Of a DNA stretch of 64,000 nt, positions 1 through 64,000 are shown in pieces. A program made the translations under genes and the position numbers. Below the pieces are notes generated by a model. That model did no database searches, was not told the DNA's origin, and was given only the letters and a program-made list of their open reading frames with translations. How positions within the stretch are numbered: position 1 is the first letter of the stretch; each line of letters begins with the position of its first letter. Source of the stretch: Luzula sylvatica (taxonomy: Eukaryota; Streptophyta; Magnoliopsida; Poales; Juncaceae); contig OX326959.1 in assembly GCA_946800325.1 (NCBI GenBank), positions 25,427,447 to 25,491,446 of the forward strand. The letters are read 5' to 3'.

Positions 1-580
1 AACAGTGATTGAGGTGACCTGCTAAAAGAAAGAAACCATTCTTGTTTTGTTTGGATCAATATAGAGAGTACGATACAATAGCCTTCTTTTTTTGTATAAT
101 ATTAAAGCTACCAGGAGAAAGAGAAAGATAATGTTCCATGGTGCTCCTACTTTTGAATGGGCCCTGTTGACCAGTCCTCTCAATCTAGATCTCTCTCCAT
201 AATCCATATACACAAACAAGTTAGACTTAGCCACGAAGGGAGTGAATTCGACCAAATGGTTTAGACTTTACACTCTAATTCAGTATTGTTAAAATATATA
301 TTCAACACTTTTCAGTCTTCAAGTCTTAACTAAGTTTTCATCTCCAAACAAAAAGACCAAGGGCTTGTTTGGATGCTCAAGTAATTCCTAGTTTAGTATA
401 GTCTAGGAAAAAATAGATAAATCTTAAGATATCAATGTTTAGATTCTACTAAGCTAATGCTTGGGATATTTAATTAAGTGTTTTATAAGGTATTTTGTAT
501 AGATAATAGTTAATAAAAAACTTGGCTTTTAGCTATATATGGTTTTTGGATTTTGTAGGAATTGTTTAACATTTTTAAAA
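1..580. other. Intergenic, no gene seen
   Basis: AT-rich sequence. A 77-codon minus-strand reading frame at 22-255 has no recognisable domain or splice context and is not called. Nothing else is supported before the MITE at 590. Confidence 0.5.
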
Positions 581-589
581 TAATATATA

Positions 590-1252
590 GGGGATATACA
601 TATTTACCCTTTTCTTAAAATTAAAATTACATATTTACCTTTCTTAAAATTAAAATATCATATTTATCCTTTCATAAATCTAAAATATCATATTTACCCA
701 AAAATATAAAACCATCTAATTTCTCTGTTAAAATTAACGGTCAACTATTTTACCCTTTACATATTTACCCATCTAAAAATCTAAAAATATCATATTTATC
801 CAAAGAATATAACAATGTAATTTCATAGATAACAATATAAACACAAAATATACATGAATAAAATTTTAAAAGATAATCATTCTACCAATCTCAAATGACA
901 AAAAAAAAATGTAAGAAATATAGCTTCATTGCAAAAATATAACAATAACTAAAAATATTATTAAATTGTAGGGCGTGATTTCTTCTTGTCGAGTGAGTAA
1001 GGATACTTATGTTATTTTTAAATTATTGGGAGGATAAAAATGATATTTTTATTTTTAGAAGGGTAAATATGCAAAGGATAAAATAGTAATTTTAAATGTT
1101 GACCGTTAACGTTAACGGAGAAATTGGATGGTTTTTAATTTTTGGACAAATATGATATTTTAGATTTATGAAAGAGTAAATATAATATTTTAATTTTAAG
1201 AAGGGTAAATGTGTAATTTTAAATTTAACAAAGGGTAAATACGTAAATCCCC
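590..1252. mobile_element. MULE-type MITE with long terminal inverted repeats
   Basis: A 663-bp element with no coding capacity. Both ends start with GGGGAT (read inward) and the arms stay alignable for roughly 200 bp, with repeated TATTTACCC-type blocks. It is flanked by a perfect 9-bp duplication TAATATATA (581-589 and 1253-1261), the target-site length typical of Mutator-like elements. The same family occurs at about 33220-33395 and at 48517-49118. The duplication is seen directly; the superfamily is inferred from its length and the arm structure. Confidence 0.85.
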
Positions 1253-1261
1253 TAATATATA

Positions 1262-2036
1262 TTAAGGTTAAAGGAGTCAATCTGCATGAATACCTGATTA
1301 ATAAAAAATTTCATAGACACTTTCACATAGAGTTTGACAAATTGTTGCAGAAGGAACGGAAAACATGATTCGTTTTCGTTTCGTTCTTGTTTTTGTATTA
1401 ACAATTTGGATAACAACAATATATCAGTGAAGTATGATGCATTGATACGCTGTCCTCTAACAATGTCGAAATCCGAAGTTTAATAAAAATCCTTGTAATG
1501 GTTAGTTTGATCCGGCTTTAGCAATGAGAGAGACAACTCGTTGAGAGGTCCTTGATCATCATATACAATCTAGCATGGATTTTTAGAGGTCCTTGATCAG
1601 TGAAGGTCTGCGCAATTCGTTTCCTCCATATTGTCCAAATCATGACAACCAATTTGCGTTCCATTCTCGATCTTCCTCTCGAGATCTCCTTTTTTCCTAT
1701 TTTTTAGCCAAAACTCTCTATCATTTGCACCTTTGTATCGTAAATCATTCATTGTAGTCATCGGCAGGGCCTTAGAGAATGTGCAGTAATATAAAAGGAT
1801 TGTGTTGAAACACGTCTTCGGTCATTGCCGACCCGAGAAAGGTGGGTATAGTTTGTAAGGGTGGGGCAAGACAAATGTACGTAGATTGATCGTATTAAAT
1901 GAGCCAAATCATTAAGAAAGAAAGAGAATTAGTGTCTCGGTGCTAGTAATTAGATTTAGGCTACTCCATTAATTCCATAAAAATCACATATAATCGTAGT
2001 TCATAGTGATTCGCTGTCGAAGTCCTCCTTGTAGAG
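1262..2036. other. Intergenic, no gene seen
   Basis: No reading frame over 60 codons and no repeat I can define. Nothing supportable. Confidence 0.5.
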
Positions 2037-2048
2037 TCATTTAGTTAA

Positions 2049-2328
2049 AAGGGAAAATATACCATGCCCTCCAATCTCACCCTCATCATCCTTGATGAAT
2101 TAGACAAATTAAGATTAGTTAGGTTGATTAACGATTAAATTAAGATTAATTGAAACGTCAATTCATTTTAATATGTTACTATTAATACATATTAATTGAC
2201 ATGTTAATTCAATTAACCGATTAATTAACATGTTAATTCATTCAATTAACGGTGCTAATCAATCCAATTAAATATTTTTGTCACGTCATCAAAGGCGTTT
2301 GAGTAAGTTTTGGAGGCACCATATGTAA
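2049..2328. mobile_element. MITE, family with TACCATGCCC-type ends
   Basis: A non-coding element of about 280 bp, full of TTAATTAAC-type words, whose ends are imperfect inverted copies: ATACCATGCCCTCC at the left, GGAGGCACCATATG at the right. A 12-bp direct repeat, TCATTTAGTTAA, flanks it at 2037-2048 and 2329-2340. Related elements lie at 37553-37859 and 55854-56117, where 9-bp duplications are seen. Confidence 0.7.
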
Positions 2329-2340
2329 TCATTTAGTTAA

Positions 2341-4176
2341 CATGGTCCTATTTTGATTCGATGTTTAAGATTTCTAGACCCCGTGTATTTTGGAGAGACA
2401 AATAGATTCCCAACTTGCAAAGCAATGTCCCCCATTACTCTTTCTTCTCCTTTCCAAATTAACACTTTCGTTGGTTTTGAGATCTCATCAATTAACCATT
2501 CTGTGAATATAAAAGTTTGCATACATGTGGGGGTAAATCTTGTATTTCCATATTTGAAGTCAAATTGTGAAGTAATTAGTGAAGGGAGATTCGTACATTA
2601 ATTAGTAGTGGAAGTTTTTTTTAATCTATGAGCTATGAAATTCATCAATTGTGTGTGGAAGAATGAACTTTGTAACACTAGACAATATTAATTATATATA
2701 CGGATGGTATAAAAAATACATCTTGCTTTTTCATTAATTAGTTTAGATTTATCATCGTAGGTTTTTATTTGAGTTTGGAAAAATGATATAAAACAAACTA
2801 CTCCACAACTAAACAAATGCGAAGCAATTACATTCTGATTGTTGAAATGTAAGGATTTCCAGGTGCTTATTATTGTGTTTTTTTACTTCCAAGAAGTGAT
2901 TTTCCACATAAATTTCAGTTTTTGGAGATTTTAAAAAAATATATCATCACGAAATACTAATAAAAAATTGGAAAGAGAGCTTCTAATGCATTATGGACCG
3001 TCCATTTTAATCACGAAACAGTGCGTGACAAAACGCATGCTTAAAAAAAAGTGCGGACAAAAAATTAGACGAGTGGTCACTTCTTTCGGACAATGTCCAT
3101 AGATAGTTGTTTTATACGTTAAACTTCATATTTATGTCTTTCAATTTATATATTTTTACAATGAAAAAATATAAATAACAACAGAATTTTATCCATAGTT
3201 TAGAAAAAATTATATAAATATTTAGTTAGTTGTTTTTATACATTTCATCTTCATATTTATACATTTTTACAATGAAAAATATATAAATAACAATATATAT
3301 ATTTCGTAGTACAGAAAAAATATAAAAACAACAGATCTTCAATTCAAGTATTTAAAAAGTTATAAATAATAGTAAAAAATATAAAAAATGTATAGTAAAA
3401 CAGTATAAATAATAATAAAAAAGAATTAGTAAAAGGTATAAATAATAACATATCTTTTATAACTAATAAAATAATATAGCAAAAGGTATAATTAATAATA
3501 AAAATGATATAAATAACAACGTATATTTTATTCCTATAATATAACAAAAGGTATAAAATAATATAAAAAAGATATAAGAGAAGTTAAGGCTAGCGTGGGG
3601 CGAGAAGACACCGGGCAAATCGGACAATGAGAAAATTCGGAATGCATCCAAACTGCAATTATGTGGGCAATGGGCAACGGACGGTTATTGGGCGTTCGTT
3701 TCGGTGGAGTGCAAAAATAATTCTCAATTTGAAATCTAGTATTTTGTTTTTGCAGTTCCTACAATTTTCATTTTTTTGTTGGTTTTTATATTTTATAATC
3801 CTAAACATAAAATCACCTATTATATCTTATGTATATTTTTAGGGAAAATTCTGCTCTCACGTCCTGCCACGTAAGCTGTTTCTCTCTACTTTTTTTTTAT
3901 TTGTTGTGGTTTGCTTCATATATGTTATGTGTTGCTTTTATGGAAAGATTGGAGTATAATTTGGCTAGACCTGTTCCACGTGCACCAAGAGACAAATAAA
4001 ACAACTCAGTCTTCTAGACCACGGTGCACCAATTACTCAAATTATACCGGAAAAAATAACACATACTTCTGTTCTCTCCCTCTCTCCTCTCATTTTCCAC
4101 GACGCGAAAAAGAAAAAAAAAACTCAAACCCTAGCGGACGCGCTAGAACCCTAACGGGCTACTTTTGGCGAAGATC
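2341..4176. other. Intergenic, including low-complexity AT-rich tract and possible promoter
   Basis: From about 3160 to 3570 the sequence is degenerate ATAAATAA/TATAAAAA low-complexity repeats, and short frames there are not credible. From about 3960 to 4176 it becomes less AT-rich, with a CACGTG G-box core near 3976, CT-rich stretches and AAACCCTA-type words typical of plant 5-prime leaders. This is consistent with a leader for the candidate exon starting at 4177. Confidence 0.45.
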
Positions 4177-4279
4177 ATGAGGGCGATATTTGGCGCGACG
4201 ATGGCCATGACGACGTCGGTTACTGCGGCAACGACGTCGTGCACCTTTTCCGCGAGCTCAGTTAGGAAAAAGAAAGAAG

Positions 4280-6782
4280 TGTTGTTTAATTTAGACCTAG
4301 AGTGGGTGAATAGGTAATCCTAAGGTCCGATTTTCGCGGTAATGGTCTACAATTCTAAATTTTTTCGGAAGCGTTAATAATTATGATAGATAAAACAATA
4401 CCAAAAATAAATAACACAAGATATTTGTTTACGGAGTTCGGTAGGTGTTTGTTATGTAGCTTTAACTCACCGACTACTTGCTCAATCGACCGATTCGATT
4501 GAATACAAGTACCTACATCTCCGGTGATGCTTTGTGTCGTTTCGACTTTCGATTGAATTCCCGTATCAACTCTCACAAGATTTTGCCTAGATCGATTTAC
4601 ATGTTTCTATCAATCTATGACGGACTTTACAACTTTTGTACTAGCCTATCACAATTTCTACTACGAACTTAACGTGATCGGTCACGCAAGTTGGGAATCG
4701 TATGTAGATGGATTCGAAAGGGATCTATACTCTCTAAGAATGTTTATATGTATTGAGCTCAAGATCATTGCCGGAGGTTTTCTCTATTTTTGATAGTGTA
4801 AGAATAATGAAAGAGTTGGAGAGAGAAAACTAGGAAGGGTTCTATTTATAGAACACATAGACCCTTCCTTAAACCCATAAAATATGTATAGTCTGTTACA
4901 ACGGAAGTGAAGCTCCATTGTAATGGACCCAAGATCAAACTAGGCGTTACAGCCAATATATTCGAAAAGTCCCATACTCCGTTACAATAGAGGATAGTTC
5001 CGTTGTAACGGAAGGTCAGTAATAATGAGGAGTTATAACGGACAAGCTGTGTCCGTGGTAACGGAATCATTACTGTAATCCAGACTTGGTTTGTGAAGGA
5101 AATACAGTTATAGATCAACTAGTAGATTACACACATAATGATAGAGGAACGTACGCGTTCGTCGATACGATTGGATGCATAATAAGATTTTGCAAATCTG
5201 AGAGAAATAACATAGTCTCTCATGACGGACTGGTTGGTCCGTCATGACGGACCAATAGGTTAATCTGTCATATTACACATATTATACACACTCCGTCATG
5301 ACGGACTGGATGGTCCGTTGTGATGGACCAAAAGGGTATATGTGTACCAATCTGTGAGTATGAGTCATGACGGACTGGTTGTCTGTCATGACTGAGGTGT
5401 ATCATGACTGACTATATGGTATGTCATGACGGACTATGAGTAACTGCTATTTCCAGTAACTGTGACTAGTGCGTCATGGCGGACTATGATACAAATTCTA
5501 TATTAGCAGTTTTCATTGTGCTCATTAATCCTCCATTAATTATGGTGTTAATATAAGATCTAGGTGAATCTTTCATCTGTCTCTAAGCTTCATTTTGTGA
5601 CAGAATGTGATTCTAAGACAACAGAGAAAAAACGTGTGAGACGAGTTAGAACACCATGAGAGATTGGTTGATCAAGCAAGTTTACGGCGATTTTAGGGGA
5701 ATCGCGCGAAACCAAAAAATGTTAGCTCGAGGTGGATACGAGTAGAGAGATTTCATCTGAAATCCTCTATTGTGATCAAGTGAGAGCATGATGAAGGACG
5801 AACGGGATGCGATCCGGTTTTATACGACAAATCGGAGCTCCATCAAAGGTGTCGAATCGCGCAGGAATGGGACGTGCATGTTACCGAGGATTGGAGCAGC
5901 GAAAGGGCAGCAACTACGTGAACAACCCGTCTCCGTGATCAATTTCACGCGGTATGTCTCTATGTATAAAAGAGTTATATTCATAGGTAGTTGCATTTCA
6001 TGATTTGTACTTTCGAGTCGTCGACGTGGTCCTCGGGATCGGGTCGGACCGGGCCTCACAATCCGCTGCGCGGGGCTCGGTAGTGACTCCGATGCCCAAC
6101 AGTTTGCTCATAAGGTTCCGTTGTAACGGTAAGAGTTCCGTTACAATGTTTATGGTATGTCTGATACAACGGATTGATGACTCTGTTGTAACGGAATCAT
6201 TACTGTAGTCCCGACTTGGTTTGATCATAAGGTTCCGTTGTAACGGTAAGAGTTCCGTTACACAACGTTTATGATATGTATGTTACAACGGATTGGTGAT
6301 TCTGTTGTAACGGAAGTTGTGTATTATGCAAACCAATATTATCACATATAGGTCCGTTACAATGGACTATTTGGTCCGTTATAACGAAACTAATAATGTA
6401 TGTCTGGTGAGCAATTTCACCATTTGTATCACTTTCGAATATACTTATTTGGTGAATATTGATCCTAATAGTTCATGAAGAAGTTTAGGGATATCTATAA
6501 GTTGTTTGGTGATTTTTGTAATATCCCAACTTGCGGAAATCTTCGATGTATTGATTTTTTGATTCCTCGACATATCGACACTTTGACATCTTGAGTCTTC
6601 TTTAGTGATCTTGATGTTCCTTAGCTTTTTCTTGAGTGCTTGCGTATATGTCTGTGCTTGATTCTTCTTTTGATCCTTTTGCGGGCCATACCTATATCTC
6701 CTACATGTTGTACTTACGCAAATTCTTTAGTAGCATTGACATTGTTTTGAGATAATCAAACAACCGGAAATTTGAATCAACA
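4280..6782 (+). mobile_element. Solo LTR (TGTTG...CAACA) containing a second nested solo LTR
   Basis: The element starts TGTTGTTTAAT and ends GAATCAACA, with 5-bp target duplications AGAAG at 4275-4279 and 6783-6787. After removal of the nested insertion (5094-6101 plus a 5-bp duplication) it is about 1.49 kb. No internal domain, PBS or polypurine tract is present, so it is best read as a solo LTR. It carries many copies of a short palindromic word of the form TTCCGTTACAACGGAA on either side of the nested element, for example around 4890-5060 and 6113-6380. The strand is nominal. Confidence 0.8.
5094..6101 (+). mobile_element. Nested solo LTR of the copia family seen at 7917-14732
   Basis: It starts TGAAGGAAATACAG and ends GATGCCCAACA, with perfect 5-bp duplications GTTTG at 5089-5093 and 6102-6106. 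Both ends and a GC-rich block near 6040-6085 (around CCGCTGCGCGGGGCTCGG) match, in reverse orientation, the LTR at 13852-14732. Inside, from about 5220 to 5480, palindromic words such as CATGACGGACTGG and GGTCCGTCATG replace the TTCGTTCGAACGAA words of the other copy. No internal region follows, so it is a solo LTR. Confidence 0.85.
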
Positions 6783-6847
6783 AGAAGACGTAACTAGAGC
6801 CGCCGTATCGACTCCAGATCCGGCGAGCTGCAAACAAATCGTCCAAG

Positions 6848-7330
6848 GTACAATCTACAGTGTCGATGAGAGTTTCGAATGGTCTGCTTTCATCTCAAAA
6901 TTAGGGTATTGTTCTGGAACGCTTACTATTTAAATGGTTCATGGAGCAGTATCGGAAAATACCAGATTGTTCTATTTAGGGTTGCTTATCCACGGAGCAG
7001 TATCGCAGATTGTTCTATTTAAATGGTCCGTGGAGCCCCGCTTATTCGAATTAATCGGTGATTCGGCTCCGTGCATACCAATTGCTCGATGAAATGCCTC
7101 ACTAAATCTGGTCAGTTCCTCTCATAATTAGGGTTTGAATTTGTGGGCTAGGGTTTTTCTGGTAATTTTGAATTAATCAATACAATTATTTGAGTCGACT
7201 CTATTTAGTTTGTAGTTTTCGGAATTGGCATGGGGCAATATCGAAGCGTGCTTCAAATCCTCTACGACAACAAGGTGAGCTTCGAATGGTCTGCGACACG
7301 AATTGAATCTGGACTTTTCTAAGAAGTTGG
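6848..7330. other. Non-coding, no gene seen
   Basis: Follows the second part of the candidate exon. It contains two similar segments, GAGTTTCGAATGGTCTGC near 6868 and GAGCTTCGAATGGTCTGC near 7276, suggesting a local duplication. No coding region is supported. Confidence 0.45.
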
Positions 7331-7331
7331 A

Positions 7332-7890
7332 TTCTGGTTGCCTTGGATTTAACGAGTATGCGGGGCACGATTCTCTTTTCTGGTTGCCTTCGATTTAACG
7401 ATCTTCTCTGGTTGCCTTGGACTTACCTAGTATGCGGGGTATGCGTCTCTTTTCTGGTTGCCTTGGATTTAACGAGTACACGGTATACGTCTTTTTCTGG
7501 TTGCCTTACGCGGGACACGCGTCTCTTTTCTGGTTGCCTTGGATTTAACGAGTACGCGGGATACTCGTTTCTTTTCTGGTTGCCTTGGATTTAACGAGTA
7601 TGCGGGATACACGTCTCTTTTCTCGTTGCCTTGGATTTAACGAGTACGCGAGATACGCGTCTCTTTTCTGGTTTCCTTGGATTTAACGAGTACGCGGCGC
7701 ACACGTCTCTTTTCTGGTTGCCTTCGACTTAACGATCTTTCCTGGTTGCCTTGGACTTACCGAGTATGCAGGATACGCGTCTCTTTTCTGGTTGCCTTGG
7801 ATCTAACGAGTACGTGGGCTACACGTCTTTTTCTGGTTGCCTTGGATTTAACGAGTACGCAGGATACGTGTCTCTTTTCTGGTTGCCTTA
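7332..7890. repeat. Minisatellite, about 14 units of 46 bp
   Basis: Each unit begins CTGGTTGCCTTGGATTTAAC and continues GAGTACGCGGGATAC followed by a CTCTTTT run. Full units are about 46 bp; several are shortened, for example near 7396 and 7729. Overlapping plus-strand frames cross the array only because the unit is rich in open codons, and they are not genes. The array abuts the truncated copia LTR on its right. Confidence 0.85.
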
Positions 7891-10800
7891 TACTAAGATC
7901 GATGATGATTTTTTCCAGAGTTCGAACGAACCATAGTTCGAACGAACCATATTTGTTCGTTCGAACGAACCATCTCCTGGTTCCTGAGTTTACACAATCT
8001 CATTGTGAACTCAACCATTTGATCATCCTTATTTGTACGTTCTTCTAGTTGATCCAAAATTGTATTTCCTTCAGTCTCCCACTCAGTTTCAGATCGAACT
8101 AAAGATTGTACCAATGTATATCATATATACATTTGTTTAGAGAAAATCTATGTATATCACATATGCATTGATTATATATTCAAGCCCGAAATAAGACAAC
8201 TCTATGTGTGACCGCGTAGGTTCGTATCAAGCAATGGTAGTAAACTTATGCCTAAGTTCACGTGCTCATGAGAGGGATCTAGGAAAGAATCCATCGTAGC
8301 TTTCCCAAGTTGAAAACGAAAAATGATTGTGATCATTTATACCCATCTCGAACAGTGGTGTTTAGCTCTCTTGTTCACGATATCCGTCAATCAAAAGGCA
8401 CGGTAATAGTCATCCTTATAATTTGATTGACTAAACTTATTATCTCGATACCGAATTGAATCAATAAACACAATCAATATTAACAATTAATATCATTGAC
8501 TCTGGCCAGAGATTTCATTGATCAATTCATCGATAGGCCTAAGGGATATCTCTTTCTCTCGAAAGGAACAATTTCTATCTTGATGATTCACATCAAATTC
8601 CATGTTTCAGATAATACCCGATCATAATCCCATGACCATCATGTTACAGATAGTGCAAGATTATATCTAAGCATCATGTTACGCACCAAAATTGATCTAT
8701 GATCATCTCAAGTGTGAAGAACTAAGACCTCATTCGCTACGATTCCATCTGCAATGACTAAACCATGTCATGGTATCGCACTTTTGGTCAAGTCACAATA
8801 TGCATAACCTAATGCATATCCATATTCCCGATTCGACAAACTATTTGTCCTATGATTAGTAAAACATAATCATCACCTCGGCGAATATGCTAGTGTACAC
8901 GTTAGTATATTATCTTATAATAGATATACTTATCACATAAGTATCCTAATCGTGACTAGGGACGTTTTTGAAATATAACTTTTGAAATGTGACGGTTTTA
9001 CTTAACATAATCACGTATTATGTAGACGCTCATACAAGTCATAATTCAAGGTTCGTGTAATCAAATTACACAACCTCGCACAAGTTTTCATATAAGTATA
9101 AATGCAATTAAAATTTTAAAATTTTGAAATGCACTAATATAGAGTAAGTATTGTTTGATGCAGCGTTTACACCTATAATCTCTGCTAGGACTATAATCTC
9201 TGCGATGACTATCGGTATTAGATAACTATACCTCAAGTCTCTTCCTCCTCTAGGTATCTCTATATCTATAGTCTTCGCATGACATTCATGCTTAACTAAG
9301 AAGAAAGCAGTTTTTGTAAACGGTTCCGCTACGTTCCCGTTAGTGTCAATTTTCGTTAGGTATCCAATACCTATTGAATATAAGTTTGGAGTGGTTATGT
9401 TATTTCAATTTCTTTTGGTTTGTGCTATTTCGACCATCGAAATAGATAACCATATAATCCTATTACTTGGGACAATACCAAGTATGATCAACACCTTGAT
9501 CCATAACGTTTCCATTTTGGCTTCGTAAGCCGCATTGAAATCTAATTTCATCGTAGAATTTTCATCTTTAGTTGTTGTGAAACTCTTTCATACAACTTCA
9601 TCTTTCTTTAAGCAAAATACTTACACATTTTGTAAATGTGTTGCATGTTTGGAGAAATGTCACCGGTATAACTTTTATCACCGATTCATCCTCCCCACCA
9701 TTTTATATGAGAAATATAGCCTTAATCCTTTCAAAAAGTTTTAAGGATTTATTTATTATTTTCAATGTGAATCCTGGTTTTTAAGGTTGCATAACTATTA
9801 TGCATATGTAATGTATTACCATTATACAAACATTTTAAACCGAATTATATTCTTTCGAATCAACCATATGAAGCATTCGAAACGAATTATTCTCTTGATT
9901 TCATTGATAATTACGACGCTTATTATGAAAAATATTTCAAGAATAGTACATATCATGACGTATTTGGAATATTCTATTGCCGAAACATAAAATATCCATC
10001 TTCCTACTTTTCTTTTGCTCGATGTCGCACATCGATCCTCAGAAAGTTTTACGCCATTCGACACTTGGGAGAAATTCATTCTTGGATTTATGTATTGAAA
10101 ACCATTTTCAATATTTTGTCAATGTACATACTTTGATTTAGATCGAGGAATTTCAAATCTATCTTATAGATCTTTATGTTTATCTCTTAAGTTGTCTCGT
10201 CTAAATTTTTCATAGTGAAACGACAATCGTTTCCCACGAATAATATATCGTTCGTATATATTAATATAAGAAATGTATGTGGCTCCCACTAACCTCCACA
10301 TCTACATAAAGCTTTTCTTTTGTTCTTGATAATATTATAACTAATTATAATTTCATCAGAACGAAATTCTAATTCCATGAATTATTCTTCAATCCATCAT
10401 ATGGATCGTTGAAACTTGTATACTTTTCTTGGATTCTTTTGATCGGTAAAACCATTAGGTTGTGTCACATACACATCCTCTAATTTTCCTATAAAGGAAT
10501 ATGGTCTTGTCATCCATTTGTCAAAGTCCATAGTCATACTATGTGAAATGGCAAATATAATCCGAATGGATCAAGCATGATTATTTGTGAAACCGTTTCT
10601 TCATGATCATATCATGAATTATTAAAGCTTTTCACAACTATGCTTGCTTCGTAAGTATACATATTCTAATCCACGTCAGTTTTCATCTTGAAAACTCACT
10701 CACATCCTATGGGTCATACCCTAAGAAATGTTTAAATTAAGTTTTAAACTTGACAACATACGTGGATTGAATCATAGATTCTATGGAACCATGCCATATG

Positions 10801-13079
10801 GAATTGCATTCTTTGCAGTATCATTTTAGTTCATCGACTCATCATGTATGAGTTCGATTCGCTTGTCACATCTGTTTATAAATTCAAAATTTATCGATTT
10901 GTGACGTGCCTAAATTGATCTATAATTTGCTTTGTGATCTTGACTTGGATTCATCAATTTTTCATGAAATTCCAATCATATTCATCGGTTCAATGTTCCA
11001 TTTTGAGTCTCGAACCTTTCGAGATTGATTCATCTCCCACTAGCCCGCATAGATATAAGTGACATTAAGTTCCAAACTTATGCACATTAAGTCATCCTCT
11101 AAGAAGGTATCTCTTCGAACTATGAAAATCTAATTCTCATTGGGATTTAATAAATGGTATCCTTTAATTTCTTTAAAAATACTCGATGAATGAACATATC
11201 AAGATTTGAGATTTAGTTTATCCAAAACCAGTTTTCGAATTCAAATCTCCAAATCTTACAAAAGTTAACATCGGAAGTTTTCATTAACATTGAACTATTA
11301 ACGTGCCCGACTTTGGCCTGAAACAACGTTAACTCTCAATTTAATTTATTTCCGATCCATATCACGTATGGGGTCTTTTGTACCGACTTAGAAGGTATGT
11401 GATTGACCTTGGTCTTAAGAGTAAATTTCCAAATCTTATTTGGAAAAATTAATTTTGATTTATCATCTATCAAACAATGTCCAACAAAGTTTGATTCCTC
11501 CTTTCGGACACATTAATCTACATTGATGTTCCGAATGAAAATAACTATGAAACTTTTTCATAAATTTTCTAGATGATTATCATACTCATAGCTTAAAAAT
11601 GCTCGTCTCTTCGATCTTATCGAAAGACTTTCATTTTCTCGCTTAGTTGACTTCGTATTTCATTTCGAAACGTTTTTGAACTATTCAAAATTATGTTTCA
11701 AACGCATTAAATAGATATCTTTATATCTACAATAATCGTTGGTAAATATAATGAAATATTGGTAGCCTCCTCTCGCCTCCGAACTTACTTATTTACACAC
11801 ATTCAAAATGTATGGATTTTGATAAGTCATTGACCGGTTTTCCAACCTTTGGAATGACACTTTTGTCATCTTGCTTATTAAACAAGTCTTGTACTTGTCA
11901 TGCGAATCTTATTCGAATGAAACTAGTATTCCATCCAATGGATTCTAGAAATGTGTATCTCATACAGGTAGTCAAGATGATAATGTCAAAAGAAGCTATT
12001 CCTATCAACATTTGGATTAATCCTCCTCGGATTTAACCTTTCTTTTGATATTGAGACAACAACTTGCCCAAATCCTTGATTGAGACAACATTTGTCTTAA
12101 TTGCCCTTAGACTCTTATTTCTTATAATTCTTCAAACTCTTTTGAAGATCCGCGTCTATGCATGTCAACATCCGACATACAATATTATTTGACTCCTTCT
12201 CAAGTTTGTCAAATTCTGGCTTTCTCTAAAGCCTCGTGAATGTGAATCGGTTCCACAAATTTCGTGTCCAACACGTAACTCTTGCATTCTTGCCTAAGAA
12301 CCATTCTTAGGATATGGTGTTAATCAAGGTAGTTCCGTTTCACAAACTGTTCTTTCTCTAATATCGATCATATCGATATGATATTGGTGTTGCTTAAAAT
12401 TATTATTCTACGTGAATTATCAAATTGACAACTAACCGTGCGTACTTATTCCATATGCTTATATGATATGAAATATGTTAATTTTATCAAATCAATAACC
12501 CTAATATTGATTCGGGATTATTAATCCAATAACACCTTAAGACCCATATTTCATGATCCTCCCACAAGTGACTTTGGCAGACAAATGTGATCTCACTATT
12601 TAGGTAGAATAAATCCAATCACATCCAATGTGACTCTTGACCCTTTATAGGATTTCGATATCGGACCACATCATATATATTATCCAAATTCCGTTTGTGC
12701 ATCCTAACTATGCCCCGAACCCCTATCGGATTAGCTTGGACGGTTAAGTCACAACCGTGATCAAGTATCGTTCAATTGAACTACAAACGCGCCCGACTTT
12801 GGCCTGAACCAGCGTTTGTCTCCAATTAACGCGTGCCTCTAACGTTGATACCTACAACATTGCACGTCCGACTTTGGCCTGAAACCGTGCAAAGTGTAAG
12901 ACCAACCTTGGAGGTTGTGAACATGGAAGGCATTTTATGACTTAAATATTATTTAGGGATTTTATTGTAAATATAATCATATTATATTGATTTGTACAAG
13001 TTACTTCGATGAAATATGTGAATTTATGAGCATGATTTAAACAAATTTCGAATTTGTATTCTCAAAATACCAAATCAGC

Positions 13080-13620
13080 AAATTGTAGACATAGTTCGTT
13101 CGAATGAACAGAAAGTTTCGTTCGAACGGACTTAAGTCTTGTTTTCCTCCCGAAATTGCTAAAATTACCAGGAGCATGTTCGTCCTAACGAACCTATGGT
13201 CCATTCGAACGGACTACTATAGTCTCTTCGAACGAATACACTGTTAGTTCGAACGAATCAAAAAATATATTTTAAGAATTAATCTTGAAATCGGTTCGTT
13301 CGAACGAACATCAAGTTCCGTTCGAACGGACTTAAATCTCATTTTCTAAAAAACCAATCCAGGATTAGGTTCGTCCTAACGAACCATTGTTCGTTCGAAC
13401 GTACCACTATAGTGTGTTCGAACGAATGTACAATACGTTCAAAACGAATCTTATATTCGTTCTAACATATAATAATTTAATGACTTCGTTCGAACGAACA
13501 GCCAGTTCCGTTCGAACGAACCATTAATCCACAATTTTCTCCTGAATTCATTCGCGAATTTTCTGTGTCCGTTCGAACACAACACATGGTTCGTTCGAAC
13601 GAACATAGTACTGATATTAT
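13080..13620. repeat. Palindrome cluster TTCGTTCGAACGAAC in the retroelement leader
   Basis: About a dozen copies of the self-complementary word (G)TTCGTTCGAACGAA(C), intact or with one change, are spaced 20-50 bp apart just downstream of the PBS in element orientation. The same word occurs in the LTR at 14480-14630 and 7918-7975, and in the element at 61620-61910. Its function is unknown. Confidence 0.8.
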
Positions 13621-13851
13621 GATTTTTATTTTGATTTTGCTAATTTCAATTGTTTCTTAAACAATTGATCATGAAACTCTTTCATGATCCCTTCTAGATG
13701 CTATCAATCATCTCATGATTAATCTCTAGTAAGATTTTAACTTGTGAAAAATCAAAATTTAATAAAAAATGCTAAATCTAATGCAAGAACGAATAACAAT
13801 TATTCGTATCCGATTCGATCAATGAATCGACGACGATCGCTCTGATACCAC

Positions 13852-14732
13852 TGTTGGGTATCGACGTCACTACCGAGCCCCGCGCAGCGGATTGTGAGAG
13901 GCCCGGTACGACCCGATCCCGAGGACCTCGTCGACCACTCAAAAATACGAATCATGAAATGCAACTAAAACCTATGAAATTAACTCTTAATTCATAGAGA
14001 ATCATACCACGTGAAATTGATCACGGAGACGGGTTGATTCTTGCGTAGTTGCTGTTGTCTTTGCTTCGACTCCGGCGACACGCACGTCCCACGCCCGCGC
14101 AATTCGACACCTAATTCGAAGCTCCGATTTGTCGTATACAACCGGAATCGTTCCGGTTAAGATCCGACTTTGCTCTTCTTGGATCACAATAGAATCTCAA
14201 CTGAGATCTCTCTACCCGTATCCACCTCGAGTTATCGTCTTCCGGTTACACGTAAATCCTCCTAGTATATTTACGCGTAATCTTGCTTGAATCTGAATTT
14301 TGAGAACTCTTCTCCAAATTCACTCTATTCTCTAATGGTTTTCTTGAAGAAGAAGATGAAAAGAATCACCACACCATCTCTCTCCATATCTGAGAATTAA
14401 TACCATCAATCTCAGATCATGCCATTAATTACAGGACAATTAATTGGAGACAAAAACTGTCAACACAGAATTCGGAACATAGTTCGTTCGAACGCACCTT
14501 ACGGTTCGTTCGAACGAACTAGCCACTGTTAATGTGTTTCAGTTTTACATCTATTCGTTCGAACTGAATAACTTATTCAATAGAACGAACCATAGTTCGT
14601 TCGAACCATATTTGTTCGTTCGAACGAACCATCTCCTGATTCCTGAGTTTACACAATCTCATTGTGAACTCAACCATTTGATCATCCTTATTTGTACGTT
14701 CTTCTAGTTGATCCAAAACTGTATTTCCTTCA
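13852..14732 (-). repeat. 5-prime LTR of the copia element
   Basis: An 881-bp LTR. The GC-rich end block near 13866-13935 also occurs, reversed, in the solo LTR at 5094-6101 and, diverged, at about 62530-62575. Near its outer end it has several TTCGTTCGAACGAA palindromes. Its outer about 120 bp repeat almost exactly at 7955-8074. Confidence 0.85.
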
Positions 14733-15850
14733 AACATCATATCATATCATTGCATAGCATATATCATATCATTGCATCATAATCATCATGTTATCATCAT
14801 ATCATCATCATATAACAATCATGATCACCATACCATGAAAATTATCAGCATCATGATTATTGTGCTAATGTAGTTCATATGACATCATTGAACATGTTAT
14901 TTGACTCATGTGATTCTATTATGTTTTGTATGTACAAAGTAAATGAATCGTTTAGGATGAACATAACTCATGAAATTGCATTGTGTCTGTTGTGTACAAG
15001 GTAAACGAATGTGTCAAGACTTATTCATATCTCAAATATAGTTTATAAGATTTTATTGGACATGTTACGTGACTCATGTAATTCTATTATGTTTTATACG
15101 TACTGAGTACAAAGAAATTGATTGTCACTGAATCATGTAATTTTATCATACAACCAATGAAACATTGACTCATGTAATTCTATCAATAGAAACGGTTATG
15201 TTCTTCTTTCTACTAAAAAAGAAGTTTTAGTTTATATGATTTTATTGGACATGTTATGTGATTCATGTAATTCTATTATTTTTATACGTACTAAGTGCAA
15301 AGAAATTGACTATCAATGAATCATGTAATTCTATCATACAACCAATGAATCATTCACTCACGTAAAGACTCGAAATATGGAATTCACAAGAACATGAATA
15401 TAATTAGGGATGTTTACGTTTTGAGGTTAATATGACTCATTTAATTCTATTGCCTTTTATGTGTACAAAGTCAAAGAATCACTGAATGTCATGTATACAA
15501 AATAAACAAGTGCGTAAATCTCATTTATTTTCTCCTGACAATAGAAAGTGTTATGCGCGCACAAAGTACATCAAACACAAAAAAACCAAACTCTTAAAGA
15601 CTAGAAATCTGAAATTTACAACAACATGAATATAATTGGCAATGTTTATTTTTCCAGGTTAATATGACTCACGTAATTCTATTGTAATGTGAGAAATATC
15701 TTAATTGTTCAAGAAGGCCGGATCTTGAACAATTAAGATATTTCAATTTTACAATGTCAAAGGATATATATATACTGAGGCAATTGTAAAACGAATATAA
15801 CTCATGTAATTTCATTGCCTTTGTTGTTTACAAAAAAAGTGAATGTCTCA
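14733..15850. repeat. Degenerate tandem repeats, CATGTAATTCTATTATG type
   Basis: Several diverged copies of a segment with CTCATGTAATTCTATTATG, a TGTACAAAGT-like stretch and a GAATCA-containing stretch, at intervals of one to two hundred bases. The first 100 bases are ATCATATC-rich. No gene is supported. Confidence 0.6.
15693..15744. repeat. Perfect 22-bp inverted repeat with 8-nt loop
   Basis: The left arm 15693-15714 and right arm 15723-15744 are exact reverse complements around the loop AGGCCGGA. A similar but imperfect hairpin with a GCCGGA-containing loop is at 42241-42284 inside the Helitron. There is no T-run or adjacent gene to suggest a transcription terminator. Confidence 0.85.
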
Positions 15851-15856
15851 AAAAAT

Positions 15857-15872
15857 GACGATGATGATCATC

Positions 15873-15904
<32 letters not shown>

Positions 15905-15986
15905 CATCATCATCACCTTTATCACCCTTATCATCACCATCATATCATCATCATCATCACCACCATCATCATCATCATCATCATTG
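15857..15986. repeat. (CAT)n microsatellite, interrupted
   Basis: A mostly pure CAT repeat with a few CAC and CTT interruptions. It creates histidine-rich and aspartate/methionine-rich frames on opposite strands, which are rejected as genes. Confidence 0.9.
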
Positions 15987-15999
15987 TTCTCCCGATTTG

Positions 16000-16700
16000 C
16001 CGATGATGTGTAAAAAATATCATGATTTACTGAGGCAAACACACCAAAAAAGAATTGAAGACTGTGTTTGTTTTTGAGAACGCATTTGATTGTGTATTCT
16101 TTTAATAATTGAATTGATTAAAACTTGGTATTATTGTAATTCCTATATTCTATCTTCTGTAATGTTATTTATTTTTTGGATTGTGAAATATTTCAATTTT
16201 CTGTATTATATTTTTATATGTTATATTCTTATATGTTATGTGCAATGTATTCATAGTTCGTCAATATCATGCGCGCATCCAACATACGCCGTATATTCAT
16301 TTAAATTTGAAAAACTATACCGATTTGCGACACTCCACCAAAAAGGAAAAAAATAAAATTAAACACCACTAAAAAAAGATAAAGAATAAAAAAAAATAAC
16401 ATATCACAAAAAAATAACCAGTTACAAAATCGAAAACACCCGCGCCGAAAAAAAAGCTAGTTGTATCCAAATTTTCTAAATAAACTTTAGTGCATCCCAA
16501 TAAGCCCCAAAGTTGAAGCGTGATAAGGGGATTTTTCATCATTTTTTACATGCACAAAATATAGAATTTTAACACATACATATGATTAAAGTGTACCAAA
16601 TATTCATAATTCCAAATTATTGAGATTAAATACTTTAATATATGTTTTGTGTTAATTTCAGGTCTAAAGTGCAAAATCTCGCAAAACCAGGAATGTGAAT
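16000..16700. other. Intergenic, no gene seen
   Basis: AT-rich; A-rich tracts at 16340-16420. Nothing supportable. Confidence 0.45.
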
Positions 16701-18640
16701 GGATTGGTCTCATCGTGCCGATCGATTTGATATATCATATGATGATATTTGACGGAAGCATGAGAGAGAAATCGAGCTTTCACTCCAACGGGTCAAGAAC
16801 GTGATCCGTTACACGGATGGACGCACCTGAGTCGAAACTGACTCATTTCACCGAGGCCAGCACGCCAGCACCCATTTAACCGTCTCCAGATCCTCTGTGG
16901 CAGCAAATATTAAATAATCCCATATACAAATCCCAAAAACCCATCTTTATTGACTTGCCACATGAAGAGCCACAAAGCAAACCTTACACCGAATCCTAGT
17001 CTTTGACCAGTCAACATGATGTGTCGTACGATCCTGTGTGGCAGTCGGCGCATGTGATCCGCGCTGCGCACCACAACTCCTCTCTCTTCCTCTCCAACTG
17101 CACGATCGGACGCACGGTTATATCCGCAGACAATCTGGCCAGTTTGTTTAAACAAACTCTTTTGGCTCCAACAGTCTTAAATTTCCACTCCATTTCTATC
17201 TAACCGTACTCTCCATTTACGGAATTTATTGAAGGTATTAAAACTGGTCTCAGCCCAACTCTCCCTCTCCTTTTTCTGCTCAATGGAGATGAACACTTCA
17301 TTTATGGTATTTTCGCATGAATTAAGAGGAATTAATCTGAATTTTTGGAAAATATCTTCAAGTGTATTTTTGCGTTTTCTTGGCCGTCCGATCTCCAAAT
17401 TGGATGCGGTTTTGAGCGTTGGATTCATGGTAACATTCTCTACCTAACTATGCAAGTGGAACTCTCAGATCTGGAAATTTTGGATTTTTCTACCCTCTTT
17501 TTCCCTATAAAAGAAATCCATGACCACACTCTCTCTTACCCTTGGACCTCTTGGGTCAACCACTCCATTCTTGGGGAAGGTAAGGTCTTAGCCTCTTCCC
17601 CCCTCCATTGTTGAGAGCTCTCTAGCTCCCTTTGCTCATCGTTGAGCCATTTTCGCCGAGAAGATCGTGTCTTAGCACGGTTTCCGAGGCCGTTCCGAGG
17701 AGCTATTCCTCTCTCCAATCTCTCCCAAAGCTGAAGAAAGTTGTTCTCCCCGTCCTCTCATCTCCTCTCAAGGCGTGAAGGCTCGAGGACTTCGCCAAGA
17801 TCCGTTCTTGGACTCGAATTCCCTTTTTCGGTATTTCTTTCTCTAGATTTAGTGTTTTAATTAGGGATTTGTTAGATATGAATGAAATCAGTTTGTGAAC
17901 TTGTTCTATATTGATAGATATAATTTGTAGAATTTTTGTTGAATTTTTCTTGCATTTTATCTATTTTTTCTTTGTGAAATACTCAAATTCTGGTGCTGAT
18001 TTGTTTGATCTGTTTGAGGAATTTTTAGATCTGATAATATTCATTGTTTGTCATCACTGTTTAGATCTGAATCTCTAGTTTAAAACATATTTTGAATCAA
18101 ACAATTCTCTGCAATTTCCTATTTGATATGAATTTTTGAAATTTGTTACTCAACCTCAAAATTGTCTGGACTATTCTGTAATTTGCCAGGGACCTGTTTG
18201 TAATTCGATCATTACTTTTTACTGAAATATCAAACCTGTGAAATTCTTCTGTTCTCTCTCTTAGTATTAAATAGTGAATCTTTGTGCCAAATTTGAGATC
18301 TTGATTTGTGATCTATAATTTTGTAAAAAAACATTTAATACCTAAAATACCCTTGTGATCAATCATCTTTATAAATTCGAAAATTGTGTGTATGAAAGTG
18401 AGATTTTGACCAGAGATTTGTGAAGCCTAAACATTGATTGTGACAAAATATTATAGCCTCTGGACCAATAGAAATAATTCTTGAATTACAATTTCGATTA
18501 TACGCAAAATTTCCTTGGATCGAACCTATACTTATCACTTGATTAGTATTTGTTATAAATTGTTTTGATTAACTCGTGAGATTGAATTTACACTTTTAAA
18601 CGACCTGTTTTACGTGTTATCAAAGCGATTAAGCAAAGTA
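16700..18640 (+). promoter_or_regulatory. Orphan promoter/leader-like segment, possibly a decayed LTR
   Basis: The sequence becomes GC-richer from about 16,800. A good TATA box (CCCTATAAAAG) lies at about 17,504-17,514, followed by a CT-rich leader-like stretch to about 17,830, then a T-rich intron-like stretch. No coding exon follows. At about 18,619 is TGTTATCAAAGCGATT, which resembles a mutated initiator-tRNA PBS (TGGTATCAGAGC). Two readings are possible: a promoter that has lost its gene, or an old LTR with U3/R/U5 and a decayed PBS. No paired LTR was identified. Confidence 0.3.
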
Positions 18641-20300
18641 AAGCAGCCCAAATGCCTATGAATGTCGTTATTACAACCCATGTCTTAATTTAATTGAGCC
18701 ATAGATAAATACTAGTTGGGTCCAATTTTCAAGCCCAAATTTATTTTCTTAAAGAACCCACTTGGGCCTCTGTCTCATAAAATTAGAATTATTTATAAAA
18801 AATATATACTAAAAATCACATAAAATTCTTCATACTTCCAAGACTTCCAAGTTTTGCATTGCAAAGAAATAAAATCACTTTTCTTAAGCTTGCTACTCAG
18901 CACTAGAACGAACTACTTTTCTTGTTAATACTCAAATGAGCTACTTCTAATTAATGTGATTATTGTATATGGAGAAAGATTGATATTATCCCACTTAATT
19001 AAAAAGCTACAAAACTTAGGTGTGAAGATTAAGATTTGTGTTCTCTAATTATCGATAACTCTTGCATGGGCCCATTCCAAATCAATCATCAATCATCATT
19101 ATCAATTCTCTAACTCATTTTTATGTATCTTGAACTCGAAGCTAAATTCCTACCTATAGGTTATGGATCAGCTAGTACAATTATAATTATAATTATACCT
19201 CAAACAACACTTGTTTAGTATTCAGACAACAACCCCGGTTAATATCAACCATATTATTAGCCAATGGTAATACTAACTCTCAATTTATCAATCCTTATTT
19301 TAGACATATGTTTATGAAATCTCATCATTTCACATCATCACAATCATTTAGACACTTGTATTGAAAATGATATTTGTCAAAATATGAACTATGAGTTCAG
19401 TATTAATTCTTTATGATATGTTTTATTAGTAGACATTTACGTGTCAATTATTTTACATATAGTTCTGAACAATTTCATGTTGAATCGGTTTTATTTAATT
19501 TTTAATCATTTCACATTATGTTACATTATAAAATGTGAAAAATTTAGATATCTAACATTAATTAAGTAATATATAATATCATAAAACATGCGTCAATTAG
19601 TATTTTTTTAATCTAATTTTAAAAAATTATGATATATGATCACTTGAATTTTATCTTTATTTTAAGTTTTATATTATAATATATCCAATGTTTTTTTCTT
19701 TAGCTTAAAGTTATGAACATAATTATGTAAGAATATACAATATAAAAGTAAGTATAATTACATTAGTGACTTGTAGGTCTAATTATTAATATTTCTAAAA
19801 CTATAATTTAAAAAAAAATTGTGCGTACTACTAAGTATGTTATATTTTCATTGTTACTCAAAAAAAATTCATGTTAATCTTTTAAAAAATTAATAAAATG
19901 AAAGATATTAATTTACCATACACAAATAATTTCTTCAACTCATAAAACATATGTTCTTCTATAATAAACATGAAGATAAAAATTTACATGACACAAATAA
20001 TTTCTTGAACTTTCAAAATGTTGCTATTATTGTTAGATATGTAAATTTAAAAATATCATATGATTTTGCTTTTTATTTATGTCCATTCATGCTATTTTAT
20101 TATTTTATTAGTATTTTTTTTTTGTATGTCGTATTAGAATACTAAATAAATATTTCGCGTGCTGTCAGATTCGAAAAAATTATAATAATTTTTTCATCAT
20201 CGAACTTCTTTTATCGATATGATTTTTATTACATTCCCAAAAAATGACAATTAAACATTATATGTACGACAAAACAAATGAAACAAACCCGCCACGAAGT
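18640..20300. other. Intergenic, no gene seen
   Basis: Strongly AT-rich. The only frame over 60 codons (19951-20145) is of AT-rich composition with no recognisable feature. Nothing is called. Confidence 0.5.
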
Positions 20301-20304
20301 GTGG

Positions 20305-22350
20305 GTAATCTCCCAAAAAAATGAATTTTTTTGACATGTAGCCTTTACAAAAATCCAATTTGTGAAAAGAGTTATGTTTTTTCCAAATTTTCAAAATTAG
20401 CTCTTTCCCCAAGCCCTGGCGAAAGATACTTGTCTTTCGCCGGATGTTCTGGCGAAAGTATTTTAATCATTATTTGTGCACGTTAACTTGAAAAAAAATT
20501 AAATGAGTCACTTTCGCCAAGCCCCTCCGAAGAAAGAGGCAAATAATTTTTTTATATTAATTTTTAGAATTATTTTCATTTTAAAATAGCAAAAAAAATG
20601 CATTTTCTCTAGCCCTGCTGACGAATGTGCTTGTTCAGGAAACTTTCTGTAATATTTTAAGGACCTATATGTAAAACCGTCATTACTTTTTACTGGTATG
20701 TCCAAATTGAAATCCTAGATTAGTTATTGTGTGTTGAATGATTGTGTGAAATTGGGTAGTTTTATCTCGAATTTCCAATTTATTTATGTTTTTTCTAATA
20801 ATTATGGATTTATGTGAAAAATTAGCATTATGAGATTTTTGGTGATGTTTAAAATTATATAAAAAATAATTCTTAATTATTTACCTTTTTGTGCATCTTT
20901 TTCATTATTGTAAAACGAAAGAGAAAGCAATCCATCTTACTTTGTTGTTCTCGCGGGTAAGATTGCCCGTGGGTGTCATTATCTCTGAGGTGAAATCGGC
21001 TCTTGGTGGTGGTGCTCTTGGCTTCTATAAAGTGTTGTCATCGTTCTGATCCGCGCCTCTAGTAGATGTGCATGGTACATATCGATTATATGATGTGGCT
21101 CCTAAGCATGTCTTCACTGAGGTGATCGTCAGCTTATTGGTTAGTCGTAGAGTCGATATTGTATTCTGTGATCCATATCCTGACACTAAGTATTATAGGA
21201 CAGGCAGTCAAGTGTTAGTTGGTACATGTAGATCTGATTCTTTCTTCGAGGAGAATGTGTTGTCTCAGTTCATTGAGGAGTGCAATATGTGTGGGAGTAT
21301 TACTTATCAGAAACCCGGTGATGCTGGATTTTGTATATCATGACAAATATTCACTCTGTAATGCGCCCAATAATTTGTCTGTTAATAAGAAAATAAAAAG
21401 ATAAAAAATATTTGTATAATTAGGTTAAATTGGTATCAAAATTTTGTATTTTTTGTCATGTTTTGTGAAGTAGATTTCACTATTTTCTATATCTTTTAAA
21501 ATCATGAAAAAATATCATGTTTAATATTCATTGTGTCTAGTATGTTCAGGATTTTGTCTCACTCAATTTCATTTATTTTTCTATTTTATTATAATTTTTA
21601 GAAATAAAAATAAGATGAACTTCTAAAAATCATAATAAATAGAAAAATAAATGAAACTGAGTGAGATAAAATCCTGAACAAACTAGACACGATAAAAATT
21701 AAACGTGATATTTTTTTGATGATTTTAAAAGAAAAGGAAATCAGTGAAATCTATTTTACAAAACATGACAAAAAAAATGGAGAATTTTGATAGCAATTTA
21801 ACATAATTATCCAAATATTTTTTATCTTTTTATTTTCTTATTAAACAGACAAATTTCCAAACATAAAAAAGATGCACAAACATGTAAATAATAAAGAAAT
21901 ATTTTTTATATAATTTTAAACATCACACGAAATCTCGTAATGCTAATTTTTCACATAAATCCATTATTAATACAAAAATATAAATAAATTGGAAATTCAA
22001 GATAAATCTATTCAAATTCACACAATTAAAAATCTAACAAACAAACGGAATTCAATTTGGACATAACAGTAAAAAGTAGTGACAGATTTACATACAGGTC
22101 CTTAAAATCTTACAGAAAAATAGATTTTTTTTTGCTATTTTAAAATTAAAATAATTATAAAAATTAATAAAAAATATTATTTTCCTCTTTCGCCAGAAGG
22201 ACTGACAAAAATGACTTATTTAATTTTTTTTTCAAGTTACCGTGCAAAAATAATGATGAAACATTTTTGCATGGCTCTCTGGCAAAAGGCAATTTTTTTG
22301 CAAATTTGGCAAAAACATATTTCTCCTTATAAAATTTTTTTGAGAAAAAT
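20305..22350. mobile_element. Long inverted-repeat element with apparent captured fragment
   Basis: Sequence from about 20,340 to 20,915 and from about 21,375 to 21,600 matches the reverse complement of about 22,310 back to 21,615, giving imperfect arms of roughly 700-800 bp meeting near 21,605. The arms carry CTTTCGCC/GGCGAAAG words. The left arm alone is interrupted by about 450 bp of different composition (about 20,920-21,372) that contains an open frame. This is the layout of fold-back or Mutator-like elements carrying gene fragments. I could not fix the exact ends or a target duplication. Confidence 0.65.
21068..21343 (+). CDS. Unrecognised 91-codon frame in the captured segment
   Basis: The frame starts MHGTYRLYDVAPKHV. 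It has balanced amino-acid composition (several Cys, a VDIVFCDPYPDTKYY stretch), unlike the AT-rich junk frames around it, and sits only in the segment unique to the left arm. Open sequence in the same frame upstream (from about 20,940) is broken by a stop near 21,050. I do not recognise the family. It is most likely a fragment of a host gene captured by the transposon rather than a functional gene. Confidence 0.3.
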   Translation: MHGTYRLYDVAPKHVFTEVIVSLLVSRRVDIVFCDPYPDTKYYRTGSQVLVGTCRSDSFFEENVLSQFIEECNMCGSITYQKPGDAGFCIS

Positions 22351-23034
22351 AGAGTAAGTTCTTGCGCCCTACTTCTATTGTTTTATTATAATAATTTCGT
22401 TCATACAAATTGAGATGTTTGTCCTAAATATAAAAAGCTAATCCTAAACAACTCTAATTATCTCTATGAACTAATTATTACAAAATAGTAACTAAGTCTA
22501 ATTAAGATAATAAACCTATCTTCAATTCCTGGTTCCGCGTCTATTTCTCCTTATAAATTGGGCTTGTGTAAAGTTTACACGTCAAAAAAAAAATCCATAT
22601 AATTAGTATTTATAAAAAAGTGAGTGAATTTTTCTAAAATAGTCTCGAGGATTTTTAAGATCACAAATGATGCTACGAATTATAGCGATAACTCCAACAG
22701 GCAAAACAAAATTCAACACCACATCATATCAAATTTATTTTGTAATTCCACCAATGTAATTTTTCATGGAAATTCAAATATATTTACAAAATATTTGCCT
22801 CCTCTTCATCTAAATTTATGTTCATCTAAATTATGTTCTTTCAATGAGGAGGCAAAATCAAAGGTTAAAAAACCCACAAACAAATTGAACAAAATAACAT
22901 AGAACTTCATCTAAATTTGTATCTGAATTCATCTTTTACCCATCTGAGCATCATCAATGGTTGCTTCCACCTTCCAACAATCAAAATGTGCATCATCGCC
23001 CAATTTCTTCCAACAAAGAATCCATTAAATTTCC
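22351..23034. other. Intergenic, no gene seen
   Basis: AT-rich, with a 92-codon plus frame of low information at 22624-22902. The segment next to 23035 should contain the 3-prime UTR of the minus-strand gene. Confidence 0.45.
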
Positions 23035-23817
23035 TTATTTCTCTGTTTTAATAGATAATGGAGATGGAGGAAGAGGAATTACTTGCCCATTCTCTCTACT
23101 TTTCCCAACAACAATGGTGATATATTCATCTCCATTTCCTCGACTCCTCGACCCGTCCATAAGACTCCTCTGAAGCTTCTCTTCTGCATCTTTCAGAAAC
23201 TTGAATTTTGGAGGAGGCGAATAAGCCGATTCGAACAATGGGTTGAAACCAACCTGCTTAAAGGAACTCAAATTAGCCAAATTTTGGGCACCAAGAAGAG
23301 GGGGTGAGGATAAAGGAGTCATTAATGGAGTCATCAATGGAGTTTCAGAGCAATGCAAAAGATCACCCAAGCTTCTCCCCCTCGATCCCTTGCGACTTCT
23401 CCCACCTCTAGAACGCCCATCGTCAGATTCTAAGTCTTCTCTGGTTTCTTCATTAATGGTGAAAAGAAACCTTGGCGGGCCTGATAAGCTGTGTAATCTC
23501 ATCAGCTCTACATCTATGCTCTCATCTACATTAATGGCGGGTTTCAAAAGAGTATCTTTCGAAGTAAGTTCAATTGGGTCTTCGATAGGATTTGCATGTG
23601 GATTTAGGGAAGAATCGGTTTGGTCTAGATTTGAGTGCTTGAAACAGAGGAAGGGGGTGAAGTATTTGGATGAAAATGTGGTGAAATTTGGTCGTGAGAT
23701 TGAATTCGATCTTCTCTTTTTCAAAAAAAAAATGTAGTATAGTTCTGCTATTAAAGCTAAGAAAAGAAGGCTTGATAAAATAGCTAGACCTACGCCCAAA
23801 TTGCTCAAAGATTTCAT
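23035..23817 (-). CDS. Uncharacterised plant membrane-anchored protein, 260 aa
   Basis: A single-exon gene on the minus strand. I chose the Met at 23817 (MKSLSNLGVGLAIL) because it places one strong hydrophobic segment at residues 7-30, followed by a basic KKRR stop-transfer run. The upstream in-frame Met at 23928 would add 37 residues of leader-like sequence. The rest is soluble and low-complexity: Ser/Asp/Arg-rich near the middle, with a conserved-looking block MRLHSLSGPPRFLFTINEET and an acidic DLESDDGRS run. I recall uncharacterised plant proteins with a GPPRFLFTI...EETKEDLESEDG signature, which this matches. It is probably a single-pass type III membrane protein facing the cytosol. Biochemical function is unknown. 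Leader and promoter are upstream to about 24,420, with a GA-repeat tract. Confidence 0.8.
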   Translation of the reverse strand: MKSLSNLGVGLAILSSLLFLALIAELYYIFFLKKRRSNSISRPNFTTFSSKYFTPFLCFKHSNLDQTDSSLNPHANPIEDPIELTSKDTLLKPAINVDESIDVELMRLHSLSGPPRFLFTINEETREDLESDDGRSRGGRSRKGSRGRSLGDLLHCSETPLMTPLMTPLSSPPLLGAQNLANLSSFKQVGFNPLFESAYSPPPKFKFLKDAEEKLQRSLMDGSRSRGNGDEYITIVVGKSRENGQVIPLPPSPLSIKTEK

Positions 23818-24390
23818 CTTTTCACAAAAGGAAATAAAAAGAAGTTTCTTTTCACAAAAATGGCAAGAATTGGGGGGCAGCTTAAATTTTTTTTTTGTAA
23901 AATGTACAAATAAGAATGAAAAGTTCACAAAATCAAATAGCTCCGCAAGGAAAAGAGAAGAATCGCCTAACTGCTCAAAGAGGCTTGATTTTCAATAGTT
24001 GAAGAATGAAAAGCTGCGAACTTTGGTATAAGAATCGCAAATCCAGACCCAAATAGATTAGCTCAAACACTGCCAAATTCAAATCTTTTTAAAAACAAAA
24101 CAAAATCAAATAAGAAACCAACAAATTTACCTGATTTGCTATCAACCAATAAGTTCGGGCACAAAACAAATTAAATAGAGAAAAATATGAGCAAAAAAGA
24201 AAAAAGAGATATAAAAACAAGGGAGAAAACCTAAAAGCACTCGTGGGTACTCGAAACTTTCTCGAGATGTTTGTGTTTGTATGGTTGAATGAATGAATTG
24301 CTCTAAACTTTGGTAAAGGCTCTTTCTTGTTTCTTCCTCTCTGTCTCACATGTGAAGATCCTTGGCTTTGTTATTGCTGTGGTCTTATCT

Positions 24391-24421
<31 letters not shown>
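24391..24421. repeat. (GA)n tract upstream of the minus-strand gene
   Basis: A GAGAGA run about 570 bp upstream of the ATG at 23817. On the gene strand it reads CT, a common feature of plant core promoters and leaders. Confidence 0.6.
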
Positions 24422-26106
24422 TAATTAAGGTCGGTTTGGTGATGAATTAAGTATAATTGAACACAGAAAACAAGAAGTAGAGAAGTTTATAATGAAGTCG
24501 TAATTAGTTGTTTAATTGGAGAAGAAGAGAAGGCTCCACTCATATCACACAACAACAATTAAAGCCTACTTGTTGCTTTGTCTCTTCCCTCTTCAGGCCA
24601 TGTGTTCTTCAATTCTATATTTTCTTTATTTGAACCACATTTGAAATCAAATCTCAAAATTCTAATTAGTTAACAAACATTATTGATGTATTTTTTTTTG
24701 TATGTATGTTGTAGTTTTTATAAGTTCGATATATCAGTGATAATTAAGATGCATATACAAAGATATAAAATTAAATAAGAAATATACAAGATATAATAAA
24801 CAAATAAAAACACACATATTAAATCCATTTTTCCACGAATTTATAAAAAAAGAAATCATATTTAAATGTAAAATAAAAGAACTGGACATATATAAAAGTT
24901 GTAATTGAAATAAACATCACTTAGACGACGAAGAGAAATGATTTTACACGTCAAACACATGCCAGATATCTTGGGCTGTCCGGCCCGATCTCCCGCAACG
25001 CAAGGATGCAGTCCTAATACACATCCATTTTACCTTTATTTTTTAGATTTTTTCAAATGCATCGTGTATACATTTTTGTATGTACCGTATACATTTTATA
25101 TGTATAATATATTTTTTTAAATATAATACGTGTTATACATTTTCATATTTTATGATATATATTTTTATTTTATTTTTTTAGGTATGTCATATACTTTATA
25201 GATGTATAATATACATTTATCTTTTGTATCTTTAGATATAACATATATATTTTTAGATGTATCATATATTTTTGAATGCATGATATACATCATTTTTAAA
25301 TAAAATACATGTTATATATTTTTATATGTGTGTTTATATGTTTTATACTTTTTAAATGTACAATAAATATATTTTATATACAATACATGCATGATATACA
25401 TTTTTTTTAGATATATCATATGTTTTTTTACATGAGCAATATTTTATATAAATTTTTACTAAATGTATAATTTTGGTATCAACATTTTCTTTTATCGGCG
25501 TACGGCAAGCGGTCAAAATGACTAAAAAAACTATCGCGTGTCGTGTTAGAGTGAATCTGTGGCGGACCGGCGTGGGAAATACAAATACATTTCTCATTGA
25601 AAAACATTCTGCCTCAAACAAAAAATTAGGCAACATAATGAAGATAATACGTACAAGTAGGTGGAACCATTATAAAATATTGTCTTCATTGTGCTCCTAC
25701 TTGCATTGCATATCTTCTTCTCCATTCATGTGAGCCTTGCTGTTTTTTTAGGGTTGTTGAGCTTTTGTGTCACCTTATTTGTTTTATGTACTATGCAAAT
25801 CCTCAAAATTTTATAATTTTATAATTAAAAACATAAGTGCCAAGGAATAACTAGTGAATAGAGTTAGTCTTGTTGGGTCCATATAATTTAATTGTATATC
25901 GAATGACAAAAAAACATTGTGTTTTCCAGAGATTATATCAAAAATGTCCTCATAAGAGATAGACAAAAAGATGAGAACATGATACATACCCAGGTCCCAC
26001 TTCTAGGTATCCATTTAACAATGTCATACTCATTATGTGTCAATAAATTTAACTTCTAACTATATAAAAAATCCCTTAATTAGAAACAAAACAAAAACTA
26101 TAAAAT
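24422..26106. other. Intergenic, low-complexity AT-rich
   Basis: From about 25,060 to 25,450 it consists of diverged ATGTATCATATATTTT-type repeats. Short frames are artefacts of composition. No gene is seen. Confidence 0.5.
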
Positions 26107-26126
26107 AATAATTCCATATATATATA

Positions 26127-26263
26127 TCAATGGTCTCATGGCCTAGTGGTGAGGTGCTTAGCACAAGATATCATAAATCATGAGTTCGAGTCTTGTTGGT
26201 ATTATTAATAAAAATATGAAACCAAATATATCCACGATTCGTGGATTAGATTTATTTCAAAAA
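26127..26263 (+). mobile_element. tRNA-derived SINE
   Basis: The head has a tRNA-like A box (TGGCCTAGTGG, about 26,139) and B box (GAGTTCGAGTC, about 26,182) at the spacing expected of a Pol III promoter, followed by a tRNA-unrelated body ending in an A-rich tail. A 20-bp direct repeat flanks it at 26107-26126 and 26264-26283, the hallmark of LINE-mediated retroposition. It is not called as a functional tRNA because the 3-prime acceptor strand does not pair. Confidence 0.8.
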
Positions 26264-26283
26264 AATAATTCCATATATATATA

Positions 26284-27103
26284 AACTGACTTCATTTTTC
26301 TACTTTACAAATTGAAATTGCAAATCATTCATAAAATATGTTTTTAATAAATTTCTATTTAATGTCATGTGTTGTGGGGATTTATCGAATGAGAAATTGA
26401 ATATATTGTGCGGGCTAATATACCGTCCACCAAACAAGAGGGCCAAACTAATTTAATATCTTATGCACATGTTAATTAGTATATTAAATGATATAGTTAT
26501 ATAAACATATATTACCTAATTAATCAATTAATTATACAAAGCCTTCAATTTCTCACCCAATTCGCTAATTTGCAGCATGAATTCAATGAGGAAACTCTTT
26601 TTATCACAATTGGGCTTGTTCGGCAATACAAGGAATAAAGGAATAAAGAAATAGGAAATAGTTTTTATTCAACTATATTCCAATATCGTTCGGTGATATT
26701 AATGGAATAAGATTATTGATTTACAAGATATAAATAATAATTAATGACCAAATTATCTTTATTCATAATTTAACAAATTAATAAACATAAAACAAATATC
26801 ATAATAATAAAATAAAAATGAGTTATTTTAATTAATTAAAACAAGTAACATGATAATAAAAAAAATAACTATTCAATTTCTAGCCTTCATGTTCTTTTCG
26901 ACCCCTCCTTACTTATGATATGTTTGTAAATTTTCTACGACTTTGTCAATAGATTCATTCTTTGACCTTGTTATTTTCATCTTGTTCGACGGGAACGGGA
27001 ATATGAAGGATTAAGCTATTTATTCATCTAATCCTTGCTATTTTCATCAATAGTTTTAGAGAGCAAAAAATGAATATTCATGTACCAAATTCTTATCAGC
27101 GCA
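26284..27103. other. Intergenic, no gene seen
   Basis: AT-rich. A GGCTTGTTCGGCAATACAAGG motif near 26,625 resembles the end of a Tourist/Harbinger-type MITE, but I found no clear partner end. The last 40 bases resemble 28,945-28,985 on the far side of the LTR element, suggesting an older local duplication. Confidence 0.4.
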
Positions 27104-27108
27104 AAATT

Positions 27109-27525
27109 GTCATGACCCAAGGACTTTTAGGTAAATAAAATAATCTTTGGGGTTTATTTGCAAATTGAATAATACAAGGGGTTTATTTGCAAATTGAATA
27201 ATACAAGGGTTTGAGTGTGAATGTACCATCTTCTGATTAGTTAGTGATCTAACGGCTTTTGTCGTTTAGTAAAGGATATTCTATAAGTAGGTATGTTCTG
27301 AAGATGTATGAATCATGATTGTAATAACGTGTGTGTGTCAGGTGTGTTGGTGTGTGAGTGAGCGAGTGAGTGTAAGGCTCTTGACCTGTGTGTTTAACCA
27401 GTCAGAGTTGTAACTTCTCGTTTTTCTCCCAAATTGAATCCAATTTCTATCTCTATCGATCAAATTGAGTGTTGTGATTGCAATTCTTGCAAGTCTTGAA
27501 TCCAATTCGTGCTCAGGACTTGTCA
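27109..27525 (+). repeat. 5-prime LTR of the element at 27109-28906
   Basis: 417 bp. It has a tandem duplication of a 28-29-bp unit (GGGTTTATTTGCAAATTG...) near 27,150-27,210 that is single in the other LTR. Confidence 0.92.
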
Positions 27526-27577
27526 ATTGGTATCAGAGCTAGCTCGTTCCGAGCTTCTCAAGGCGCGATCACCATTA

Positions 27578-28483
27578 ATGGCGAAGAAAATGACTCCAGA
27601 GGCGGATGATATTCGTCGTCTTGATGGAGAGATGATGCAAACGCGAAAAGAGATGACGGATCTCCGTTTGTATTGCGAAGGCATGAAATCTAGCTATGAC
27701 GAGCGATTTCAAAAACTTCGTGATATGATGGCTCAACTCATGAAGAAGATGAACTCCTTCGATCCACCTGAAGGTTCTGACTCCCTCAGAGCAACAGATC
27801 GAGCTCGAGAAACCGGAAAGAAAACGATGGATGAAGAGCGGGAGTCGAGTAGAGATCAGGCCTATCCAGATCGTGGAGTGGATGATGAATACGAGTGTAG
27901 AGAAGATCGTAGAAAGAGATCGATCGATGACGAGGAAGAAGCTGGTGAGATAGCTCATTGCGGGCAGGATGAAAGCAAAATGGTGATGAAGGTGGAGTTG
28001 AAATCCCGGTCTGAGGAGAAACCGAGAATGCTAATCGAGGAGGTAAAAAGTCGGGAAGGCATTTCTGAGTTATCAATTACCCAGGATCCAAAAACTGGGA
28101 ACATATATTCCGGTTATGATCAAAGTCAGGACTCTAAAATAGAGAATCTAAACTCTGATTTCAAGCTTTCCAGAGCTGAGACTTGGGTTCTCAGTTATCA
28201 GAGGAAGCCGGATCTGGGATCTAGAGAAAATGAAGGATGGTTAGAAGGAAATCCAGAACGGGTTATCGGATCCGGACTCACAGAAGCGGGTCTGCAGGGG
28301 GTTTTAAAGGAATTCGATATGATCTTCGACGAGTCACATTCTCGCTCCTCTTGTCATGAATTTTATGATCGGAGACACATGGAAACGGTGATTGAGTATC
28401 GCTTTCAACTCGAGAGTTTGACGGGGTTAATGTTACGGAGATTGAAGGAGCTCCGAGAATCGATATCTCACCGAGTTATATGA
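27578..28483 (+). CDS. Gag-like/chimeric protein of the LTR element, 301 aa
   Basis: Starts MAKKMTPEADDIRRLDGEM, 39 bases after the PBS. The N-terminal about 70 residues are heptad-like and charged (probably coiled coil), as at the start of many plant Gypsy gag proteins. The middle is highly charged low complexity. Near the C-terminus, GVLKEFDMIFDESHSRSS resembles the segment just before Gypsy reverse transcriptase (a leaf of the form LLxEFxDxFxEPxxLPP). I infer an internal deletion derivative that joined gag to the start of RT, losing the zinc knuckle, protease and most of pol. The frame is intact, with no stop. Function in packaging is possible but unproven. Confidence 0.7.
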   Translation: MAKKMTPEADDIRRLDGEMMQTRKEMTDLRLYCEGMKSSYDERFQKLRDMMAQLMKKMNSFDPPEGSDSLRATDRARETGKKTMDEERESSRDQAYPDRGVDDEYECREDRRKRSIDDEEEAGEIAHCGQDESKMVMKVELKSRSEEKPRMLIEEVKSREGISELSITQDPKTGNIYSGYDQSQDSKIENLNSDFKLSRAETWVLSYQRKPDLGSRENEGWLEGNPERVIGSGLTEAGLQGVLKEFDMIFDESHSRSSCHEFYDRRHMETVIEYRFQLESLTGLMLRRLKELRESISHRVI

Positions 28484-28519
28484 AAAACCTTGAGACAAGG
28501 TTTTAAATGGAGAGGGTAT

Positions 28520-28906
28520 TGTCATGACCCAAGGACTTTTAGGTAAATAAAATAATCTTTGGGGTTTATTTGCAAATTGAATAATACAAGGGTTTGAGTG
28601 TGAATGTACCATCTTCTGATTAGTTAGTGATCTAACGGCTTTTGTCGTTTAGTAAAGGATATTCTATAAGTAGGTATGTTCTGAAGATGTATGAATCATG
28701 ATTGTAATAACGTGTGTGTCAGGTGTGTTGGTGTGTGAGTGAGCGAGTGAGTGTAAGGCTCTTGACCTGTGTGTTTAACCAGTCAGAGTTGTAACTTCTC
28801 GTTTTTCTCCCAAATTGAATCCAATTTCTATCTCTATCGATCAAATTGAGTGTTGTGATTGCAATTCTTGCAAGTCTTGAATCCAATTCGTGCTCAGGAC
28901 TTGTCA
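28520..28906 (+). repeat. 3-prime LTR of the element at 27109-28906
   Basis: 387 bp, otherwise apparently identical to LTR1 by eye. Confidence 0.92.
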
Positions 28907-29147
28907 AAAATTTACCCAAAACATCACCAAAAAGACTTCTAGAAAAAAAAAATGGATAATTCATGTACCGAACTCTTATCACAATAATTCAAATTGCAAG
29001 TAGAAAATTGATGTCAAAAATCACACGTCTTCAATCAATGCAAAATGCAAATAATAGAAAACAAATTGCAAGTAGCTAAATTGATACAATTAGAGAAAAC
29101 TAGGGTTAGGTCCAAACTCTCTCTTATTTTATTTTCAGTTATACTCT

Positions 29148-31441
29148 TCACTTTGTAGCTGCACTTGCTGCACTCAGATCCACTGTCAAGTCAACCTCCT
29201 GCATTTTCAATCAAAGTAAACAAAAATTAAAATAAAATGATATATTGCTATTTTATATTTAAAACCATGAAATATTACCTTGCCGGTTATCTTGCGATAC
29301 ATCTCAAGCACATCCGAAACAGTAGACTCGAAATGTGTGGTCGCGTCGTAACTCTGCAATCACCAAAAACAAAATATAAAATATAGAAACAAATATTATG
29401 ATGTAAAAATAATAAAATTTGATAGAAACGTACTGTGGACACGAAGCAATTGTCCTCGAGCGAATCGTTAACGGGTTCGTAACGGTCATAAATATCAAAG
29501 AAAGTCTCGTCAACGGGTCCCAAAAGGTCCATACCGGGTTTCAATTCTGTTTCGGCGTTATCCGTTTCGGCCTCGGTGGAAACAAATGCAATGTATCTCC
29601 CTTTCGGCGCAACGTTATGTGCATAAGAACAACAAAAAACATACCTACATTTAATGAGTAGCAATTAGTACGATACATTATGGTAAACGAATATAATAAG
29701 AGTGGTAATTAAAAATAATGAAATATACATGTCTGAATTTCGGCCAAGTTGTTTTTGAGGAAGAATAATTTGAACAGAGTGAGAATCATTTGTATCTGGT
29801 ATCGGATGGCTCATGATACATATCGCACGTGCAACTTTTCCAACTTTCTTCACCTGATCGATTGAAATTTCAAATTTGTGTTTAAATTATGAAACGAAAT
29901 CAGAAATTTTGAATTTGAATGGAATATAAATTATATAATACCTTGCTAGGCAAATAAGAAGGATCACAAACTATCTTTTTCCCTTTTGCAGTTTCGCCTT
30001 CAGAACTCACTCCATAGGCTTTTCCATTCTCGTCAAATTCAACCTAATTAATAATAAGTTAAATAAATATATTTCATGAAATTAAGTAATGTGTATATTT
30101 ATACATTACCTTGCATTCTGGCTTGTTAAGCATGTAGGTACCTCCATAAACAGCACTTAGACGAGCAAATGCCTATTTTGTATTTTATATTTTAAATCAA
30201 TTAGTTAAATTATACGAAATAAAATTATTTCCTGAATAATAACCTGAGGTAGTTCGCCCAATCCATATAAAGGATATATGTAAGGAGATCCACCTTGAAA
30301 CCGCGCCAAAGAGTCGGCATAAAGCTAATTAAAAAAATATAAATTATTATATTAATTTATCCAAAAAGTAAAATTAAAAGAAAATCGTACTTTCATGCGC
30401 CTAATCGTGTCAATAGCAGGTTTATCGAGATAATTATCGTCTCTTTGAAGCGCAATTGCATGCCCAATAAACTCCACGGTGGTTTCATCTAATCCATATT
30501 TTCTGAAAAAAATAAATACCGCAAAAATTATGCATGTAAATAATGAAAAACATTTTTTTAGCAAAAATAGGATATATACGAAATGACTTCTCGAGCAGTG
30601 ACTTTGTTTAGATCGAGACCCTCGTGAGATTTGGGATCGTTTTCTTCATAATCTTGGACGTAAATGAAAAATTTCCTCGCGCGACGTTTTTCAAAAAGGC
30701 CCATCAAAGTTGACGTCAGTGCTTCCACGTCCGTTGCTGGCACTTTGTAAATCTAAATGAGGATTTAATTTGATATTAGTAACAAAAATGAGGTTGAAAG
30801 TGAGAAAAAAAAATATATACCTTTCGAGTTTGGTAAACAAAGCTACCATCAACAGCTTTGAAACTCAAATATTTCGTCACGTTCGTGTGAATTAAAACTC
30901 GAACCAATGCTCCATTTGCCATCATGAACTGAGAAATTAAAATAAAATAAATCATTATTGCATAAATTGTAAATTCAAAACCAAATTGTGAAAAAACTGC
31001 AATTTTTTTGTTGTGAAAATACCTTTGGAACCATGTCAACATTGTACTCTTTGATTGGGCCCAAATTCTCTGGTGGCTTATCATTGCCCTTGCATCTCTT
31101 CCATAACTATATTTATATACGAATTTACAAAAAAATTAATGAAAATTTTGAATTATATAGCAGCGATTATGTGCCAAGAATGCATTAAAGTATAAATCAA
31201 GAAATTACTTGGAGAAGATTGAGGGACGAGGATTCACCACCGTAATAATCATTTCGATCCATATGCAACACCTATTTCAAATTTTCAAATCAAGAAATCA
31301 AAATTTCGAAAATTCAAGCAGGAACATTTCGTTAAATTATGAAAAAGATTGTACCTTGAGACCATCTACGGAGAGTAGGCCACTCAAGATGCATTCTTTG
31401 AGACCGGTACCAAGAACTATCACATCGTACTCTTGATCCAT
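29148..31441 (-). CDS. GDI: Rab GDP dissociation inhibitor, 444 aa, 13 exons
   Basis: Extracts GDP-bound prenylated Rab GTPases from membranes and recycles them in the cytosol. Exons in coding order: 31355-31441, 31209-31271, 31023-31106, 30821-30928, 30580-30752, 30391-30502, 30244-30324, 30110-30172, 29942-30043, 29729-29853, 29434-29644, 29279-29353, 29148-29198. All joins have GT-AG borders and keep frame, giving 444 residues, the family's usual length. The start [20 protein letters not shown] contains the conserved GDI/REP FAD-like fold motif; [14 protein letters not shown] follows at residues 33-46. The RRMK region and the [17 protein letters not shown] block are typical of GDI, and the protein lacks the REP insertions. 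It appears intact. A head-to-head arrangement with VPS2 shares a 426-bp upstream region. Confidence 0.97.
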
Positions 31442-31867
31442 TTTTCTTCAAATTTAAGCTCTTATTTCTTTTTTGACTCAAAATGAAATTTGTTTAGATT
31501 CTAATCCGGTTATAGAGATATATATAGCTGAGTTTACTGAAGAAAGATTTTTTTTCTAATTTTGGGTAAAAAAAACAATGGCAATTGAACACGGGATTTA
31601 CAATCCCGGGCCAAATCAACCCGATAGTACAATTCCGGATTTTTTTACTTTGAAATCTGGGATTTGAAATACCGTATTATGTGATTCTAGGATTCAGAAA
31701 CCGCGTCATTGAGAAAGTCAAGGTAATTGGGCTAAGCAAGGTCGTGTTAAAGAATACGAAAACTCAGTGGAGAATTGAAGCAATTTCTCTTCAAATTTCA
31801 AAAAGTTCAAGGCTTGGAAATTTAATTTGATTGATTGATTGTGAATTTTCGATTGTTGGTTGTGAAG
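31442..31867. promoter_or_regulatory. Divergent promoter between GDI and VPS2
   Basis: 426 bp separate the two start codons. On the GDI side a TATATATA run (about 31,518-31,526) lies about 80 bases upstream of its ATG. No clear TATA element was found for VPS2. Short inverted GGGATTT/AAATCCC words occur near 31,590-31,670. Shared regulation is an inference from geometry only. Confidence 0.5.
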
Positions 31868-32921
31868 ATGAGTTTCATATTTGGAAAGAAGAAGAGTCCC
31901 GCAGGTATACTAATTTCTATGTTTTTTTCTTCAATTTCGTCAATTAAGTTGAAATTTAATCAATTTTGGAAAATGAAATTTACTCAAGTGATCTTCTTTA
32001 CTAACGAATTACGGTAAAATTGGTAGAGTTATTGCGGGAGAACAAGAGAATGCTAGACAGATCAATAAGAGACATTGATAGAGAAAGACAAGCACTTCAG
32101 ACACAAGAGAAGAAGCTCATCGTAGAAATCAAGAAACTCGCTAAGCAAGGCCAGATGGTAACTTCAATTTTCGTGATTCATCAACAAATCGAGCCAATTT
32201 TGGTTCGATTTCGATTTCGTGTTCTTATATTTTTCGGGTTGATTCTTACAGGGAGCAGTGAAAGTAATGGCGAAAGATTTAATTCGCACGAGGCATCAAA
32301 TCACCAAATTCTACGGCCTTAAATCCCAACTCCAAGGCGTATCTCTTCGCATCCAGGTAAACTCTTCTCCGATCAACTGGAGATCTCCAGTTCTAAAATC
32401 TCTGACAAGTTCTTCTTCTCTCTGATTCGCAGACTCTGAAATCGACGCAAGCAATGGGGGAGGCAATGAAGGGGGTGACGAAAGCGATGGGCCAAATGAA
32501 CAGACAAATGAATTTACCAGCATTGACGAAAATAATGCAGGAATTTCAGATGCAGAACGAACGAATGGAGATGACCAGTGAGGTCATGGGTGATGCGCTC
32601 GATGATGTCATGGAAGGTGACGACGAGGAGGAGGAGACCGAGGAACTCGTCAGCCAAGTCCTCGATGAAATCGGCATCGATATTAACAGCGAGGTATGTA
32701 GATTAATAATTAAATTAATTAATATTTGTTTACAAATTGGATAATTAATTAAGTAATTAATTGCATAAATGAAATAGTTGGTGGGGGCGCCATCGAGTAA
32801 TGTGGTGAAACAAACGGGAGTGGCGACACAGAAAGTCGCGCAGTCTGAGGGAACGAGCGAGGAGGGAGGAGGAATAGACGACGATTTGCAAGCCAGATTG
32901 GATAATTTGAGAAAAATGTGA
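31868..32921 (+). CDS. VPS2: ESCRT-III subunit VPS2 (CHMP2-type), 225 aa, 5 exons
   Basis: Acts with VPS24 in ESCRT-III polymers that shape and cut multivesicular-body necks, and recruits the VPS4 ATPase. Exons: 31868-31904, 32027-32157, 32252-32356, 32433-32693, 32778-32921; all GT-AG and in frame. The start MSFIFGKKKSPAELLRENKR is the conserved CHMP2 N-terminus. A basic helical half (alpha1-alpha2) is followed by an acidic half (VMEGDDEEEETEELV). The C-terminus DDLQARLDNLRKM matches the MIM1 motif bound by the VPS4 MIT domain. Length and composition (basic N, acidic C) fit the family. Nothing is broken. Confidence 0.96.
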
Positions 32922-33219
32922 TTTTTAAATATTTATGTATTTATTTATGCATATATTACTTTGATGGAAATTATGGAGATGTTATGGTTATGTTCATCGC
33001 TCCATTTTATTATATTTGTTGTATAGTATTGTTTTGAATTGGGGTATTTTGTGGCTTTGTTTGTTTGTATACTAATAATTCTCACAACTTTTGTTAAAAA
33101 TATTAATGTATTTTTTGTATGGCAAAGTGATTTTTAGGTTTGGATTTTGGAATAATATTTATTATTTTGTTATTTATTTCCTAATTGCAGTTCCTTTATA
33201 TTTGAAATTAAAAACAGAC

Positions 33220-33395
33220 AAAAATTTCTTATTTACCCTTCCAAAAAGTAAAAATATCAAATTTACCCTCCCAAGATGAACAACATAATATTTTATATTC
33301 CAAACATCGAACGGAAAACATAATGAAAATATCAATTTTGTGAGGGCACATATGATATTTTTAAGTTTTTTGGAAGGGTATATATGAAATTTCCC
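33220..33395. mobile_element. Small MITE related to 590-1252 and 48517-49118
   Basis: Left sequence AAATTTCTTATTTACCCTTC and right GGGTATATATGAAATTT are imperfect inverted repeats of about 50 bp, with the same TATTTACCC blocks as the longer relatives. No clean target duplication. It lies about 100 bp upstream of the HSP70-fusion ATG. Confidence 0.6.
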
Positions 33396-33497
33396 TTCAA
33401 TAAAATAATCCAACTGTTTGTCTGTTAAACCTTCGTTCATACATGAATGTATTTTCTGTTTTCTCCCATTGTCTCTCTACACCATCAAGTCTGACCA

Positions 33498-36400
33498 ATG
33501 GTGAAGGGCGAAAGAGATTGTTCTACGATCGCGATCGATCTCGGAACGTCCTCGACTCGCGCCGCCGTGTGTCGCAATGGTGTAGTAGAGAGCATCGCTA
33601 GTATTCCGTCTTACGTGGCGTTCACCAGTAACGGCGATGTACTCGTCGGAGAAGCTGCGATGAATCAGGCCGCTACTAATCCTTTGAATACCCTCTTCGG
33701 TGAGTGTTTATTGTTAAATTACTTGGGCATTTCTTCTTTTTCTACACAATTTCAAGTTTTTCAACTAAATTGTCTTCATGAATTCTATGAATTTTGACTA
33801 ATTATTGCATGAATTTCTTCAACAGATGCAAATCGTTTGATTGGGAGGCAGTATTCTGATCCATCAGTACAAACCAACTTGAAACTATGGCCATTTAAGA
33901 TCGTATCGGAGCAAAACAACAAACCAGTATTTTCGATCCAACAACACGGGGAAGAAAGGCAAATTTCGCCTCAAGAAATATGCGCCATGATCTTAATCCA
34001 CATCAAAGAATTAGCCGAATCTTATCTTGGTAATCTCATCACTAATGCAATAATCACCGTCCCAAATTACTTTAACCATTTACAAAAACAAGTAATTAAG
34101 GATGCGGGCTCGGCCGCAGGCCTATCCGTCAGACTGGCCAATAGTTCGATGGCAGCTGTCATGAATTACGGTTTCGAAAAATCATTTGATGGTCATGAAA
34201 TTGAATATCACATATTATTATTTGATCTCGGGGCAGGAACGTCAAATGTATCCGTGGTTAATATCAATAATGGTGTCTTTGATGTTAAATGTGTTACTGG
34301 AGATCTCCAGTTAGGCGGTGAGGATTTTGATAATCGAATGATTAATTATTGCTTAAACGAGTTCAAGAAGAAACATAAAATGGATTTAAGCGAGGACCCG
34401 CGAGCTATGAGTAGACTTAGAATTGCTTGTGAACGAGCGAAAATTAATCTTTCTAATAATTCTACTAATACGACCTCAATTGGTTTAATTTCCCTTCATA
34501 ACGGTGTCGATTTTCATTCAACAATTTCTAAATGCAAATTCGAGGAACTCAACATGGATCTCTTTCAAAAATGCATCGAATGTGTCGATCAATGCGTTAA
34601 AGAAAGCACGGTTAAATTTAATAATATTTCCAAAGTAATTTTATTAGGCGGCTCTACGAGAATCCCTAAATTGCAATATATACTTCAAAAATATTTCGAT
34701 AAAAAAGATATAATTAAGAGTATGAGTAACCGAGACGAGTCGGTTATTTCCGGAACCGCCGTTTTATCAGCCTTTTTAAATAACGACAATAACGAAAAAA
34801 TTCAAGATTTAATGGTTTTAAACGTGACCGCTTTTTCGTACGGGATCGAAATAGAGGGAGGTTTGATGGCTATATTGATTGGCAAAAATAAGAAAATTCC
34901 AAAGAAGAAAGAATTGGTTTTCGTGACGGACCACGATAACCAAAAACGTTTCTCGTTTAGAGTGTTCGAGGAGGATAGAGGACGAGTTAAAGACGATAAT
35001 TTTCTCGGAGAAGTCGAGCTTATCGGAATACCGCCTGCGCAGAAAGGGGTTCAGAAAATTCATGTTTGTTTCGATGTCGATGCGATGGGGACTTTAATTG
35101 TCTCCGCGGAGAATAAAGTTGGTAAAATAAAGAAAAAATTGGTTTTTAATATTAATAGTAGTGAGGTTGGAATTAATAATGGTAGTTACCATGAGGAGGA
35201 TGAATGTGTGAAGAGAGTTAATGAAGCGAAAGATTTGTTGGTTAATTATATTGAGGGCTTAAAAGAAAATATATCGAGAAATAAGGAAATTTCTTCGGAT
35301 GATAAACATAGAATCGAAGAAGCGATGAGTAACGCTGATTTGGTAAATTCGGAGGATTTTATAATAAAAATGGAAGAATTGAAGAGAATATACAAGGGAA
35401 TAATGGAAAAAGTATCGTTTGGTTCGAGATTCGCAATTGGGATAGATTTTGGTACAACTTATTCTTGTGTGGGTGTATGGATTAATGATAATGTCGAAAT
35501 TGTGTGTAACGAAGAAGGGAGTCGCATAACGCCTTCTTGTGTCGCTTTTAATGAAAATGAAAGACTAGTTGGAGATTTGGCTACGAACCAATCTTCTATG
35601 AACCCTACAAACTCTATTTTTGGTAAGCATATATTAATTAATATATTACCATGTATTTTATATTAAAATTGTGTATGAATATAGATTAATATCGAGCATT
35701 TTTTTTTTTCTGAATGTAGATATAAAACGATTAATTGGTAGATATTACTCGGACCCATCTATTCAAAACGACGTAAAATCATCATCATTAACAATCATAT
35801 CCGATTCAAATAAGAGACCCAATATTGTAATTCAATACAAAAACAAAGAAAAATATTTACTCCCCGAAGAAATTACTTCGATGATTTTCACAAAAATGAA
35901 AGAAATCTCCGAAATGCACATTGGGACCACAGTCGAAAATGCCGTCATAGCTCTTCCTTCTTATTTTAGCCATTGTCAAAGAAACGCTACGCGAAACGCT
36001 GCAAAAATAGCCGGTTTAAACGTAATTAGAATAATTAACGAACCAACCGCTGCGGCCATTGCATACCACTCGCAAAAATTATCCCCTCACGAGAGTTCAA
36101 TAGAGAAAAATATTTTCGTTTTCGACCTCGGAGGGGGATATTTAGATACATCTGTGATTAATATCGTGAACGGAGTGATTAAAGTGCGAGCCAGTTTCGG
36201 AAACAATAATCTTGGTGGAGACGAATTCGACGACAACATGGTTGCTCATTTCGTTGAGGAGTTCAAGAGGAAGGAAGGAAAGGAGGAGATCTTGAGTAAT
36301 TTTAGAGCGATGAGAAAGTTGAGAAATGCATGTGAGAAGGCGAAGAGAGTTTTATCGACGGTGTCGAGAACTACGATCGAAATCGATGCTTTGTTCGACG

Positions 36401-37389
36401 GGATCGATTTTTGTAGCGCGATAACGAGAGATGAGTTTGAAGAGATCAATATGAATCTTTTTCAAATGTGTACGGAAACCGTCGAAAATTGTCTTTACGA
36501 AGCTAATATAAAGAAGAGCGAAATCGATGATGTCGTCGTCGTTGGTAGTTCGACTCGGATCCCGAAAATTCAACAACTTTTACAAGTAAATTTAATATCA
36601 ATATTATCGTTCCGTTCAAACTCTATTATTAATTTTTTTATTTGATATGCCATGTAGGACTTCTTTAATGGAAAGGAGCTTTGCAAGAGTGTTAACCCCG
36701 ACGAAGCTATCGCGTATGGTGCGACAATCCAAGCTGCTTCCATGAATTTAGAAATTCATGATGTCACCGCTACAACCCTCGGCCTAGAAACGGCTAGTGG
36801 TGACATCACCATTTTAATTCCAAGAAACACAAGTATTCCGACAAGTAAAGAACATATTTTTACCACCAACTCGGATAATCAATCGAGCATCTCGATACAT
36901 TTATGGGCATGTGAATCGGGTTGTTTCCTTGGGAAGTTCGATATAATCGATATTCCTCCTCGTCCGAAAGGTCTACCGAAAATTTGCGTATCGTTTAACA
37001 TAGATTTAAACGGTATATTGAATGTAAACGCATATGACATAACTCGCGGAGAGAGAATACAGATCGGTGTTAAAGAGATTTCGTGCGGGTTAACGAACGG
37101 AGAGATCGAGAAATTAAAAACAGATTTAGAGAATTATAAATCCGACGATCAAGATAACGTTAGGAGAATCGAAGCGAAGAATAATCTCGAGGATTACGCG
37201 TACAAAGCGAGAGAAATGTCTCAAGATGCGAGAGTCGCGGGAAAACTTTATTTTACCGAGAAAAGAAAGATCGCCCGTGTCATCGATCAGGCAATTACTT
37301 GGCTCGACACCGAACAGTTTGCGGAAACATCGGAGCTCGAAGACAAGTTGGTCGAATTGAAACGAGTTTGTGAACCTCTCATTCATTAG
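33498..37389 (+). CDS. Fused tandem HSP70-like protein, 1198 aa, 4 exons
   Basis: Exons 33498-33699, 33826-35622, 35720-36585 and 36658-37389, all GT-AG and in frame. Unit 1 is residues 1-602 and unit 2 residues 603-1198; each has a nucleotide-binding domain, a peptide-binding domain and part of the lid. The junction lies inside exon 2 with no stop. Unit 1 is degraded at the active site: the family Lys71 is Asn70 (DANRLIG), the NEP motif is NSS (Ser174, Ser175), and the second phosphate motif is LGAGTSN. Unit 2 keeps IGIDFGTTYSCVGVW, Lys669 (DIKRLIG) and NEPTAAAIAY (Glu774), but has Tyr807 where the family has Thr (LGGGYLD). Both units end at the lid and lack the EEVD tail of cytosolic HSP70s. 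No signal peptide is seen, so it is probably cytosolic. A Met at residue 594 could start unit 2 alone. I infer a pseudo-ATPase plus possibly active ATPase; chaperone activity is unproven. Confidence 0.9.
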
Positions 37390-37552
37390 AATTTTTTGTT
37401 ATATATCATTTGTAAAGATAGAAATTCAAACAATATGGTTTTACTTGTACTTTTTTTATTGTATTTTTGTATGAATAATATATTTGATTTGTTTTTGCTT
37501 GTACTACCTGTCCCACACACACACACACATATATATCTCAATATACATAAAA

Positions 37553-37859
37553 GATGCCATTTATCCTAAAAAAAAAAAAAAACCCCCCAAACCCACCACG
37601 GACGTGCCGATATGGGGGGGGATTGATTCGTGTCCCCAATTCGTGTATCCAAGATTCTATTAACTGTTAATTAAAATTATTAATTTTTGTTAATAAATAG
37701 TATAATTGTATTAACCGATAATTAACTTTGAATTAATCGTTAATTCAAATTTCAATTAATCATCAATTGAATTTTGGAGGTGCAATTTGGAAATGGGAAT
37801 TCCCTCAAACCCATATCGGCAAGGCCAAAGTGGGTTTGAGGGGTTCGGTAAAATTACCC
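37553..37859. mobile_element. MITE, family with TACC..CCCCTCAAA ends
   Basis: A perfect 9-bp duplication, TACATAAAA, lies at 37544-37552 and 37860-37868. Inside, GTGCCGATATGGG (about 37,605) and CCCATATCGGCA (about 37,810) are inverted copies, with AAACCCAC and GTGGGTTTGAG outside them. It includes an A-run and TTAATTAA-rich core, and lies 164 bp downstream of the HSP70-fusion stop codon. Confidence 0.75.
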
Positions 37860-38155
37860 TACATAAAATCTAGGTACAAGTCCAAATTATGCCTTCACAT
37901 CTCTCTTGGTTTTAGAGAGAGAGAGAGAGAGAGGAAAGGAAGCAGCCCACTGAATCGAATCACCCAATCGTAATTGCAAAACGAAATCCTGACAATTGAA
38001 TTTCCAGAAGTTTCTAAATTCAGTTGTTGCACAAAGTTGAAATATTTCTTTATTTGTTTCTCCTTTGGGTTTCCACAAATTACGATTCGGTTTCTCGATT
38101 TTGAATTGAGATTAGATATCTAATCGGTGAAGTTTGATTTTGGGTTTATCGATTA

Positions 38156-38575
38156 ATGGCGTCAAGTCAAGCGAATCTATTGCTCATGAAGCAACTCAAA
38201 GGTATCTTCTAGATCGCTAGGTTTTCGTGTTTAATTTCAAATTAAGATCTTACTTTAGGGGTTTTCATCTTGTCTTTGTATCCAACTATGGTCGATTGAA
38301 AACTCTGGTTTTTGACGTGTTTAATCTATAAAAGTTCAATTCTTCCCCTCAGATCCAATAAAACGAACTTAATTGCATGTCCTCACTGAAATTTTGACAT
38401 AATAGTTTACCTTAAAAGGATATATTCATGCAGATTTCAGTCTCTAATGGCAAAGTTACTTGTTTTTGTCAGATTTGATGAAGCATCCCGTCGAAGGCTT
38501 CTCAGCTGGATTAGTAGACGATAACAATGTTTTTGAATGGGACGTTACGATAATTGGCCCTCCTGATACTCTATA

Positions 38576-38629
<54 letters not shown>

Positions 38630-39338
38630 GCTTTACTCAAATTATCTTTCACTAATCAAAATTCGAAACCCTAATTTCTGAAATTCAGCGAGGGAGGATA
38701 TTTCAGTGCGATAATGTCGTTTCCTCAAGATTATCCTAACAATCCTCCAACCATCAGATTCAAATCTGAAATGTGGCACCCAAACGGTATTTCATAATCT
38801 CATTTCAAAAACAAATTTGGGTTTATTTTTGTGTTTGTTTAATTTAGTGTTCATTTTTGTTTTGGATTTGAAATAGTATATACTGATGGGAAAGTTTGCA
38901 TTTCGATTCTTCATCCACCTGGTGATGATCCTAACGGATACGAACTTGCTAGTGAACGATGGTCTCCAGTTCATACGGTATAATTTAGAGGGTTCATTTT
39001 ATAAATATGCAAATTTCTTTAATTTTTGTTAATATTAATTTATTTGGTTTATGTAGGTAGAGAGTATAGTGCTGAGTATAATATCGATGCTTTCGAGCCC
39101 TAATGATGAATCGCCTGCTAATGTCGAAGCTGCTGTGAGTTTATTAATTTTGCACAAAACCCCTTATCTTTTTTTAATATTATTAAATGCCCCCCTAAAA
39201 ATATAGTTTAGTTTATGATAATGATATTAATGGAATTTGGGTTGATTTGAAAATTTGCAGAAGGAATGGAGAGAGCAGAAAGATCAATTCAGAAAGAAAG
39301 TGAGCCGCATCGTCAGAAAATCTCAAGAAATGCTTTGA
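38156..39338 (+). CDS. UBC7: Ubiquitin-conjugating enzyme E2, UBC7/13/14 type, 167 aa, 6 exons
   Basis: Carries activated ubiquitin on a cysteine for RING E3 ligases; the UBC7 class is linked to ER-associated degradation. Exons: 38156-38201, 38473-38575, 38689-38786, 38877-38977, 39057-39134, 39261-39338; GT-AG and in frame. The start [20 protein letters not shown] is followed by the E2 core with [14 protein letters not shown]. The catalytic site is in [15 protein letters not shown] (Cys90), directly followed by the acidic-loop insertion ([17 protein letters not shown]) that distinguishes UBC7/CDC34-type E2s. Length equals the plant UBC7/13/14 group; I cannot say which of the three it is. Intron 2 holds a (CT)n tract. 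Confidence 0.95.
38579..38625. repeat. (CT)n microsatellite in intron 2 of the E2 gene
   Basis: An uninterrupted CT run starting just 3 bases after the 5-prime splice site at 38576. Confidence 0.95.
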
Positions 39339-40660
39339 AAAAATTAAAAATAAAAATAAAAATGAATTTTAATGTTCTCTATTTCTACTACTTAATGATG
39401 GCCTTGTTGCACAAAAAAAAATATATTATTGTTTTTTGTTTTTGTTTATCTAAAGACTGTGAATATTGTTTGTTATTTCGAGAAATAATCGTGTCATGTG
39501 TGTTAACTTAAAACATTTGTTATGTTTGTTTTTTTAATTTATTAGAATGTTGAATTGATAATTATTGTTAACTATGTTTTTGTTTGTTTGAATTTTGAGT
39601 GAATTCAAAGACTTTGAGATAGTCCTCTAGAAGAGAAGCCAATACAAATAATCACCTGCAAAATAAATATTTGTTTAGGTAAAGTCAATATAAATCACCT
39701 GTTAAATAAATATTTGGGTTGAATTAATCTTGAATATTGCCACTAAAGATCTGGCGGCATAGCATTTTAGTGTTAGAAAAAAATATATTGTCAATCATAA
39801 AAGTATATGGAACGTATAAAGAGTTATATTGTTAGTCAAAAAAATTAATAAGAGGTAAAATCTACATTTGTATTTAGAAAAAACATAATGAACATGCAAA
39901 ATAATGTATTGGTAGTAAAAATGTTTGGAGAACAAATAAAAATATGTTACGAGCAAATAAAACGAGACGTGCAATGTTAATGCAACGGAACATTGAATGC
40001 GTAAAAATAAGAGATATTTTATTTTCTTCTTTTTTGCTGCGTGTAACGCCGTCATTGTTGGTAATCTATTAAATATGTAAATGTTAAAATACATTATTTT
40101 CTAAAATTCTGTCACGTGTCTCGTTATTATTGTCTCGTTATTAAGTGAATAGAGTAGTTAGTGGAGATGGAAAACATTTCCAGAACTCTGATGACGTTGA
40201 CATGATCTAATATTTTAAAAATTAACACATAAATACATGATTTAACAACTTAATTTATAATTTAATTATCTTAATTTATGACCGAACATTCAATTAAAAT
40301 GTCAAATCATGAATTACGAATTTACGATATTATTTATTAATGTGTTAAATTATATTCACGTCATCAAAACTCTCTTGGAGGGAGGTGCGAGTGTGTGTCG
40401 AATATTTTCATTAAAAAAACAAAAGAAATAAAAACCAATCACAGTCAGTATTATAAACCTTTGAAAAATGGAGAAGTCCAAGAATCTTTGGATAGAAATG
40501 AATTAATGCTTTAAATCTCCTTTTTGTTTTTGTTTTTATATATTCCTCCTATAATTCCTTAGCCACACTCAAATATCAAAATCAATATTAAAGTATCTTA
40601 CACTTTAATTTTCAATTTAATAACAAATATTTACACAATTCAAATAACATGAATGTATTT
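39339..40660. other. Intergenic, no gene seen
   Basis: AT-rich; the first few hundred bases would include the E2 gene 3-prime UTR. A 99-codon minus frame at 39795-40094 is composition-driven. Nothing else is supported. Confidence 0.5.
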
Positions 40661-40872
40661 AATTCTCTCTCTCTCTCTCGTGATTCCAACGTCTCTCTTA
40701 AATACATCTTTCTCTCTCTCTCTCTAGCTTTTACCTCTCATAAAACCCAAAGCAAAAGGAAGAAAAGGAAAGCAGAGAGAAGGAAATTTCCTTTCTTTCT
40801 TTCTATCTTTCTTCTTCCCCATTATTAGGCTAAAACTCAGTCTAACAGTCACTCACATGAGTAATACCCAAA
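40661..40872 (+). promoter_or_regulatory. CT-rich leader/promoter of the CASP-like gene
   Basis: Three CT-repeat tracts (about 40,665, 40,708 and 40,793) lie within 210 bases of the start codon, as is common in plant leaders. No clear TATA box was assigned. Confidence 0.5.
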
Positions 40873-41623
40873 ATGCCATCGCCACTACGCAACGGAAACA
40901 ACTACCTCTCACCTTCCCCTCTCCAAAACCACCACCGTTTCATCTCTACTGTTTCAGAGCGCAAAATCCGAAGAGTTAACTACCTTATTCTTCTCTTTCG
41001 CCTTGCCTCCTTCTCTTTCTCTCTCGCAGCCTCCATTTTTACCGTTTCTAATTCTTCTCGCTCTGGGTCTTCCCCTTCTTGGCTCGATTTCATCTCTTTT
41101 AGGTAATTATCACATAAAGCTATCTTCTTTCTTGTTACTTTTTTATGGGTAATTTGTGCTTCTCATTTCTTAAATTCATTACTGAAATGATCAAAATATT
41201 ATCAAGGTTTGTATTTGCCGCAAATGCAATCGTGTCCGTCTATTCACTGTTTGAAATGGGTGCTGCAATTTGGGAGATAATTAAGGGTCCTACTCTCCTC
41301 CCCGAATCAATTCAGCTCTGGTTCGATTTCGCTCATGATCAGGTAAATACACAATTCATATAATCATAAACAATTTTGCTAATTTTGTTTATAATTAGGT
41401 ATTTGCATACATGGTAATGGGAGCTGGAGTGACAGGATCAATGGACGCGAGTAGACTGAGACAAGGATCTATTTGTCAGGGAAATGGAAGTTCTTTCTGC
41501 ATACAAGCATACATAAGTGTTGGATTTTGTTTCCTCGCATTTCTGTTTCTCGTATTCTCAAGTCTGGCTTCTGGATTCCGGCTTGTATGTTTTCTCGCCA
41601 CGGGATCCCGTTTCTCGGTTTAG
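40873..41623 (+). CDS. CASP-like membrane protein, 196 aa, 3 exons
   Basis: A four-helix MARVEL-fold membrane protein related to the Casparian strip scaffold proteins, which organise plasma-membrane domains. Exons 40873-41102, 41207-41342 and 41399-41623, GT-AG and in frame. After a polar Pro/Ser-rich N-terminus come helix 1 ([20 protein letters not shown]), helix 2 ([20 protein letters not shown]), a loop with [12 protein letters not shown], helix 3, a loop with two Cys, and helix 4 ([20 protein letters not shown]), ending in a short tail [11 protein letters not shown]. From memory it is closest to the CASPL4C subgroup. Which membrane domain it marks cannot be read from sequence. Confidence 0.93.
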
Positions 41624-42079
41624 TATAGTCTTGCTTTTGTTACCATATTGTATTGTAGTTTGTTAGAAGAGAGAGTTATAGCTCAGAATTTTAGTTCTAT
41701 CGAAGCGATGGAATTTCTTGTTTTCTATCTAATCAGAGTGATTGTTTGTTAAGATCTCGCAATTCACGAAAGTATATTATGTAATTTTTTGAGCAATTGA
41801 TGCCTAAATTGCGCACTTTTACAATATGAAAGCTAGAAATTAGTTTGTTATACACAAAAATCACAAACATTTCTCAAAATCGACATCTATCTTTGATCCA
41901 CAATACTCGTGACAATTGTTCAACAATTTTTCTCAAAAGAAAAAGAATAGTTCAACAATCCCTATCTTTGCTCGCAATACTGATGATATAATAATAATAC
42001 TCGTGACAAGACATCGCTCTCGAATATATAATAAAGAGAATTTGTGAATTATCATGCGAATTATGTGTGTTAAATAGAA
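41624..42079. other. 3-prime flank of the CASP-like gene, no further gene
   Basis: Contains the likely 3-prime UTR. Nothing else is recognisable before the Helitron end at 42080. Confidence 0.5.
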
Positions 42080-42579
42080 CTAGCATTACCCCCGCGCAAT
42101 TGCGCGGGGCTGTTCGGGTTTATAAGTAATGTAGTTGAAAAAAATTGTTGTTCATTTTGTTTATGTGACTTTCTTTTTGTAATTGTTATTATATGTGTAA
42201 TTTAGTGTGTTGTGTGCGAGTGAAATTTTGTAGCAAAAATCGTTTGAATATTTTAAGAGCCGGATTTCTTGAATAATTCAAACGGTTATTGCTAAAAAAA
42301 TTATCTATATTTTATACTTCATAAGTAAAATAAGGAAAAAGAACGAATGAGTCGTCATGAAATTTATTAAGAACATAATAGTTCAGAAAACATTGCTGAA
42401 AAAAAGAGTGTTTTTAATTTCACAAATCCTTAATTTTGCTACATATTTAGCAAAAATATTTTTCGTCCTTTGTGTGGTCAGCCAACAACAAAGTTTGACG
42501 ATGTCATCGCTGACCGTTTCGTTCGAACCTTTAATTTAAATTATGTCATGATTATTCGCACATCCATGATTTGGTATAT

Positions 42580-43060
42580 TTTTAACCCCCTAATTTTTTT
42601 TGGATATTATAAAAAATTCTCTATCTTTTCGTAAACTCCAAAAAAAAATAACTCTTTACCAAACTTTTATTTTAAAATACTCCTTATGGATGATATTAAT
42701 TTTTTTTTTCCCAAAATACCCTCCAAATCTCATATGTAATAATTAAAACTTATTTTTGTTATTTTTTATTAATTTTAAGAAAATTCATTAACACTTCTTA
42801 ACACGTAGTGATTTAAAAAAATTTTAATTATTACATATTTTTGTTTATATAATTTTAATATTACATTCTTTATTCATAAAAAAACTAACATTAAATGATA
42901 ATAAATAAACATCTTGCAAATATATTCATAGAAAATATCTATTTAAACATCTATTTTTTATTTTAGTTTTCTTTTTATGTATTTTTTAATAGTTTTGTGA
43001 TATTTTATTTTTAAATATTTGCAAGATGTTCTTTTATTAATATTGTTCAACTTATTATAA
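42580..43060. repeat. Fragment of a MULE-type element inside the Helitron
   Basis: Matches about 45,160-45,650 (left half of the neighbouring element) in the same orientation with moderate divergence. Shared words include CATATGTAATAATTAAA-type and AACACGTAGTGATT-type stretches. The right inverted arm is missing, so only half was carried. Confidence 0.75.
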
Positions 43061-44530
43061 TTTTAAAGGACCAAAATGTAAATTTTAAAACTTCGAAGGA
43101 CCAAAATGCAAATATAAAGGACCAAAATGTGGAAAAAGGACCAAAAAATATTTTTTTAAAAAAAATAGGACCAATTTGAGGCCCCTGGACTAAAATTTAA
43201 TTTTAAAACTTCGAAGGACCAAAATGCAAATATAAAGGACCAAAATGAAAAAAAAGGACCAAAATGTAATTTTTTTTTCGAAAAAAGGACCAATTTGTAA
43301 ATAAAAAAGGACCAAAATGAAAAAAAAATATTTTTTTTTTCAAATAGGCCCCTAGTGACGTGGCTGCACCAGGCAAGAAAAATAATAAAGGACCAAAATG
43401 TAAATTTTTAAACTTCGAAGGACCAAAATGCAAATATAAAGGACCAAAATATAATTTTTTTTTAAAAATAGGACCAATTTGAGGCCCCTGGACTAAAATG
43501 TAAATTTCAAAACTTCGAAGGACCAAAATGCAAATATAATGGACAAAAATGTAAAAAAAAAGGACCAAAATGTAATTTTTTGTCGAAAAAAGGACCAATT
43601 TGTAAATAAAAAGGACCAAAATGTGAATTTCAAAACTTCGAAGGGCCAAAATGCAAATATAAAGGACCAAAATGTAAAAAAAAGGACCAAAATATATTTT
43701 TTTTTCGAAAAAGGGACCAATTTGTAAATAAAAAAGGACCAAAATGTGAAAAAAGGACCAAAATATATTTTTTTTTAAAAAATAGGACCAATTTGAGGCC
43801 CATGGACTAAACTGTAAATTTCAAAACTTCGAAGAGCCAAAATGCAAATATAAAGGACCAAAATGTAAAACAAAAAGGACCAAAATATAATTTTTTTTCG
43901 AAAAAAGGACCAATTGGTAAATAAAAAAGGACCAAAATGTAAAACAAAATATCTTTTTTACGAAAAGGCCCCTGGTGACGTGGCTGCACCAGGAGGCTGC
44001 AAATAAAAAGGACCAAAATATAATTTTTTTTAAAAAATAGGACCAATTTGAGGCCCCTGGACTAAAATGTAAATTTCAAAACTTCGAATGACCAAAATGC
44101 AAATATAAAGGACAAAAATATAAAAAAAAAAGGACCAAAATGTATTTTTTTGTCGAAAAAAGGACCAATTTGTAAATAAAAAAGGATCAAAATGTAAATT
44201 TCAAAACTTCGAAGGGCCAAAATGCAAATATAAAGGACCAAAATGTAATTTTTTTTCGAAAAAAGGACCAATTTGTAAATAAAAAAGGACCAAAATGTGA
44301 AAAAAGGACCAAAATATAATTTTTTTTTAAAAATAGGACCAATTTGAGGCCCCTGGACTAAACTGTAAATTTCAAAACTTCGAAGGGCCAAAATGCAAAT
44401 ATAAAGGACCAAAATCTAAAAAAAAAAGGACCAAAATGTAATTTTTTTTCGAAAAAAGGACCAATTTGTAAATAAAAAAGGACCAAAATGTAAAAAAAAT
44501 ATTTTTTTTTACGAAAAGGCCCCTGGTGAC
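43060..44530. repeat. Complex tandem repeat field built on GGACCAAAATG
   Basis: Dozens of short blocks such as AAAGGACCAAAATGTAAA, CAAAACTTCGAAGGACC and AAAAAAGGACCAATTTGT recur in higher-order units. GACGTGGCTGCACCAGG, part of the Helitron 5-prime subterminal sequence, recurs near 43,358, 43,978 and 44,530. Long minus-strand frames here (rich in Phe, Leu, Trp) are by-products of the repeat and are not called. Confidence 0.9.
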
Positions 44531-44581
44531 GTGGCTGCACCAGGAGGCTGCAAATCCCCTTGAATTAGTATATAGTATAGA

Positions 44582-45130
44582 TATGGAGAATTTTGTGGGC
44601 AAAGTAAAATTCACTCTTATTTTGTGCATGGCACGGTCTCAAGTAATAAAGAGAAATCTTTTTGGACAGCTCAACTCAAGCTCGGCTCGGAACTCGATTC
44701 AAGATGGTTCGGCTTGTTTATCATTAAGGTTCGAGCTAAAAACTGTAGTTTAAGGTGAGTTTATTTTGAATCGATCTAGCTCAGCTCAGCTTGACAATAG
44801 TTTTATTCAGGACCGAATTTTTAACCGTTACTCTTATCACTAAAGAAATACTCCTCAAAAAAGAAAATAGAAAAAAAATATTAACATTTTTTTTATTATG
44901 CTAAAATATCATCTAGTCGCAATTGATTTTCATTCATCATTTTTATATTTTTTTCTTGAAAACTATCGAGCGCATTATGAACAAGAAAAAAAGGATTTTT
45001 TTTAGAGCAAATGAAAAATATATAGCAAATGATTGGACAATAGATTAAAAATCATAAGATAAAAATATTTTTTTATTTCAAGGTTTATAAAATATTTTTA
45101 AAGTTGTACTACAATTTGTTATTTTACCAA
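44582..45130. other. Intergenic, no gene seen
   Basis: AT-rich. A 75-codon plus frame at 44526-44753 overlaps the Helitron end and is not credible. Confidence 0.5.
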
Positions 45131-46009
45131 GGGAAATTTTCAAAAAATCCCCTATCTTTTTGATATTTCAAAAAACCCCCTATCTTTTTGGAAACTCCAA
45201 AAAGTCCCCTCTACCAAATTTTTATTTTCAAATACCCCCCTATAGGGGTTAAATGTAACCATGAATGGTGTTAAAATTTTTTTTGACCAAAATACCCTTC
45301 GATTTTCATATGTAGTAATTAAATAAATATTTTTGTTATTTTTGATCAATTTTATTAGTTTTAAGAAAATTCATAAATATTTTTTTAACATGTAGTGATT
45401 CACAAAAATAAAATTATTAAATATTGTGTTTGTATAATTTTAATATTTCATTTATTATTCTTGAAAAACTAACATCGGATAATAATAAAATAAACACCTT
45501 GAAAATATATTGATATAAATATATTTCTTTAAACATCTAGTTTTTTTTCGTTCTTCTTTTATGTATTTTTTTAATAGTTTCATGATATTATAATTTTTAA
45601 ATATTTACAAGGTGTTCCTTTAATATTTTTGTTCATATTATTATTTTATGTTAGTTTTTCAGGAAAAAAACATAAAAGTCAAATATATGTAATGTATGAA
45701 ATATTAAAATTATATAAATATAACATATGATAATTATTTTTATAAAATTATTATGAGCTAAAAATTTTTTAGGACTTTTTTAAAATTAATAAAAAATAAC
45801 AAAAATATTATTTTAATTACTACATATGTAAAAAAAAAAAAGGTATTTTGGTCACAATTTTTTTTTAACACCATCCATGGTTAGTTTTAACCCCATAAGG
45901 AATTATTTGAAAATAACAGTTTGGTAGAGGGGATTTTTTGAAGTTTCCAAAAAGATAGGGGTTTTTTTAGAATATCCAAAAACGATAGGGGTTTTTTTGA
46001 AAATTTCCC
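45131..46009. mobile_element. MULE-type non-coding element with inverted repeats
   Basis: Begins GGGAAATTTTCAAAAAA and ends TTTTTTGAAAATTTCCC. The arms contain repeated CCCCTATCTTTTTG / CAAAAAGATAGGGG blocks and extend inward for more than 100 bp; the core is also roughly palindromic. The flanks TTTTACCAA (45122-45130) and TTTTACTAA (46010-46018) are a 9-bp duplication with one change. Confidence 0.8.
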
Positions 46010-46018
46010 TTTTACTAA

Positions 46019-47398
46019 ATAAGATTAAAGTCTACAAATAACAAAAAAAAAGTTCGTCGAGCCTTGAACTCATGATCTATCGAGTCATAATTAAGTTACT
46101 TACAAATTGTGTTACATCATATATATGGTCTAGGTCAAAACATAATGTACGTATAAAAATTTAAAATGTTGCTCCCAATCCAAGTGATTCCCCAGCCTTT
46201 GGGCTTGCCCGGGGTCCGGTCTCGGCTTGATTACCATAATAATTTAAATTTAACTCGAAGAAAAAATATAATGTCTTAATAACATAAACACATAGTACGA
46301 CTAAACTTATCAAATATCGTAGTGAGCTATTGTTGTTACCAATCTTGGATGCTAGTATACTTGATCGTAGGGTACGAAACAAAAATATTGTTGGAGAGTT
46401 AATATTTTTATATGTTTTTTATTGTTACCTTAATTATATTGCTGTGATTTATTAACTTAATTAGCGGAAGAGAATGGGGCATTTCCTTAATTTTATTGTC
46501 TCAATTAACGAGAGAGAAGAGGAGATCTGAGATTGCATGCATGACTTGGATTTGTGAATAATAACATATATAATTTCTCTATATATACATTCGTGTGTAA
46601 TTTCATGGGAGAATGCCCTTGTTTCTTTTAAAATATTTCATATAATAATTATTCTTAATTCTTAATAGTATGTATTATATATCAATGGTATATTATGGCT
46701 TATGAATCAATTGGAATGAAAATAATTAAGTTGATTCGAGTTTAATCCAAGCAAGATAGCCCATGTTCAAACTTGGCTGATAAGTTTTCGAGCTAGTTCA
46801 CTTTGGCTCCATAAATTTGGAGTTCACGTCAATCAAATTATTACCAAATTATAATCGCTGGTCGATCATGAACAAGTTACGAGCCACGAGCCACGAGCTA
46901 AACTAGCGGGATGAAATAGTGATGGATGCATAGAAAAAAGTTTACAAAGACATTCATTGAAAAAAAAAAATAACATTTTTATCCTAATTTAGTCAGTTAG
47001 TGCTTTTGGATACACATACAATGATACAATATTCAACTTTTAAGTTGAGTTTTTCATATCCAATCATATCTGGATTTGAATTCCCGGTTAGAACCCGAAG
47101 CCGGGTTGTAATAATATTAACGGATTCGTGTTTGCCGTTTGGGGAATCCGAATTCGGGTTGTAAATAAAATATCAAGGCTGAACGGATCTCCAACCCGAT
47201 AAGTCACTTCGTTCGTCTTTCTCCTTGCTCCGCCACTCAAAACCCTTCTCCGGCGATTCACCCATCGCTTACGCACTGTATGAGTGCTTGAGGTTAGTCG
47301 TTCTGCTCCTCTCTCTCTCTCTGTTGTAAACTTTACAAATATCATCTTCCATTTACATTTGGAAATTAATCTTATGTAAGCAGAAGAAGTAGGAATCA
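46019..47398. other. Intergenic plus IF-2 leader
   Basis: No gene is seen to about 47,100. From about 47,170 the sequence is GC-richer with CT-rich stretches and should be the leader of the IF-2 gene starting at 47399. I assigned no TATA element. Confidence 0.45.
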
Positions 47399-50300
47399 AT
47401 GGCCTGGAGGGCGCTGGTGAGGAAGGTTAGATTTTCTTCTTCTTTTATTTCATTTATAGTTCATTTTCACCGAAAATTATTGTCTCCTGATTCAAATTTG
47501 TTTATCAATTCGATTTTGGTGACAGAGTTCGAATTCGGGTTACATTGCAAACTATAGGGCATCAAGAACTACCTCTGATTCACTCAATAATTTATCTAGT
47601 ACGAAATCCTACATTTTCTCTCAATTAAGAATGCAATTGAACTAATTCAAACGAAACTATTTTAATGTACAAATTTATACAAATCGTTCATTTTCTTCTT
47701 CTCGTTTCAGACCTTCTATTCCATCAAGGACTCGAAAGCAGTACAAATTACACGATTTCCAAAACCCCCCTCAATATTCGGTAAATTCTCACAAATACTA
47801 AATACTTATTCTTAAAGTTTAAACTAATTAATTACCTATCATTACAGAAATTATCACGCGAGTCTACATTTACTATCATGGAGAGGAGGAAAATCACAAG
47901 AATCTCAAGGTCTAAAATCCAAGAGAGTGAAAACCCCGAAGAGAGAGCACACTAAAACTCAAGTACCAGTCGAAACCAAGTACGTACCGCCGAAACTAAA
48001 ACACAAAACGAAACCGGCTCAAGAGAAAACCATAGAGATATTCGAAGGGATCTCTCTCGTCGAACTCTCGAAACGTACCGGAAACTCGATCAAATCCCTT
48101 CAAGAGATTTTGACGAACGTGGGCGAAAAAGTCAACTCCGAGTTCGACCCTCTCAGCCTCGACATCGCCGAGTTGATCTCCATGGAAGTAGGAGTGAACA
48201 TTAAGAGACGCCACTCGAACGTCAACACGGATCTCAAAGCAAGGCCACCTGTCGTGACGGTAATGGGCCACGTGGACCACGGAAAAACCTCCTTACTCGA
48301 CGCCTTACGCAAAACTTCCCTCGCCGCCAAGGAGGCCGGCGGTATCACCCAACATCTCGGGGCCTTCGTGGTCGCCATGGCCTCCGCTGGATCCTCCATC
48401 ACCTTCCTCGACACTCCTGGCCACGCCGCCTTCTCTGCCATGCGGGCCCGCGGCGCTGCTGTTACTGACATCGTGGTACTAGACCCTAAACCCTAACCAA
48501 TCTAAATTTTTAATTTGGGGGATTTCATATTTACCCTTCCAAAAATAAAAACCCTTCCAAAAATAAAAATATCTTATTTACCCTTTTCAAAACTCAAAAT
48601 ATCATATTTACCCTCTCAAAAGTCAGAGTCGTCTGTTTTTTCTGTGAAAGTTAACGGTCAATGTTTAAAAATTAAAATTACCATTTTACCCTTTGTGTGA
48701 GTTAGATATTTATCTGTTTTTAAAACACAAAGTATCATATTTACCATTCCAAAAATAAAAATATCTTATTTAGCCTTTAAAAACTCCAAAAGTACGTATT
48801 TACCTTGTTCAAAACTCAAAATATCATATTTACCCTCTCAAAAGTTAGAGTCGTCTGTTTTTTCTGTGAAAGTTAACGGTCAATATTTGAAATTACCATT
48901 TTACCCTTTGTGTCGAGTTAGTTATGTATCCTTTTTTAAAACACAAAATATCCTATTTACCCTTCCAAAAATAAAAACATGACATTTAGCCTCTAAAAAA
49001 TCTGAAATAATCGTAAATATGATATTTTATCTTTGGAAGGCTAAATATGACATTGTAGATTTTTAGAAGGATGAATATGTTATTTTGAGTTTTGAAAGGG
49101 TAAATATGTAAATTCCCCTTTTATTTTCAACTTATTTCTCTCAATATCCCTATTCTAAAAGTTTTCCTCGTGATTTTTTTTCTGTGGCGAAACAGGTACT
49201 CGTCGTTGCTGCTGACGACGGCGTGATGCCGCAGACCCTCGAGGCAATTTCGCACGCCCGGTCCGCAAACGTACCGATAGTAGTCGCTGTTAACAAATGC
49301 GACAAAGCGGGCGCGGATCCGGAGCACGTCAAGATCCAATTAGGTTCAGAAGGTCTACTCCTCGAAGACATGGGCGGAGACGTGCAAGTGGTCGAGATAT
49401 CCGCGTTGAAAGGCACGGGTTTGGACAGATTAGAAGAAGCCCTTTTACTCCAAGCAGAGATAATGGATTTGAAATCCCGGGTTACTGGACCCGCTTTGGG
49501 GTACGTGGTGGAAGCGAGAGTAGATCGCGGACGCGGGCCTTTGGTAACGGGTATAGTCAAAGAAGGCGTGTTGAGCGTGGGGGAATTCGTGGTCGTGGGG
49601 ACCGAATGGGGGAGGGTTAGAGCGATGAGAGACATGAACGGGAAAATGGAGAGGAGTGCGGGGCCCGCGATGCCGGTGGAGATTGAAGGGTTGAAAGGGT
49701 TGCCGATGGCCGGAGAGGAGATTGTCGTGGTGGGTAGCGAGGAGAGGGCGAGGATGCTTAGCGACGGGAGGAGGAAGAAGGGTGAGAGAGAAAGGTTGGT
49801 GCGGTTGAACGAGGAGAGAGAGGAAGAAGTGAGAGTGGATGAGGAGAGAGAAGAAGGCGACGAGGAGAGAGAGAAGGAGAAGGAGAGGGTCGAGTTGCCG
49901 GTTATCGTTAAGGGCGATGTTCAGGGTACCGTTCAGGCCGTTTCTGACGCGTTACGTAGCCTTAATAGTCCTCAGGTATTCGTGAATATAGTACACGTGG
50001 GAGTGGGCCCCGTTTCGCATTCCGATATAGACAAGGCTCAAGCGTGTAACGCATGCATAGTCGGATTCAATATTCGCAACCTCCCAATCTCCATTTCCCA
50101 ATCCGCTACTAAATCCAACATCAAGGTCGTAACGAAATCTTCAAAATAATTTACACATTAATATTTTACTTAATATTTTTATTTTTTTAGATATTCCTAC
50201 ATGGAGTAATCTACCACCTTCTAGAAGAAATGGGGAAACTAATAGTGGAGAAAGCGCCGGGGACGGCGGAGACGCAAGTATCGGGAGAAGCAGAAGTGTT

Positions 50301-50625
50301 GAACATCTTCGAAGTGAAATCGAAGAAATCGAACAAGGAGGCGGACGTGAAGATCGCGGGGTGCAGGGTCGTGGACGGGAGATTCACGAAAGGGGGGAGG
50401 ATGAGGTTGGTGAGGAGCGGGGAGGTGGTTTTCGAAGGGAGTTGCGCGAGTCTCAAGAGGGAGAAACAAGACGTGGACGCGGTCGGGAAGGGCAACGAGT
50501 GCGGGTTGGTCATCGAAGATTGTTTTGATTTTAAAGTCGGGGATGTCGTTCAGTGTCTCGAGTTGGTTGTTAGGAAACCCAAGTTTATTTCTTCCGAAAG
50601 CGGCGCCGTGAGGATCGAGTGTTAG
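47399..50625 (+). CDS. Mitochondrial translation initiation factor IF-2, 720 aa, 6 exons
   Basis: A GTPase that places initiator fMet-tRNA on the small ribosomal subunit in mitochondria. Exons: 47399-47425, 47526-47598, 47711-47780, 47848-48475, 49196-50125, 50191-50625; GT-AG and in frame. The N-terminus [20 protein letters not shown] is Arg/Ser-rich and acid-poor, like a mitochondrial presequence. GTPase motifs: GHVDHGKT (197-204), DTPGH (245-249), NKCD (299-302), SALKG (335-339). Domain II, then an expanded Glu/Arg-rich segment encoded by purine-rich DNA (about 49,780-49,890), domain III from [16 protein letters not shown], and the C-terminal tRNA-binding domain in exon 6 (residues 577-720). 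The bacterial N-terminal extension is short, as in mitochondrial IF-2. Intron 4 (720 bp) is mostly a MITE. I prefer mitochondrial to plastid targeting on length and presequence. Confidence 0.93.
48517..49118. mobile_element. MULE-type MITE inside intron 4 of IF-2
   Basis: A 602-bp element starting GGGGGATTTCATATTTACCC and ending GGGTAAATATGTAAATTCCCC. The flanks TTTTAATTT (48508-48516) and TTTTATTTT (49119-49127) form a 9-bp duplication with one change. A direct duplication of about 85 bp inside (around 48,604 and 48,828, each with GTTAACGGTCAAT) makes it differ from the relative at 590-1252. It leaves both splice sites intact. Confidence 0.82.
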
Positions 50626-53121
50626 GGTGTTTTTTGAGGGATTTTTGCATGATTGATATCGAAATTTTGATGATGGTATGAAATGGTGTTTTTTAATTTT
50701 TGGTATAGGAAGAATGATTGGACGAGATCTTGTTTCGGGATCCGGATTGCACGAATACAGCTTTGTTTTTTCTTCTTTTTGGAGATCCAGAATAATAGTA
50801 GTATACATTTGATTGATTTTCTAAAGTATGAAATAATAAAATACAAATTAGTATCTATTATTTATATATATTTTGTCGGATTTATATCGGGTTTCAAGTT
50901 CGAATCTTGTAAAATCCAAACCAAAACCAATAAACTGATGGATCTCATTCGAAATTCCGTATGTAGTTCTAGTTTATTATCAGACAAACTTTTACAATAT
51001 GTATGAAATCCTTATATGCAAATTCTTATCAGATATACAGTGAGTCGGTACATAAATCGTGGCATAAAATGCGACGGGTTAAAATTAGGAATCACATTAC
51101 AATATTTTCTAATAAAATCACGACTTGAAATCCTGGTTTCATAAATCTGGAAAATTAATTCCATATTTAAAATCCGGGTTTGTTAATAACATTAGGTTAC
51201 ACTTGACCTATCTTGGCAAATGGCAAAATCATAATTTCCACTGACGAGTTGATGTAAACAAGTGTGAATAATAATATAATACGTGGGTGCACTGTTACAA
51301 AGCAGACATAATAAATCAATAAAAGCAAAAACTCGATTCAGATTCAAAAATATTAAACCTCGTGTTCAAATGCCGTACACATAAATAGACTCATCAATAT
51401 TTCTCAATTGGGTTGTGGATCTAATAGGGCCCAAACCTCACCAAAACACCCACTAATTCGATCAACTTGCAAACCCTAATTTTTTCCTCTGAAGTCTGAA
51501 CATGAAATTAATAAAAGAAAGGGGCAAAGTTCATTGAATTGAACAGTGAATAATGATAGTACGGATTACGGAGTTGTGTCCAGCCCAAACACGACTAATG
51601 TAAGGAACGAATGAATGAATCGAAATCGGAATAATAATAATTAGGTTGGTTTTGTACTGTGATAAGCTGGGACAAACAATTGCACCACTCACTTATATTC
51701 TTATCTCTGTCAGAAACTCACAAGACATGATACACTTTGTCTCCTCGTGTACTTGTTAGTCTTGTGTCTTGAAAGATACATTACCTAATTCTTAATTATT
51801 TTGATCAAGTATAACGCTAATAATAATTGAAGGGAATATATACATGGTAGATTCCTTCAAAAGGACATGTTGATCCTAACCACACCTTCAAAATCCCTAA
51901 CCACAACCAAAATCTAATACAATTATGGTGTTGTAAACCTGTCATTTATATGATTATAATAAATGACCAATTTTAATTATAAAATTAAGAATTAATGTGT
52001 CAATTATTGTGTGAACATTTGATGTGTAGAATATTGGTATAATAAGTTTTTATTTTTTTATGATGGACCGAATTAGAATATTCACATTAGAAATTCCAAA
52101 AAATATGTGATTTTTGAGATAAGATGCATTGTGGCGATAAAAACAATTTGGTCTAAGTACATATGATATGTTGACGCTCTATATTCTAAGATGAAAGAAA
52201 AAACATTAGAGAAAAACAAAATGCCTCAAAATAAAAAATCAGAAATTACTTCTATTTCTTGCAACTAAGATTTCATTAATGCAAATACGGTGTTGGCGCA
52301 ACATCAATCCGGGATGGTTTTAATACATTTTCGTATACAGTTTAAGGTACGTTTCCGCTTCATGATTATTTGGTAGAATTCACATAGTTATTAGGATTCT
52401 TCATGAGAATTTCGGGCAATACCGGATCCCGACGCCCTAACATACCTTATTTATTGCAATTACATGGATGATCTGGTTCGAACGGAATGGACAAATTTTC
52501 CAAAGAAAAATCAGAACCACGACACAATGTACAACAAAAACAATGAAAACGATACTTTTTTGGTCGAGACGATGTTAACAAGAACAATATCAATTGGACG
52601 TATAGGTAAATTTACCAAATGTCTTTATTATTATAGTTAAATGTAACATGATTTATATTCTATGCAAAAGCAATTGGGTACCGATTTATATTATAGAAAA
52701 ATTTCAAGGACATGCTGGTCAATTAATTAGATCTTACTTTTTATGAATGACATAATTAATTGATAAATATCCAAAAGAATGCGAGTGTTTGATTTGAATT
52801 TGGTATTTAAAGTGATGCCGCATTAAACAATGCTTAATTTCGGGCTAAGTAATTAAACCTACGGTTTGAAAAGCACACACGTACAATATAATTCCACAAT
52901 ACTAGTTTTTGGCTAGACATTCTAGTATTCTATTTGTCATAAATAAATAAAGGGGAGGTCTTCTAAGAGGCAAAGGAACCGCTCACTTTATTATCTTAAT
53001 GTCTTTAAATCCCTATGCATGCATAGATAAGTAACATCTAAAATAAGCATAACAACCCTTAGTGGAGTATTGATACGAATCGATATAATTTAGACTCAAA
53101 TCAAATATTTATTCTAACAGT
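50626..53121. other. Intergenic, no gene seen
   Basis: About 2.5 kb of AT-rich sequence, with the IF-2 3-prime UTR at the start. The 107-codon plus frame at 50683-51006 overlaps the UTR and has no recognisable content. No repeat structure was defined. Confidence 0.5.
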
Positions 53122-53574
53122 CTAAATATTGAAATTAATGTTTTTTTATAATATTATTAATAATTTGGGACAGAATTAATAATTAATTAGGTGTGAAAAT
53201 ATGAGAGATACATATTAAAATAGGGGATGTATCTTGACATGAATAAATATCTATTTAATTAAAAGTATCTAGAATTTAGATGGATAACATGTATGGTTGA
53301 AAGGGTGTATTTAGGGGATGTATATTGTTTCTATTTAAACCCTTTGCATGTACGACAGGGAGAAAAATTTATAAGAAAATTAAAAAGGGGCAATTGCCCC
53401 TGTGGGGTCTCTCTCCCTCTCTCTCCGTGTTCTATTCTATTTGATTGAATATTTTCATTGGTTATTGATATCTATCCCCCAATCCAAACCCCATCCATAT
53501 CTATAATCAAATGAAGTCCAAATTCTAACATGGTATCAGAGCCGAGGTTGTTTGCGATTGTTTATCGAGAACGA

Positions 53575-53720
53575 CGAATATCGAGCGACGGATATCGAGC
53601 GACCATTATCGAAAGCGGCGGTTATCGAGCGACGAATATCGAAAGCGACGAATATCGAGCGACCGTTATCGAAAGTGGCGGTTATCGAGCGACGATTATC
53701 GAAACGACGGTTATCGAGTT
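53575..53720 (+). repeat. 15-16-bp tandem repeats of TATCGAGCGACG type
   Basis: About nine units alternating TATCGAGCGACGA and TATCGAAAGCGGCGG, just inside the PBS. Since most are 15 bp, two overlapping frames remain open and give periodic peptides (for example YRATIIESGG). Open frames here are explained by the repeat. Confidence 0.8.
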
Positions 53721-53915
53721 TAGTAGAAGTCGGAGAAGGAGTCACCAAGACAACCAAAGATGTTACGTTCTTGGGCTCACACGAACTTCACAACTCATTT
53801 CCGAATTATCAAGTTTAGTAGAAGTCGAAGAAGGAGACTCCAAGACAACCAAAGATGTTACTTACTTGGGCTCACATGAACTTCACAACTCATTACCGAT
53901 TTATCGAGTTTAGCA
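53706..53915 (+). repeat. Two-and-a-part direct repeats of about 105 bp inside the TRIM-like element
   Basis: Each copy has TTATCGAGTTTAGTAGAAGTC or TTATCAAGTTTAGTAGAAGTC at its start, then AAGACAACCAAAGATGTTAC and GGGCTCACA-GAACTTCACAA. A third partial start lies at about 53,900. Confidence 0.75.
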
Positions 53916-54115
53916 AAAATTTGGAGTATAGGAGAAGGCCACGACAACCCAAGACGGTATGTTCGGGTTCCCACAAATTTTGCAACTCAAATTCGATGAA
54001 GAAAGAAGTCAATTTCGACGGAAAAAAAAAACGATCCGGAAAGAGGACGATTCGGAAAAAGACGATTCGAAAAAGATGATCCAGAAAATGACGATTCGAA
54101 AAAAAAAGGCAATTA

Positions 54116-54117
<2 letters not shown>

Positions 54118-54171
<54 letters not shown>
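54118..54171. repeat. (AT)n microsatellite in the TRIM-like element
   Basis: About 27 uninterrupted AT units in the internal region. Confidence 0.95.
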
Positions 54172-54174
<3 letters not shown>

Positions 54175-54531
54175 GAGCGTGACGGAAAAAATATCACGGG
54201 GGAGTATCGAGAAAGAAAAATATAACGAAAAAAACATTAAGGGGGAGTATTGAAATTAATGTTTTTTTATAATATTATTAATAATTTGGGGCAGAATTAA
54301 TAATTAATTAGGTGTGAAAATATGAGAGATACATATTAAAATAAGGGGTGTATCTTGACATGAATAAGTGTCTATTTAATTAAAAGTATCTAGAATTTAG
54401 ATGAATAAGATGTATGGTTGAAAGGGTGTATTTAGGGGATGTATATTGTTTCTATTTAAACCCTTTGCATGTACTGTACGACAGGGAGAAAAATTTATAA
54501 GAAAATTAAAGAGGGACAATTGCCCCTGTGG

Positions 54532-54534
<3 letters not shown>

Positions 54535-54615
<81 letters not shown>
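54535..54615. repeat. (CT)n microsatellite in LTR2
   Basis: About 40 CT units. The matching site in LTR1 (about 53,407-53,426) is short and interrupted, so the expansion happened after insertion. Confidence 0.95.
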
Positions 54616-54619
<4 letters not shown>

Positions 54620-54725
54620 TTCTATTTTATTTGATTGAATCTTTTTATTGGTTATTGATATCTATTTCCCAATCCAAATCCCATCCATATTTCTAATCAA
54701 ATGAAGTCCAAATTTTAATACTAAA

Positions 54726-55844
54726 TGCGTGAAGAAATTACATTAATAAAGAAAAATAGATTCATGTTCATAAATAAAAAGGTGTAATAAGTCCTCTAAG
54801 CCTGACAAAATTAACAAATATAAAATTATCAAATATATTTCCTGTTCAAACCGTTTGCGACTGGCCTGGTCTGCCAGTATCAATGGTGGTAGGGCATAGT
54901 ATAAAGTAAAGATGTGAATATACTTTATTATGATGATGTTACATAATTAACATTAACATAAATAAACACAAATACTAAAATGAGAGTTGTTTTTTGTATT
55001 TTTTCGGCGCCGTATTTTATTCTTTAGAAAAAGCTACATAAATTCTCGGACTATGAGTCCTGGTGGGGATAGGGGGAGACCTTGCCTTGGCCTTGGCTCC
55101 CCATGAAATGAATTAGATTAATATGTATCTATTTTATAGTAGAGAATTGATATGGCCTCCTTCTATTATGTACCAATAATTTTAAAATTAATTAGATGAA
55201 GCGGTGTGAAAAATCAAATTGGTCGAAGGAAAAATAATGAAAAACATTGACAATATCAATCAAATCAAATAAATTCAAGTGTCATTGGCATTAATGAATG
55301 AAAGATTACCGAACCTTCTCCATTTATTCTCAAAAAAAAATGTTGAAGTTGTTGAATTTGCAAAACTAACTGTTTCGTTATTTTATTTAGAGAAATACAT
55401 GCCAGTATCGCCAATTCAGGTGAGAAAACAAATATTAAATACATTGTCTTGGTAAATTAATTGCTAGACTACTTATACATTAATTCGAACTTGATAAATT
55501 TTTAATCTCGTCAAACAAAACTAGCTCTAAACAATGTTAAAATGCACACAAAAAGTTTGGTCATTGTGATTAATTTTAGGATTTAAAAAACTTTTAGCTA
55601 CATACAATTATTCGAAACATATAATTTAGTTACATTAAATCGTTTTTTCTTCTACATTTTGATTTGATCCTTGATTAATGCGACGTGTTGTTGTATTATT
55701 GTTAATTTCGGTTATCTTTACATATATGCCAATTAACGGTTAATTGACTATTACATGTTAAATTTATGTTATTTGAATATGAATTATTCCAATTAATCAC
55801 TTTTGAAATTTATATAAAAAAAATGTTAGGATGGTTTGGGGGCA
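54726..55844. other. Intergenic, no gene seen
   Basis: AT-rich; nothing supportable. Confidence 0.5.
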
Positions 55845-55853
55845 CAATATCAA

Positions 55854-56117
55854 GGATAATTATACCATGCCCCTCAAATTCTCCTCCACCATCGTTTATA
55901 TCACCAATTAACAATTAATTAACATGACAATTAACAAAAAGACATCCTATTAACGATTAATTGATATTGATTAAGAATTATTAATTCATATGTACTTTAA
56001 TTATATATCAATTAATCGTTAATGAAGTGTATTTTTGTTAATTACTATGTGAATTAATTGTTAATTGATGATATAAAGGATGGTGGGGAGAATTTGAGGG
56101 GCACCATGTATGACCTC
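55854..56117. mobile_element. MITE, TACCATGCCCCTCAAATTC family
   Basis: 264 bp, flanked by a perfect 9-bp duplication CAATATCAA (55845-55853 and 56118-56126). The ends ATACCATGCCCCTCAAATTC and GAATTTGAGGGGCACCATGT are inverted copies, and pairing continues through ACAATTAATT-type words. No coding capacity. Confidence 0.82.
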
Positions 56118-56305
56118 CAATATCAAACCCCTTGGCACATTGCTCATACCTTATTTTCTAGTAGTAAAGTGGGCCTCTCCATTTGTTTCGATTTTGTTTT
56201 GACTATCAAAAACTGACTTTCATGACATACAAATTCAAGTGATAGTTCAAAATACTTATAATTGAATTTGAGTTGTATTAGTGGTATTATATATAGAGTG
56301 ATGAT

Positions 56306-56534
56306 GTACCCCCTTATACTCCCCCCAACTCTTGATGTGGTCATCATAAGGATTAACACCATTAACTTTAACATCTTAATTATGATTTAACATCTTAATT
56401 TATGATTTAACATCTTAGTTATGATGTTAAATCATAAATTAAGATGTTAAACCATAATTAAGATGTTAAGTTTTGATGGTGTTAATCCTTATGATAACCA
56501 CATCAAGAATTGGGGGAGTATAAGGGGGAGGTAC
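56306..56534. mobile_element. Nearly palindromic MITE
   Basis: About 229 bp. The left part starting GTACCCCCTTATACTCCCCC is mirrored by GGGGGAGTATAAGGGGGAGG at the right, and the pairing runs on through CTTGATGTGGTCATCATAAGG into a core of TTAACATCTTAATTATG repeats. I could not fix a target duplication, so the superfamily is left open. Confidence 0.75.
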
Positions 56535-57480
56535 AATATTTTCCTTATATATATGTCACTTACAACCCCACATGGAGATCTTGCATAGGATCGCACATGC
56601 ATTTGCAATTACTTAGTAGATGCTGACAAATTATGGGTCAATTTAGGTGTTTCGAATGACCCAAGACAAAAAGTTATCTCTTGGTGCCATTAATTCATCA
56701 TTCGAATCTAATTAATAGAAGCTAGCTAGTGAGGACCTTTATAATTTCTTTGCTAACATAGATATTATATATATACATACCTAATTAATTGGCTAATTAG
56801 GATCTAAAGGGAAACAAAGCAAGTCTTTTAACGAACATGAGCACCATTGTGGAGAAACTCAATACTCGTTTGTAGGTACGGTTCGGTACCAACTCCTATC
56901 TTGACTCTTGCATGTCTCAAAGGTTTTACAACTATGTGAAAGAGGTCATGAATCCATATCCGAGAATTAAGTGGAGCTCCATTAGGAATCTCACTCACCA
57001 TGCACATGATGACTTCATTCCTACAGAATGTTCCTTCTATCTTTTGACATCATTTTTTTAGTTTTTTCTTTTCTGTTCACATTGCCGTACTTCTTCTATC
57101 AATAAAATTTCGCTAATCATTGCAAAATATTGTAAGAAAAAAATGATTTGAGAATCGCATCATAATTAATATTAATCAAATTACGTTTAACTAACCAAAG
57201 TGTGTCGGTTCACAAAATCAAGTTTTTCTAGTAGAGATACCCTGCTAGTGCAAACAAAAGAATGGCCACCAACTTCTAAGGAGATACCTCCCTTTGTTCC
57301 CTATTCTCGCCATTCCAAATTGAAGCAAAAATACCAAGAACCGAATTTTTGCACTCACCATATACATAAACTACCTATAATTCTTAGTGACGTGTCATGT
57401 TATTAGTGTCTTGGTTCATGATAGACTATGCAATTTTATAATTCTTAGTGACAAGCCATATAATGGACCCCCACCATATA
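56535..57480. other. Intergenic, upstream of the FUSC-type gene
   Basis: No gene. An ACCATATACATAAACTACCT segment occurs twice (about 57,358 and 57,477), with CTATAATTCTTAGTGAC-like flanks, just upstream of the likely core promoter. Confidence 0.5.
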
Positions 57481-57490
57481 CATAAACTAC

Positions 57491-57594
57491 CTATATATAC
57501 TCCCTTGCATATGTACTTCATTCCCTGCAAAATCCATTAGATCATAATTCAAATTCGAACACATTTATCTAGAGTATTTATATCTCGCTTTAAC
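57491..57594 (+). promoter_or_regulatory. Core promoter and leader of the FUSC-type gene
   Basis: A TATATATA box at 57,492-57,499, about 96 bases before the ATG at 57595, in the normal range for plant genes. Confidence 0.55.
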
Positions 57595-60519
57595 ATGAGC
57601 CATACTATTAGGCTTCCTTCTTCATTTCGATCAGTTACGAATCACAATACAGCCTTCTTCTGGCAGTCTTGCGTCGTCCCCGCCTTGCGCACTGCTCTCG
57701 CATGTGCTATTATTGGTGTAACTACAGTCTATGGACCAATCAGGTTTCGCCAACTCATCGAATTCCCTGCCTTCTCTTACGTAGCGACGATTATGATTAT
57801 CGGCGAGGCGACGCTTGGAGAAACTTTACATGGTGCCACGTGTTCCGTATTCGGAATGATTTTAGGGGTGCTTCCCGCCATGTTGACTATGCTTATAATA
57901 AAACCTGCTGGATTTTCCATCGGTACCACCACCGTTGCGGTGTTTCTGACAGCATTTTTTATTTCATGGACCGAGCCCATGGAGTTAATAGCCAAACGTA
58001 TAGCACTCGGCCAGACCGTGTTGATATATGTGGCAACCTTTAGGCATAATGATTTGGGTGGACATGGCCTCATGCACCAGGTTCATGTTGTTGCCAGTAC
58101 AGGACTTGGTATATCAGCTTCAGTCCTTGCTTTGCTGTTTCCTTATCCAAGACTTGCATCACATGAAGTAAGAATAATTTAAAGATAAGTCTATTATATA
58201 TTCTAAGATAATCATTAATTAAGGTGATTTTTTTTTAATTTTCATAGGTGAGAGAGAAGAAAAAGATGTACAATGAGATGGCTATAGAAAGAATACGGGT
58301 TTTAGTGGAGGGGTTTTGTGCAGAGAATAAATCGTGCATGGCAGCTTTGGTCTCTCAAGCTAGATGCTTTGGTGCATCAAGCACTAAGCTTCTCAATCAT
58401 ATCAAAACCAAACAAGTATAATACTAATCTCTCTTATTTCTAACTATTTTGTTAAGGTTAGTGTAGGAATGAAAGTAACTATTGTCTTTCTTGAAGAATC
58501 ATAAGAAAAAGGTGAAGTGTTAATTAGATTAAAATTAAGATAGAGATGATAGAATATATAATATTATAACAAGAAAGATTCATAGATTAAATAACCCTTG
58601 AGAAAAGTTAGGGTTAAAGTAAGATAAAGTTTATTACATCATTCGTATATATAAAGACAATCTAAGAGATTCTAATTCATTCATGAGGGTTCCACATCAT
58701 AATAAGGTCATGAAACACAAACGCAAAAAAAATGATGGTTTAAAAGGTGATACCAGTACGGGGAATCCTCATCAGCATCAATGAATCTAACTAAAGTATA
58801 CTTTGCTTATATAATTTAACTAAATTAATGAATCTCCATTTGGAACAGGGAAACCTACAATGGGAGAGGCCATTCATGTTTTCATCAAACCCTCACCTTG
58901 ACCAAGCCATGACAAGAGATAGTCTCCAAGCCATTGAAATGTCATTGAAAGGAATGGAGATTGCCCTGACTTCAACCAGCTCTGTCCCAATCAAATCCTT
59001 ACACGTCGAACAACAACAACAAGAAGATTTTGAGATTAGTCTTTCCATACTGAAAGACCAAATAAGTCTCAAATTACTCAAACCAAATTACTTCAATCAC
59101 CAAAAGGAGTCCTTAAACTTGACCTTTCAAAATCTTAGTATAAAACCACAAAACCCTAATGAGTCCCTCCCTTCTCTCTTCTTTCTCTTTTGCATGAATC
59201 TCCTTCTCAAAAAACCTTTAAACGCCATGATCAATGTCGATGGATCACAAGAAAACAAGGTCATTCCTACTACGACGGAACCAGACTCAAGTTCGTTCAA
59301 CGAAGAACCAAATCAGATAACCAGCAAAAGGAAAATTAAATCATTTTGCTCTTTTAAGCTAATAACTAAGGAAAGACTAATTGCCTCGTTGAAATGCGCT
59401 TTTTCTCTCTCTCTCGCAGTTTTTTTCGGCATTCTCTTTAGTCGTGAGAATGCTTATTGGTCGGGTCTCACTGTTGCAATCACAATGAATCCTTTGAGGC
59501 AATCAACGTTCAAATTGGCTAATTTGAGGGCTCAAGGGACAGCATTAGGGTCCATCTATGGAGTATTGGGTTCTTTTATCTCTCAAAATTTGATGGAACT
59601 AAGGTTCTTGGTTCTGTTACCTTTGATTATATTTACCGGTTTTTTACGGCATAGTAAAATGTATGGTCAAGCTGGCGGTATAGCCACAATAATCTCGGCT
59701 ATTGTGATATTGGGTCGGAGAAATTATGGATCTCCTATGTCCTTTACTATAAATAGGTTCTGCGAGACTTTTATAGGGTTGTCATGTTCAATATTTGTTG
59801 AACTGGTTTTACAACCTACTAGAGCTTCAACCCTAGCACAAGAACAACTTTTTCAAAGCCTCCATACACTAAGAGAATGCGTGGTCTCCTCGAAAAGAGA
59901 AACGAAGCTTCGAGAACAAGTTAGTGTGCTAAAGAAGTATATAACAGAGGCCGATTCCGAACCGAATCTTTGGTTCTTGCCTTTCAACACTACTTGCTAC
60001 CACAAGTTACATGATTCTCTATCTAACATGGAAAATTTCATGTACTTTATGAGTCAAGGTTTGGAGTTTATTTCTCATGAACTCGGAGAGCCTTTGGACG
60101 AGGCAAAAGAGAAGATCATCGAGAATATAGATAAATTCAAGAAGGTGGCGTGTGCTTCAATCAAGTTCATCGAATTGATTTGCACTTCAAATAATTCAAA
60201 GTCTCATGATATAGAAATGGCCGGTCATGTAGAACAAGAATTATGCGAGTTCGGTTCTCTGAGCGACTTGTACGAGCAGTGCGAGAAGTATGAGATGGAG
60301 ATAATCGAGGTGTTTGAAATGGAGGGTTTGTTGGGTCATAGAGAGATGAAGGGAGAATTTCAGCTTAGTATAGGTTGTATTTTGTTTTGTATGAAACGAT
60401 TGATGAAAGAAATTAAGGAGATGGAGAATAGAGCAATTGAGCTAGCTCATTGGGAGAATCCAGAGAGAAATGTAAATTTGAATGAGATCTATTGTAAACT
60501 TAGGGGCCAAAATGCATAA
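57595..60519 (+). CDS. FUSC-family (aromatic-acid exporter-like) membrane protein, 803 aa, 3 exons
   Basis: Exons 57595-58167, 58248-58415, 58849-60519; GT-AG and in frame. The N-terminal half has about six hydrophobic helices starting at residue 25 (VVPALRTALACAIIG), with LGETLHGATCSVFGMILGVL and later EPMELIAKRIALGQTVLIYV. A soluble helical region with basic VREKKKMYNE follows (exon 2 on). A second membrane domain starts at about residue 435 (LIASLKCAFSLSLAVFFGIL) and contains ENAYWSGLTVAITMNPLRQS and LRAQGTALGSIYGVLG, the classic FUSC/fusaric-acid-resistance signature; the C-terminus is a long helical cytosolic tail. This two-module arrangement and length match the plant family annotated as p-hydroxybenzoic acid efflux pump-like. 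The substrate in plants is not known to me, so transport is inferred from the family. Confidence 0.9.
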
Positions 60520-61466
60520 TAAAGAAAAATTATAAAATGATTGTAGATTTTGGGTGGGAGACATAAAATTTTTATGTTGTGAGAGCTTATGAATTCGAGT
60601 CTAATTGACACTAATGAATGGAGTACCATCGAAACTTCTTCGTTTACTCGTTTATTTTTTGTGTTATTCTAAATACGTTCGACAAAGCAAGTTGACACAA
60701 AAATATAATTTTATCTCACGTCGGATTGAGTTCGGAATAGCTAAAGAGATTTTCATCATAAAATTGGGATTAAATCATGGAATAAATCAATTTTATTTCA
60801 CACATTATATGGAATAGACTAATCTATCTCGTTCCTCCTTCTATTCCGAATTAATTTAATTCCGTTCAGTAAAATTAACATGGAATAAATCATCCTCCTT
60901 ATTCCATATGCGCCGAACAAAAGAAAATCAAAATCTTTAAAGCTCGGTGTTACCTTGAATCAAATCAACCCACATAAGTAATTATTTGATTTTTTTGATT
61001 TTTATATATATTTAACTCACACATGCAGTAATATTTATTTAAATCACAATGTTGGAGGAATTGTGATGCGTCATTCTAGATTTGTGGGAATATAATTTAA
61101 AACAAAAACTGAAATCTTGAACTACAACTGGGATTATTAATCAGAAACATTATTTTGCAAAATATCCATTGAAGGAAACTTGATATAAAAAGCTACGAAC
61201 CTTATGTTGGCAAATATCCGTTCAAAAAAAAATTAATATAAAAATTTATAAACATTATTTTGCCATACTTCCGTTGATGGGAAGTTAACATAAAAATTAG
61301 AAATCTTATTTTAATTTATACCGAGTAACAAAACTCATCAAAACAATATCATTAAGCATATCAATTTGATTGATCGAATATGAATTATAAAATCATACAA
61401 CAGATAAATGAAACAATTGTGATGTTGCATCAGCATTTCAAACACAGGTATGAAGTGAAACCTCAT
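60520..61466. other. Intergenic, no gene seen
   Basis: AT-rich; the first part should include the 3-prime UTR of the FUSC-type gene. A 70-codon frame at 60605-60817 has no support. Confidence 0.5.
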
Positions 61467-61474
61467 ATCATATC

Positions 61475-61990
61475 CAGGGGCGGATCTTATAAAGGGCCGC
61501 GGGGGGCGATCGCCCCCCCAAGAATTTTGAACATATAGTATATATTATTTATAGTTATGTATTTTTGATATGTAGAAATAAAAAATCTATGTTAATTTTC
61601 TGTCCCAAAACAATAATGAAATATATTGTGAACGAATCTTGTAAGGTGCGTTCGAACGGATCGTAGGGTGCGTTCGAACGGACTGCCACAATTATAAAAT
61701 GTTTTTATACACAATCATTCCAGAGAGTGTATGTTCGAACGAATCTTGTAGTTCGTTCGAACGGATGAGTACGAATGTAATTATGAAATTAACACATAAA
61801 TGAGACAGAAAATATACGTTCAAACGAACCATGGAGTTCGTTCGAACGGACCTTTTCGGGTATAAAAAGTGTTTTATACATTCTCATGACAGAAGTTGTG
61901 CGTTCGAACGAACATGCTGTTGGAAGTGTATATTGGATATACATAATCTTTTACCCAATCATTATCCTATTTTAGTATAAATAGGATGTT

Positions 61991-62047
<57 letters not shown>

Positions 62048-62744
62048 AGTCAATTGAGAATCAGTTCATTCATTCAGTCCAAACATTCTATCAAGGAGTT
62101 GAAAGAGTGCGAAGGAAGAGGAAAAGAGAAAAGAGGAGAAAAGAGTTTTCTCCGTCTAAGAGAATCGAAAACAATCAAGCAAGTTCGTCGGTGCATCGAC
62201 TAGACAGTTGCACCCGCGACCGAGGTGCTACGACTCACGGTGGATACGAGTAGAGGACCGACGCTTGTGTCTCTTCGTTGTGATCAAACCGAAGGAGTGA
62301 AAGGTTGTGGAAGCTTGTGGGCAAGAGACGCACGAAGACAATCGGAGACGTGTCAAGACGGTGGGAGACGTGTGGTATGGGAAACACGAGCTAGTCACCA
62401 ACGTGACACCATAGAAGAGAAGAATGCGAACGATCAACCCGTCGTGCATGATCAATTTCATGCTGGTAATCGTCTATCCTACTTTGCATCGTATCCTCGA
62501 TATCGAAGCGCGATCTAGAGATTTGAGAACCGGACCGGGCCTTCATATCCGCTGCGCGGGTCCTGGGTCGGAATAATCCCCATCAGCGGCTTCATGAGGA
62601 AGCTCAAAAATAGATACAAAATAAGGAGGTGGATAAATATTGGTCCTCTCTTTGTGTGTTATGTGTTAATTAACAATTAAAATTAAAAAATATTTTGTGT
62701 TTATATTTCGCCCCCCCAAGAATATGGTTCAAGATCCGCCACTG
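61475..62744. mobile_element. hAT-type transposon carrying LTR-like sequence
   Basis: Ends CAGGGGCGGATC and GATCCGCCACTG are inverted repeats (one mismatch), followed inward by CGCCCCCCCAAGAAT at both ends. A perfect 8-bp duplication, ATCATATC, flanks it at 61467-61474 and 62745-62752, diagnostic of hAT elements. No transposase is encoded. The interior (about 61,600-62,590) resembles the LTR family of 5094-6101 and 13852-14732: TTCGTTCGAACGGA palindromes, TGATCAATTTCATG, and a GC-rich CCGCTGCGCGGG end block. Confidence 0.85.
61600..62590 (+). repeat. LTR-like sequence nested in the hAT element
   Basis: About eight copies of the (G)TTCGAACGAAC/GGAC word to 61,910, then TATA-like and CT/TA microsatellites (61,994-62,045), then a segment ending GGACCGGGCCTTC, CCGCTGCGCGGG and CCCCATCA, in the order found at the end of the copia LTRs. 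I could not find a target duplication, so a solo LTR is likely but its exact ends are open. The 97-codon frame at 62225-62518 is not called. Confidence 0.55.
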
Positions 62745-62752
62745 ATCATATC

Positions 62753-63420
62753 ATATCATACTATAGTACTAATGCTAAATATTGAGTCTCTCACCCAGTC
62801 CGCCACGTGTAGGCTCTGCTGACCGTCTGATGGGTTTTTTCTGCCTGATCACAACCGTCTGATATCATCAAGATCCGACGGTCTGAATTTGAATGGTGCG
62901 GGTTTACGTAGACCATTACAAGGTAACAACACTTCGACCACGTGAACCGAGCCCAGCCAGACTTTGGACCCAAGCTAATACCCTTACCTCCTCTCCTCTC
63001 CTCTCTCTTCTCATTTTCGCGAACCAGGAAAATAAAGAAAACCACGACGAAACTCTAGCCAGGACGTGCGAAGTGCTGGCGACGACGGCGGGCGAAGCTT
63101 ACGGCCATGGCAGCCGCCTCGCGACCTGGTGGTTCTATCTCTTGCTCTGAAAACCCTAAGTCCTAGCTTCTCTGCAATCTACAGCAAGGTTCTTCGATTT
63201 TCTCCCTTTTCTTCTCGATTCCTTTGTTGATTTGGTTATTTTCCTTGCTTTTCAGTGATATCATTACAATTTCGGCCTAAACACCTCTTCAAATCAATCT
63301 AGTGTGAGGTTCTTCGTTTTTGCTCCTCACTTCTCTCTATTTTTGGACTGATTTTGTTATAACTTATTTCCCATTTCTTTCCAGTGATTTCATCAGAGTT
63401 TGTATCTGATTCGATCAAGG
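62753..63420 (+). other. Leader-like region before the terminal gene fragment
   Basis: GC-richer and CT-rich around 62,985-63,015. Two similar segments (AGGTTCTTCGATTTTCTCC near 63,188 and AGGTTCTTCGTTTTTGCTC near 63,307) follow intron-like T-rich stretches. A 19-codon frame starting at the ATG near 63,104 (MAAASRPGGSISCSENPKS) could be an upstream ORF or nothing. Confidence 0.35.
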
Positions 63421-63500
63421 ATAAACATTGAATCTGTTATCAGGTATAAATGGTTATGATTTGTCTTCAATTTCGAGTAAAATTTTCGATTTATTTAGGA

Positions 63501-64000
63501 TGAAGTTCATTCATCATCTTCCATTTTATCTCCTCAAGTATCGGTACAAGAGTCTCCTCAAGGGTATCTATCAAGTACCTCAACAAGCACTGCATCCGCG
63601 ACACACTGCTCCACATCAGCAACAACAAGTGCCACATCAGCAATTCATCCAAGCAAATCCTCATCAATACATGCACCATGCAGCATTCGGTACCTACGTA
63701 CCAGTCCCTTCTTACTACCCGTTACAACAAATACGGCTTCCTCAAAAATCCCACTTTGACCATCATCAACAAATACTGATGCACTACGTACCGATTCATC
63801 AGAACCCAAATCCCTACAATCTGGCTCCGGTACAGACCATATCGCCCGTACCAACAAACGCAGTACTGGTAAAACAAACCACGATGCCAACGGGCGTTAC
63901 TGATGGGGTATCGTTTAATCCCGCAAATGTCTTAATATCCCGTGGGTTACGGGTATGAGTTTGCGGATCCGGGTCGACAAGTTTACTATTCGCAAGTCGC
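63501..64000 (+). pseudogene. PB1-domain-protein-like fragment, frame-broken, runs off the edge
   Basis: After an acceptor-like TTATTTAG, one frame opens DEVHSSSSILSPQVSVQESP. From about 63,575 to 63,910 a second frame is clearly coding-like (HQQQQVPHQQFIQANPHQYM, then TYVPVPSYYPL and MHYVPIHQNPNPYNL). From about 63,945 a third frame gives YGYEFADPGRQVYYSQ up to the edge. This Gln/Pro/Tyr-rich order with a final YxYEYADP..VYYSQ box is what I recall from the C-terminal tail of plant PB1-domain proteins. The PB1 domain itself is not seen. The frame changes indicate a pseudogene or, less likely, unrecognised short introns. The window edge prevents a decision. Confidence 0.45.

Follow-up and report, generated by a model that had tools for sequence, protein, structure and literature searches.

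A gene coding for two HSP70 units in one continuous reading frame is located at positions 33498 to 37389 on the forward strand of the window, the 64-kb stretch of Luzula sylvatica DNA analysed here (positions 25427447 to 25491446 of contig C4). The predicted protein is best read as a one-chain pair in which a non-hydrolysing HSP70 arm (unit 1) is joined to an ATPase-competent HSP70 (unit 2), and as belonging to a small family of doubles that is conserved in rushes and sedges and derives from one fusion, a reading whose chances we judge to be about even. The combination of a single frame, residue losses in unit 1 and residue retention in unit 2 recurs in the predicted proteins of three paralogous groups (A, B and C) and two plant families.

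The gene model, built from the sequence, comprises four exons and three introns, all with GT-AG borders, and encodes 1198 codons without an internal stop, followed by TAG, for a protein of 133.9 kDa. The Pfam profile PF00012 matches this protein in two stretches, one per unit (1091.1 bits for the whole protein), confirming the original prediction of two HSP70s in a single frame. Exon 1 (33498..33699, as all features here on the forward strand) supplies the start codon and the N-terminal part of the first nucleotide-binding domain (NBD 1), comprising residues 1-67 and the first base of codon 68, and carries the motif DLGTSSTR where canonical HSP70s have DLGTTYSC. Intron 1 (33700..33825) interrupts the Asp codon preceding (N)RLIG and occupies an identical position in three further L. 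sylvatica doubles (L009, L010 and L011), the disrupted exon 2 start of a fourth, L012, not being comparable. Exon 2 (33826..35622), the fusion exon, encodes the remaining NBD 1, the linker, SBD-beta and a shortened lid of unit 1, as well as ~65 residues of unit 2, without a stop codon. The unit-1 lid ends and passes into unit 2 at 35300..35433 (KVSFGSRFAIGIDFG), such that unit 1 corresponds to approximately residues 1-601 and unit 2, starting at about residue 601-602, to the remainder, with the junction inside exon 2. The stop-free passage from unit 1 into unit 2 that had been claimed for this exon holds, but the complete second NBD also placed there does not, as unit 2 is represented there by its initial ~65 residues only and NBD 2 beyond this point is encoded by exons 3 and 4. 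Exon 3 (35720..36585) contains the bulk of NBD 2, including Lys669, Asn-Glu-Pro at 773-775 and the motif FDLGGGYLD, and exon 4 (36658..37389) contains the NBD 2 end, the linker LEIHD, the SBD-beta and lid of unit 2 and the TAG stop. In both units an intron splits the Asp codon within the DAKR motif, and unit 2 has a second intron between LLQ and DFF. The protein terminates in VCEPLIH and lacks the EEVD motif.

The double HSP70 gene lies between a gene at window positions 32406-32921, which we take to be of the VPS2/CHMP2 type, and one from position 38157 onward, which presumably codes for a ubiquitin-conjugating E2. Elsewhere in the window, Pfam matches identify parts of a gene of the translation initiation factor IF-2 type (47828-50146) and an open frame with FUSC_2 and aromatic acid exporter-like matches (58795-60516). 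Tandem repeat arrays occur at 7333-7889, 43380-44346, 53562-53913 and 54534-54615; the arrays of the window include 46/212-base units, an array rich in AAGGACCAAAATG and one in which TC is repeated 41 times. No RNA families (at the gathering score) and no tRNAs are found within the 64-kb window.

Tandem HSP70 proteins are encoded in related plants, as the original prediction had proposed to establish by protein search. Among the best 120 of 3037 matches in the protein-set search, full-length doubles are found in Juncus effusus (P0001, 1218 aa, 70% identity to the window protein over 100% of its length) and Rhynchospora tenuis (P0002, 1219 aa, 60% identity over 99%). A second set of Rhynchospora and Juncus doubles, with 38-41% identity (39-41% for P0019, P0020, P0023, P0024 and P0025), is present among the matches listed, and a degenerate Rhynchospora copy (P0121) was added by profile search. 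A further protein, P0168, encoded on contigs of up to 6,683 bases, shares 67% identity with the R. tenuis region used as query; its single frame begins in NBD 1, crosses the joint, enters NBD 2 and continues past the intron position. Within the L. sylvatica genome searched (445 Mb, 37 contigs), a PF00012 search (83 matches; 57 of 133 candidates scored), coupled with reading of the loci, identifies at least four further doubles on contig C4, namely L010 and L011 (group B) and L009 and L012 (group C). Unit 1 runs into unit 2 in one open frame in all four, and stop-free gene models are obtained for three of them (L009, once corrected, L010 and L011), the start of exon 2 being disrupted in L012. 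At the latter locus (C4:50819000-50828500, reverse strand), the frame continues after unit 2 into the incomplete beginning of a third NBD, behind which lies another NBD piece; this tail may represent either the decay of a triple or a fragment of a neighbour. Clusters of divergent, EEVD-less single HSP70s, in some of which a stop interrupts the profile match, are also localised on C4 at 48.10-48.14 and 50.00-50.43 Mb. No double occurs in Carex, Cyperus or other sedges among the matches listed, where each search gave at most 120 matches, part of the candidates were scored and one list lacked even P0001.

Key catalytic residues were assigned to unit positions by motif, following the Hsc70 numbering, and were tabulated without the truncated or degenerate Rhynchospora copies P0028 and P0121; in the table, unit 1 of P0168 is incomplete and the K71 position falls in a gap in L012. 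In unit 1, the catalytic K71 and E175 are absent from all proteins covering these positions (0/11 and 0/13, respectively). T177 is retained in 0/13 and N174 in 1/13, and G202 is replaced by Ala in 12 of the 13 rows. Ten of 13 rows retain D199, ten retain D206 and one retains R272, and D10 and T13 (12/12) and E268 and K271 (13/13) are retained throughout. On the basis of these losses, unit 1 is predicted neither to hydrolyse nor to switch, and the change of R272 in 12 of the 13 unit 1s indicates that nucleotide binding by this unit may be lost too. PMC12406271 reports that the side chains of T11 and K70 in DnaK touch the gamma-phosphate and that replacements without polar contacts incapacitate allostery, so that loss of the K71-equivalent speaks against a unit 1 locked in an ATP-like state. 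In the window protein, the residues named in the original prediction are all right in the translated model, with Asn70 (K71-equivalent; codon at 33831..33833, forward strand, from the sequence and residue alignment), Ser174 and Ser175 marking the losses in unit 1, and Lys669 and Glu774 providing both the K71- and E175-equivalents in unit 2. The Asp of the second phosphate motif that had been reported lost is that replaced by Asn208 (D206-equivalent), Asp201 (D199-equivalent) still being present.

In unit 2, D10, T13, K71, D199, G201-G203, E268, K271, R272 and D366 are conserved in all 12 sequences, D206 and N174 in 11, and T177 and E175 in ten, with group C having Asp in place of E175. The P176 position is occupied by Pro in seven, Thr in four and Ser in one, and T204 is Thr in five of the 12 and Tyr in the window protein. 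In the position of the canonical LLLL linker, the second and fourth residues are polar in 12/12 unit 2s as opposed to 0/16 single HSP70s of the same genome, and the next residue is Asp in ten of the 12, while four hydrophobic linker residues are found in all four group A unit 1s. Unit 2 is predicted to have retained catalysis as well as the contacts made by Asp, though its linker strand is altered, and the polar linker positions could weaken coupling there. An EEVD end is present in none of the 12 unit 2s (the L012 row is trimmed at this point, its open frame also lacking EEVD). Compared with canonical cytosolic HSP70s, the window protein has K71 and E175 in unit 2 and lacks them in unit 1, and lacks both the EEVD end and the unit-2 LLLL linker. 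The description of unit 2 as near-canonical was too strong, given its altered interdomain linker, the Tyr at the T204-equivalent, the missing EEVD and its 54% identity to a canonical plant HSP70. Between the window protein and its Juncus counterpart, unit 1 is 66% identical and unit 2 77% identical.

One branch sets the 13 unit 1s apart, and another the 12 unit 2s, in a tree with 51 rows, each branch having a support of 100/100. Within both unit groups, group A is placed apart from groups B and C, group B splits into rush and sedge members, and the window protein is sister to that of Juncus effusus with Rhynchospora outside. A smaller tree is consistent with this topology, and an NBD-only tree, in which the outgroups are long-branched, recovers unit 1 (100/99) and unit 2 (95/98) with the group order within unit 2 not resolved. 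None of the 16 own-genome singles in the 51-row tree is placed inside either unit group, and the single L023, which has an intron close to, but not at, the second intron position of unit 2, is also outside both in the NBD-only tree. Shared residues agree with the trees, as the motif DLGTxxxR occurs in each of the 12 unit 1s whose N-terminus is present, as opposed to the canonical DLGTTYSC, and also in one unit 2 (L012), and Ala replaces G202 in 12 of the 13 unit 1s. The L009 model entered the 51-row and NBD-only trees, the residue table and the identity figures without ~31 unit-2 residues owing to a wrong intron-2 donor, and L012 was used without its exon-2 start, its unit 2 trimmed to 610 residues for the trees. 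As the separate unit-1 and unit-2 groups have the same branching order, the trees suggest one fusion followed by duplications before the rush-sedge split, the simplest account being a single fusion and then at least two duplications prior to the separation of Juncaceae and Cyperaceae. The divergence of Juncus and Luzula is placed at about 60 million years in PMC11538461.

Double HSP70 annotations are generally not rare among the matches listed, and the rush and sedge doubles are distinguished from the others by their conserved fused exon and common ancestry. Other plant proteins (P0003, P0004, P0005, P0006, P0009, P0016 and P0022) similarly contain at least two HSP70 regions per predicted protein. 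Five of these (P0003, P0005, P0009, P0016 and P0022) were placed in the smaller tree, none within the unit-1 or unit-2 group; the halves of P0003, P0009, P0016 and P0022 pair with each other (P0016 at only 89/83) and those of P0005 do not. A common origin with the window protein is not supported for these five, P0004, P0006, P0007, P0008, P0010, P0026 and the remaining double matches lying outside the set that was placed.

Selective constraint was estimated with a simple counting method for a single pair, L010-L011 (group B), more distant pairs being saturated or, for L009, mis-modelled. The dN/dS ratio is 0.51 for unit 1 (95% 0.39-0.65) and 0.29 for unit 2 (95% 0.22-0.38), with 0/500 bootstraps reaching 1 or more in either case, suggesting that both units are constrained in this pair and that unit 1 is evolving faster than unit 2. 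For the joint, the ratio is 0.80 (95% 0.38-1.93; 151/500 bootstraps at 1 or more), which gives no clear constraint. In the 1 kb upstream of the five own-genome doubles, no exact heat-shock-element trimer is found, and a heat-shock-element dimer is present once each at the window gene and L009 only; a heat-inducible promoter is not adopted for these five genes, the test being weak either way.

AlphaFold2 modelling of the full-length Juncus protein P0025 gives a mean pLDDT of 69.8 and a pTM of 0.52, at which the arrangement of the units is not interpretable; NBD 1, NBD 2 and SBD 2 are modelled with moderate confidence, SBD 1 poorly and the joint with low confidence. The model of window exon 2 has a mean pLDDT of 65.6 and a pTM of 0.52, and the 50 Foldseek rows listed for it are HSP70-family entries.

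The main rival explanation is that the doubles are tolerated fusions of low-expression genes among the expanded EEVD-less plant HSP70s, with a decaying unit 1 and at most a minor chaperone role, and to this we attach an appreciable but smaller probability than to the one-chain pair. The window protein shares several features with the plant truncated cytosolic HSP70s of the T1 lineage, namely the cytosolic type, the absence of EEVD, the DAKR-codon intron (here in both units) and expansion in clusters. The T1 proteins differ in being single units of 50-90 kDa, whereas the window protein is double, of 133.9 kDa, and has lost the unit-1 catalytic residues; the likeness rests on the EEVD absence and the intron position, no named T1 sequence being included in the trees. 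In line with a tolerated fusion, 13 of the 16 own-genome singles chosen from the 83 matches lack EEVD, the group B and C doubles are localised at C4 50.44-50.83 Mb near some EEVD-less singles, unit 1 evolves faster, and L012 is disrupted and P0121 degenerate. EEVD-less T1 single genes are, moreover, scarcely expressed, with transcripts hard to detect, in the four species surveyed, according to PMC10687569. However, the frame is intact in three groups and two families, the unit-1 dN/dS of 0.51 stays below 1 in every bootstrap, and the same catalytic and relay positions are altered while D10 and T13 are kept.

The HSP70 survey of 192 genomes in the same study retained only proteins of 50-90 kDa (PMC10687569), a filter by which the ~134 kDa double would have been removed, and its main text mentions neither Carex nor Cyperaceae. 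Size filters in HSP70 surveys can hide double genes. Among the open-licence literature matches listed for tandem, fused or double HSP70s and for rush or sedge HSP70s, no such protein is described, in agreement with the original prediction, which knew of no description of this combination.

Three other explanations are considerably less probable. The protein could be mainly a covalent dimer or scaffold in which unit 1 offers clients an additional binding site and works without any contribution from nucleotide, which we regard as improbable; in the alignment, NBD 1 is succeeded by an SBD-beta, lid helices are kept in group A and R272 is retained in just one of 13 unit 1s, but D10, T13, E268 and K271 are retained in unit 1, and group B unit 1s have little lid and a poorly predicted SBD. 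Still less credible is the capture by fusion of a true Hsp110- or Ssz1-type protein that would serve unit 2 as a nucleotide exchange factor or as its partner in a ribosome complex. As far as is known, Hsp110 proteins retain K71, whereas it is lost in unit 1; the best 60 of the 159 solved structures matching unit 1 belong to the Hsp70, BiP and Ssb types; and the Hsp110-type row is located apart on a long branch in the NBD-only tree, its placing unsure. Hsp110 membership is not supported by sequence, as Sse1 and Hsp105 are not the best solved relatives (best 60 of 159; best 60 of 166), in contrast to L029, a piece of a separate Hsp110-type gene in the same genome with Hsp105 and Sse1 as its best matches. 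The family link implied by the earlier comparison with Hsp110 is consequently not borne out, and the likeness to Hsp110/Sse1 beside Hsp70, as a regulatory HSP70 relative alongside an active one, is at most one of working. The same holds for Ssz1 and Ssb of the yeast ribosome, where a non-hydrolysing HSP70 also stands beside an EEVD-less active HSP70, but as separate proteins with Zuo1 as go-between. The residues found in unit 1 would fit a loss of hydrolysis, as for Ssz1, yet the sequence tests appear to favour neither family, Ssz1 not being compared directly. Finally, although several other double annotations look like prediction merges or near-identical tandem copies (P0005, P0026), a wrong merge of two neighbouring genes or an assembly error at the junction, foreseen in the original prediction, is strongly disfavoured and the least probable of all, because at five own-genome loci and in P0168 a single open frame spans the junction, full-length relatives exist in Juncus and Rhynchospora, and a Met near the unit-2 start is not conserved (missing in P0001, L010 and L011).

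Under the one-chain pair reading, two cytosolic-type HSP70 genes would have been fused head-to-tail once. Unit 1 may still hold nucleotide, given its D10, T13, E268 and K271, without hydrolysis or normal switching, and would act as a fixed arm, holding clients or docking onto unit 2, which would provide the ATPase cycle; the whole protein would represent a single-chain form of an inactive-HSP70 and active-HSP70 pair. The absence of EEVD predicts independence from TPR co-chaperones. Counting against this reading are the scarce expression of T1 genes, the missing heat-shock-element trimers, the altered R272 of unit 1 and polar linker positions of unit 2, the faster evolution of unit 1, the joint without clear constraint, the disrupted L012 and degenerate P0121, and the low confidence in the placing of the units. 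A role of unit 1 as a built-in regulator or co-chaperone, as suggested in the original prediction, may follow from such an arrangement. A more specific form, in which the ATPase-dead HSP70 regulates the fused ATPase-competent HSP70 in cis, is possible but doubtful. The parts of the switch would here be divided between the units, the group A unit 1 having a hydrophobic linker but lost catalysis and unit 2 having kept catalysis but with a rewired linker, such that neither half would be normal alone. The regulators of HSP70s are usually proteins in their own right, and a conserved covalent pair of an apparently inactive and an apparently active HSP70 in rushes and sedges would be a natural construct for studying the effect of an inactive HSP70 on an active one at a fixed one-to-one ratio.
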